Assembly: GCF_032362555.1 (NCBI RefSeq)
Contig: NC_083529.1
Span: 4,836,001 to 4,900,000 of the forward strand
DNA length: 64,000 nt
Direction of reading: 5' to 3'
Source: Amyelois transitella
Lineage: Eukaryota; Arthropoda; Insecta; Lepidoptera; Pyralidae
Under the pieces are notes generated by a model. It worked only from the letters and a program-made list of their open reading frames with translations, made no database searches and was not told where the DNA came from. Position numbers and translations under genes: made by a program. Below are positions 1-64,000 of this stretch, in pieces. Position 1 is the first letter of the stretch, and the number at the start of each line of letters is the position of its first letter.

Positions 1-1767
1 AGTTTATCTGAAGACATCGTGGCACTTTTGTTGTAAAATCTGTCTTTCGCAAAAACAAACACAAACTTGGGACTCCTATCTCAAATAATAAGGTACTTTT
101 TACAGGAGTCCTATCTCAAAATATCTGCACAACACAGTAAACACAGTCAGAGTCCAATCACAGATGATAAAATCACACGAATATCCGGAAGAACAAAGCT
201 CGACTCAACGGAAGATTCCAAACTCCAAATAACGACAAGTTATCAGCACAAAACAAAGTGCAAATAGGTAAATACACAGGTACCGGTAAAAAACAACAGA
301 AAGAAAGTTTACAGGTGTTCGAATAGAATTCAATCAAAACTTACTGCAAAACTTATTTGACATAAAAAACTGTCACTCATTTTCCAAACGAGTATTAGAG
401 TGTTGCTATTATAAATAGGTAATAGATACCTAATGTTAATTCAAGAATTGCATTAATATGTTAAATACGTATTAAATATCGCAAAGTTCTGTAGGTAGTA
501 ACTTTATTCTTGTATTTTTGTAAATTTAGTTGTTCAATTTTCATTTATTACTTTTGTTTTATTACTTATATATTTTTTATTGTTTTAAAATATTCTACTA
601 ATTCTACTATGGTTTCTAATGGTAATTCTAAATGGAGCAATGCGATGAAATAAAGAAGCCTCAGGTTAATAGTAACATTATATGGAAATATATTACATCT
701 CTTTTTGACTCATTATACGTCAGAACTTCTTGGTTTCTTGTATGGAGATTACTGGCACTGGTGCTATCTCTGTCTCTCTTACTCTCATACGAAGGATCTA
801 AAAATGAATTTATTAATCCTGGCAGTTTTAATAAGGATAATGAGAAACTCTTATCAAAATATTGCATTGTCATCGGTCCTTGATACGTGTGCAAAGTTCC
901 AAGTTGATCAGACGTTTAGAAATCAGTGAAAATTAAGCTCAAAGATTCCGTTACATACATACATACATACAACCCAAGCTAATAAAAGCGTAGTAAAAAG
1001 AATAACTTTATCCAAGAGGCAGAATAAGAAGGAAAAATCCTTAAATTAAATCTTCGTGGTTGTTTTTAATAAATTTACTTATAATTATTTTTTTATCATC
1101 AGAAATCACCTGAAAATGGTCACCCTAGGTCACCCTGGCTGGAAGTGACACCGGGGTCAGTATAAACCAAATAATGAAGTTATTATGCAAAACTGAACTT
1201 TAAAGTTGAAGGAGTAAGGTCTTTGTAAACACATTTGCATTTTATGATTTATATGGCCAGTCCGAGTGGGCAAACTACGGTTTTGAGGATTTGTTAGTAG
1301 AGTAGTACCTACAGGTAGAGATTATTTAGATTATATTATTTTTTTTGTTGTATTATGTAGGCATGTAGATTCTTAATTAGATTTGGGTGTGCACTAAGAG
1401 AGGAATATTCGGAATTCCCGCGGGAAATTAACGACATTTCTCACTTTACCCGTGCTTAGTCACGGTTTGTATCTACCTAAGTGAAGAATGGACCCAAGTA
1501 CACATTTTTATTATCAAAAATTTTTTTGTTAAATTTCTTCAAAACAATCCCATCCCAAGATTATGTCCATAACTTAATTTTTTCATAACATAACTTACTC
1601 TCGTGGGGGACTTGGAGAATAAACTTGCATGATATACTTACCCGGCGGTCTCAGTACGCGGAGAAGGGTGCATAATATATTTGACTAGCTTCCTAGTACG
1701 GTTTGGCGCGATTTTGCAGAATTGCCTAACCTAAACCTTTTTTCTTATCCTGAGTTTATATATTTTA
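1..1767. other. Intergenic, no gene recognised
   Basis: AT-rich sequence. The open frames here are short and show no domain, signal peptide or splice pattern I can support. A short (TACA)n run near 952-970 matches the tetranucleotide tails left by the SINE and RTE-like elements elsewhere in the window. Nothing else recognisable. Confidence 0.6.
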
Positions 1768-2038
1768 CTAGCTGTGCCCGTGACTTCGTCCGCGTGGAAT
1801 AGTTATTTGGGCCATTATTGAAGCCCTCAAGGATAAATAATATTCCCCGTTATTTTTCACATTTTCCATTATTTCTTACCTCTTTATAGTTGCAGCGTGA
1901 TGTTATATACCCTAAAGCCTTCCTCGATAAGTGGTCTATTCAACACAAAAATAATTTTTCAGTTCGAACCAGTAGTTCCTGAGATTAGCGTGTTCAAACA
2001 AACAAACTTACTCTTCAGTTTTATAATATTAGTATAGA
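1768..2038 (-). mobile_element. Non-autonomous Helitron, family 1, complete
   Basis: Read on the minus strand the element begins TCTATACTAATATTATAAAA and ends in CTAG just after a GC-rich segment with a GACGAAGTCACGGGCAC-like sequence. The base before TC is A and the base after CTAG is T, the A|T target expected for Helitrons. There is no coding capacity, so it must depend on an autonomous Helitron elsewhere. Close relatives lie at 59659-59913 and 63051-63312, and internal fragments near 8933-8992. Confidence 0.75.
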
Positions 2039-5000
2039 TAACACGAAGCTCAAGTTAACCGATTTTATACTCTTATCAGTAATTTATGAAGCTTTAAATA
2101 AATTAATAATTAATTTAAGACGTTGCGATGTCATATTACAATCAGAACACGGTGACTGATTTTTCTTAAGTTACAAATCTCAGAATTGAGTTGCAATAGG
2201 TACTTCCTACTTCTAAAGCCTTTATTATTAAGAATTCTATGACTCACTCTATGACCAACAAAATAATCAGTTGAGCCAAAAAGTGCACCCCGAGCTCATC
2301 TCTGACGTGAGGATGTACCGGGATAACCGCCTGGATAAAAAAGAGGATTCTAATAATATTTCACTGAAATAAGCCATCAAATACAATTTACTAGATTACA
2401 GACTAACGAAAAAATCCCAACACTGATTATTATCGAATAAAAGTTAGGAAATCTTTACCGTAAGGTACTCCAAAATGGGCAAAGTTTCATGAAACGACTA
2501 TACTCTGTTTTCTAATTTGCAATATTTTTTAACTTTTTTTATTTCCATTAGAAATCAACTCCGCAGTAGATTTCGCGGGTTTGTTTTTACTTGCCAAATT
2601 AAAAGGAATGTGTTTTTTACCTAGATTTTTGTAAACCGTATCGAATGTCCCAACCTTATTATATATTTCAACTTAATATGCGATCTTTTGTTTATTATCT
2701 ACGATTTTCATTCTACTCTTATTAAAATTAATGTTGTGCGGACTTCGTGGGAATTTTAGTAAACGTCTTAAATTAAATTTCATCCGCGAACGAAGGCGTT
2801 AACAAAAGCTAAAAATATTGAGTTTGAATGAATTCGAAATTTGAAAATCAAATATTGAGTTTATATTTTGTACTTCTGTTAGTTTTTAGGATAATTTCGT
2901 TATTTCTCTGTTCGTAACCAGGGTTTAACGTTTTTTTAAAGGGAAGTGCTATTGTTTTAACTCTTAGAAAGCATTTAATGTGTTTCGAGCAACCGACGTC
3001 AATTATTTCTGCGGATGTTCCGTTCAATTACACATCACGTGGATTCAGACCAGTACATATGTATGTGGTTTCCATACACTTAATGGAGAGAACGAGGTTT
3101 TGGGTATACAAGGAAACATACCGATTTTTTGCTTGGAAATTCTGTTATTGAGGTTGAAGTTACAATGTTATAGAATATATTTCTGTTTGTTTGTAAACTC
3201 TTTATTGCAAATAAAAAGAAATGTAACAAAAGATAGAAAACAGTCATTGGATTTAGAAGAATATGGACAATGGCGGACTTACATATCCCAATTGGCATTT
3301 CTTCCAGTCAATCAAAATTTTGTCGTTATAAATGACTTGAAAATATGTGTGTTATTAATATAAAGTACAACTACTAATATTCGTTTTCATTTAAATACAA
3401 TGAAGTGAAATTTAGGCTTACTTAAAAGCACGTTCTGAAACCTGAAGACAAAAAGAAAAGTATTATGAAAAGAAGTTGGTATTTATGGTACTGGAGTACT
3501 TGAGGTACATCACTTGAATTAGGTGATAAAAGTACTTATAAATATCCATTATATTGGAATAAAATTTTAAGTCAGCAGATTTCTATATGAAAACGGTAAA
3601 AGCTCTTCATAAAAAGGTTTTTTTCATTCAGCAACTACATCCAATTTTAGATTGCTTTGTATTGAAATAAGTCAATATAGAATATGAGTAGACTAGCGTC
3701 CGTCATTGTTGGAATTGATTTTGTCACCGGTATTCTAAACCCTGTTGCACACTACCAAATTGGGAATTCAAAAAGCGAACGCGACAGCCAACGGAAACTG
3801 AATGGAAATGCGCCGGGCAGCTGTGCCTATGCAAATGTAGTGGACAATTTAAATTTGGAACAGCACCGCGTGCCGCGACTTCGAACTTCGAAATTAATAA
3901 TCGAATTTGGACTTCGTGGAAGGCGCTGCAGTGTGCACTTGCCTTTAGGATATTTTTTGCCTACATTCTATCGGTTTCGAATTAATTGATAGAGCAAATC
4001 GGATTATTTCTCCATAGAGCCTACATAATACACGGAATTTCGTTATATTGAATACACCTAAAGAAGTTAGTAATAAAACATTTGTCGTCGTAACTAGTTT
4101 ATATCATATTTTGGCAGTCTTTCTACGTTAAATGTGTAGGGCCAATGTTTTGACATTTAGTTAGATACCTTACACACGGTACTGTTGTGCAACGCGCTAT
4201 AAAATCAAAACCGTAAAACCAAAATGTCCTTTTTTATATAACAGATTATTCCCGCATCTGCGTAATGCAACGAGAAATCTCATTTTTTTCCTATTCCCGC
4301 GCAAAAATTCCCACAAAGCGTATGGGAAATTCTTCGTCTTTTGACACCTCACATGGAATATAAATTTTGACTATACGTTGTCTGTCAGAGTCGGTCGGGT
4401 AGTCATTAAATTACACATTGAATTTGGATTTGGCCAACATTGAAAAATTCTATACACATTGAAAATATTACAAATTTGATGTGAAAAGTCGGGAGAATGC
4501 ATGTATTTGTATTTCATCTTGCGATTATGTTAATATCAGTTGCAAGAGTTTGCGGATGTTATTTGCATACTGATGTAGACGAACATCCATTGGTATATTT
4601 TACTAGCCTGATATTATGTAGCACGTTTTCCTGGTATCCTTTTTCTCTCAGCATTTTGTCTCATATATTTAACACGCGACAATGAATCTAACTAAAAAAC
4701 CTTAGATAACCTTAGATACGTAGTTAAACACACAAGAAAAGCCTGATTACATTTAATTCATTAAAATTTAATGAAAAAGATAAAGAACTCAATACTAATA
4801 ATTGATAAGCACGGTAATTGATTTTTCATTTTGGTTTTCCGAAGCTCATAAACTTGAGATACTGTAGGCGATGGGCTAGAAACTTATAACGTATCAGAAT
4901 ATCAATTCCATCGTTAAGCGATTCAGTTCACGTGGTCTTTGAGTCTTTGCGAGATTGTTTAGTTTGTCTTCTCTCTAAGAGCTAAATACATTCGTAATAA

Positions 5001-6197
5001 TGTTTCTTAAAAATACGAAACGTTTATTAACGCATGAACTGAACTTTTTTGAAAAAATACAAGATTTGAAATTTGGCTTGTAACTCTATAATTTCTTTCC
5101 TTTTTGTTTCCTAAAGCAAATTAACTTTTAAAAGTGCCTAATTTTATAATATGAACGTGTAAAATCTTAATGGATGGGGTTTCATGCATGCGCGATGAAC
5201 GAAGTACTCTCTTGAAACAATTTAATTAAGCTGCGTAGGATTAGCCGAAATGCATGAATTTTGCCTTTTTAATTTTGCAATTTGCATAGAATAAATTAAC
5301 ACGGCAGCTTACAAGTTTTTTGCATTTGCATTTAGTTATGTAGATGATGTCATTTTTGAACAGTGTAGTTATACAGTGACATAATTTTTTTGTCCGCAGC
5401 TGCTTTGCCCGCTTTAAATGGAAAATCACGTCTTATCCATTCCCGTTGGCATTTTCAGAAAAAGTTGTCATATTTTCGAGTTACATTCAAATAATTTTTC
5501 AAATAAGTTGGTAGGCAGTAATAATATACTTGTAGATAGTATATGTTTGTCTATGTTCTCTCACCGGGCACGATATAACCACACCCGTAGGATTTTACGA
5601 GTCTCAATCCAACATTTAACAATTCCACACTACGCTACAAAACTTAATCGGAGATAGGGTTGCCACAGAACAACTTTATTTAAAAACTTGTTTCGAACTT
5701 TGGTTTCAAAAGCGACTAAAGAGGTTTTGAGTACGTAAAACAGAAATTATAGTTTGTACCGCGTCCGTTCCGTAATATTATACACTACGCCGCATCTTCA
5801 TGTACAAAATAAAATATATTTTAATTCTTGTTCCAATGAAAATTTTGGGATATTTGCTCTGATGTGTAGTTTTTTTTTTTCATCTATTCCTACTACTATT
5901 ATAGTATAGCAATACTTTGCATTTTATGGGTGTCACATGATAAATTCCATTCATCTACGAATAGTGGTTTGGTAACTTTAGTTTTGCTTTAGTTGTGAGA
6001 GAAGAATTATTATTCCAATTAAAAATAACGGCACTCCCACAGCACCGGTACCTAACTATATTGAATATTTAATGAAATCGACACAGGATGACAGTCAAGA
6101 GTCTTCGATCAGGTCAGGTCAGGTCTTGTTGCCTATCACGGAAAGTGCAAAAATCCGTTGAAGAAGTTTCAACTTAAAAAAATGGTTTTAACGACTA
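2039..6197. other. Intergenic, no gene recognised
   Basis: More than 4 kb without a supportable gene. The 127-codon frame at 2980-3363 and the 101-codon frame at 3684-3989 have no recognisable domain. The second lies in a patch visibly richer in G and C (about 3690-3930) than its surroundings, which could be a decayed exon, a promoter or a conserved non-coding element. I cannot assign it. Confidence 0.5.
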
Positions 6198-6332
6198 AAG
6201 GCGATGGGCTAGCAACCTGTCACTATTTAAATCTCGATTCCAACATTGAGCCATACAGCTGAACGTGGCTTTTCAGACTAGACAAGACTGTTGGTTCTGT
6301 CTGGGATAAAGTCGTGATTATATGTATGTATG
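6198..6332 (+). mobile_element. SINE, 3' part
   Basis: Starts at the internal GGCGATGGGCTAGCAACCTG block of the dominant SINE and runs to its GTCGTGATTATATGTATGTATG tail; the 5' half is missing. Diverged copy. Confidence 0.75.
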
Positions 6333-6696
6333 TTTTATCGAACGACAACCCTATGCTACATTCAATACCGGAAAACAATATACAAGCGATCCCTGGGGCC
6401 TCAACATTTTTTATAAGTTCCGGGCGATAAAAAAAAACCGCTCCAATCAAACTGTGTCGGAAATAAGTTCTATAGAATACGCTTGAGACTGAAATCTTTA
6501 TGAAGTTGTTTTATTGTGGATTTATGCTATACTATTTAGCTTCTCTCCAGGGTTTCTCTCCAATGGGAATAATTTTGAAATTTCGGTTTAAGCGAGCGCA
6601 TGCTTACCCTGAGCTTTGTCTACTGTGATCATTATGAATGAATGACGATGAAGTCGCAGGCAACAGCTAGTTTGTAAACCGAAAATCCATTTATTG

Positions 6697-6957
6697 CATA
6701 CTTACATACATATTGTCACGTCTATATCCCTTGCGTGGTAGTCAGAGCCAATAGTCTTGAAAAGACTGATAGACCACGTTCAGCTTTTTGGCTTGATGAT
6801 AGAATTGAGATTCAAATAGTGACAGGTTGCTAGCCCATTGCCTAAAAAAGAAACCCAAGTTTATAAGCCTATCCCTAAGTCGCCTTTTACGATATCCATG
6901 GGAACGAGATGGAGTGGCCCTATAATTTTTTTATTGGTGCCGGGAACCACACAGCAC
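6697..6957 (-). mobile_element. SINE, near full length
   Basis: Antisense copy of the dominant SINE, from the (TACA)n tail on the left through TATCCCTTGCG, GTCTTGAAAAGACTGATAG, GACAGGTTGCTAGCCCA and GCCGGGAACCACAC at the head. About 260 bp with no coding capacity. It resembles the SINEs called Metulj in butterflies; that name is from memory. Confidence 0.85.
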
Positions 6958-7229
6958 TACACACTTATAATAAACAAATCGCATATGTACTTACCCAAAT
7001 AATGTAAGCTAGTTTTTAATTACACAAAGTTCCATCAGCGCAGTTATAGGAGCTCAGATAAAACTTTTGCGGAGCGAGCGTCCAAATGGTACCGTCGAAA
7101 TTTTGCAGAGCAATTTCGTACTTAGTGAGGGGGATTGCCATTGCCTGCCATTACTTAGCTTTATAGGCACAAACTTCTCAAATTTGTATGTTTATCCAAA
7201 TTAAGGTTGAAGTTCAAAATATAGGGCTT

Positions 7230-7300
7230 TTTAAACTTGGGATTTTTCTTTTAAGCGGTGGGCTAGCTACCTGTCACTCTGTTCTGAATTCAAGGCCAAG
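7230..7300 (+). mobile_element. SINE fragment
   Basis: Diverged internal piece of the dominant SINE (AACTTGGGATTTTTCTTTTA followed by GGGCTAGCTACCTGTCAC). Confidence 0.5.
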
Positions 7301-7553
7301 ACTTATATTAAATGAATTGAATTAAATGAAACAAATGACGTGTGCTCATTTTGACATAATTGCTCAAGATTTAACGACAGAAAGAGACGTCTTCCTTACT
7401 GTTCAAATCGGCATTTTGCACTTAATCATTTATATCTTTATTTTATTAAAATTATCTCGTAGGGATTTTAAGTTGTATATTTAGTATTAATTTAAAAAAA
7501 AAATTAGTTACTTATATTAATTTCATTTAATTTTTACTTACCTACATGCCAAA

Positions 7554-10500
7554 CTAATTAGATTTAATCTTTTGTTTGCTACTAAAACGTAACACATTCT
7601 TTACTACGAAATAAATCGCCGTAACACAGACTATTAAACCGAATACTAGAAACGACACGACGTAAGCCAATAATTCTAGTTCATAATACGCGGCCCAAGA
7701 TAAGTTTGCGCCCGCGGCCCGTAGATGGCGCGCACCGCCGTGTCGAAGGACGTATTCCGCCCACCATATTGCTCGTTCTAAGGATGATTGGGGCTGGTCG
7801 TACATTATTGAGCGAAGTTTTTCTATATTTTGTCGGTATCTGAAAAAAGAGATTTAAATGAGTTAATTTATTTATTTCATTATTATTTATTAGATTACTT
7901 TAATTGCCTAGTGAACTACCTAATATTATGCAGTCGATAATGTGAAAGACAACTGGAAGATACACTCATTAACATCAGTTTACATAAATGCATATATCAC
8001 ATCTATATCCCTTACGGGATAGACAGAACCAACAATCTTGAAAAGGTCGAAAATCAATGGCACGGTCAGACGTATGGCTTTATAATGGAATTGATATTAA
8101 AATAGTGATAGGTTGTAGCTCAGCGCCTACAAGACAAATCCGAAGTTTTTTAGCCTATCTCTTAGTCGGCTTATACGATATCTATGGGAAAGAGATGGAG
8201 TGATTTTATTCTTTAGTGCCGGGAACACGACACACTTAGTTTAAAATGGCTAAATCTCTATAGTTCCATACAGTTTTTTTTTCGTTTTTCTTAATTATTA
8301 TATTAATCGTAGAGCTAAGTAATATCTATCTTCAACCTCCGTTAACTTCAAATCAAATAAAATATATCGACCAGTTTCAGTCTATTTTACATTAGTCTTC
8401 ACTATCGCAAATATTTCCAAAAAATATCCTGTTTTCTGCCACGGCATAGTTTTGGAAATTCTTACATATTTTAGCAGCAAAATCCATTCAGTAGTCTCGG
8501 TTATACGTTGACAAAAACGTTAGCCATATTTTACTGTTACAGGTACACACAAAAGAATAACATAACAATAACAATACTACTATAAAAGACATAACAATAA
8601 CAATGATCAATGTTTTATAAACGAACATTGATTTACACGCACCTTTTATCATTAATCACGGTATCAATAGCTTTCCTAAATACATTGGCATCCATCGTCA
8701 TGATATCGATTCGAACTCCGATACCAAGGTCAACATATCGGTCCACGTTGTACCATTGGTCACCGATCATTGGTATACCAACAGCTGGAACTCCTGCTAG
8801 TATTGTTTCATCAGTGGATTGGAGACCACCCTGGGTAATGAATAGTTTGATGTTTGGGTGCACTGAAAATATAAATTATTCAAGTATACGAGTACCTACC
8901 ATTGCAATGGTTTTTCATATAAGTATCATAGAGGCTCTTAAGGATGAATAATTTTCCCCGTTTTTTTTTTCATTTTCCATTATTACTTCGCTCCGTACTT
9001 AGCTTACTTACTTCGCTTAGTACTCAGTCCATTTTTTCCGATTTCTATGGAACAGGTACCACATTACATTAAATAATATCCGTTTGTTAGAAGCTAACGA
9101 ATTTCTTCAACTGAGTTGCACTCGCGTAGGACTTAATATAAGTCTCTTTACAAAAATATGAAAGCAAAACTACTGAAATATATTAATCATATTCGCATTT
9201 TTTGGTTGTACCCGCAATTTTCAGGGCTCGTGATCTGCCAAAGTTTGTATAGTTTATTTTTAACACAAAATATACTAAAGATAGATTTATATAAGATAGA
9301 AATGAATAACTTACTGAGTAGGTCTCTCTGAGGCAACCATTTAGCTATCATCACATTTTTAGGTAAATCTGGAATGTCTTCCGTGTGCCATTTCCATATT
9401 ACATTGTATGGCAGCTCAGCAAATACTTTGACGAATGTTCTTATTGAATTTTCTGGAAACATTGAAGGGTCTACGTTTGTGCCAAAACTCATGTATATGA
9501 CGCCTTTTGTGGACGTATCCAAGTATGATTTCAGTTCCTAAAAGGAAAATAAAAGTTGAGAAATTATGTGTTTAGGTCTATTACGTTCTAAGACACAAAG
9601 TAATTGTATCTATTCATATTTTATAGAACCGGTAAAAGTTCCCGGCACTCCACTCCATCACTTTCCTATGGATGTTGTAAAAGTGGATTGGGATTCTTTT
9701 TTAGGCGATGGGCTAGCAACCTGTCACTATTTGAATCTCAGTTTTATCATTAAGCCAAATAGCTGAGCGTGGCCCTGAATGGCCACGCTCAGCTATTTGG
9801 CTTTTCTTATACTTTTTTTTTAATTCTTTTCAGGACTGTTGGCTCTGTCCACCCCGCAAGGAATCTATATTCCTTGCGGGGTGGACACAACTACGTCTAT
9901 ACGTAACCATATGTATGTATGTATGTATTCATATTTTAACTTATTAAAATTTTAATATTCATCTTTAATAAGTTAATCATAAAAATGTGTAGCTTATATT
10001 CTTATTTTAAACCACTGTAAACTGTCTTTGGAGGTCACTTTTCACTGCTTTACTTATGGTTAACTGTTAAAAATATAAGAGGAAATAAAATCAGACACCC
10101 ACATCCACATCACAATTATGATCCATTTCAGATGCGTTATTATTTTCATAAAAAAATAATTTGAAAAAAACAATAAATAGTATATGGACGTTATAGTATA
10201 TTATATGAACTCTATGCATACAAACACAAAGCATAATATTCACTAATGCTTAAATTGATTTATCATTTTGAAGTTTGTGTTGCTGTGCGAAATTATTACG
10301 CAATATTAAATATAAGACTGTTATTTATTTTCAGTCGCTTTATTGCACAACTTGCTAAATAAAGTTACGAAATAAAAACATTTTCTTGAATTTAGAAATA
10401 ATTATTTTTATACATACATACAAACAAACATTATATATAATCATGTCAATATCCCTTGCGGGATAGACAGAGCCAACAGTCTTGAAAAGACTGATAGACT

Positions 10501-11528
10501 ACGTTCAGCTGTTATGTTTCAGTTTATTATATATGTATATACATTTTTTTTTTTATTTAATAAAACATTACAACAACAAGAGTATGTTCATGGTAACAGT
10601 TTTTAGTAACTGCATAATATTATATCTGTGATTCTGTATGGCCAAGACAAAGCAAATAGTTTTGAAAATATTTTGCATACCAACAACGTACCTTAGACAA
10701 ACTTTGGACCGGTTTTATATGCATAGCTCCAAGATATACAACATTAGGCGGCACCGGTCTATTGAACTCCCACACTGGATGAACATTTAAAAATAACATA
10801 TCCACATTATCACATAACTCACTCACTGCTGGTACATCATCTCCTACAATTCGTCTCAACATTTCATTCTCCTCTTTCTCATAGCTATAAGTAACATATT
10901 GTCTCACAGCAAAATTGTACAGTTCCATGAATCTGTCATAAATTGTCATGTTAACAATTTTTCGACTGTAAAGATTCGGATGCAGAATTGGATGCATCAC
11001 CGCTCCAACTGATTCCAGATTATACGGTGATGACCCAAAAGAGCTCACTTGTATCACTGGTGCTTTAAAAACATGAGAATATACTAATGCTGTTCTCTGA
11101 TACGCTTCGATAAGCAGAAGATCAAAATGTTGCGTTTTATCATTCATCAACTTTTTGATAGGCTCCGAAGCAAGATGTTCCTTCATAATATTTGTAAAAA
11201 GAATTGTCAACATTTTTGCCATTGATTTTGTATCATAATCAACCGATGGTTCCATATTTACTTGATATTCTTCTGGAATGTATTCCACCCAAGGCCTGTA
11301 TGAGATATCATGCATGTCAATTTCAGTTAAATTAGTTGGCCCTCCTCCTTTGGGAAACATTGGATCTGTTGTTATTAAAATAACTTCATGACCGCGATTC
11401 ACTAATTCAAGAATCAAAGGTCTAAATACCACTTGATGACTGATCGATGGTGTTGGAAACACCGCCAGAATTTTTGCACTATCCACATAAACTATAACAA
11501 CACTAATCACTAATAGATTAACCTTCAT
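7554..11528 (-). CDS. UDP-glucosyltransferase A (UGT33-like), four exons
   Basis: Exons on the minus strand are 11528-10692, 9537-9315, 8862-8643 and 7839-7554 (837, 223, 220 and 286 bp). They join in frame with GT-AG borders to 521 aa. The first ~18 residues are a hydrophobic signal peptide. His31 in PTPSISHQV fits the catalytic base. Exon 3 holds the UGT signature (FITQGGLQSTDE ... GDQWYN) that binds the nucleotide sugar. Exon 4 encodes the membrane helix and a short cytosolic tail ending KIKSN, a KxKxx ER-retrieval pattern. The family transfers glucose from UDP-glucose to small lipophilic acceptors in the ER lumen; the actual substrate is unknown. The position of the vertebrate catalytic Asp reads Glu (FDLLLIEA). 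Introns contain SINEs at 7985-8236, 9636-9930 and 10411-10515. The nearest relative here is gene E. The orphan first exon B lies directly upstream and may share exons 2-4. Confidence 0.93.
7985..8236 (-). mobile_element. SINE in intron 3 of UGT A
   Basis: Diverged antisense copy, recognisable by TATCCCTTACGGGATAGACAG, AATAGTGATAGGTTG, CTTAGTCGGCTTATACGA and GCCGGGAACACG. Near full length. Confidence 0.75.
8933..8992 (-). mobile_element. Helitron family 1 internal fragment
   Basis: Lies in intron 2 of UGT A. Matches, in reverse, the GGGGAAAATTATTCATCCTT and ATAATGGAAAATG segment of the family-1 Helitron at 63051-63312. Both ends are missing. Confidence 0.55.
9636..9930 (+). mobile_element. 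SINE carrying two internal hairpin duplications
   Basis: Sense copy in intron 1 of UGT A, from a degraded GTTCCCGGCAC head to a TATGTATG tail. Two perfect inverted repeats interrupt it. Arms 9752-9774 and 9781-9803 (23 bp, 6-bp loop) begin from its AAGCCAAATAGCTGA block. Arms 9846-9864 and 9869-9887 (19 bp, 4-bp loop) begin from its CACCCCGCAAGG block. In each, a SINE segment is followed at once by its own reverse complement. Confidence 0.85.
10411..10515 (-). mobile_element. SINE, 5'-truncated
   Basis: Antisense 3' portion only: a (TACA)n-like tail, then TATCCCTTGCGGGATAGACA and the GTCTTGAAAAGACTGATAG hairpin block, ending near GTTCAGCTG. In intron 1 of UGT A. Confidence 0.75.
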
Positions 11529-11579
11529 TTTTTGTTGTTTTTTGTATCTTTACTAAAATAAGTAATATTAAATGTAGTG

Positions 11580-11586
11580 TTTTATA
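11580..11586 (-). promoter_or_regulatory. Possible TATA box upstream of UGT A exon 1
   Basis: TATAAAA on the minus strand, about 52-58 bp upstream of the A start codon. It lies in the 535-bp gap between cassette B and exon 1 of A, so A exon 1 could have its own promoter. No transcript evidence. Confidence 0.35.
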
Positions 11587-12109
11587 CAGGTTATAAAAGA
11601 TAACATCACTATCACTTACGATTAGATTATTCACATATTGAAATAACTTTTCTACCACAGTAATAATAATATATTGAGAAAAATAAATTGAGATCAAAAG
11701 TCTTAAATAAAAACTATAACTACACTAACATTTTTGGTAAATTCTAACTCATTATTGCGTAAAGAAATATATATATATATCGTTAACATTATCACATTAT
11801 CGCTAAAACACGTGCTGTACAATTGTGGCAAATGACATCACTGACCGTATACTATACACTGAATGAATCGTTAAGCCCGCTCCACACTCACTCGAGAACC
11901 ACGCGAGAAAGCGAAAAAACCACGAGAGGCATGATTGTGGAACGCGCATAATAAATAACAGTCAATACAATATTTTCATCGTTGTCATTCTCTGTTAGGT
12001 AGTAGTTTATGTAGGTTAGTAGGTTTTATCGAAGGCATCTCGAATATTTTGCAGTAGTATATGATCAAAAGTGTACACATTTAATATACTTGCTTTCTAA
12101 GTAACGTAC

Positions 12110-12946
12110 CTGTACTAATTCCTTCTGTGGTTGAATATGCATTCCTCCTAAATATAAAACATTGGGTGGTACAGGTCGATTTAAATCCCAAAGTGAATGG
12201 ATGTTAAGAAATAGCATACCTACATTATCGGCTAAATTACTCAATGGTGGCATATCAGATCCTACAATTTTTCTCAGCATTTCATTTTCTTCCTTTTCAA
12301 AATTATGTGTGATGTACTGTCTAATTAAAAAATTATAATATTCCTTAAACTTTTCGTAAAGTGTGATATTAAGAGATTTTCTACAAAAAATGTCAGGATG
12401 AAGAACCGGGTGCATCACCGTTCCAACTGTCTCCAAATTGTATAGAGATGGTCCGAAGGAACTAATTTGTATAACTGGTGCTTTAAAAATGTAAGAATAA
12501 ACTAATGCAGTTCTCAGATATGCTTCAAGAATAATGAGATCAAAATGTTGTGATTTGTCATTAATCAATTTTTGAACTTGCTCGGAAATAAGTTGTACTC
12601 TAACCATTTTCGCAAAAAGGTTTACGTACAATTTTGTCATTGTTATTACATCGTGTTCTATGTTTGGTACCATATCACTTTTGTATTCTTCTCTGACGAA
12701 GGTCAGAATAGATTGGTAGGATAGGTCATGTGTATTTATTTCTGTTAAATTAACTGGACCTTCTCCATTGTGGAAGAGTGAATCTGTTGTGATTAAAACA
12801 ACCTGATGACCACGATTAACCAACTCAAGAATTAAAGGTCTAATTGCCACTTGATGACTTATCGATGGAGTTGGAATCACGGCTAAAACTCTCGCACTAT
12901 TCACATTTATTATAACAGCACTTATAACGATTAGAAAAGTTATCAT
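12110..12946 (-). CDS. UGT first-exon cassette B (alternative first exon candidate)
   Basis: An intact 837-bp frame, 279 codons, exactly the length and phase of UGT A exon 1. It opens with a hydrophobic signal peptide (MITFLIVISA...), has His31 in PTPSISHQV, and ends ...ELVQ at a good donor (CAG|GTACGT). The frame continues 24 codons upstream to 13018, but the internal ATG at 12946 lies immediately before the signal peptide, as in the paralogues. The 581 bp to the next gene contain no exon 2, 3 or 4. The simplest reading is that B splices over A exon 1 to the acceptor at 9537 and shares exons 2-4, giving another 521-aa enzyme with a different acceptor-binding half, like the first-exon design of vertebrate UGT1A. 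It could instead be an orphan exon of a broken gene, but the frame and donor are undamaged. Confidence 0.75.
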
Positions 12947-13399
12947 GTTTGGGAAGAGAGAAAATTTGTTTATTACTCGTTGCTTTAGGAAATTTAAAAA
13001 TACAGCCTTTCTGATCAAAGAGTAAGCAAGAAATGCATTAAATCGTTGTTATTGGAGAAGTTTACAATATCATTATTATTATCTTGATAACATTTGTATT
13101 AATATCACATAGTATTTCAATGTAAACAATATAATAGACTTGATAAGCTGCAAGTCTTGTAACATTCAATTGGCAAATTTATGTATATTATTACACAGGA
13201 CATCTTCGAAAAAGTACATAAGTCTTAGTAATAAAATTTATTCAATAATTTCAAAGGAAAAGGTGGAATTTATTATACATACAGACATAAACTTGAAACT
13301 TCATTATTTTCTATTGGTGATAAGAATCGCCCCAATAATTTTATCAATATTTTTTGTGACTCACTCTTTTTCGATCGAAAATATAAATACAAAAAACAA

Positions 13400-13462
13400 T
13401 GTTCCTTTCCCGAAGGGGCAGGCAGAGGCTACATTCTTCTACTGGCCACGATCTTCATGAAA
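13400..13462 (-). mobile_element. RTE-like LINE 3'-end fragment
   Basis: Antisense match to the last coding stretch of the RTE-like element at 18653-19780: a CCTTTCCCGAAGGGGCAGGC block followed by TTCTACTGGCCACGATCTTC. Confidence 0.65.
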
Positions 13463-13599
13463 TTCATCTATATCATTCATGAAAGATAGCAGTCTCATTG
13501 CTTTTTCGCAACATTTCCTTTTTTAATTTGCAATAAAACCGTCATAATTATCTTAGTTTAAGTTTTATACTAGAAATAATTTTACTAAGACTAAATTTT

Positions 13600-13800
13600 C
13601 TTAATGCATAAATAAGAAGTGTTAACAAAGTTATAGCAGATATAGAAACTGAAAGTGCACAAGCTACCAGTTCTACTTTTTAATGTACAGTGGTAACTAT
13701 TGCTGTTTCGCTTCTTATTATAACGTGAAACGAAACAGCGACAGTATTTCAAACGATAAACGATGTGGCGCGTGCCGTGGTACGGGGTCGTTCTGCGGTA
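13600..13800 (-). pseudogene. Decayed last exon of a UGT
   Basis: Read on the minus strand this aligns to the last exon of UGTs C and D. A CACGGCACGCGCCACATCG stretch corresponds to their CACGGCGGCGCGCGCCATC. A second block, AAGTAGAACTGGTAGCTTGT, corresponds to AAGTAGAACTAGTGGCTTAT. Between them about 40 bp are inserted, with 9-bp inverted arms at 13702-13710 and 13731-13739. The reading frame is destroyed, and I see no matching exon 1, 2 or 3 in the 900 bp upstream. It is the relic of a further gene copy between C and B, so the cluster was once larger. Edges are approximate. Confidence 0.7.
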
Positions 13801-14257
13801 GACCGTACTTACATTTTTAAATTTCAAAGCTCTTATGATGGGAAAAATGTTTTATCCCAACTACTTATAATATTGTATTTATGTATTCTATTTGTAATGT
13901 ATGTACATATTTTGCAGTAAACATAGGTATGAATTTATCGCACCACCAACTTAAAGTATTTCTGTTTGGTCAGCTGGTAGACTGGTAGGGAATGCCAAAC
14001 GGCATTAAGTCCGCCTTTCATTTATCTTTTATTTATTTACGAATTTATGTACATAGAAAACATCGAGAATGATAAACACAAGAAACAAAATTATACATAT
14101 ATGTAAATTCTTCTTATTTCAAAAGAAATCTCTTCCAGCAGGTCCGAGATAGGAAACATGATGGAAAGGGTGACAGGCGTGTACTCCACTCACACAACTA
14201 TTTATAGACATACATAAACAAATATATAAATAAAGTATAATAATACTAATACCTACT

Positions 14258-14360
14258 TGTGGATGAAGCGCAGGAAGTATGCAGAGATCGTGGCAAGTGG
14301 AAAGAGGTAGTCTCTGCCTACCCCTCCGGGAAAGAGGCGTGATTTTATGTATGTATACTA
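14258..14360 (+). mobile_element. RTE-like LINE 3' end with tetranucleotide tail
   Basis: Sense copy of the terminal coding segment (GGATGAAGCGCAGGAAGTAT, then CTCCGGGAAAGAGGCGTGA) followed by TTTTATGTATGTAT. Severely 5'-truncated. It lies downstream of UGT C. Confidence 0.8.
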
Positions 14361-14454
14361 ATATATATACAATAGATACCAAATAAGAAAGGTTTGGAGA
14401 GGTAATAATTTTTTATAATTTTGTAAATTTTTTGTGCAATAAAGTTTAAAATTA

Positions 14455-14689
14455 ATAAATAAATATTGTAAATGCAAAAATAAGTTGATTTCAATGTTTG
14501 TTGTCTCTTCACGCATTATCTATCAAACAAATCTTCTTGAAATTTTTCGTATATATGTATAATTAAGAGTATGGAGAAGAACATGGGGTACTTTTAATAT
14601 CGGTTTAAAATTGCTGTGGCATTTACGAAAACGCTGTATTATTTTCTAGGTGGCGCTTAATTCGCGCGAGCGAAGCTTACAATATCAGA
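14455..14689 (+). mobile_element. Helitron-like family 3, diverged copy
   Basis: Contains TTTGTTGTCTCTTCACGCAT near the start and TAGGTGGCGCTTAATTCGCG near the end, shared with copies at 45893-46215, 49195-49415 and 53810-53965. It abuts the 3' end of UGT C, so C's polyadenylation site may lie in transposon DNA. Edges approximate. Confidence 0.5.
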
Positions 14690-14697
14690 AATTGTGA

Positions 14698-17600
14698 TTA
14701 TTCATCAAATTTCACATTACGTGACTTTAGGTTTGACATCAGCAATAAATGTACTACTCTCCTTACTTTCCAAGCTAGGAATACGAACACAGATATAGCA
14801 CTTGTAACTACTAGAAGTGCATAAGCCACTAGTTCTACTTCATAGTACACAGTCCACGGTAAGTTTGCGGCTGGCGATCGTAGATGGCGCGCGCCGCCGT
14901 GGCGCAGAACGTGCTCCGTCCACCACACTGCCCGTTCTAAAGGAGTTTGTGGTTGGTCGTAGACGATAGATCGCAATCTTATTATGTTTTGGCGATAACT
15001 GAAAATGAGAAGCATGGTTGCTTGAATTAACAATAGGAAATTTCAGAACTGAAAAATGTAGTTACCAATATCAATTATTTTGGGCAGTAAAATAGTGCAA
15101 GATTAGCTAATTAATAAGAAAAATGGTGTAAAATAATTCTATAGACTTGATAATAAAACGACATGGCACGAAACGAAGTTGTCAAAGTAGGAAAAATAGA
15201 TTGATCTTATACCAAACAAAAAAAAAATACAGTTATAGGTGGGTGCAAAAGTAAAAATTCTAAATAGGTATATTTTATTATTACGAGTAATATAAGTAGG
15301 TATATAAATATACGTGTCATCTCCGAACCATACTAGCCTTAAAAAACTAACAATTTGTAGTCGAATAGTCGTTCAAAGATAAAATTCCCTGTCGACCAAT
15401 CTCCCAATGCCAAACTATGACGTCGAACGATACAAATTTTGATTTCTATCAACTTACCTTTCGTCTTTTGTAAGAGCATGAATAGCTTCCTTGAAATTCG
15501 ATTCCTCAAGGTCTTCCAATTCCATTTTCACTCCAATCTTGTGTCTTTCATACATAGCTACATTATACCATTGGTCACCCAACATGGGTATACCAAGAAG
15601 AGGTACACCTGCTACTATAGCCTCATCAGTTGACTGCAACCCTCCTTGGGTGATGAAGAATTTGATTTTTGGATGTCCTGTAAGTAAAAATAAATATATA
15701 GGGTCAAATTACATAGATTGAGTTAGTCTCGAAGTGAGTTGGAGACTTTTGAAACGAGATACTTAATAGACGATACTATAATTAATAATACATAGGTACA
15801 TAGACATCCATCATATAATCAATACATACATACATACATATGGTATGTGTGTGTGTGCCGTGTGGTTCCCCGCACCAATATAAAAAAAGAATTGGACTAC
15901 TCCATCTCCTTCCCAAGGATGTCGTAAAAAGCGACTAAGGGATTAGCTTATAAACTTGGGATTCTTCCTTTAGGTGATGGGCTAACCTGTCACATTTTTG
16001 AATCTCTATTCTATCATGAAGCCGAACAGCTGAATGTGGCCGGTCAGTCTTTCAAGACTTCTGGCTCTGCCTACCCCGCAAGGGATATAGACGTGATTAA
16101 ATAAATGAATGAAGTAAAAGTAAAAAAAAACCTCTTTAAAAATATTAATACTTACTAAGCAGGTCTGATTGCGGTAACCATTTGGATATTCTGATATTTT
16201 TTGTCTGTCCTGGTAGTTCGTCCTTGTCCCACTTCCATAAAACGTCGTAAGGTGAACGAGACAAAACATTTATCATCATTTGTATTTTTTCAGGTGGCAG
16301 CGCCGAAGCATTTACGTTTGTACCAAAACTAACGTATACCACTCCGTGTTTTGAGGAATCCAAATATGATTTCAAATCCTATAATAATGAGAAAAAGTTA
16401 TTTTCGATTTTTTAATATCCGGCCTTACGGAGAAGACAGAGCCAATAGTCTCATTAAAAAAGGAAAACACCGTTCTGATGATAGATAGGTGCCGTGAGGT
16501 TCCCGGCACCAATACAAAAAGAATAGGACCACTCCATCTCTTTCCCATGGATGTCGTAAAAGGCTACTAAGGGATAGGCTTACAAACTTGGGATTCTTTT
16601 TTAGGCGATGGGCTAGCAACCTGTCACTATCTGAATCTCAATTCTATCATTAAGCAAAATAGTGGAACGTGGCCATTTAGTCTTTTCAAGACCGTTGGCT
16701 CTGTCTGCCCCGCAAGGGATATAGACGTGACCTTTTGTATGTATGTATGTAATGATAGAATTAATATATTATCATTATTTGAGATATCTTAAATCTTGCA
16801 AAAGTCGCATTTACTTAAAATATTAATAAAATTTGCCATTTGACTGCAGACTGTCGATTGTAGAACTAGCCACATACATAAAAATTTTATTATAAAACAA
16901 TTCGAAACATACCTCTGGTAATTCTTTAACTGGTTTCATGTGTATGCCTCCTAAATATTGGACACTTGGAGGCACAGGACGATTGGAGTCCCAGATTGGA
17001 AATGTGTTCAAAAATAACATATCAATATTATTGTATAATTCACTGAGATCAGGTACATCAGGACCAAATATTCTTTTAACTGATTCATCAAAAAATGTTT
17101 CAGCTTTTCTTGTATCACTATCCATACTATAATGATTGTATAATTCTTTTACTTTATCTAATAAACTTAAATTATCTAGTTTCTGTCGACCAAGCGCTGG
17201 ATACAACAATGGATGATCATGTGCTCCAATATTTCGTATATCCGAATAAACGGGTAGGAATGAACTCATTTGAATAACAGGCACTTTAAATACATGAGAA
17301 AAGCCTAAAGCTGGTAACATATATGCTTCGACCAATATCAGATCAAATGGTTTTATCTTCTTCTTTATAATTTCTTGCATTACATCTAAATTCATTTGCA
17401 TTTCAAACACTTGTGTCATCATTTCATAAATAAGCCTTATTTGATTCTTCAGACTACTCTTCTTGCTGGTATCCATATTAGACTTGAAATTTTCTACCCA
17501 GACGTGGTAAGACACATCATGAACATCAATTTCAGTTAAATTTTTGGGTCTTTCTTCTTCCGTGAAGGCTGGATCTGTTGTAAGTACGACAACTTCATGC

Positions 17601-17740
17601 CCTTTTTTCACCAATTCTTGAATTAATGGTCTAAATGTCACTTGATGACTTATAGATGGTGTTGGGAAAACGCCGAAAATCCTCGCTGCTTCATATTGAG
17701 TCACACAAATAATAAATACGAGCAGAACTAAATTGTACAT
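14698..17740 (-). CDS. UDP-glucosyltransferase C (UGT33-like), four exons
   Basis: Exons are 17740-16913, 16378-16156, 15677-15458 and 14998-14698 (828, 223, 220 and 301 bp), joining in frame to 523 aa. Signal peptide about residues 1-18; His32 in PTPSISHQV; a Glu in FDLILVEA at the usual Asp position. Exon 3 carries the HPKIKFFITQGGLQSTDEAI and GDQWYN signature. Exon 4 gives the C-terminal membrane helix and a tail ending KFDE. Role as for gene A: ER-bound sugar conjugation of lipophilic compounds. The closest relative is D on the opposite strand, with which it shares a perfectly identical 163-bp tract in exon 4 (14801-14963) although other exons differ clearly. Introns 1 and 2 each hold a sense SINE, and intron 2 also a tRNA-SINE fragment. 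Both flanks, towards B and the trypsin gene, are on the same strand. Confidence 0.93.
15698..15812 (-). mobile_element. tRNA-derived SINE, 3' fragment
   Basis: In the intron between exons 3 and 2 of UGT C. Matches the 3' half of the tRNA-SINE at 32865-33091: GATTGAGTTAGTCTCGAA, ACGAGATACTTAATAGACGA, then a CATAGACATCCA block. The tRNA-like head is absent. Confidence 0.65.
15856..16100 (+). mobile_element. SINE, full length, in UGT C intron 2
   Basis: GTGCCGTGTGGTTCCCCGCA head through to GACGTGATTA tail, in the same orientation as other sense copies and opposite to the host gene. A (TACATA)n/(TG)n tract lies directly upstream. Confidence 0.85.
16489..16752 (+). mobile_element. SINE, full length, in UGT C intron 1
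   Basis: Well preserved sense copy from GTGCCGTGAGGTTCCCGGCA to a (TATG)n tail. The flanks share ATGATAGA on both sides (before the head and after the tail), a probable target-site duplication. An antisense scrap of the same SINE lies just upstream at about 16420-16466. Confidence 0.85.
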
Positions 17741-17783
17741 CTCAAACGTCTACTCGTAAAGTCTTTTAAATAATAACTAATTG

Positions 17784-17792
17784 TCAAGGTCA
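17784..17792 (+). promoter_or_regulatory. FTZ-F1/ERR-like half-site upstream of UGT C
   Basis: TCAAGGTCA, an exact match to the extended monomer site of FTZ-F1/ERR-type nuclear receptors, about 45 bp upstream of the UGT C start codon. A nine-base match can be chance; its position is the only support. Confidence 0.25.
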
Positions 17793-18323
17793 TGTTAATT
17801 TTCGTACGTACGTATAATGCTCGTAATGTGCTGTAGTAGGGCGAGTAGCAATACAATTAATGAGTTATTATTAATACTATCTGTGGACTTATCACAGTGA
17901 TATCAGTAATAAAATTTAAGATTTCTGGCACAATAATTGCATGTTAATGCTTTGTCATCGCGATAAATACTTAACCAATTATTTAGATTTCAGTTTATAT
18001 GGATAAAAATACCACGATATTGGATGAAGTCATCGCTGAACGTGTTTTTAAATTCTTTGGCCTAGTTAAATATATTTTTCTGTAACCACTTTGTATGTTA
18101 TAAGTGGTATAAATATGGATTAAATAACTTTAATATTTATAATTGACTCTGATATACTTTTTGCGTTGCGGGGATCAGATGGTGCGTTTGCTTAAAGAAC
18201 TAATTTCCTTTCTCTTAAGTAATCGACTGCAAATTTCCGGGATCAAATGAAAGCCATAATGAAAAATAAATCACAATTTTCTTTATTGAAATGTATAAAA
18301 GTACAAAATATTCTTTTCTAATC

Positions 18324-23437
<5,114 letters not shown>

Positions 23438-23486
23438 TTTAACCTGACAGGTGACAACTGGCCATCATTAATTGCTACTGTACCGC

Positions 23487-23493
23487 ATTTATA
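23487..23493 (-). promoter_or_regulatory. Probable TATA box of the trypsin gene
   Basis: TATAAAT on the minus strand 50-56 bp upstream of the start codon, with an initiator-like GGCCAGTTG roughly 30-35 bp further downstream. Spacing is typical of a highly expressed insect protease gene with a very short leader. Confidence 0.5.
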
Positions 23494-23784
23494 CCTGACT
23501 ATTACAAAAGATTAATAGGTCAATATAGTTAACTGATAAACTAGGCCTTCACACCAATTCTTAGATTATTAAGATAGCTGTATTTATTAAGATATGTTTA
23601 TTTATTTTAAGTGGCAGATAATGATGCACGTGAGATAGTTATGTTTTGGTCAAACATATTATATGATCACTCTATCTAATTAAATATATGTAATAAAATT
23701 ATATGCAAGATTTGCTTCAATCATAAAGTTTTCATGCAAGCCTTGTAGTAATAGTATTTGTCAGCTGCGTTCTTTCCCTGTAAA

Positions 23785-24002
23785 TTGTAAAAGTCAATCA
23801 TAGTAAAGACTTATAAATTTGGGCTTCTCCTTTTACGCGATGGGATTTACTTATTCTATGGTGATTGGCTGCCAACCTGTCACTTTTTGAATCTCAATTC
23901 TATAATTGAGCTATACGGCTGAAGGTTACCTTTCAGTCTTTTCGAGAGTGTTGGTTCTGGCTACCCCGTCAGGGATAAAGTCGTGATTACAATATGTGTG
24001 TT
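23785..24002 (+). mobile_element. SINE, diverged
   Basis: Sense copy missing the head. It contains CAACCTGTCACTTTTTGAATC, CTTTCAGTCTTTTCGAGAGTG and AGTCGTGATTACAATATGTG, with a small insertion after the GGCGATGGG-equivalent block. Confidence 0.7.
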
Positions 24003-24432
24003 CTGGTTTTGCTATACAAAATTGAACCCATAATTGGATAAATCAAGTTTTAAACGAAGCCATTTCTATGATTTGATTTTAAGCGATTCAGAACTTTTCC
24101 TTCTGATATATTCGTTGGATAATAATCGCAAAAATTGTAGCCGTAATTCATAAATACCTCAATATTTATAATTTCTTTATATATTAAATTTAATTGAATA
24201 TACATATATTTACGCAAGGTTTAAAGTGATTTTGTCTCTGTCTAACCGGTAATTGATATGCCATATAATAATATAAATCACGAACAGTTTGGATCCTAAA
24301 TAATTCTTCAAATTCACCAAATTTGTTAAAATTAATTAACTAAGCGTATCTATATCTTGGAAATCTGATAAGCATTCATGCCAAGGTAGCCAATGTTACT
24401 AGATGTTACTCAATAAGCAGATAGTCATAATC

Positions 24433-24580
24433 ATATAAACATACATACATACATAAAATCACGCCTTTTTCCCGGAGGGGTAGGCAGAGACTCCATCCTT
24501 CTACTTGCCACGATCTCTGCATACTTCTTTCGCTTCATCCACATTCATAAATCTCTTCATGCAAATTCGGCGGTTGCGGT
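24433..24580 (-). mobile_element. RTE-like LINE 3' end
   Basis: A (TACA)n tail on the left, then AAATCACGCCTTTTTCCCGG, CTTGCCACGATCTCTGCATA and CTTCATGCAAATTCGGCGG. This is an antisense, strongly 5'-truncated copy closely matching 18653-19780. Confidence 0.8.
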
Positions 24581-24724
24581 CCATAAATTGATCAAAGTAC
24601 CTACTTGTAATCATAAATGTCAATTTAGATTTTTAGTAATGACTGTACTTAGATATACTGAATTTTTATTGTTTGTAAAATTTTCACAGCATATTTTGAT
24701 CAAATCGGGAATAGTTTGGTGAAT

Positions 24725-24863
24725 GGTCAGATCAAGAGTACCCTAAACCAACGAGCTTGCATGAATCTGGATAAAACGAAAGAAGTATGCAAAGACCGTA
24801 GCAAGTGGAAAAATCTAGATATCTGCCTACCCTCCGGGACTAAGTCGTAATTATATGTATATA
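24725..24863 (+). mobile_element. RTE-like LINE 3' end
   Basis: Sense copy: GGTCAGATCAAGAGTACCCT, AAGAAGTATGCAAAGACCGT, CCTACCCTCCGGGACTAAGT, then a degraded tail. Confidence 0.75.
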
Positions 24864-24869
24864 ATACGA

Positions 24870-24980
24870 AGTCGTGTGGTTGCTGGAACTATAGAAAAAA
24901 GGCGACTAAGTGATAGGCTTATAAACTTGGGATTCCTCTTTCAGGCGACGGTTTACCAACCTGTAACTATTTGAATCTCA
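24870..24980 (+). mobile_element. SINE, 3'-truncated fragment
   Basis: GTCGTGTGGTTGCTGG head, then AAAGGCGACTAAGTGATAGG and TATTTGAATCTCAT; the remainder is absent. Confidence 0.65.
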
Positions 24981-24991
24981 TACAATACAAA

Positions 24992-25292
24992 TCATTACGC
25001 CTGTTTCCCGTTGGGGTAGGCAGAGCCTATGGAAATAGTCTCTGCCTACCCCAACGGGAAACAGGCGTAGTATAAGGATCGTAGCAAGTGGAATTCCTTC
25101 CACTTGCTACGATCCTTACAGACCTCTCCCGCTTCCTCTACACTCATTACTCTTTTCATGCATATTCGACGATTACGAGTACTCTTAACATCTCCCTTTT
25201 TCAAGACATTCGAGGTCCTTGAAAGTTCATCGAGGCCGGCCCTGCCCCACTTTTACAGTTAGCTTTGCCTTATAAATTCCTTTCGTTAGTCT
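24992..25292 (-). mobile_element. RTE-like 3' end with two successive hairpin duplications
   Basis: An antisense RTE terminus rearranged by two perfect inverted repeats: arms 24996-25025 and 25040-25069 (30 bp, 14-bp loop), then arms 25074-25093 and 25098-25117 (20 bp, 4-bp loop). The segment between the outer arms is an inverted copy of the adjacent LINE sequence. After 25117 the normal antisense LINE order resumes (CTCCCGCTTCCTCTACACTC...). Confidence 0.85.
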
Positions 25293-25303
25293 TTTAGTTA
25301 GTT

Positions 25304-25558
25304 TGTAACCCTATCCCTTAGTCGCCTTTTATGTAGTGGTCCTATTCTTTTTTGTATTGGTGCCGGGAACCACACGGCACGGATAGGCATACAAACTTGG
25401 GATTCTTTTTTAGGCGATGGGCTAGCAATCTGTCACTATTTGAATCTCAATTCTATCATTAAGCCAAATAGCTGAACGTGGCCATTCAGTCTTTTTAAGA
25501 CGATTGGCTCTGTCTACCCCGCAATGGATATAGACGTGACCATATGTATGTATGTATG
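25304..25558 (+). mobile_element. SINE with 5' inversion and 11-bp target-site duplication
   Basis: Perfect duplications TTTAGTTAGTT lie at 25293-25303 and 25559-25569. Between them, 25304-25380 is the SINE 5' segment in antisense orientation (head GTGCCG... ending at 25380), and 25381-25558 is the remaining SINE in sense orientation through its (TATG)n tail. Both parts overlap around the GGGATAGG block. This is the structure left by twin priming during target-primed reverse transcription. Confidence 0.88.
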
Positions 25559-25675
25559 TTTAGTTAGTTATTTGAATCTCAATTCCATCAAAAAGACATA
25601 CAGCTGAATGTGGTATAGCAGTCTGTTCTAGACTGTTGGCCCTGTCAAGGGATGTACACGTGACTTTATGTATGT

Positions 25676-25940
25676 ACATACATATATACATACATATGGT
25701 CACGTCTATATCCCTTGTGGGGTAGACAGAGCCAACAGTCTAGAAAAGACTGATCGGCCACGTGCAGCTATTTGGCTTAATGATGGAATTGAGATCTAAA
25801 TAGTGACAGGTTGCTAGCCCATCGCCTAAAAAAAATCCCAAGTTTGTAAGCCTATCCCTTAGTCGCCTTTTACGACATCCATGGGAAAGAGATGGAGTGG
25901 TCCTATTCTTTTTTGTATTGGTGCCGGGAACCACACGGCA
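25676..25940 (-). mobile_element. SINE, full length
   Basis: Well preserved antisense copy from the (TACATA)n tail to the GCCGGGAACCACACGGCA head. A 3' scrap of another sense copy precedes it at about 25570-25680. Confidence 0.9.
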
Positions 25941-25956
25941 TATATTTATGTATGTA

Positions 25957-26153
25957 CTAGAGGCCGCCCGCGACTTCGTCCGCATGGAAACCCTATCAAT
26001 CCCGCGGGAACTCTGGGATAAAAAGTAGCCTATGTGTTATTCTGGGTCTTCAGCTACCTACATACCAAATTTCATGGTAATCGGTTCAGTAGTTTTTGCG
26101 TGAAAGAGTAACAAACATCCATACAAACTTTCGCCTTTATAATAGTAGTAGGA
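25957..26153 (-). mobile_element. Non-autonomous Helitron, family 2, complete
   Basis: On the minus strand it begins TCCTACTACTATTATAAAGG and ends GCGGGCGGCCTCTAG. The preceding base is A and the following base T, as expected. 197 bp, non-coding. A second copy lies at 59122-59330. Confidence 0.8.
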
Positions 26154-26559
26154 TGTATATATGTATAATGCGAAGAACCTATGTAGTATCTTAACATTAC
26201 AAGTAAATGCTTATCAAATAATGACATATCTACTTCAAGTTCGTTTGTCTGGCACTCTAAAACTGATATAACATGAGTGTCATATTGTGATAGCTACTCA
26301 AAACTCAATAAGTGGTAACGTATCAAAGTAATTAAATCAAGTATTATTCAAGATCAAAGCATGTTTATCGGTCTTTGACGCTTTGTTTGTCTATTAAACA
26401 CAAGGTCTCGGGATCGACACCCCGTTACGTTATAAAAAAAATGTTTATTGGGTAACTTTAAAATTACATTAGAAAAGGAATTTCCTTTTAAGCAAAATGT
26501 GCTTGTGCTAGAAAGCTTCGCTCTTACATAAAGTTATGGCTAACCTTTAACGAAGTAAG

Positions 26560-26745
26560 AATGGAACCACTCCATATTTTCCCAATCGATATCGTAAAAG
26601 GCGATTAAGGGATAGGCAAACGAACTTGGGATCCATTTTGAAGGCGATGGGCAAGCAACATATCAGTATTTGAATCTCAATTCCATCATTAAGCCATACG
26701 ACTGAACGTGGCCTTTCAGTCTTTTCATGAGTGTTCTGTCTACAC
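26560..26745 (+). mobile_element. SINE, lacking head and tail
   Basis: Diverged sense copy: GGAACCACTCCATATTTTCC, GTAAAAGGCGATTAAGGGAT, GAACGTGGCCTTTCAGTCTT, then lost at GTCTAC. Confidence 0.75.
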
Positions 26746-27059
26746 GCAAAAGAAATTAATAAATAATCAATACATCAAACCTATGTGGTTTGTTGATTTT
26801 ATTAATTTCAGAAAACATTTTATGGACTTGCTCCCTGAATGCGAATCTATTAGACGCTTTTAAATAGATTCGGGTAGATATACATGAAAACCGCAACCTC
26901 ATTCTGCGAAATCGGTTAATATCCACCGTAAGGGCCTGTGCAGCGTGCCGCCGACTTCATCCGATCTAGGTCTGACCGACTCGGACAGACTGAATTGAAC
27001 GTGAGTAATGAACGGGCACCAATACAGCCGCGCTTTGGAATACGGACTCTAGAGGGGTT

Positions 27060-27195
27060 AGTGTCGAGCAAGTAATCACGAATTTGTATGGATTAGTGCC
27101 ATTGCGTTACCACTAGGTGGCGTTGATTGTTCACAAAAAAGTTCCCGTTTGCTTGCTCTACGCGTTTGATAGAGTAAAACTCGCACGAACGTGTT
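27060..27195 (-). mobile_element. MITE copy 1 with CTCF-like core
   Basis: Related to 56128-56285 in the opposite orientation. It shares terminal GTGCGAGTTTTACTC..., TTGTATGG, TTAGTGCC and the core CCACTAGGTGGCG at 27110-27122. Terminal inverted repeats are imperfect (TCGAGCAAGTAATCACGAA against AGAGCAAGCAAACGGGAAC). No coding capacity. Confidence 0.55.
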
Positions 27196-27386
27196 AACAA
27201 AATGGCGGTAGACGAACATTCTATCGTGCAGGATAGCTGGTTTTCAGTCGCTCGGTGACTACGGATCATTGTAACATGATTCGAAACGTCCGAGATAAAA
27301 ATAAAGGTGCGTTATGTGCGCGTTTAATACCTGTTGTATTTATAAATAGTTATAATGCAACGCGAAATTTTAAAATCGGAGGTATA

Positions 27387-27597
27387 TCTTATATACTCGT
27401 ATATAATTCTCTTGTCACAATGTTCCCGTACTCCTCCGAAACGGCTTTGCCGATTCTTATGAAATTTTGTGAGCATACTGAGTAGGTCTGAGAATCGGCC
27501 AACATCTATTCTGCATACCCCTTAGTGATAAGGGTTGTCCACCTTTAACATATTGATATTATTTATATGATAAAACAACGTTTGCCGGGACTGCTAG
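27387..27597 (+). mobile_element. Helitron-like element, family 4
   Basis: Begins TCTTATATACTCGTATATAA after an A and ends CGGGACTGCTAG before a T. The internal segment TTGTCACAATGTTCCCGTAC ... GAGAATCGGCCAACATCTAT is of a type common in lepidopteran genomes (from memory). Non-coding. Confidence 0.65.
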
Positions 27598-27818
27598 TGT
27601 ATGTATGTATGTCTACGTACCATTTTACATACAAAGGACATTAGGTTCTTCGCTCGTTCAAGTGTCAAAGAAATTTAATCATCATTGATTGATGACTTGC
27701 AAAAAGAGTAGAATATAAGGGCCGTATTGATTGAGTACCAATGTTTAACGTCGGTTGGCAAGTGGTAAAGGTTAGGACTTTACTGGGACTTAAAAAACTA
27801 ACTTAAAAATCCTAATAG

Positions 27819-28080
27819 TGTGCCGTGTGGTTCCCGGCACCAATACAAAAAAGAATAAGACCACTCCATCTCTTTCCCATGGATGTCGTAAAATGCGACT
27901 AAGGGATTGGCTTACAAACTTGGGATTCTTTTTAGGCGATGGGTTAGCAACCTGTCACTATTTTAATCTCAATTCTATCATTAAGCCAAATAGCTGAACG
28001 TGGCCATTCAGTCTTTTCAAGATTATGGCTCTGTCTACCCCGCAAGGGTTATAGACGTGACCATAATATGTATGTATGTA
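27819..28080 (+). mobile_element. SINE, full length
   Basis: GTGCCGTGTGGTTCCCGGCA head to (TATG)n tail. The flanks share an AAAATCCTA sequence on each side, a likely target-site duplication. Confidence 0.9.
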
Positions 28081-28142
28081 AAAATCCTACTAAGACAATA
28101 AAACAAATAGTCTTTTCTAAGTTTGTCACATTATTTTTATTG

Positions 28143-28313
28143 CTATTTAATGCTCTCTTGGTGAGGGTAAACATCGTGACAACCTGCACATTCAGTCAAT
28201 TGGAAGTGTAACCATGTGTCAATATGGTTTAGTTCCCTTGCAAATGTTATGGACATCAGACTGGAGTCGCTTTTTGTGAAAACCTGACCTATCCAATCCA
28301 CCCCGGACTCTTC
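28143..28313 (-). other. Possible orphan terminal exon
   Basis: An open frame on the minus strand with balanced codon use (GVDWIGQVFTKSD..., ending CHDVYPHQESIK) runs from a plausible acceptor (ATTTATCTAG) to a TAG stop, with AATAAA only two bases beyond the stop (28136-28141). A second exon-like segment lies at 28809-28897 (acceptor TTTTTTACTAG, donor GAT|GTATGT), but its phase does not join cleanly. I recognise no domain. It may be a remnant of a gene broken by transposons, or chance. Confidence 0.2.
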
Positions 28314-29514
28314 TCTAGATAAATAAAGACGCAAAGAGCGAAACCACAGGCGAAAGCTCATTAATTTATATAAAATAGAATCTATTAAACTATTTTCGAG
28401 GAAATTTATAACTTTAAAAAAGTAGGCTCAATTTGAACGGCCCTTATACATTACATCAAAATGCCTTGAAAACTGTTTAGCCAGTGACATGAATTAATGA
28501 TACCTTATTACATTAATCGAGAGTTTTAATCGATACCTTTTATGATTGGTTGAAATGTTCTAAGTAAGACACAGAAACCTGAATAATACATTAAATATGA
28601 AATTGAACGAGGTACATACTTTTGCTTTTCTTACTTTGAGTAGGTACACTAAAACTTAATTCCACGTAGACGAAGTCGCGAGCTGAAGCTAGTTTTGCCC
28701 AAATAAAGCTACTATGCTATAAACTTTGATCACCATCTGTTAAAGTTTAGATGTAAAAAATTGGCAAAAAAATTTTTAATTATCATTGATCACAATATCC
28801 AAACATACATCTTTCTTCTGACTTTTAGTCCCGGTTGCATCCTCACCACTCTGGAGAGGAGCCCGCGGTATACCTAAGACTATCCAAAGATACATTTCTA
28901 GTAAAAAATATAATTTATAAACCATGTAAATTTGCCTCACTAAAACACATGTTTTTTGTAAATTTAAATGCTTAGTTGATATTGATATTCTCATGCATCG
29001 AAAATGATACAAAAATTATGAAAATAAAAAAAACAGATAAGTACATAAAAAAATTAAAGTTTCTTTTAGGCGATAACTTAGCAAACTGTCACTACTTGAA
29101 TCTTAGCCCTTTTAGTCTTATCGAAACTGTATGTTATGTTTACCTACTCACTAAGGGATAAAGACTCGATTATGAATAAATTCAAAATCAACAAAAGTGA
29201 GATTGAAATTTCAAAGCCGAAAATACAGTACCAATGCAAAAAACCAAACGTACAACGTTACGAAGAAAGGCACTTAAACAAAAACACAAGTTCGCAAACG
29301 CGGGATAAGCCCGGGAGTATAAGAAGTTACGGGATTAGCCGAAAAAACAAAATGGGACATTGGAAACAATATCTCAAGTTATAAAAACTCTTAAAACGGA
29401 AGCTAACTCCAAGCGAAATCAAGACTGGAATAGAAATCCGAAGATAAGGTCGGACACACGGTCTGTTAGTTTGAACAATAATACCACCTTTTTTATATAT
29501 AACAATTTGTGTGC

Positions 29515-30020
29515 GTTTGACCTCAATCTGTCTGGTGGTAAGCAAGATGAGGCCTAAGGTTGTACACGCAAATAATGCCTATTCACTCTTGCTTTGAAAA
29601 TCCCCAAGAAGAAAGAAGGGGAAGAGAGACGCGAGGAATGCATTACAAATGACAGCCGTTCACATGATGAAAGATTTGCCGCATCGCAAGGTCCAAGGGG
29701 TGAGGATACCGATCATGTACGGGTGGAATCTTTGTCCATGCCGTGTCGTTCGATATTTGAATGGTGCAGGAGGAATTAAATTATGAATTTCCAGTGGCCA
29801 CTTTCCGAAGTGAAGCCTGTAGAAGACACACAGACTAGCTACCAATCGTCGATGCTCAAGGGTTAAGGCCGTCCGTTCGTTAGTAGCTCGTCATCAACGA
29901 GTCTTCTAACACGTCAGTCGATAGCTTTCAGAGCTTCAAGTTATACCGGGCGAAGCTATCGCACAGGTTCGAACAGTATTTCATGCATGAGCGGACCTGA
30001 ACTGTGTAGGGGTTGAGCAG
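29515..30020. repeat. Unclassified dispersed repeat
   Basis: The first ~90 bp (GTTTGACCTCAATCTGTCTG, GGTGGTAAGCAAG, CCTATTCACTCTTGC, GAAAATCCCCAAG) match segments of the repeat at 49445-49900. The following GC-richer 29600-30020 looks like old transposon sequence. Class uncertain, probably LINE-derived. Confidence 0.5.
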
Positions 30021-30469
30021 TTATTATTTATTACTTTATCTCTATCTTCTTTATATTATCTTATTTATAGTCTTGGTTCTCACCGCTACGTTTGTATTAT
30101 TTATAGAGGTTTTCACATGAAGCGACTCTTATCGGATCTTTGCAATGCTGAAACCTGAAGTTGCCCGAATAAGCAGGTTTTTGCAAGCTCTCGATCAGGT
30201 CATTTTACCATCTCTCTTTTTTTAATGTGTACCCAAAAATGTCCGACATAATTCTCAGTTCATCTCTAACAACATCAACAGAACTGATTCAAAGTCTATA
30301 TTCTATTGCAATTTTTCCTTTATTTATTATTGGCTGCACATCACAGCTGTATGTATCGAAGTGTAGCCGCCGTCAAAAGAGGAAACAAAACTGAGGACAT
30401 TGCAACTGTAACTAAGATGGCGAGATTGGTTGAAGCGATCTCGTGGCACAAATAGATTTATTGTTTTAT

Positions 30470-30600
30470 ACAGTTTGCTGAAACGTTCAGCTCATAGTAT
30501 GGCTTTTTGTAGTAGTTATAATTAGATTTAAGTTATGTGACGTCAATAAGTGATACCTTGTATCCAATTTTGAAAATAAATCTATTCTATTCTATTCTAT
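30470..30600 (+). repeat. LINE/SINE 3' end with (TTCTA)n tail
   Basis: GTGACGTCAATAAGTGATAC and CCTTGTATCCAATTTTGAAA lead into a TCTATTCTATTCTATT pentanucleotide tail, a typical non-LTR terminus, different from the TATG-tailed family. Confidence 0.6.
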
Positions 30601-31110
30601 TTTGTGATGCAATTAAAGTAGATTTTTTTTTATTATTACTTAACTTTTGTGAAGCTAATCCGATTTTATATAAGTCCCAATTTAAAAAATATTCATAAAA
30701 TTTTATTAATGACACCATTATACATGTATCACATAAGATACATTCCAATTATAAAACCTTCATTTTGAGCTATAAACGAGGTTCTTGGTGTGACCAGTAG
30801 TAAGTTTATTTTGTCTGGTTTGTGATTTCTATACTATTTTCCCATTTTCCTTCAAGACATAAAGCAGTCTTCAGTGCACTAGAAATACTAGAATGTAGTA
30901 AAGGTTTGTACTTGGTGAGTCACTTAGTAGTTACAAAGATGTTTTATTTCTAGATCTGCCAAGAAATATACTCGTAACGTAACAGTTCGTCTGCAAAATG
31001 ATATCATAGCATGATAGAATGCTATCAATCAATAATTTTATTTGTAAACCGTAGATATATACAATAATACAGGTGTTACAGATAACTATGACGTGGGTGA
31101 GAAAAAGATA

Positions 31111-31648
31111 CATACATATAATCACATCTATATCCCTTGCGGGGTAGACACAGCCAACAGTCTTGTAAAGACTAAAAGGCTACATTTATCTGTCTAATTT
31201 AGTGCCGTGTGATTCCCGGCACCAAAAGAAAAAAAGCATAGGACCATTCCTCCCATCTCTCTCCCATGGATGTCGTAAAAGGCGACTAAAGGCTAGGCTG
31301 TTTGTAAAAACTTCGGATTCTTCTTTTAGGCGATGGGCTAGCAACCTGTCACTATTTGAATCTCAATTCTATCTAAAAGCCCAATAGCTGAACGTGTCCT
31401 ATCAGTCTTTCCAAGACTTTTGGCTCTGTCTACCCCGCAAGGGATATAGACGTGATAATATGTATGTATGTATGTAGCTGTTTGAATTTATGATAGAATT
31501 GAGATTCAAACAGTGTAAGGTTATTCGCCCATCGCCTAAAAGACGAATACCAAGTTTATAAGCCTTCACTTTATTCACCTTTTAAAACATCCATGATAAA
31601 GAGATGCCTTGGACCTATTTTATATTGGTGCCGGGAACCACACGGAAC
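31111..31648. mobile_element. SINE inserted into an older SINE
   Basis: An antisense SINE is split into 31111-31200 (tail side) and 31477-31648 (head side). Between them, 31202-31476 is a complete sense copy from GTGCCGTGTGATTCCCGGCA to its (TATG)n tail. The junctions carry similar sequences (CTGTCTAATTTA on the left, CTGTTTGAATTTA on the right), an imperfect target-site duplication. The host copy is more diverged than the insert, as expected. Confidence 0.85.
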
Positions 31649-32216
31649 CTTAAAGACACTTCCAGTAGTAATACTCGTATACCTCTGTACACAAACACAC
31701 AGCCACTTGCCGTCTTTTGTTAGTGAATGAGAGGGTCGGCTTCGGCGCGGTTATTATTGCTGGACTGTAACCTTGGTGACACAATAGCAGGCTTATACTG
31801 AAGATGGGCTTTCCGTGTAAAATAAATGGTGTTTTGACTTTTCGCAAAAGGCAGCGTAGTCTTAATTTTTATTATGTGAATAAGTATTAAATTTTTCCTT
31901 TTTGGTCTTGGAGGAGTAAACATACATAATTTGCCAGCTTTTTAATATAAAACTCTGCTGACATAAGATAACCTATCCCGTTTTGGCGTTTCTGCAAGAT
32001 ATATCCGGGAATGAAGAAAAATGAGTGTTGAAAACACCAATGTAAAATTTAACAAAATAACTAAGTACTAAAAATAAATAACAGTAATGTCTTGGTTGTA
32101 GAGAACACTAAACCAACTTATATGCCATTGTTCATTTTCCTTAACTCTGAAACATAAAAGCTACTCGTAGATCTGAACCAAGCTTAGAATATGTATAGAT
32201 TTTCATACCGTAGCAA

Positions 32217-32271
32217 TCACAGCGTAGCATCTACGGCGTAGCGTCTACGGCGTAGCGTCTACGGCGTAGAC
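32217..32271. repeat. Short tandem array of a 14-bp near-palindromic unit
   Basis: About 3.5 copies of CTACGGCGTAGCGT in tandem, flanked by degraded units (AGCGTAGCAT, CGATCGTAG). Each unit contains CTACG...CGTAG, itself nearly palindromic. Confidence 0.8.
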
Positions 32272-32409
32272 GATCGTAGCTTTATTTGTTAAGACTTAGA
32301 TTCCAGTACGTGGTCTCCACTCGAGGACTTTATGGTCCCATCAGCCATTAGCCCTTCGAGAAATGTGGCCTGCCTATTGCCACTTTAGTCTAGCATACAT
32401 AGACACAAC

Positions 32410-32525
32410 ATATTATTTTAATTATTTATATATCTTTATGCCTATCAAGGAAAAATTAAAAATAGAACTTAAACTAAAAAGAAATTTAGTATAAGAGCAC
32501 TACTTATTTCTAGAGAAATTTTCTG
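32410..32525 (-). repeat. LINE 3'-tail repeat
   Basis: On the minus strand: AATTTCTCTAGAAATAAGTA, then TAGTTTAAGTTCTATTTTTA. Same family as 38786-38900 and 46570-46690. Confidence 0.6.
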
Positions 32526-32581
32526 TGTAAAACCATTATTACTGTGTAATATAAAGTAATATGCTATGTCATATATAATAT

Positions 32582-32833
32582 ATCCATCCATCCATATAAT
32601 CACGTCTAAATCCCTCGCAAGGTAGACAGAACCAGTAGTCTTGAAAGACTGACAGGCCACGTTCAGCTGTTAGGCTTAATGATAGAATTGAGATTCAAAT
32701 AGTAACAGGTTGCTAGCATCGCTTATAAGACGAATCCCAAGTTTATAAGCCTATCTCTAAGTCGCCTTTTCTGACAGCCATGGAGTGAAAAGATGAAGTG
32801 GTCACACTGTTTTTTATATTAAATCAAACGGCA
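32582..32833 (-). mobile_element. SINE, near full length
   Basis: Diverged antisense copy: ATAATCACGTCTAAATCCCT, TCTTGAAAGACTGACAGGCC, CCAAGTTTATAAGCCTATCT, and a degraded head ending CGGCAC. Confidence 0.8.
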
Positions 32834-32864
32834 CAGTTATATAATAGTAATAAATAAATATATA

Positions 32865-33091
32865 CGGGACAAATTACACAGATTGAGTTAACCTCGAATA
32901 AGTTTGAAACTTGTGTTACGAGATACTAACTCAACGATACTATATTTCATAATAAATACTTATACAGATAAACATCCAGGACCCAGCCCAATTAGAAGAA
33001 GTTCGTTTCTCATGATGCCCTGACCTGGATCGAACCCGGAACCTCCGGTGTCACGGACAAGCGTACTATCGCTGCGCCACAGAGGCCGTCA
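32865..33091 (-). mobile_element. tRNA-derived SINE
   Basis: On the minus strand it begins GGCCTCTGTGGCGCAGCGAT (box-A-like TGGCGCAGCG) and has a box-B-like GGTTCGATCC about 40 bp later, the internal RNA polymerase III promoter of a tRNA. A non-tRNA body follows (CATCATGAGAAACGAACTTC ... GTAACACAAGTTTCAAAC ... CAATCTGTGTAATTTGTCCC). It is a SINE, not a tRNA gene: no acceptor stem closes. A 3' fragment lies at 15698-15812. Confidence 0.8.
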
Positions 33092-33698
33092 TAATATGCT
33101 ATGTCATAGACTAGTATATCATTGCTTTGCTCACTTTGAAAATAAAAACAAAACACGCTTTCACGCTACACTAAAACTGCCCATATACAAACATAAGTGG
33201 GCTTTTACTTAACTGGCATAGTATGGCGGTGACCGAATAAACAGGGTGTTTGGTGTTTTTTCGCCATATTTATTGGACCTTATTAAGCCTAAACGAGCGC
33301 TGTTGAACTTACCAGCGTAATGATAACAATACGGAGGGCAATCTCTTTCTATGGCTGTGGCCATGAAACGAGAGATTTACAGAGGGAGCGAATGAGACCG
33401 TGCAAGGGTATGACGAATGCAATTTGAAACGGTGGAACTTAGTTGAAGTTTGTCTTGTTTGGTTTAAACTAAAAAGTCTAAACTGCTTCACCGATTTCGA
33501 TAAAATTTGGTGTGGATTTAATTATTTAGTCGTCGTCAAACGCTATTGTTTTTCTGTAAATTCTCATGTAAGCGAAGCCCAGTCAAAAGCATATGTGTAA
33601 GTAGTTTGGTAATTTTTGTGGGTTCTCCTACTTCTTTTCTGAAAATTCCGAATCCGGCCAGACAAAAGCGAGTAGGTAGATAATATTTTTTTATAAAC

Positions 33699-33850
33699 AT
33701 ACACTTAATCTCGTCTATATCCCTTGCGGGGTAGACAGAACCAACAGTCTTGAAAATACTGATAGGCTACGTTTAGCTACACTCATATAAAGTGACAGGT
33801 TGCTAGCCCGTCGCCTAAAAGAAGAATCGCAAGTTTATAAGCCTATCCCT
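33699..33850 (-). mobile_element. SINE, partial
   Basis: Antisense: TATCCCTTGCGGGGTAGACA, AGTGACAGGTTGCTAGCCCG, AGTTTATAAGCCTATCCC. It has an internal deletion before GTGACAGG and lacks the head. Confidence 0.75.
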
Positions 33851-35179
33851 TTTTTTTATAAATGTTTGGATTCGATTGTTAAAATTTTCGTGGCCCCACC
33901 TCGGGAACCATTTTGGTTAGGATATTTCACAGTAATCTTTATTTATTGGTATATATGAAAATGGTCGTGTAAACTTGCGTATTATCCGTCGTTTTGTTCT
34001 TTTGTCCGTGTTTGTGTATCAGAGCATTGTTTCCACTTGATTTTTCTAGAACGAATATAAGGTAGGTTCTATGTTTTTGAGAAATATGATAACATATTGT
34101 GTATAAAGAGCAAAAGTTGCAGTGTGGTGCTTTAGAGTACGAGTAGGACACTTTGTACGTATCTTTCCCATGGGTGTCGTAAAAGGCGATTAAGAAAAAA
34201 AACAATGGGATTTTTCTTTTAGGCGATGGGCAAGCAATATCTGAATCTCAATTTCGAATAAAGATATCTTAAATCTAATTCATATACGAATGCCCATTGT
34301 CTACATTTAAAAAATGTGAAAGCTATATATAATACATAAAATTAAATTGTAAGTGCAATTTTTGACGTAGCGTTTAATCTTTTATCAAAATTTGACCTTC
34401 TCCGAAAAGTGACAAAGATTCTTTATATTCATTGTTAATTAAAAAGCCTTTAAACAACAAATAAATTAAACAAATCAAATTAGGTGAACAAAATACACGA
34501 TTTAGTAGCGAAGAGATTAACAATGAGAGGAATCCTAACCGTAAAGCCGCGGTCTCACTGACTATCAGATATAAATTTATTTTTATTAATTTTTTAAAAT
34601 CTGTATAGGAAAAATGTGAAGAGACATTATCATGGTATAGCCTAAATAACCAAACGAATTTTGCTAGTCCATCGCCTATAAAAAGAATTCCAAGTTACAT
34701 GGAAAAAAAATCAGCTGGTATACACTATTTTTTCCCCTGCCAGGCATAATTATTTTATACATAAAATACCTTATAGTTACTTAATTATAGAAGTTAGAAT
34801 TAGAGCTAAGACTATCAATAAAAAAAGCTGAAATAAAATTCATAAATTATGTTTTTTATTCCTGTCAATAATCCTGTTCCTGTCAACGTGCTCAGAAAGC
34901 TAGTAGCAGTGCCACGTAGATGCTAATTCTTTGACCCAAGAAGTTCCAGGTCACGAGAAATCTCGATCAGCCCGTTTGAGTGACCACTAATAAAGGAAAA
35001 TAAAGCAGAAAGTAGCGGGGAAGCTAATGGGTTGATTGACCTCAGGGACGCAAGGGTTCCATTCCAAAAGGCAACAATATTTGAAATTTGAAATAAATAC
35101 ATACTTGCGCATTTCAAGGCTCTCTCTCTGCAGGCGCTGTATCAACGCCAATTGAATTTATATAAACGTTTATGAAATA

Positions 35180-35420
35180 TGCCGTGTGGTTCCCGGCACC
35201 AATACAAAATAGAATAGGACCACTCCAACTCTTTCCCATGGATGTCGAGGCGATTAAGGGATAGGCTTTCAAACTTGGGATTTTTTTTAGGCGATTGGCT
35301 AGCGACCTGTCACTATTTGAATCTCAATTCTATCATTTGGCCAAATAGCTGAACGTGGCCATTCAGTCTTTTTAAGACTGTTGGCTCTGTCTACCCCGCA
35401 AGGGATATAGACGTGACCAT
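35180..35420 (+). mobile_element. SINE, near full length
   Basis: GCCGTGTGGTTCCCGGCACC head to ATATAGACGTGACCAT; the tetranucleotide tail is absent. Confidence 0.85.
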
Positions 35421-35681
35421 TCGATTTAATTCTGAATTTTGAAACTTTAAACATGAATAAACTAAACCGGAGCCTAAACGTATCGCAAACCGTACAAGGA
35501 TATGTTTTGGGAACCGCTGACCGCATACCTCGGCTGAAAAATACAGCTGTCTCGAGGTACTTAAAGGGATTTTTGGGATTTTAAACGCCATTGAAAAACG
35601 GTTTTATTCAAAAGTGCGAAAGCGGAAAATATTTACATTTGAACAAAAGAATATTTGATTTCACGTTAAAGCATGTTGATC

Positions 35682-35912
35682 TCATATATATATATGGTCA
35701 CGTCTATATCCCTTGCGAAGTAGACAGAGCCAACAGTCTTGAAATGACTGAATGGCCACGTTCAACTATTTGGCTTAATGATAGAATTGAGATTCAAATA
35801 GTGACAGGTTGCTAACCCATCGCCTAAAAAAGAATCCCAAGTTTGTAAGCCTATCCCTTAGTCGCCTTTTACGACATCCATGGGAAAGAGATAGAGTGGT
35901 CCTATTCTTTGT
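35682..35912 (-). mobile_element. SINE, head truncated
   Basis: Antisense copy starting after an (AT)n run, GGTCACGTCTATATCCCTTG, through CTTTTACGACATCCATGGGA to GGTCCTATTCTTTG, where it stops before the GGCAC head. Confidence 0.85.
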
Positions 35913-36012
35913 TGATCTCTTATGAGTACGATAAAATTTTATAATTACAAGTACTGCCTTCTGACACTTTTCTTGTCACTTCGCCCGGTTCATGGCGTCT
36001 TTATTTTAAGGA

Positions 36013-36360
36013 TTGATACGCATATCATTTTTGCGACGTCAAGCCAGAATTTCTTCGGCCTGCCTTCTACCTGGACCAGACGGAGGCAGCTTAGCCAGTC
36101 ATTTCTTCCCTGGATACTCTACAGAATTCAGCAACACGCGGCCATACTATGGCGACATCACTAATGTCACACACCAACTGGCAATCATGAAAATGACCCG
36201 CTCAGCCAATAGCAGAGAAGAGTCTAAATCGCGCAAACAAAGATTTCACGGATTGGAGCATAAAAACAACCCCCGACTTAACATCTTCAGAGCCGCGGTT
36301 CCCCAGGCATCACCTAGCCTGACGGAAGATCTTCCCCTTGGTGGCGGACCAACGAAATAA
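36013..36360 (+). other. GC-richer patch with a 115-codon frame, unassigned
   Basis: Open frame of 115 codons in sequence clearly richer in G and C than its flanks (CTACCTGGACCAGACGGAGG ... CCCTTGGTGGCGGACCAACG). It has no domain or splice pattern I recognise. Possibly a fragment of an old retroelement polyprotein. Confidence 0.2.
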
Positions 36361-36679
36361 TCCAGTAAACAACTGTGATGATAAACATAATTAAAATAGC
36401 TATTTAATTCGACCCATCGTTTCCCACTCAAAACACAAAAACAAGGAAGCGGTGAGACACTTCGCTGCATTGCAAACAACTCCCTAATTTCTACCTCGGG
36501 GCGCAAAGATTTACCTACAATTTACTTTTGATATTGGGCCATAGAAACTCCGTAGCGTTACCTCATAAGTTCCACAAGAATTCTCTTTTTGTTTACGTTT
36601 AGGCTTTGAAGGTGGTCTGTGACAATTATTGACCTCCTTTTCTAGATATGAGCCGCTATTGTGCATTCAATACGAGTAT

Positions 36680-36822
36680 ACACATACACATAATTACGTC
36701 TATATCCTTTGTGGGATAGACAGAGCCAACAGTCTTGAAAAGATTCATCTGTATGGTTTAATGATGGAATTGAAATTCAAACTGTTTGGGAGCCCATCGC
36801 CTATAGGAAGAAAACTAAGTGT
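36680..36822 (-). mobile_element. SINE, partial
   Basis: Antisense diverged copy: TACGTCTATATCCTTTGTGG, CAACAGTCTTGAAAAGATT, GGAGCCCATCGCCTATAGG. Confidence 0.7.
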
Positions 36823-37382
36823 AACTAATATTTTAATTTAAAAAGATTTATATATTTATCCGTACAATGTCAGGAAAGGATCACTCTTTTTCATGCTCGT
36901 AAAAGACAACTAAGAAAGTACATTCGTCTACCAACTGCTTCCCTTTCCGCGTAGATTGTAAAAGTCAATTACGGGTAAGTATACCTAAACTAGAATAGAA
37001 TCATTATCTGAAATTAAATTTTTATCATATTGAGATGAAGTAAGTCTACTTAATAGTAACCTTTATTAATAGTAACCATCTGAACTCAGCCTACTACATC
37101 TCCTTTTTTGTCTATTCGAAACTGTTGGCTCTGTCTACCCCTGCCTATCGCTGGTTTACTAGCCTCGCATGGCATTTGAAAGCTGGCGGAAATTGACTTG
37201 CAAAATGAGATGGATAATTTTGTTAAGATGTGTCCCAGCGCCCTATAACAGGGGCCTGTACATAAATACACAAGCCTATTTGTTTGTTTATGGTATTTTT
37301 AATTAAGTACGTAATATTTCAAGTGCTGATTTTAAATTTAAAACATAAAGAAATAGAAGATGAGTCAATAATAGTTAAGTAA

Positions 37383-37521
37383 TACCGCCGAGCTTGCATG
37401 AATAGAGTTATGAATGTGGATGAAGCGAAGGAAGTATGCAGAGATTGTGGCAAGTGGAAAGAGGTAGTCTCTGCCTACTCCTCCGGGAAAGAGGCGTGAG
37501 TTTATGTATGTATGTATGTAA
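37383..37521 (+). mobile_element. RTE-like LINE 3' end
   Basis: Sense: CCGAGCTTGCATGAATAGAG, GATGAAGCGAAGGAAGTATG, CCGGGAAAGAGGCGTGAG, (TATG)n tail. Strongly truncated. A SINE 3' scrap follows at about 37615-37705. Confidence 0.8.
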
Positions 37522-38336
37522 GAAATAGAGTTGAATAGATCTATGTTCCAAGCCGGTCCTGTTCCGTATATATTTATTATTGCACGTGCAAAATATTTAT
37601 ATAGCTGTACGTGGACTGTCAGCCTTTTTAAGATCAAGAGTCTTGAAAAGTGTCTTCCCCGTGTCTCCCCCGCAAGGGATATAGACGTGACTAAATGTAT
37701 GTACTGTTTACCTACAGTTATTTATGAATTACCAAATAATGTGTTTTTCGTCAGTTTATCGTAGCCAGCCAAGTATTCCTACTAAAATCATAAATGTGAT
37801 AGTCTGTTTGTGTGTTTTTTGTCACGACGAAACGAATTTACTGACCTGCAATAAATTTTTCGTACATAAAGTGTGAAGTAAGGAGAAAGACAGTTTGTAT
37901 ATTTTTAAGCCGGAAAAAGCAAGTGTAACAATTATTATACACTTACGCGGCCATTTTTAAAGAGTTTTGACTGCTCTGTCAACTTCGTAAGGGGTAAATA
38001 TGAGATAAGTGGGCTTTAGTATTTCTTTTTTGTATATTTTTTTTTTTACTGAACAAATAATACCTACGTTGAAAACCTATAAATCCTTAACCCTCTCCAA
38101 TCCAGTCAGCCAATACAACTTATGAAAACTTTGCTAGCGATAACAAACTGTCATTGGCATCTGTATAATTTATCGCCTAAACTAGAAATGCATACAAAGA
38201 CCTTCAAACTTATCGCTCCGCATAAATATGCCAAACAAAAAGTTGGCTGAATGGCGTATATTTTGAAGTTTTCCATTTAAACAATGCATTCCCGAAAATC
38301 CTAGACAACCAACTTCTCAACATTCATACGAGTAGG

Positions 38337-38592
38337 TACCTACATATAATCACAACTATATCTCTTACGGGTTGGATAGAGCCATCAGTCTTGAAAGACT
38401 GAAAAGCCACGTTCAGCGGTTAGGCTTAATGAAAGAATTGATATTCAAATAGCGAACAGTTGCTATATAGTCCATCGCTTATAAGAAGAATCCCAAGTTT
38501 ATAAGCCTATCCCTTAGTCTTTTAAAACATCCATGGGAAAGAGATGGAGTGGTCCTATTCTTTTTCATATTGGTTCCGGTAACCGCATGGCT
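38337..38592 (-). mobile_element. SINE, near full length, diverged
   Basis: Antisense: ATAATCACAACTATATCTCT, TCTTGAAAGACTGAAAAGCC, ATCCATGGGAAAGAGATGGA, GGTTCCGGTAACCGCATGGC. Confidence 0.8.
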
Positions 38593-38785
38593 TAACACAA
38601 AATGTTCGACTGTAAAGATTTAACTATTTATTTAATAGAAATGAACATGTATGTTTATTTATTTGATATGTATAGATTTGTTATTTTATGATAATATGTT
38701 TTAGGTTTATTAATATCATTAAGTTTATGTAAGTTTATATCTTATTAATTATATACACAAGCCAATGCCTTCTTCTTTACATTTT

Positions 38786-38900
38786 TCCTGTTGTGGGCCT
38801 GCTGGAAGAAATTTCTCTAGAAATAATTAAGTGCCATTGTACTGAATTTCTTTATAGTTTAAGTTCTATTTTATTTTTTCTCGATGTACATAATTATATA
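38786..38900 (+). repeat. LINE 3'-tail repeat
   Basis: GTGGGCCTGCTGGAAGAAAT and TTCTCTAGAAATAATTAAGT match 46570-46690 and, reversed, 32410-32525. Probably the 3' end of a LINE family other than RTE. Confidence 0.6.
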
Positions 38901-39660
38901 TATAAATAAAAAAATATGCCCATTTTGACTAACAATTCCTAAGTTTTAAGTATCACCAGCATTTAGGGTGTCCCTTAGTCAAAATTCGTATTCACTACTG
39001 CTTAAGTGTCACCTACCAACTTAGGTGAGCCCCTTAATTTGCCCTTTAAATTTGTTGTGTACATTATTTGTTGTTTTGAAAGATAAAGCTCTTTACAAAA
39101 CGTCACTTAACTAGGAAGCCAATAGGAAACACCTAGCGTGTTGAAGAAGTTACACCCAGTATTTTTTCTGAAGTAAAATAATGAACTACTTACATGTTAA
39201 AACATGCCAGAACAAGCATTGTCAACAAATAACTACGTAAGTATAATGTCTTGATATTGATATGTTACAAAAAGTTGATAATAATATTTTCCGATCGTAA
39301 ATTGATGACTAGCGATACCTTCTGTTTTCGCATGCAAAATTTTAAATTTTCCACATTAGTCAGAATTTTATATGCAAATAAAAAAAAATATATATTCAAC
39401 AGCTAAACAGACATGACCACCAATTTTTTATAGTATCCTATTTACTTATTGATAAAAATATTTAACTTATTGATAAAAATATTTATTATACGGACGTACT
39501 TTTATCTCGTAGATACGTAAAAAACTCACGAATTTGCTTGTAATCATCATGTGATTTCTTGCTTCATTCACAATAGATATGAGTATGACGTGACAAAAAA
39601 ATTAATTAAATGTACTAAAAGCGAACCGTCATGACAACATAATACATGTCTGAAATATAA

Positions 39661-39677
39661 TATAAATATGACACGTG
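39661..39677 (+). promoter_or_regulatory. Possible TATA box and E-box of UGT D
   Basis: TATAAATA at 39661-39668 is followed by a palindromic E-box CACGTG at 39672-39677, about 75-90 bp upstream of the start codon. Placement fits a core promoter; E-boxes of this form bind bHLH factors. Confidence 0.4.
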
Positions 39678-39749
39678 TTAATAAACATACATTAACCCAG
39701 TAACACAGCAGTGATAAGTTGTAAAGTGAATGAAGCCCAAACAATTAAA

Positions 39750-42700
39750 ATGTATAAAGTAATTTTGTTGTTGGTCGTTATTTTTGTAACCAAACAAGAT
39801 GCTGCTAGGATATTGGCTGTGTTTCCTGCACCATCAATTAGTCACCAAGTAACTTTTAGACCATTAACTCACGAATTGGCAAAAAGAGGTCATGAAGTTG
39901 TAATAGTCACCCCTGACCCTGCCTTCCCGAAAGATAAAAAGCCTGATAATCTAACAGAAATAGATGTTCATGATTCATACAATCTTTGGAGAGAAAAAGT
40001 TTTACAAGGAATCAACGGTGATATGAAGAACCAAATAAAGTTTTTGTTTGAATTGTCGATGGAAGTATTTGAAATGCAAATGAATTTCGAAGAAGTGCAG
40101 CAGATTATTAAGAAGAATACCGAACCATTTGATTTATTAATAATAGAAGCTTGTATGTTGCCAGCTTTAGGATTTTCTCATATATACAAAGTGCCTGTTA
40201 TACAGATCAGTTCGTTTCTACCATTTTATTCTAATATTAATACAATCGGAGCTGTAGACCATCCTCATTTATATCCAGTAATGAGTACACAGAAACTTGA
40301 CAATTTGAGCACGATTGAAAAAATTAATTTGTACTATGATCATTTTGTCATACAAAATGTTGTCAAAAATGCTGAATTAGATATGGACAAGGTGATCAAA
40401 AGAGTATTTGGTTCTGATACACCTCCTCTCTCTAAGTTATATAATAATGTAGATATGTTATTTCTAAATACGTTTCCAATATGGGACTCCAATCGCCCAG
40501 TACCACCAAGTGTCCAATATTTGGGAGGAATACATGTAAAACCTGTTAAACAATTGCCAGAAGTGAGTATGTCTTTAAAATTTTAAAGTTCATACACATA
40601 GAGCATCATTACATACTTATAAATAGTGATAAGCCTTGACTGTTGATTATTTATTTATGTTTATCATTAAATCTAATCCAATATATTTTTAAGGACTTAA
40701 AAAAATACCTGGACTCTTCAAAGCATGGAGTAATATATATTAGTTTTGGCACAAATGTGGATCCTTCAACGCTTCCTCCAGAGAAGATACAAGTGTTATT
40801 GAATGTTCTATCTGGATTGCCTTACGACGTTATATGGAAGTGGAACCAGGATGTACTACCTGGTAAAAGTGATAACATCAAAATTTCGAAATGGTTGCCA
40901 CAGTCTGACTTACTGGGTAAGTTGTTCTTTATTTGAATTCTTTAGTTTTGATATTTTTCGATGTAGTTGTGAGTTCAGGGAATAAGTGTGTGATTTTATG
41001 TATTTATGTATGTATACTTATTATTATTGTGCTTGGGTTCTAGATGTGCATTACCCTGGAAACCAGATAAAGAAAAAAGAAATATAACTTTTACTTTTTT
41101 TTTTAAATTTGATTATCAAGGTTTCAAAGAAAATTAATGCTGCCAAATCTTTAATTTTTTAAATTCCATAAAAATGCTGAGCATCTGCTGGCTTAGTTTT
41201 AAAATATTGGGAAGTTTTTGGTTTTAAATAGGTGAACCGAATAGATTTTTTTTTAAAGATTCGATTGTTTAAGAAATGTTTTACTTACAGGACATCCAAA
41301 ACTCAAATTATTCATCACGCAAGCGGGCTTGCAATCAACTGATGAAGCTATTGTAGCGGGTGTACCACTTCTTGCAATTCCAATTTTAGGAGATCAATGG
41401 TACAATGCGGCTATGTATGAACGACATAAGATTGGGGTCAAGATTGAAATGGAAAACCTTAGTGAGAGGACTCTTAAGGAAGCATTACATGTTCTTACTG
41501 TGGATGATACGTAAGTTTCATTTAATATATCTTAGAATTTAATTTCTACAAGATAAAGACATTGGTTTGACATACCCGAAAAGGAAGCTACTGAGAGTAA
41601 TATAGGCGTAGACAAGGATTAAAGATAAGTGATTTCTATACTTTAGTTGTACTTGTAATACCCTTGTAATATCAAAAGGAGGAAAATATCGTGAGAATAG
41701 GTCCAAAGGTTGCATAGGTCAAATGTCGCTTCGTGCTAAATATATATCCAATCCTGGATCTTGGCGAAAAACGGCAACGGGCAAATCTAAAAGGAAGAAG
41801 AAGCAGAAATACACGATTTTTTGGAGAACAAATCATAATAATTTATATTACGATATCCATGTTACAAGAGTGACGTCCTGTTTCGAAAATACCTCAGGCA
41901 ACTTAAAGCATATATCTCTAAATTAAGTATCTTAATTGTTGAATTGTTCGGCTAAATAAATAAAGTGATAACGTATTTTTTATGAAACATGTTATAATGT
42001 CCTTTAAGAGGTAAGGCAATAAAGATAAAAGACATTGACATCATCATATTAAATGTTCATAACTATATGTTATACGATAAAGATTTTTAATTTAGATATC
42101 TAATTAACTAGGGTGGCGCAGCGACCCGAAATGAATTTTGTCTTCAAAACAAATTTGGTCATTTAAATCTGCTTTGTTTTTTAATCATACTCTTTGCTAG
42201 GAGTATGATATAGTCGCTTCCAGAACGCCTGTTAGTCAGGATCTGTTTTGATCTTGGATTATGACCAAGTCATTACCTAAGAGTTATTCCTAAGTATTAG
42301 GAACTATGTGGTACACTTTTTTACGTCATTAGAGCAGCGCCTCTGACCACTAAAAATCAAACTAATCAAAAAAAAAATCAATAAAATAATCAAACTAATT
42401 AACAATTTAAAAGAGTATATAAATGCATGGCCGTGCATCATTATTTTTTAGTCAGGTACCTTTGAACGTTCCGCCTAACGCTGTAGGTATTGATCAGATT
42501 GTCTGTGCTGACATAAATAATCATATCTATTAATTAATAACTGATTAATATAGAAAAAAAAAAACATTTTTCAGTTACCGCCAGAACATAATAAGATTCC
42601 GATCTGTCATCTACGACCAACCACAAACTCCTTTAGAACGGGCAGTGTGGTGGACGGAGCACGTTCTGCGCCACGGCGGCGCGCGCCATCTACGATCGCC

Positions 42701-42863
42701 AGCCGCAAACTTACCGTGGACTGTGTACTATGAAGTAGAACTAGTGGCTTATGCACTTCTAGTAGTTACAAGCGCTATATTTGTGTTCGTGTACCTAGTT
42801 TTGAAAGTAAGGAGACTGATAGTTAGTAAAATGAATGCTAATATAAAACTTAAATATAGTTAA
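39750..42863 (+). CDS. UDP-glucosyltransferase D (UGT33-like), four exons
   Basis: Exons 39750-40562, 40694-40916, 41291-41510 and 42575-42863 (813, 223, 220 and 289 bp) join in frame with GT-AG borders to 514 aa. I chose the ATG at 39750 because it opens the signal peptide; the longer frame upstream has no other ATG. His32 sits in PAPSISHQV; Glu replaces the usual Asp in FDLLIIEA. Exon 3 has the UGT signature LFITQAGLQSTDEAI, with Ala where the other copies have the first Gly of QGG. Exon 4 gives the membrane helix and the tail KLKYS (KxKxx). Role: ER sugar conjugation of lipophilic compounds, substrate unknown. Closest relative is C, on the other strand 25 kb away, with 163 bp of exon 4 perfectly identical. 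Intron 3 (1064 bp) has no identified repeat. AATAAA at 43007-43012. Confidence 0.93.
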
Positions 42864-43975
42864 TGTGATAATTATAGATTTATTACTTATAAAAACTCTG
42901 AATGTTTTGAATAACTATATGGTGAATTTTATAAAAGTACCCATTAAAAGCTTTGCTTGTTCAATGTAAGCTTTCAATGAAATAGTCAAAAAACAGTAAA
43001 AATGAGAATAAAGTATTCCGAATTCATTTTTGTAATATCAGATAAAAAAATCTCTGATGCGGTCAGCAGAAACCAACAAAATACAAAAAAATGTTTGAGT
43101 AAGTTCCTTTACATTAGACAGCGGGAAAAAGGATAGTGTCTTTGGATGATAATGTGAAACTCTAAACTGAAGTCGGTAAAATTTCTAAAACCTTTTCATA
43201 AGTGTTTGTTATACACGAACAATTTCCTGAAAACCGCATCAAAATCGGTTAAGCGTAACCCGAGAAAATCGCAGACAAACGTAGGAACATCCATACATAC
43301 AGACATCTGCACATAACAGCATACCTAATCAAACTGATTACCACCTTTTTTGAAGGCGGTTAAAAAATGCCGAAGACTGGCTAAAGATAATTGTATATTT
43401 TTCTAAGATTTATATCGAACAATAAAAATAATTGACAAAAACAAGTGCAAAACTTTAAATGCTCTCATAATGTTTACTAAACGTACCACGTAGTAATAAA
43501 CCCATTGAATATAAAGTTATTCGAGAATAATTGTAATTTATTCGAATTGTTTTATCAAACACTAATGTCGAACCCTTTTAGCGTGTGCTACTGATACGCA
43601 TATCAATAATAATTTACTGATTAAAATTGTTTGGGTAATTCCACAATTTGTTATTGATTCTTTGGTTATATTTTGTAAAAATATACAATTGTTTATTTCT
43701 TAATATAAAAAGAAGTATTTTAAATAAACCTTGATCATAATTTTTTCTACCCTTAGTTTTTTTTATCACGAAAAGGATTTCAATAACCAAATGCCCTTCC
43801 ATTATAATTATATTGGCATGAATATTATACATAGCTATATTAGCATTTTGTCTCAGTCTCTGAAAAGGACACTTTTCCCCTTCGGCCACTTTCTAGCTAG
43901 AACCTAGAATCTACTTATGACCACGAAATTTTGCTCACATACAATGTCTACGATATTTGTTGTTTTTACATATGT
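42864..43975. other. Intergenic between UGT D and E
   Basis: Contains the probable polyadenylation signal of D and an old repeat at about 43200-43380 (AAAACCGCATCAAAATCGGT ... TTTTTTGAAGGCGGTTAAAA) of a kind common in lepidopteran transposon relics. No gene recognised. Confidence 0.5.
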
Positions 43976-44260
43976 ACTTACATACATACGTACATATCAT
44001 CACGTCTATATCTCTTGCAAGTATGTACATATCATATCTATATCCCATGCGGGGTAGACAGAGCCAACAGTCTTGAAATGACTGAAAGGCCACGTTTAGC
44101 TGTTTGCTTAATGATAGAATTGAGATTCTAATAGCGACAGGTTGCTAACCCATCGCCTAAAAAAAGAATCCCAACCCAATCCCTTAGTCTCCTTTTACGA
44201 CATCCGTATGATGAAGTAGTCCTATTCTTTTTTCTATCTGTGCCGGGAACCACACGACAC
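43976..44260 (-). mobile_element. SINE, full length with duplicated tail end
   Basis: Antisense. The terminal block CACGTCTATATCTCTTGCAA is followed after a TATGTACATA linker by a second copy (TATCTATATCCCATGCGGGG), so the 3' end is partly duplicated. The head GCCGGGAACCACACGACAC is at the right. It ends about 105 bp before the UGT E start codon and may lie in its promoter. Confidence 0.85.
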
Positions 44261-44365
44261 TTATTTTTATGTAGATAAAAACAATAGGTACCTATTTTCT
44301 ATCATCACTGGAATGTGTTGGGCGTTATCATTGTTGACTCAGTATCAAATCAACCTTTCGCCGAA

Positions 44366-47162
44366 ATGGCGGAATTGTTATTTTTTATTATAAGTGCTTT
44401 TATATTAAGTGTTGATAGTGCAAGAATATTAGCAGTGTTTCCGATGCCGTCTATTAGTCACCAAGTAGTGTTTAGACCTTTAGTTCTAGAATTAGTTAAA
44501 CGCGGTCATGATGTTGTTTTAATTACTCCAGATCCAAGTTTTCCTAAAGGAGGTGGGCCTATCAATTTAACAGAAATAGATATGCATGACATAGCATATA
44601 AACCTTGGATCGAATACCTTCCAGAAGAATACAAAGATAAGTTGATGTCTATTCATACATTGAGTATTAAATCTACGTTAGAAATAACCGCACTTATAAA
44701 CACAAAAGTTGTAGAAGTCCAACTTCTATCGGAACTAGTTCAAGAGTTAATAAATGATAAAACGCAGCATTTTGATCTATTGCTTGTTGAAGCTTGCCTA
44801 AGACCAACATTAGTATTCTCACATATTTTTAAAGCACCAGTTATCCAAGTCAGTTCTGCTGGTCCCATTCCATACAATTTGCAAACAGTCGGAGCCCCGA
44901 TGCATCCAATTCTTTATCCGTTTGCATACAGCAAGAAGCTTTCAAATTTAACGCTCTATGATAAGTATATGGAACTTTATAACTTTTTGATAAACCAATA
45001 TGTGACGTATAGGAATGAAAAAATCGAAAATGACATGCTTAGAAGGACCTTAGGTTCGGATGTGCCTACAGTGAGTGAGCTGTCTGAGAATGTAGATATG
45101 TTGTTTTTAAATGTTCATTCTCTTTGGGAATCAAATAGGCCAGTGCCACCAAATGTTTTATATTTGGGAGCTTTGCATATAAAGCAAGAGAAAGAGTTAC
45201 CAAAGGTAATTTTACTATTTATCTTTTTTTTAACATTAGAAAGTTGCAGTTTTTTTATTAACAGCTACAGTATGCTTTTTCTATTTATTTAAAAATACAA
45301 TATAGCAAATAATCACTAAACTTGGGATTCTTCTCTTAGGCGATGGGCTAGCAACCTGTCACTATTTGAATCTCAATTCTATCTTAAAGCCAAATAGCTG
45401 AGCGTGGCCTATCAGTCTTTACAAGACTGTTGGCTCTGTCTGCCCCGCAAGGGATATAGACGTGATTATATGTATGATATGTATGTAATCACTTTATATC
45501 TCATTTCAGGACCTTAAATCTTATTTAGACTCTTCAAAAAATGGCGTAATATATATGAGCTTTGGTACAAATGTAGATCCTTCAATGATTCCGCCGCAAG
45601 TGATTTCGTCATTTGTCGATGTGTTCGCTGAGTTGCGCTATAACGTTTTGTGGAAATGGCATACTGAAGATGTACCTAGGCTACCAAAAAATGTTAAAAT
45701 TTCAAAGTGGCTCCCCCAAAGAGATCTTTTAAGTAAGTTTATTATAGAATAAACAATTTTTATCCAGATAAAACTCATAAGATGTTCAAAACTAATGAGC
45801 AGCTATGCGCCAAATTCCAAATTGTTCCAAAAAATGGTTTCAGCATTTCATGGTGGTGGTTGGTCAGTCATATCTTGTTCTCAATTCCATCATCCATACT
45901 AATATTATAAATGCGAAAGTGAGTTTGTTTGTTTGTGACCTCTTCATCTTATCTCCTAGAGTATCTACAGTAGATACTCTAGGAGATAAGATGATTTTTT
46001 CTCTTACTGCGTTTTAGGTGCTGCAGGGCAGTACTGAACCAGTCTTTTTGAAATTTCTCATATATAAAATTGTGTCTTTGTCCCATGTCTTTTTCCAAAC
46101 TCTTTGGAAAAAGACATGGGGTATTTCATCCCAGTACAAATTGTTGGTCCCGTGGGATTTGCGAAAAACCTGTATATTTTTGTAAGTGGCGCTAAATTCG
46201 GGCAGTAGAAGCTACGGACAAAATCTACATTAACTATTAAGCTGAAGATGGCATAGCATTTCAGTCTTTTCGAAATATCAAATCTGTCTACTCCGTAAAG
46301 TAACACGTGTTATGTTTATTTAAATTAAAGTATATTTTTAGTGCATCCAAACGTGAAATTATTTATAACCCAGGGTGGTCTTCAATCTACTGATGAGGCT
46401 ATAGCAGCTGCAGTGCCTCTTATCGGAATACCAATGCTTGGGGATCAATGGTATAACGTCGAAAAATATGTTCATCATGGTATTGGTGTGAGACTAGATA
46501 TTGAAACTATTGATGCTGACAAATTTAAGGACGCCATTGATACTGTCATTAATGATAAAAGGTTAGTACCTATATTGATTAAAATTCCTGTCGTGGGCCT
46601 GCTGGAAGAAATTTCTCTAGAAATAAGTAGTGCCCTTGTATTGAATTTCTCTTTATTTTAAGTTTTTTTTTGCTTATTTTTCTTGTTGTACATAAATATG
46701 GTTTTTAATACCTACCACCCCCAAGTCATATAAACGGTAACCGCTCCGTTAAAATGATTCAGAGTTTCTGCTGTTAATGGGAGAATGCATTTAACTGTTA
46801 GAGGGAAAACACAAAGATGAGAGAAATAAGCAATCGCTGACTTTATTAAACCTTAAATTATTATCATTTCAATCCACAGTTACCTCGACAATATACGAAA
46901 GCTGAAATCACTAATGTATGACCAACCTCAAACGCCATTAGAAAAGGCTGTATGGTGGACTGAGTACGTTTTAAGACACGGAGGGCGCCATCTACGTTCG
47001 CCGGCCGCAAACCTACCTTGGACTGTATACTATGAAATAGAACTACTGTTTTATTTACTCCTCTTTGTGATTGGGGCGCGCTTTTTATTAGTATATTTAT
47101 TGTTTAGGTTGTATAAATTTGTTAGAGGTTGGCTGAGTAAAAGGAAATTAAAGACAAATTAA
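44366..47162 (+). CDS. UDP-glucosyltransferase E (UGT33-like), four exons
   Basis: Exons 44366-45205, 45510-45732, 46342-46561 and 46880-47162 (840, 223, 220 and 283 bp) join in frame to 521 aa. The ATG at 44366 directly precedes the signal peptide (MAELLFFIIS...); the frame extends upstream only from a GTG. His32 is in PMPSISHQV; Glu lies in FDLLLVEA. Exon 3 carries KLFITQGGLQSTDEAI and GDQWYN; its next codons (MHPNVK at the 2/3 junction) ally it with gene A rather than C/D. Exon 4 has GGRHLRSP, one Ala shorter than the paralogues' GGARHL, then the membrane helix and tail KLKTN (KxKxx). Same expected ER role. Intron 1 holds a SINE, intron 2 a Helitron-like element with two perfect hairpins, and intron 3 begins with a LINE-tail repeat immediately after the donor. 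Confidence 0.93.
45317..45489 (+). mobile_element. SINE 3' part in UGT E intron 1
   Basis: Sense: AACTTGGGATTCTTCTCTTA, GGGCTAGCAACCTGTCAC, GCAAGGGATATAGACGTGAT, (TATG)n tail. 5'-truncated, same orientation as the gene, ending 20 bp before exon 2. Confidence 0.85.
45893..46215 (+). mobile_element. Helitron-like family 3 with two perfect hairpins, UGT E intron 2
   Basis: Starts TCCATACTAATATTATAAAT after an A and proceeds GCGAAAGTGAGTTTGTTTGT. Inside are arms 45944-45967 and 45971-45994 (24 bp, 3-bp loop) and arms 46082-46099 and 46103-46120 (18 bp, 3-bp loop), both perfect. The end region GTGGGATTTGCGAAAAACCT and TGGCGCTAAATTCG matches, reversed, 49195-49415. The 3' border is unclear. Confidence 0.65.
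46570..46690 (+). repeat. LINE 3'-tail repeat
   Basis: GTGGGCCTGCTGGAAGAAAT and TTCTCTAGAAATAAGTAGTG match 38786-38900. It begins only nine bases into intron 3 of UGT E, so the insertion nearly touches the splice donor. Confidence 0.65.
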
Positions 47163-47663
47163 TAAACTTACTATTAAAAAACTAGTTTTTCTTTCTCTTA
47201 AACGAATTTAACGTCTTTATCCTGTACGGGGGAGCCAATAATTTCTTAAATTTATGACCATGCTACAAGTACCTATAGCTGGAGGGCTTAATGATAGAAT
47301 TGAGATGTGGATATACTTACTAAATGTTAGGTAGCATATAACCTAAAATAAGATTCCCAAATTAATAAGACTTTCTTTCGATTTGTTGTACAATCTGCGC
47401 GGTTATGACTTTACACAAACCAGGATTTTAACTTCTCTTCTAAATCAACATATGTACAAGTTTACACTAGCTGAAATTGCTCATTTCCTTTGTCACTATT
47501 TACGACCACTACGAGTAAGAGATGTCCAAATGGCATAAATATAAAATAAAAAATCCTGCTGTAAAATAATGTCTATTAAACAAGTGTAAATTGGATATTT
47601 ATTTAGTTCGAATATGCTGTTGATAATATTAATTAAAAATTAAATTAAAAATAACAGTTTTAA

Positions 47664-47815
47664 GAATAGAAATGATAGAATTGAGATTTAAAAAGTAAGA
47701 GGTTACTAGCCCATCGCCTTAAATAAGAATTCCCAAGTAATAAGCCTTTCGCTTAATTGACTTTTATAATCAGCATGAGAAGAAAAACAGGTGGCACACA
47801 CCTTTTTTCGGTGCC
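47664..47815 (-). mobile_element. SINE, partial, diverged
   Basis: Antisense: AATGATAGAATTGAGATT, GGTTACTAGCCCATCGCC, TAAGAATTCCCAAG. A similar scrap lies at about 47270-47310. Confidence 0.6.
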
Positions 47816-48127
47816 AGACCAACATGGAAGCCTACATTATGAAGCCTATAAGTATTTAAATTCTTTTTTTAAAATTGTAACTCTTTATTTCATGTTCCAA
47901 ATTTTATTACCTACTTTATTTCATCAAAAAACTCCATTGTGCAACGTAAAGTAAAGGTAAAAAAAAATCATCAAAATATCGTGACGACAACATTTCGCTA
48001 ATTGGCACATGCCCGACCAAATTACGGTGTGAAATATCTTTGAGTTGGTGAAATTTCAATTTGAAATGTGAAACTTCCATCAGCCTGCTACAAATATGAA
48101 GTACGTATATGTAAAAATATTTCACTG

Positions 48128-48376
48128 TCGTGTGGTTTCTGGCACATTAGAGTGGGATCACTCCATATTTTCCTGTTTGTCGTAAAAGGCGACTAAGGGA
48201 TAGGTTTATATAAACTTAGGATTCCTCTTGTAGGCGATTGGCTAGCAATCTGTCACTATTTGAATCTCAATTCCGTCATAACGCCATACAGCTGAAAGTG
48301 GCCTTTCTGTATTTTCAAGACTGTTGGCTCTGTGTACCCCGCAAGGGATATAGTCGTGACTGTATGTTTGTCTGAA
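48128..48376 (+). mobile_element. SINE, near full length
   Basis: CGTGTGGTTTCTGGCACATT head, GTAAAAGGCGACTAAGGGAT, CAAGACTGTTGGCTCTGTGT, TATAGTCGTGACTGTATG. Confidence 0.85.
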
Positions 48377-48794
48377 CTTAACTAACTTAAAGTTGACGTT
48401 GAAACAGACAATCACACACTGTTCATTACTCCATACACCGAAAATAACAACATCTATTAACAGAAACTTCCAGCAAAGTTCCAAACGACATGTCACAACA
48501 TGCTTTCATATTTTGCTGTTGCTTAACCTTTCGATTATAATTCAACACTCTTATTCCATTTCCCTTAAGGTTGATAATAGACCTGAGTGTCGTTTGAATA
48601 AGTGAATGTTATGTTTGTTCATAAAGAACCCTTTTCAACATATGTTTTTCGGGGAGTCCAGTTAAGGTATAGTTATGTTGTTTAGGTCTTTTATGGGTTT
48701 CATACAGAATTGTGTGACTTTGATGTCATTGTACCTATGTTTGAATTATGTTTATGTCTTCATTTCTCTCCATTTTTTATAAATTAATTTTTTA

Positions 48795-49048
48795 CATACA
48801 TATAATCACGTCTATATCCCTTGCGGGGTAGACAGAGCCAACAGTCTTGTAAAGACTGATAGGCCACGTTCAGCTATTTGGCTTAATGATAGAATTGAGA
48901 TTAAAATAGTGACAGGTTGCTAGCCCATCGCCTAAAAAAGAATCCCAAGTATGTAAGCCTTTCCCTTAGTCGCTTTTTACGACATCCATGGGAAAGAGAT
49001 GGAGTGGTCCCATTCTTTTTTGTATTGGTGCCGGGAACCACACGGCAC
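48795..49048 (-). mobile_element. SINE, full length with 12-bp target-site duplication
   Basis: Well preserved antisense copy. Perfect duplications ATTAATTTTTTA lie at 48783-48794 and 49049-49060, so both borders are exact. This is the best single reference copy of the family in the window. Confidence 0.93.
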
Positions 49049-49194
49049 ATTAATTTTTTAATTGTTTTTAAACCTCAATTTCATCTAAGTCTATGCTATC
49101 GAGCAGCTGAACATGGCTTTTTAGTCTTTTGGATACTGTTACTTGCCTACTATGTTAGGGGTTTAGACGTGATAATCATAAAAATACTTTTACC

Positions 49195-49415
49195 TGCTGG
49201 TACAAGCTTCGCCCACGCGAATTAAGCGCTACCTACACGCGCAAATTTAGCACCACCCACAAAAGAATACAGGTTTTTCGCAAATCCCACGGGAATTATA
49301 CCTTCTCAAAACCCTTATAATGGAAAAGAAAATTTAATAATTTTATTTCAGTAGATAATGCGTGAAGATGCAACAAACAAACTTACTTTCGCAATTATAT
49401 TAGGTGGGATTGACA
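49195..49415 (-). mobile_element. Helitron-like family 3, antisense copy
   Basis: AGCTTCGCCCACGCGAATTA, ACAGGTTTTTCGCAAATCCC and CAAACAAACTTACTTTCGC in reverse order to 45893-46215, ending at AATTATATTAGGTGG. No hairpins in this copy. Confidence 0.6.
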
Positions 49416-49444
49416 CACTGTTATTTTTATAAGTACATAATAAT

Positions 49445-49900
49445 TTGAGTCCATTTGACCTCAACAATCCTCCTGGTGGTAAGCAAGAGGAGACCTTTTT
49501 TTGGTACAAGGGGAAATCCTTCTACGGACGATCCCTGGTCTTCACCCGAGAGTGTGCGGGACTCCTGGCACCGAGTGTGCCAGACTACCTTGCTAAAAAC
49601 TGCACTACCTTCCTGCCATTTCGAAGGCATCATGGGATCGACTATGAATTCTACCACGATGAATTCCGGCTTCCCGGCGCGACTTTACCGGGAATCTTCT
49701 TTTTATGGACGACTAGTAAATTGCTAGTCGCCCTTACTGCCCAGGACTTATGGTCCTATTGAGGAAGCAGGTGAGCGTGGTAGCGTGACCGCCTTCTACC
49801 ACCTCGTCCACGAAAGCGAGATGAGGCATAAGGCGCTGAATGCAAAATCAAATAGAACCTATTCACTCTTGCCTTGAAAATCCCCAAGTTGTATGTATCG
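49445..49900. repeat. Unclassified dispersed repeat, long copy
   Basis: GC-rich block: CCTCCTGGTGGTAAGCAAGA, TCCTTCTACGGACGATCCCT, CATTTCGAAGGCATCATGGG, ACCACGATGAATTCCGGCTT, then CCTATTCACTCTTGCCTTG. Its two ends are shared with 29515-29600, which lacks the middle. Open frames on both strands have no recognisable domain. Probably a LINE-derived moth repeat. Confidence 0.6.
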
Positions 49901-50401
49901 AAGAGAAAATTTCTCCAATTGGTAAGGAAAAGTCTTGACAGATTATGCAGATTATCGATCAATAACAACATCGATATATTAACAACACTATTTGTTATTT
50001 ACAACATGTCATCGCAACATGTCCGCAACTTAGTTATCGGTTACCGACGATTTATCGGGCAATTATTCACTAAGCGTTACCCAAGAGATGTAAGTTCGAA
50101 ACTAAACTAAACCTAAATGCTTATTACTTGTATAAGTTGTTTAATAGATCTATCATTATAATATGGGATGTGAGTTTCGTGGGGTTATTTTGAAAGCCTC
50201 AGATTGAAAGTGTCAATCGTGGAAAGGCTAGTTAACCTTTGCCTTCTTAGTAATGTGACTATTGGCTCTGTCTTCCCCATAAGTAATAACTACGTGTTAT
50301 GTATGCCTAAAATAAATAAAAAAAATAGGAACTTTTCAGTAATTGTGAATGGGAATATTGAAAGGGTAATGCTTAGAAGAATGTAGCTTATTAAATCAAG
50401 C

Positions 50402-50660
50402 ACATCCTGGTAAAAGAACAATGTATTCTCTCGTCCACATTTCTATTGTAAGTTTGGATAGTTGTGAGGTTGACGTTGTTCAAGAAAATGCTGCAGTGCA
50501 GTTTGTTACCGCTTCTTCTGCACTGACGTTTTGGAAGCGGCAGTAAACTTAGTTTTAAGTAACTTATTTGACGTCAACCAACGTTGTGTAACTAAAAGAT
50601 ATGACAATCATTAAGCAATATAAAGTATCCTATAATAATGAATAAAAATTTTGAATTTAA
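50402..50660 (+). repeat. SINE or LINE 3' end, pair with 60262-60510
   Basis: GAACAATGTATTCTCTCGTC, AAAATGCTGCAGTGCAGTTT, GGAAGCGGCAGTAAACTTAG and GAATAAAAATTTTGAATTTA are nearly identical to 60262-60510. A shorter relative is at 60815-60880. Polyadenine-free, GAATTT-type end. Confidence 0.75.
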
Positions 50661-50667
50661 AAGGTAA

Positions 50668-50796
50668 GGTCAAGAGTACCACTAAACTATGAGCTTCAAT
50701 GAAATAATTGATGAATGTAGACGAAGAAAAAGAAGTAAGGAGGGATGTGTAAAAACAATATGTATATCCCTTTAAAAAAGTGATTTTATGTATGTA
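50668..50796 (+). mobile_element. RTE-like LINE 3' end, diverged
   Basis: Sense: AAGGTCAAGAGTACCACTAA, GAATGTAGACGAAGAAAAAG, AAAAGTGATTTTATGTATGT. Directly follows the repeat at 50402-50660. Confidence 0.6.
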
Positions 50797-51420
50797 TGCT
50801 ATATCCTATACGTAATTTGAAAACCAGTAACACGTTTCATCAAACAAACACAAGATCCTCATATGCTTGAATTCATTTTTGGTAAAGAATTCTAGTGTTC
50901 TCATAACCAAGGTATTGTCTAAGTTCTAAATTAGGTATCTCCCGTCGCGTCACGTTCCACTCCAGGGATATGAATCCAGGTTTCGTCTTCAAAGAACTTT
51001 GATAAAATTTTCGTGTTTTCATTTATTTTTCTGTAATGTAGTTTAATAACGTAAAGGATTTGAAGAAAGATACAATTATTATAAATAAGTAGTTATTGAA
51101 CTTTTACGATCTGCGCGAAAAGAATGGAAGGAGGACAATAACAGAAGAAAAAAAAAATTTCGTGTTTGTACATTTCTGTTATTCTTCTTCTTAAATTCAA
51201 GAGCTAACTCTTGCCGGTGGAGTTACGAGTAAGTAAGTCATCAATTCATTTTTTTTCTCTGTTTTTTGTTTATTTGTTATGATTTTGTAATTTTTGTTTG
51301 CTATTTTTGTACCTGTTATAATGAAAAACAAATTAGCTGCTATGCTGTTCTTTGTCTTGTATGTTGGAGTCAAAAAACATTTTCATTTGTATAAATTTGT
51401 AATGAGTTTTAAATTTGTAA

Positions 51421-51452
51421 CTTAGTACCGGTTGCAACCAACCGGTACTAAG
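51421..51452. repeat. Perfect 14-bp inverted repeat, 4-bp loop
   Basis: Arms CTTAGTACCGGTTG (51421-51434) and CAACCGGTACTAAG (51439-51452). A stable hairpin in otherwise AT-rich DNA; no T run follows, so it is not a bacterial-style terminator. Confidence 0.85.
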
Positions 51453-52611
51453 GCCAGGTAAAAGAATATTAATGGGAAAGGATTATAAGAAGAATAGTAT
51501 TTAAAGAAATCGGGAACTAAAATGAATTAGATTTTCAATAGTATTTATTTGTAGGACGTTATTATACGATTTCTTTTTTTTTTCAAGAATTTTTCAAGTT
51601 AGCGAACTTTCAGATTGAAGTCTAGTTACTCATAAAAGGATATAAATTTCAACAAAAATCCGTGCTAAGAGAGGACTTACACTGAGCGTTTCAACTAACA
51701 CAGGATTCCACTGCTCCCGAATTGGGTTATTCTAGAAATGTCACGTGCCTCAGTGACAGTCACATGTAGTGTTGGGAAAGACTCAGATGTGAGCCTAAGC
51801 CCGAGTCTCATTGATTTTGAGCCTCCTCCTACCTGAGTCAGAGTAAATTTTAAAATGTAACAATATTCAGTTTAAATATAAAAATGTCCCCAGGATAGAT
51901 GGCAAAAAATGACTGATAGATAGGGTGTTATTACCAATCGTTAATTTTCGACTGCCTTCAAAATTTCTTATTTTCTTAGTTTTTATTATTTTTTTACTTT
52001 GTAATATTTTCGCCTAGGTGCTCAATGACAAAGACATGTTTAAAGATATTTTTTATTTAAAAGATTGCATTAAAATAACAACTGGTATATAGTTAAAATA
52101 ATTTCACTTTTATACATTAAAAGTTTTAAGTACAATATCTGCTGTATAAGATGTAAGAAGAAGAATTCACTAGCAGTGGCGAGTCGACACACTTAGTGCA
52201 GTGGAAGTAAAAATAAGTCAAAAAATACCAATATTATAATAATTGATTTGTTCATTTGTGATTCAACGGGCAGGTAATCTTATAAGGCAGTTGGAATCCG
52301 AGCCTGTTTTGATTTGACGTACACGTAACTTGGAACAGATTATTCTATCCTGGAGACTAGAGTTTCCCAACACTATCACAGGTATTCCGAAACCTTATGC
52401 ACGTGTACGCTTTAGCGCGTACCGTCCGCTTTTATTTTGTGAGAACTAGACCGGTATTCAGCAAAGCTTTGCCTGGCCAATGTATGAGTGAGAGAGTGTA
52501 ACAAAAGGTTCGCGAATACTGCATTGTTAATAGTTGCATAAATTTGGCATCTCTCTCACTTATTGCCGAGGGAAATTTCCTTGACAAAGTTGACATAAAT
52601 TACAAATTAAA

Positions 52612-53110
52612 ACATACATACCTACATTCTTTCCAGAGGGGTAGGCAGAGATAACATATTTACACTTATCACGATCCTTGCATACTTCTTTCGGTTCATC
52701 CATATTCATAACTCTCACAAGCTAGACGGTGTTGGGTACTCTTGTAAATATTTTGTCACTATAATTATATAACCAATGCTTACTTGCTTACAATCCCTGC
52801 ATACTTATTCATATTTATCACTTGCTCATGCAAGTTCGTTCATTAAAGCCCTTTCTCCAGAACGTAACTGATTAGATCAAGGACCGTTCGTCCACGCCTC
52901 CGCCTTCTAATATTCCCACCAACACTCATCTTGTATATTTGCTTATTCAACTTGCTTTTAATCATTCTCTCCTGACGACCAAACCACGCATTCCCTTTTC
53001 TACTCCTGTCACTAAAACTTGCGCGAAAAGGTTTCATGACAAATGAAGGTCATTGATAATGAAACCTTCGTCTAGACCTTCCCCTTCCAAAGTTTTCAGG
53101 AATTACTATA
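52612..53110 (-). mobile_element. RTE-like LINE, decayed C-terminal region
   Basis: Antisense: CATTCTTTCCAGAGGGGTAG, ACTTCTTTCGGTTCATCCAT, then 52843-53037 encodes a corrupted relative of the WFGHVERM ... LTKQIYK ... GRPRRTYL region of the 18653-19780 element. Part of the sequence near 52740-52840 is duplicated or replaced. Inactive. Confidence 0.7.
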
Positions 53111-53439
53111 ACAATGTACCTAATTTACTTGCCATGACCATGACGGCCAAGTAACCGAGTTCTCAAGTTGTGGGTCCCTTAAGTTTGTTACTTAATATAC
53201 AGATTGTTTGCGGTCCAGCTTATACTGGAGATTGGGAGCTAAGAAAAGATAATGGAGTTCACATGTAGTTTATATTTATGTATATAAAATGGGAATTAAA
53301 GTTATTAGATTTCCTTTCGGGTTGTATAATATGCTAGCGAAATTAAATGACATGGATGTTAGATTAAGTCCATCTATTGTACTTTACAAATTGTAAATGT
53401 TACAATAAAAAATAAATAAGCCATGTTCCAAAAATACAA

Positions 53440-53505
53440 GGTTCTGGCAAGCGGAAATATGTAGTCTCTGCCTACCTCACAAGAATAGAGTCTTGATCAC
53501 CGACC
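53440..53505 (+). mobile_element. RTE-like 3'-end scrap
   Basis: AAGGTTCTGGCAAGCGGAAA, TAGTCTCTGCCTACCTCACA; diverged sense fragment of the LINE terminus. Confidence 0.5.
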
Positions 53506-53809
53506 TCGAAAAAGGAGAATATCGATTAGGGGCTGTCTTCAATAGTTACTTCCTATTCCAATCATAATCCACTACATAATCGTTTAAGTCGTGTACCTCC
53601 ATTTTTATTCAAAGCTTCTGGACATAATCTGATGCCCGATACTTAGATAAACTCTCGTTAACTTAGAAAGAAAAATAACTTCTTGTTCTTTGGGTATCGA
53701 TTTATGGTAATACCAAATTATACTTACCGTCAAAAATTTAACTAAGTTATAAAAAGAGAACTACCAATTAAATAAATATGAGATGTATCATGGATGTATC
53801 ACACAAACA

Positions 53810-53965
53810 CACGCAAATATGCGACATTTATACGCGCGAATTTAGCGCCACCTACAAAACATCCTGACTCTTAATTAAATATACCTACGCTATTAAAAAG
53901 ATTGGAGTAGAGATAACAAACAAACAAAAAATTTATTTTCGCATTTATAATATAAGTTGAGTGGA
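53810..53965 (-). mobile_element. Helitron-like family 3 fragment
   Basis: ACGCGCGAATTTAGCGCCAC, then CAAACAAACAAAAAATTTAT and TTTCGCATTTATAATATAAG, antisense to 45893-46215. Shorter than the other copies. Confidence 0.5.
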
Positions 53966-55679
53966 TCTTCTAACAATGCACTCAGTTTCTAGGTTATGTC
54001 AACTGTATTATAATTTTAAATTCATGATGTTTAAGTAAGACAAAGTATGGAAGTCTCACAAGGAGAAGCAAGTTTTTAGTGCGCTAATTAATTCGAGCAC
54101 ACGGCGTTATCAGCGGACGGTCTCGGGATGGTATTATGTAACATGTGAACGAAGTTGAAAACTAATTAATTTTAATTAATGTGAGAAAATTTCCTGTGAA
54201 AATTATGTATTGGCTGTATATTTTTATATTTATATTTAGATAGAAAGAATCAATAAAGAAAAGTTTTCTTTTCTATTTGTCTATTTTCAACTTAAACTGG
54301 ATGGATGGTGTCATTAGAATTATCATTATATTGCCTAGTTTAGTTTAGTAATATTATTATAACCTGTATAATTAATTTTAAAAAACTAATTACTTATAGT
54401 AAAGTTTTGTTTTTTGTAAATCTTTTGAAGATATTGTAAATATATAATGGCGTAATATTGTTGCCACAATATCTAGGTACATATACTTAAATATTTTATT
54501 GAGTTAATAATAAATTTATGAATTTTTGTAATTATAATATTTAATTAAGTAAATATACAATAATTCGGGGGAAAACGTATAATTTAGGCTTTATTAAATC
54601 ATATACACATTTGAACTTAGTCCAGTTGAGATAATTTTCACAAAATACTTTCATCCAGTTATTAAATTAAAATCAAATCTTTGGTAAGTAGTTTTTTTTA
54701 CAAATCACGTATAAAACATTGAAATGGACGTTGAACTGCAAGAGATTTCGATTCAAATAAGTATCACCCAATGCTCCTGTCAGTTATTTTGTTATTTATA
54801 CATACATAAATAAATAAACATGGCTCAAAGGGCTTCGGTCAAAGTACTTTCATCTCTGGTTACTTAGCTGCGGCTATCCTGCTTAATGCCGTCCAAGTCT
54901 TGGTAAGTCTCCAAACATGAGCTACGTATGCCGCCGTGCTTTATCGCGCTTAGGCAGCAATTACTGCGCTCCATGAGTTATTGGCCCCGCGGTGCGCAGT
55001 TTGCTGACTTATGTTTAAAAGCAGATTTTTACTCTTAACATGGTTCCTGGCTCTTCAGGAAAAGTATTTTCCATGTATGTCGTATAAGGCGATGAAGGGT
55101 ATAGGCGCCTCATTTATCTACTGAAAGCTTCCATGCCATCTATAAAATAAATCTATGTGTTGCCAAGGTTTAGTAGCTATATAAAATAAATAGTTTTATT
55201 GGAATCTATTAATAGCTATATAAAATAAGTAGTTTCATTGGAATCTAGCCTTTTTTGGAGTGAAGCCCGGTGCGCATTTTTGACCATGATCCTAGATTAG
55301 GTAACTATATTGAACCATATTTAAAAGCATGTATTGTATAATATTAACATATCTTTTTGCTGTGAACGTGAAAAATAATGGATAACAGCTAGTAATAATA
55401 AAGATTTTTACAGCTCGAATCACGTCCTCATACATAATTCAATAGCAATTTATGTCTTACAAACTGTAGGTGAGGTAATCTTCTACGTTCTTGTAATAAA
55501 ATCTTTATGGCATTTTGACGAGGCGAATTTCATTTAAATTTCTAATAGAAATTATCACTTCTTCTTCCTCCTAACGGTAATCTTGGTTACAGTCTTAGCT
55601 CTCTGAAGAAGAGTATGATGTTGCGCCTTTTGACTATATCCTGGATATGCCTGGCTTTGACACGAAGTGACTCCTGTCT
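53966..55679. other. Intergenic, no gene recognised
   Basis: AT-rich; contains no domain-bearing frame. A short direct repeat TAGCTATATAAAATAAATAG/TAGTTT(C/T)ATTGGAATCTA occurs twice at about 55170-55250. Otherwise nothing recognisable. Confidence 0.5.
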
Positions 55680-55926
55680 GACATATAATCACGTCTATAT
55701 TACCTTCTGGGGTAGACAGAGCCAACTTGAAAAGACTGATAGGCCACGTTCATGCTGTTTGGCTTTATGATAGAATTGAGATCCAGATAGTGACAGGTTG
55801 CTAGCCCATCGCCTTAAATAAGAATCCCAAGTTTATAAGCCTATCCCTAAGTAGCCTTTTACGACATCCATGGGAATGAGACGGAGTGGTCCTATTCTTT
55901 TTTTTATTGGTGCCGTGAACCACGCG
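55680..55926 (-). mobile_element. SINE, full length
   Basis: Antisense: ATAATCACGTCTATATTACC, GACAGGTTGCTAGCCCATCG, CATCCATGGGAATGAGACGG, GGTGCCGTGAACCACGCG head. A second antisense head fragment follows at about 55945-56045. Confidence 0.85.
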
Positions 55927-56127
55927 CTGACCTCCGCAAACATTACAAAATCTGCACAAGATTAATGTGCTAATTCCCTTATACTGATATTCTTAGGAAA
56001 GTGATGGAGAGGTCCTATTCCATAGTGTAGAAAACCACACGGCAACAAGATAAATTATGCAGTGAATGCAGTCTTATAATAATGATCGATCTATGACGCG
56101 GTACCGGTGAATGAGACGTTGTTAGTG

Positions 56128-56285
56128 CGAGTTTTTCTTGATCAAAAGGGTCGAGGAAGTTAACGCGCATTTGTATGGAAATGAATTAGTGCCTTCGCGT
56201 CACCACTAGATGGCACTGATTAAAATCACATACAAATCCGCGTTTACTTTCTCGACTCGATTGATCGAATAAATTGTAAAACTGT
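56128..56285 (+). mobile_element. MITE copy 2 with CTCF-like core
   Basis: Inverted terminal regions of about 40 bp (GGTCGAGGAAGTTAACGCG with CATTTGTATG, against GAGTCGAGAAAGTAAACGCG with GATTTGTATG on the other strand) enclose a short centre with CCACTAGATGGCAC at 56203-56216. No coding capacity. Related to 27060-27195. Confidence 0.65.
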
Positions 56286-57009
56286 AGTTATATTAGAATT
56301 GTTGTAGTCCTGAGTCTTTGCCTTGTTATAATTATCAGGCGCCGCCATAAATCACGCTGCAAATTACGATAATTTTCACAATTTGCGATGATTTTGATAG
56401 CTTGTAAGCTTAAAGAAAATAATATATACCTAGTTTATGCCAGCTACTTCTCTTACCATGCGGATTGTATAATACATAAATAAAGAAGAATAATCTTGGA
56501 GTTCTTCTTTATGGCAATGGGTTAGTCACTGTCAGAATGTCAATTCCATAAATAAGTTATTCAGTTGAAAGTGGCTCTGTCTTCCGCGTAAGAGATAGAA
56601 ACGTGACTTTATTCAAGTATATATATTTATAATCGGGAGTAGGGTATGATGAGAGAGGGAATGTTAATATGTAGAACACATTAATTTAAAATGACGTGTT
56701 TATTACTGGAAAAAAAAAATTAAAATAAAATCATTTAAATAAGTCATCAAATATTGTAATTTCACAAGTTTATTATAAAGGAAATTAAAGGAATTTACTT
56801 CTCTGAAAAACAAATCTCTTCTGCGATGTTCTAGCAATCTATATTTGAATTTCAATTCTATTCAGCTAGATGTGGTCTTCAAGTCGGCTGGATCTGTCTA
56901 TTATGTAAGGAATTAGGACTTGATATACGTACATACATATGTTGTTCTAAAAAATGTTTTGAATTTTTTGGGTAATTGGCAACATGGTCTCTTCTGCTCT
57001 TCGAGTGGA

Positions 57010-57942
57010 TTATTTGAAATGTGCACTATGCGGACAGTCATCTTTCACATGTATAGACTGTTCTATAGATTTGCTTTTATTTATTTTCCATTGTAATAAA
57101 TGACACATAGTCGCCCAACCTTTTCCAGTACCGTTCACGTCTATCCAATTTTGTATACTATCCTTAATGCAATACTTTGTGGGGTCCTCATTCACATTAT
57201 ATTCGACTAAAACACTAAAATCGCACGATAAACTCATTATTTGAACTATAACCGATTGGAACAGAGATAATCTGGAAATATCTACAACTATCTTCGCAGG
57301 GGGTCCAAAATCTAGAAATATATTCAATAGTTCCAAAGCGATGTCTTTCTCAAAATTGGTACTGCTTATTGGCCGTAACAATGTGAAGCCAGACCATTTA
57401 AATTTGTATATTAACACGTGACCAAAATCACCGTCTGTTTCTTCGGGTGTCGCACAGAAATCCAATAAATCGACTATGACGGTATGATGGATATTTTTTT
57501 CCGGATTCACTTTTTTGTTTGTACGACAAACGTTGCACAGATCTAAAAAGATTTTCAAACATACTTCAGAAACGTGGTATTTCTGTCGCATATTCTGTAA
57601 CATTTTGTCTCTCCCGCCATGACCGGTTGCTTGATGTACTTCGACGAACAAATCGAACGAATCTTCGGCGGAAACCACCTCAATTATCGTCGGGGATTTA
57701 TCACGACGTAAAATCAATATTCCCCTCTCTTGATCGTCCGATACAAACGTTTCATAGGTTTGTGTTAATTCAGACGATTTCCCATTTGCCATTTTTATAT
57801 CAGCTATAACAGATTTCAACTCACTTTGAAGCCACGGTCGCACGTCTGCCTGTTTCTTGATCGTTTTCATGTATTCCTGTTTTGTTGCTTGATAATCAAA
57901 TGGCACGTCTGATTTTTTTGGCTCACCGCGACGCGCAGCCAT
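57010..57942 (-). CDS. Integrase-derived protein, probably domesticated (KRBA2-like)
   Basis: Intronless frame of 310 aa. I start at the ATG at 57942 because its context (AACATGG) is strong; the frame is open further to 58113, but that extension is low-complexity. Residues 98-140 form an integrase-type H2C2 zinc-binding module (VHQATGHGG, His103/His108; LCNVC, Cys136/Cys139). About 150-300 resemble an integrase RNase H-like core (VIVDLLDF, GPPAKIVVD). The second catalytic motif, normally DNGREF-like, reads DISRLSLF, and I find no Glu at the third position, so strand transfer is unlikely. Such proteins, often labelled KRAB-A domain-containing 2-like, derive from Ginger or Gypsy-type integrases. 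Base composition is clearly higher in GC than the flanks. The frame is intact despite the lost catalytic residues, which argues for a retained cellular role, perhaps DNA or protein binding. Alternatively it is a young defective transposon. Confidence 0.75.
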   Translation of the reverse strand: MAARRGEPKKSDVPFDYQATKQEYMKTIKKQADVRPWLQSELKSVIADIKMANGKSSELTQTYETFVSDDQERGILILRRDKSPTIIEVVSAEDSFDLFVEVHQATGHGGRDKMLQNMRQKYHVSEVCLKIFLDLCNVCRTNKKVNPEKNIHHTVIVDLLDFCATPEETDGDFGHVLIYKFKWSGFTLLRPISSTNFEKDIALELLNIFLDFGPPAKIVVDISRLSLFQSVIVQIMSLSCDFSVLVEYNVNEDPTKYCIKDSIQNWIDVNGTGKGWATMCHLLQWKINKSKSIEQSIHVKDDCPHSAHFK

Positions 57943-58324
57943 GTTGAATGACAAATGCGTACTGAAGTGGGGAAGGGGAGAGAACGGCACCGGTTGCTCG
58001 CATTGCCGTCGCTCGGTTCGAGCGAGATAGAAAGAGAAACGGTAGCTTACGAGTGATAAAGATAGCAGATATTCGGTAAACAAGAACCGTCTGCACTGCA
58101 GTACGCGAGACAATGAAGTATTTATTTCTTCAAATAATTATTAGCTAACATATCGATTATGAGACATACATACATAATATTATAATGTAATAGTATTTAT
58201 TTTAGTAACAATAATAGTGATTACAATTAAATCAAATTAAAACTGAAACTATTTATAAAAAGAAAGAAAAAAGATGACTACAAACTAAATACTTAAATAA
58301 ATATATATATAATATAATAATATA

Positions 58325-58385
58325 ATAACGTTCATATCCCTTGCGGGGTAGACAGGGTCCACAGACTTGAAAAGAAAAAATGGCA
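58325..58385 (-). mobile_element. SINE 3' scrap
   Basis: ACGTTCATATCCCTTGCGGG followed by GTAGACAGGGTCCACAGACT; only the terminal ~60 bp remain. Confidence 0.65.
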
Positions 58386-58789
58386 ACGTTATTAATATCT
58401 ACATAAAAAAACAACGCGGTCATGTTTGGTTTTGTTTGAGACGGTTCACAACATTTTAAAAAATAAAAAATAAATTACTAGATCCATCATTTTTTTTTTA
58501 AATTTTTTGTGATGCACTTCATCCTGATTTTTATTACTCTTACTCTAATATTTTTTTTTTCCATGAAACACATTTTTCTACGTCCATAATGGAATTTCAT
58601 AGAAATCAAGGAATATTCGTATTTTTCTTGAAAACCTAGAGTGAAGTCGCTAGTCAACGAAATTTTACACAGATTAGACCTTAGTAGACAGGCTTTTCTT
58701 TTCTGGAATTTTCCACGGGAGCGAAGCCCCGGGCAAGGGATAGTCGCTTACATGTATAAGAATAGTCCCACTTTAATACGACTCTTCTT

Positions 58790-58960
58790 TATAATTATTC
58801 GTCTTATTCTCCCTCCTGGCGTAAGTTCTGGTTACATCATCACATTTTTGGAGCCTAGGGTGCACTTTTGATTACAATCCAGCATTGTGTGAATCAGGTT
58901 TTTCACGAAGCGACTCTCATATGACCTCCTTTCAGAAAAATCTGTACCTGTACTGAGTCA
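58790..58960. repeat. Unclassified old repeat
   Basis: CTGGTTACATCATCACATTT, CACGAAGCGACTCTCATATG and related sequence at 30100-30180 and 55590-55680. Common type of moth repeat; class not determined. Confidence 0.35.
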
Positions 58961-59121
58961 TGGTAAAACCTGCATTAGATGAATTTTCACATTCCCTTGG
59001 TCACCTTTTACCACACCCATGAAGAATAGTTAATTCTGAAGTGCCAGAAACCACACATCACTTAAAGAATCCCAAGTTCATTCGTCATTTCTTTATCACG
59101 ATTATTTATGTATATATATAA

Positions 59122-59330
59122 CTAGAGGCCGCCCGCGACTTCGCCCGCATGGAAACCCTATCAATCCCGCGGCAACTCTGGGATAAAAAGTAGCCTACAT
59201 GTTATTCTGGGTCTACACCTACATACCAAATTTCATCGTAACCGGTTCAGTAGTTTTTGCGTGAAAGAGTAACAAACATCCAAACTGACATCCTGACAAA
59301 CACACTATCGTATTTATAATATTAGTAATA
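59122..59330 (-). mobile_element. Non-autonomous Helitron, family 2
   Basis: CTAGAGGCCGCCCGCGACTT at the left (3' end in antisense) through CAGTAGTTTTTGCGTGAAAG to TATTTATAATATTAGTA. Closely matches 25957-26153, with a diverged 5' end. Confidence 0.7.
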
Positions 59331-59349
59331 TGGGTATATATTAGTATTA

Positions 59350-59440
59350 AGGATAAAATCATGCCTCTTTCCCAGAGGGGTAGGAAAAGAACATCATTCC
59401 GCATGCCACGATCCCTGCATACTTCTTTCGCTTTAACAAA
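59350..59440 (-). mobile_element. RTE-like 3'-end scrap
   Basis: AAATCATGCCTCTTTCCCAG, GCCACGATCCCTGCATACTT, CTTTCGCTTT; antisense. Confidence 0.65.
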
Positions 59441-59658
59441 AAATCATACATACTCACAAACTTTCGCATTTCTAATATTAGTAGGATTTGAATCCCTAAA
59501 CGCCCGTCCGTATTTCACAATCAAGTTTAGACTTGGCACGTGACACCTTCGAATGGTGACAGTGGCATTAGAATAGCCGAAAATGGCGCGAATTCAATCT
59601 CTAAAAATGTTTCAAGCGTGAAAGGTGAGGGCACACTGAGTTTATTTAAAAAAAAATA

Positions 59659-59913
59659 TCTATACTAATATTATAAAGCTGAAGAGTTTGTTTGTTTGAA
59701 CGCGCTAATCTCAGGAACTACTGGTTCGAATTGAAAAATTCTTTTTGCGTTGAATAGACCATTTATCGAGGAAGACTTTAGGTTATATAATATCACGCTG
59801 CAACTATAAAGAGCAAAGAAATTATGGAAAATGTGAAAAATAAATCAGGGAAAATTATTCACCCTTTCAACGAAATAACTATTCCACGCGGACGAAGTTG
59901 CGGGCACAGCTAG
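59659..59913 (+). mobile_element. Non-autonomous Helitron, family 1, complete
   Basis: TCTATACTAATATTATAAAG start after an A, GAGTTTGTTTGTTTGAACGC, CACGCGGACGAAGTTGCGGG near the end, CTAG terminus. Very similar to 63051-63312. Confidence 0.8.
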
Positions 59914-60261
59914 AAAATTATAAAATATTAAGCGAGCGAAGCCAGTGAACTTTATAATCACTTGTGGCAATAATATATTTTTTTTGTATGTATCTTGCTA
60001 TAAAATCGAACCGCTGGGCTGATTTTGATGTAACTTAACTAAAAGGTATGTAGGATCTGTCAATAGAATTTTCAAGTTTGTGGGGTATCAAAATCGTTGA
60101 AGTAGATATAGAAATAATCACAATTTTGTACAAAAAAAAATTGTGTTCACGAGGTTAAAGATTTAAAGGTTCAAGATTTAAAATTGGCAATCCATAAAAT
60201 ATATATACATATATATATTTTTTTATTATATTAAAATCTCATAAATATATAAATCTGAACA

Positions 60262-60510
60262 ATGTATTCTCTCGTCCACATTCTATTCTAAGTTTAATTA
60301 ATATTGTGAAGTTGACGTTGTTGAAGAAAATGCTGCAGTGCAGTTTGTTACCGCTTCTTCTGCACTGACGCCTTGGAAGCGGCAGTAAACTTAGTTTTAA
60401 GTAATTTATTTGACGTCAACCAATGTTGTTAAAACCATATGTTTTGACAATTATTAAGCGATATATAGTATCCTATAGTAATGAATAAAAATTTTGAATT
60501 TGAATTTGAG
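60262..60510 (+). repeat. SINE or LINE 3' end, pair with 50402-50660
   Basis: GAACAATGTATTCTCTCGTC to GAATTTGAATTTGA tail. Shares AAAATGCTGCAGTGCAGTTT and GAAGCGGCAGTAAACTTAGT with its partner. Confidence 0.75.
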
Positions 60511-60814
60511 GTACTAGATCTCTGTCAAAAAGAATAGTATAAATAAAAGTAACGATCATGAAAAATATGCGATAGATTTTTAATAAGGCACCGACACAAA
60601 TAAAATAATATTAAATTAAATAATTACATATTTAATAAAATTATCTGTCGATCTTAAACCACGAAGGGTTTGTCTGACTGCAGTTACTCCTAAATCTGCT
60701 CATAATCTTTTAAGATTTACATACTATTATGTATTTATCCCTTACGGGTTAGATAAAGCGAAAGTCTCGAAAAGATTAAAAGGTCACGTTCCGTCATATC
60801 ATCCTATAGTCTGG

Positions 60815-62090
60815 TGAAAATGCTACAGTGTAGTTTGTTCCGCCGCTTCTTTTACACATGCGCTTTGGAAGCGGTAGATATAACAAGATAAGAAAAGATA
60901 TAAGAAGCTTAATGACGGAATTGAGATTCAGAAGAGAAATCTTTGCTCTGAATGTGTCCCCGGCCTATTTAAGGGCAGGTTCCCACTTTGTCTTTGATTA
61001 TACGGCGTTGTTTCGCAAACTCCATATTGCCGCCTTTTTTACCTGCTCGCCGTGTAAAGCCTAAGCATAAAAGCAGAGCAGAAGGTTAACTCGATGTGCT
61101 GCTTTTATTGTTTTTTAAACAAAGTGATCAGGTAAAGACAATATTTATGTGAACGCAAATTAAACAACACATATTTACATTCATATGATCACGATATGCC
61201 AAAAAAAGCCTACAAAAATAATATCCCAAACAATTCATGTTATATAATTCTTAGTTAATAAAGATTTTGCTTGATGTTTTGATGGTCCTTTTGTCTTATT
61301 CAATAATTTTATTGCCATTTTCTTAATTGAGAAGCAATTTGCACGCTAAATATTTTTTTGAAACGATACACAATTTGAAGCCTTAATTCTTTAGGCTAAA
61401 ACAACAAATCTTTTCACATCGCCCGATTTAAATGAAAAGTTTACCTTCTGACTTTACTCTTATTGACTCCTAAGAGAAATTGTTACCTCGCCTTTTTAGA
61501 ATTGCTTGTTTTTCCTCCCTTCTTTATTTGTTTACGGGTGACGATGATGGCGGGTTAGATAACATTTGCTGTTGTTTGTACAAATGTTTGTGTTGCCATA
61601 TTCACTAATTAAATTTCATTCGCTTTTATAAATAATTGATTTTATATGTATTAATAACATGTTTCGCTTCACGTTGAATTAAACTTAATAATAATTTAAT
61701 TAACATTTAAAAACATAGGATGGACACCAACCCGCTTAATTTAACTTTAACTTAATTGTAAGTTTAATTTTTTAATAATTTTTATTTTATTTTATTTTTT
61801 TGAAGTACGCTTTCATTTTTTTTTTCTGTGGAATCCCAAAAACAAGAGTGAGGAAATTTTCTTCAAATCATCTCTTGTAATCTTTCGGTGTTAAGCTTCA
61901 GGGAAATATCTACTAGTATCGTTAATCTAGTGTCACAAAGGTGAGTGTACACAATCAGTAAAGGTCGGTACACAGTTGCTTCATTACGGTGCTCGATTGG
62001 CCGAAACCGATTGGTTTCGATCGGTGACTCTGTAAAAAAGACAATTTTTACAGAGTCACCACCATTTTTTCTGCGCGTTATACTAATAAA
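60815..62090. other. Intergenic, mostly unassigned
   Basis: A fragment of the 60262-60510 repeat at 60815-60880, then AT-rich sequence. A perfect inverted repeat lies at 62023-62038 and 62045-62060 (16 bp, 6-bp loop). No gene recognised. Confidence 0.5.
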
Positions 62091-62275
62091 GTGCCGTGTG
62101 GTTCCCGGTACCAAAAGAGAAAAATAATAGGACTACTCATCTATTTTTGTATGGATGGCGTAAAAGGCGACTAAGGGATAGGCTTACAAACTCGGGATTC
62201 TTCTTATAGGCGATGGGCTAGCAACTTAAGAAGAATAACAAGTTTATAAGCATATCCCCTTGCGACTTTCACGAC
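62091..62275 (+). mobile_element. SINE 5' part joined to an inverted segment
   Basis: Sense head GTGCCGTGTGGTTCCCGGTA through GGCGATGGGCTAGCAACTT at 62229. The sequence then turns into antisense AAGAAGAATAACAAGTTTAT, AAGCATATCCC of the same element. A foldback rearrangement or two juxtaposed fragments. Confidence 0.7.
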
Positions 62276-62296
62276 ATGAGAATATTAGTTATCCAT

Positions 62297-62490
62297 CATT
62301 TAATCACGTCGGTATCCCTAGCTGGGTAGACAGAGCCAGCAGTCTTTTAAAGATTGACAAGCTACGTTCAGCTGTACCTATGTCCTAATGATAGAAATGA
62401 GATTCAAATAGTGACAGGCTGCTAGCTCATCACCTAAAAGAGAATTTTTGAGAACAAGTTTATAAGCCTATCCCTGAGTCGCCTTTTACT
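62297..62490 (-). mobile_element. SINE, partial
   Basis: Antisense: TTTAATCACGTCGGTATCCC, AATAGTGACAGGCTGCTAGC, CCTATCCCTGAGTCGCCTTT. A sense tail scrap follows at 62510-62580 and a further decayed antisense copy at 62850-63015. Confidence 0.75.
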
Positions 62491-63050
62491 TACTTTTTAA
62501 GTTTCACTTACTTTGAAGACGTTGGCCCTGTCTACCCCACAAGGGATGCAGAAGTGACTGTATGTAGGTATATATGTAATAAAAAGTTGAAATTAATTCG
62601 AGTTTAGATTTTCTTTAAAAAAATATACGAGTAGTAACCTAATTTTAAAATGCGCGCACACTTTTTAGAAAAATTTAATGAGAGCGTTGCTCTTTGAAAG
62701 TTATTCGCTTATGAGCACGAATGTATGTTGGTTAGGAAAGCGATGTCATACTCTCCAATTAAGAACTTATATAATACCGTGATATTTTTAAAACATGAAA
62801 TTATACATCGAAATAAAATATATATTTAGATACATATTACCTAAATTCGTAAAGACTGAAAAGCCACGTGATGATGGAATTACAATTTAGATAGTGGCAA
62901 GTTGCTAGCCCATCGCTTAAAGAAGAATATCTACTAAGTTAATTAACCTTTCCCTTGATTACCTTTTACAAAATGCATGAGAAAAGGAAAGCAGCTGGCA
63001 CACACTATGTTTTTTCACTAGATAAATACAATAAGGTTAGTAAAGGTACA

Positions 63051-63312
63051 TCTATACGAGTATTATAAAGCTGAAGAGTTTGTTTGTTTGAATGCGCTAA
63101 TCTCAGGAACTACTTTTTCAAATTGAAAAATTATTTTTGTGTTGAATAGACCATTTATTGAGGAAGGCTATATAACATCACGCTGCAACTATTAGGAGCG
63201 AAGAAATAATGGAAAAGATGAAAAAAAAAACGGGGAAAATTATTCATCCTTGAGGGCTTCAATGATGCCCAAAATAACTATTTCACTCGGACAAAGTCAC
63301 GGGCACAGCTAG
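63051..63312 (+). mobile_element. Non-autonomous Helitron, family 1, complete
   Basis: TCTATACGAGTATTATAAAG start preceded by A; GGCACAGCTAG end followed by T. Internal AACATCACGCTGCAACTATT and GGGCTTCAATGATGCCC. Confidence 0.8.
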
Positions 63313-63386
63313 TAAATATTGTGTATTATTTTAAATATTATTGTATATTATTAAATTAGTTTATTGATAATTATATATTATTTTTA

Positions 63387-63643
63387 CATACATACTTATA
63401 ATCACGTGTATATCCCTTGCAAAGGAAGACAAAGCTAACAGTCTTGAAAAAATAAGAAACAGGCGACTAAGGGTTAGGTTTATTAGCTTAGGATTTTAGG
63501 CTATGAGCTAGCAACCAGTCATTATTTGAATCTCAACTCTATCAGTAAGCCAAATACCTGAACGTGGTCTATCTATCAGTCTTTTCAAGACTGTTGGCTC
63601 TGTCTACCCGGCAAGGGATATAGACGTGATTATATGTATGTAT
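63387..63643 (+). mobile_element. SINE, sense body preceded by an inverted 3' end
   Basis: 63387-63453 is the antisense tail end (TATCCCTTGCAAAGGAAGAC, CAGTCTTGAAAA). From 63453 a sense copy runs from GGCGACTAAGGGTTAGGTTT to the (TATG)n tail. Possibly two insertions at one site. Confidence 0.75.
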
Positions 63644-63860
63644 TCGTAGTGAATGCAATCAAGAATACGGTTGTACCTAATGAAAGAGAGACTGACGTAC
63701 AAACAAACAAACATGTTTACTAACCAAATGCACTTTGAATTCTGAATATGTTCAGAGGTAGAATGTTGCATCAACCACACAAATATACCTACGTACTGAA
63801 ATGTTACCAAATATTGTGTTTGTTGAATTAAAATGATATATATAATTATATAACTTATAT

Positions 63861-64000
63861 TTTGTCATGTGGTTCCCGGCACCAATATAAAAAAGAATAG
63901 GACCACTCCATCTCTTTCCCATGGATGTCGTAAAAGGAGACTAAGGGACAGGCTCATAAACTTGGGATTCTTCTTATAGGCGATGGGTTAGCAACCTGTC
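63861..64000 (+). mobile_element. SINE, cut by the window end
   Basis: GTCATGTGGTTCCCGGCACC head through AGCAACCTGTC; well preserved and continues beyond the window. Confidence 0.9.

What the first reader, a model, noticed from the sequence alone, without database searches (positions are those of the whole stretch)
7554..12946. Two first exons, one set of downstream UGT exons: likely alternative first-exon usage
Cassette B (12110-12946) and UGT A exon 1 (10692-11528) are both exactly 837 bp, both start with a signal peptide and both end in phase 0 at a good donor. Only A has exons 2-4. B is uncorrupted, so it is probably expressed by splicing to the acceptor at 9537. That would give two acceptor specificities with one UDP-sugar domain, as in vertebrate UGT1A.
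Basis: partly seen in the sequence, partly recalled or inferred. Interest (0 to 1): 0.7.

Follow-up and report, generated by a model that had tools for sequence, protein, structure and literature searches.

The report
Two-headed insect detox enzyme gene
An insect (probably moth or butterfly) detoxification gene appears to have two interchangeable front halves that share one back half, the arrangement known from the vertebrate UGT1A locus, and a larger version with eight front halves lies further along the same chromosome.

Summary
Exons A (11528-10692) and B (12946-12110) are intact 837-bp UGT first exons on the minus strand, in phase 0, with good donors; only one exon 2-4 set (9537-7554) follows them. 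The window has no N, and no exon 2-4 remnant was found beside B. B joined to exons 2-4 matches PF00201 end to end (277 bits; A 265.6).

A and B are sisters (96/92); pairwise dN/dS is 0.23; B's donor ranks second of 206 GT sites. New support lies outside the window: 115 kb further on, eight intact first exons and one decayed relic precede a single exon 2-4 set. A TATA box sits near the ATG in 7 of 10 heads of the two loci, but not in B.

Alternative first-exon usage is likely (0.8), with promoter choice selecting the head as in vertebrate UGT1. No RNA was available: the B-to-exon-2 junction and the two acceptor specificities are inferred. The mechanism is known, and alternative exon usage is reported for silkworm UGT46A1/A2 (PMC9209448), so this is a new member of a known kind.

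The parts
12110..12946 (-). Alternative first exon B (837 bp, 279 aa, phase 0 end)
12104..12109 (-). Donor of B, CAG|GTACGT
   Evidence: rank 2 of 206 GT sites
11580..11586 (-). TATA-like box (TATAAAA) 58 bases before A's ATG; candidate core promoter of A
   Evidence: pattern chosen after looking
10692..11528 (-). First exon A (837 bp, 279 aa, phase 0 end)
10686..10691 (-). Donor of A, AAG|GTACGT
   Evidence: rank 1 of 206 GT sites
9538..9539 (-). Exon 2 acceptor AG
   Evidence: rank 1 of 135 AG sites
9315..9537 (-). Shared exon 2 (223 bp)
8643..8862 (-). Shared exon 3 (220 bp), with the UGT signature motif (read by eye against the pattern quoted)
7554..7839 (-). Shared exon 4 (286 bp with stop), hydrophobic tail segment

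Best explanation
One UGT gene with two alternative first exons. Transcripts that start upstream of B keep B as first exon and splice its donor (12109) over A to the exon 2 acceptor (9537); transcripts that start at A's promoter use A. A has no dedicated splice acceptor in front of it, so in B transcripts it is removed with the intron; promoter choice therefore selects the head. Each head carries the leader and the acceptor (aglycone) domain; the shared tail carries the UDP-sugar site and the membrane anchor. B arose by tandem duplication of a first exon at this locus after the gene split from its inverted paralog D. Shown from sequence: intact heads, sister relation, constraint, splice signals, no private tail. 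Inferred: transcription of B, the junction, promoter choice, two acceptor ranges.
For: Both heads intact, phase 0, good donors. B plus exons 2-4 matches PF00201 positions 5-498 of 499 at 277 bits, A 265.6. No exon 2-4 remnant beside B, no N in 294 kb. A and B are sisters, 96/92. NG86 dN/dS A-B 0.23, with 0 of 1000 bootstraps at 1 or more. Of 206 GT sites between B's ATG and exon 2, A's donor ranks 1 and B's 2; the exon 2 acceptor ranks 1 of 135 AG sites. A second locus has eight intact heads and one relic before one exon 2-4 set, with recent head duplicates under constraint (F5-F6 dN/dS 0.157, F7-F9 0.39). A TATA box near the ATG in 7 of 10 heads of both loci.
Against: No RNA evidence. B has no TATA box in its last 300 bases (nearest TATAWA at -623), and neither have F1, F9 nor the four single-head genes C, D, E, G. 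B departs at 5 of 61 sites invariant in the other 12 heads (A 2 of 58; F1 also 5 of 61) and has a longer branch than A (0.43 against 0.20). B's own branch dN/dS is about 0.26 but 5% of bootstraps reach 1 or more. Other AG sites score 11.4 and 8.4 against 12.2 for the exon 2 acceptor. The shared tail of A is not slower than D's tail (end branches 0.38 and 0.16; dN 0.138 and 0.113).
Confidence: 0.8

Rival explanations
1. B is a first-exon relic that lost expression recently and has not yet been broken.
For: No TATA box found for B, 5 of 61 otherwise invariant sites changed, longer branch; 5% of bootstraps of B's own dN/dS at 1 or more. F8 shows that heads do die in such loci.
Against: No stop or frame break in 837 bp, donor intact. 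In simulations of neutral decay an open B with its ATG has a chance of 0.18 after 0.05 substitutions per site, 0.0095 if frameshifts at an assumed rate are added, so death could only be recent. B's Pfam score is above A's.
Confidence: 0.12
2. B is transcribed but does not reach the shared tail: it ends early, or splices to a site just before A's ATG, giving only the 279-aa front domain.
For: An AG site 24 bases before A's ATG scores third (8.4), and read from B its first codon is a stop; an ATTAAA lies in the 581-bp spacer.
Against: The exon 2 acceptor scores higher (12.2); no AATAAA in the spacer. A front domain alone would lack the sugar site.
Confidence: 0.05
3. Assembly error removed B's own exons 2-4.
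For: Tandem paralogs are prone to collapse, and no reads were available to check.
Against: No N in 294 kb; 33 contigs for 327 Mb; flanks of A and B do not align, so nothing near-identical is at hand to collapse; the layout recurs in the F array.
Confidence: 0.03

Closest known systems
Vertebrate UGT1 (UGT1A) cluster
   Same: Tandem variable first exons, each with its promoter, spliced to one set of common exons; head = acceptor domain, tail = sugar-donor domain (PMC3325998, passages; PMC9209448, passages).
   Different: Two heads here (eight in the F array) and three common exons, not four; an insect gene whose heads arose by local duplication in this genome, so an independent origin is likely. 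Splicing is shown for UGT1, not here; B's promoter is not identified.
Silkworm UGT46A1/UGT46A2
   Same: Two lepidopteran UGT products said to result from alternative exon usage (PMC9209448, one sentence seen, citing Ahn et al. 2012, which is not held).
   Different: Which exons are swapped was not seen; relation of UGT46 to these genes was not tested.
UGT33 clusters of Spodoptera
   Same: Head-to-tail UGT clusters with three coding introns (PMC11087754, passages), as in the genes here.
   Different: There the passages seen describe separate genes with identical exon-intron structure and no shared exons; the supplement was not read.
Mammalian UGT2A1/UGT2A2 and avian UGT2
   Same: Pairs or groups of UGTs sharing exons 2-6 with private first exons (PMC6209164, passages).
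   Different: Vertebrate genes with six exons; not compared by sequence.

Membership tests
UDP-glycosyltransferase family (PF00201) | Full-length match above the curated cut-off | tested here: met
   A-tail 265.6 and B-tail 277 bits against a cut-off of 19.5, positions 5-498 of 499
[quoted passage not shown]
   Exon 3 translation read by eye against the pattern quoted
UGT1-type variable-first-exon locus | Several intact first exons upstream of one set of common exons, same strand, compatible phase | tested here: met
   Two heads here, eight plus one relic in the F array
UGT1-type variable-first-exon locus | A separate promoter for each first exon | tested here: inconclusive
   TATA box near the ATG in 7 of 10 heads, not in B, F1 or F9; no start-site data
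UGT1-type variable-first-exon locus | Each head is spliced to the common exons in mRNA | not testable with these tools
   No RNA data; splice-site ranks only
UGT1-type variable-first-exon locus | Heads give different acceptor specificities | not testable with these tools
   A and B differ most in residues 91-120 (8 of 30 identical); no assay
UGT33 | Three coding introns and long first exon | tested here: met
   Four coding exons as the passage of PMC11087754 says of UGT33 (three introns); the long first exon is from this window only
UGT33 | Amino-acid identity to named UGT33 members above the naming threshold | not tested
   No named insect UGT sequences on hand

The most novel reading that the evidence does not exclude
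This insect has twice, independently, evolved a UGT1-like variable-first-exon locus on one chromosome (two heads here, eight in the F array). The unit of growth is a promoter-exon 1-donor cassette, so new acceptor heads with their own control are added without copying the sugar-binding half, in convergence with vertebrate UGT1.
Probability: 0.6. Interest if true: 0.55.

Novelty: new member of a known kind. Interest (0 to 1): 0.42.

Why it matters
If confirmed, counts of insect UGT genes need care: a catalogue that asks for full gene models would miss or merge heads (one here, seven in the F array). Because all heads of a locus share one tail, it would be a natural test of whether acceptor specificity follows exon 1 alone, and an invertebrate parallel to the vertebrate UGT1 locus in an animal that may meet many plant toxins.

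Tried and rejected
Considered and rejected. (1) Equal 837-bp length as evidence in itself: the 14 complete heads are 813-840 bp and A and B are sisters. (2) Private exons 2-4 for B nearby: none found. (3) An origin of B before the A-D split, suggested by A being 63% identical to D and 60% to B: the tree pairs A with B, 96/92. (4) Alignable promoters of A and B: no match in 800 bases upstream or 1000 downstream. (5) A close relative of head B in the PDB: none at E 0.001 by phmmer. (6) Papers on arrays of UGT first exons in insects: ten searches and term look-ups in PMC9209448, PMC2633020, PMC7079503, PMC5105290, PMC8010143, PMC11087754, PMC12588728, PMC6429375 (no term found), PMC7781194 and PMC8956072 gave the UGT46A1/A2 sentence, general remarks on alternative splicing of insect UGTs and other splice variants, but no such array. 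Subscription papers and supplements were not seen, so this does not show absence from print.

Limits: NG86 dS above 1 is near saturation (in one search capped at 3.3). The TATA pattern was chosen after reading the sequences. Genome searches score only the best candidates and are lower bounds. Exon 1 of the outgroup H is partial.

Full report
The window is contig C25, 4836001-4900000, of a 327-Mb genome in 33 contigs. A (11528-10692) and B (12946-12110) are intact 837-bp first exons on the minus strand, both ending in phase 0, with donors AAG|GTACGT and CAG|GTACGT. Exons 2-4 are 9537-9315, 8862-8643 and 7839-7554; either head plus this tail encodes 521 aa. Both products match PF00201 at positions 5-498 of 499, A with 265.6 and B with 277 bits.

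B has no tail of its own that I could find. The A-B spacer is 581 bp and gave no match to exons 2-4 of A, D or F; the B-C spacer gave two weak ones, E 0.24 and 0.39. The next exon set upstream belongs to gene C, whose exon 1 is at 17740-16913. There is no N in the window or in the 294 kb around it.

Looking outward, I scanned C25:4796001-5090000 with heads A and B and exons 2-4 of A. There are six exon 2-4 sets, 14 complete first exons and one partial. Four sets (C, E, D, G) have one head each; the A set has two; the set at 5018169-5014909 has eight on the same strand (F1-F7 and F9, 5018492-5037399) and the partial one, F8. The 14 complete heads start with ATG, have no stop and have a GT donor in phase 0 at the homologous place. 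F8 keeps about the first 259 bp, 74% identical to F7 and F9 in DNA, and no more was found: a dead head in such a locus does decay. Whole-genome searches (first exons: 25 matches and 26; exon 3: 28; lower bounds) show the other first-exon matches one to one with an exon 3 match nearby (on C4, C8, C13, C14, C17 and C25), except C12, where two partial first-exon matches precede one exon 3; I did not resolve it. Exon 3 matches on C19, C16, C14:333561 and C17:3892715 have no first-exon match at this sensitivity.

History. In a tree of 15 first exons A and B are sisters (96/92) with D next (97/98), and the eight F heads form one group (92/94, not starred). So B arose by first-exon duplication at this locus, separately from the F array. 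Recent F pairs show what is copied: F5/F6 align upstream of the ATG over 362 columns at 81%, F7/F9 over 178 at 81% upstream and 417 at 80% downstream; F5/F6 align downstream only in short or shifted pieces. Sequence in front of the ATG, exon and donor moved together. For A and B the flanks no longer align. C pairs with E, and A/B with D, in both trees, and the order A/B, C, then E, D with opposite strands is mirrored, so an inverted duplication of a two-gene block probably came before B.

Constraint. NG86 dN/dS is 0.23 for A-B, 0.157 for F5-F6 and 0.39 for F7-F9; of 1000 bootstraps each, none, none and 1.6% reach 1. B's own branch is about 0.26 and A's about 0.20, but 5% of bootstraps of B's value are 1 or more, counting replicates without positive dS. 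In simulated neutral decay the chance of no stop and a kept ATG is 0.18 after 0.05 substitutions per site, and 0.0095 with frameshifts at an assumed rate. Against this, B departs at 5 of 61 sites invariant in the other 12 heads (A 2 of 58, F1 5 of 61; G left out of this count), and its branch is longer than A's, 0.43 against 0.20. Nor is the shared tail slower than D's: end branches 0.38 and 0.16, dN 0.138 and 0.113.

Splicing and promoters. With weight matrices from these neighbouring genes (first-exon donors of A and B left out; A's exon 2 acceptor left out), A's donor ranks 1 and B's 2 of 206 GT sites between B's ATG and exon 2. The exon 2 acceptor ranks 1 of 135 AG sites with 12.2; the next score 11.4 (inside exon A) and 8.4 (24 bases before A's ATG, where the first codon read from B is a stop). 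Donor positions +1 to +6 are 71% identical among eight heads (A, B, F1-F5, F7) and +7 to +36 are 36%. TATAWAR lies at -90 to -45 in 7 of 10 heads of the two loci (A, F2-F7), in none of B, F1, F9, and in 0 of 4 single-head genes; the background is 5.0% per segment; with close copies collapsed 5 of 7, P 6e-6, and 0 of 2000 shuffles reach it. I chose the pattern after reading the sequences, so these values are optimistic. They favour one promoter per head in general; B's is not identified.

Mechanism. The likeliest reading is that of vertebrate UGT1: promoter choice sets the first exon and its donor joins the common exon 2. A and B differ most in residues 91-120 (8 of 30 identical; the other full blocks 15-23 of 30). 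That this part lines the acceptor pocket, and that the invariant His31 is the catalytic base, are recalled; no structure was made (not accepted).

What is known. UGT1 has variable first exons, each with a promoter, and common exons (PMC3325998, passages). [quoted passage not shown] 2012, which is not held. PMC11087754 (passages) describes UGT33 clusters of three-intron genes. [quoted passage not shown] I file this as a new member of a known kind, with the F array as the stronger exhibit.

Noticed in passing
L009:4909-9310, L010:124-6766, L011:605-7399 (C25:5014909-5037399): Eight intact UGT first exons in a row on one strand before a single exon 2-4 set: a larger UGT1-like array than the one in the finding.
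   Followed up: yes
L011:5104-5325: F8, a first-exon relic keeping about the first 259 bp inside the array.
   Followed up: partly
window:7554-17740 and 39750-47159: Mirror order A/B, C then E, D on opposite strands with C-E and A/B-D as closest pairs: probable inverted duplication of a two-gene block.
   Followed up: partly
G000:C12:6213652-6217235: Two partial first-exon matches before one exon 3 match: a split exon 1 or another multi-head gene.
   Followed up: no
window:18324-21072: Open frames that look by eye like trypsin-type serine protease exons (18324-18827, 20779-21072) with a reverse-transcriptase-like frame (18674-19798) between and overlapping them.
   Followed up: no
window:6730-6920, 8000-8220, 9630-9870, 10440-10510: A short repeat-like motif (ccttgcgggatagacagagccaa..., variants on both strands) recurs between the exons; looks by eye like a dispersed SINE-type element.
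   Followed up: no
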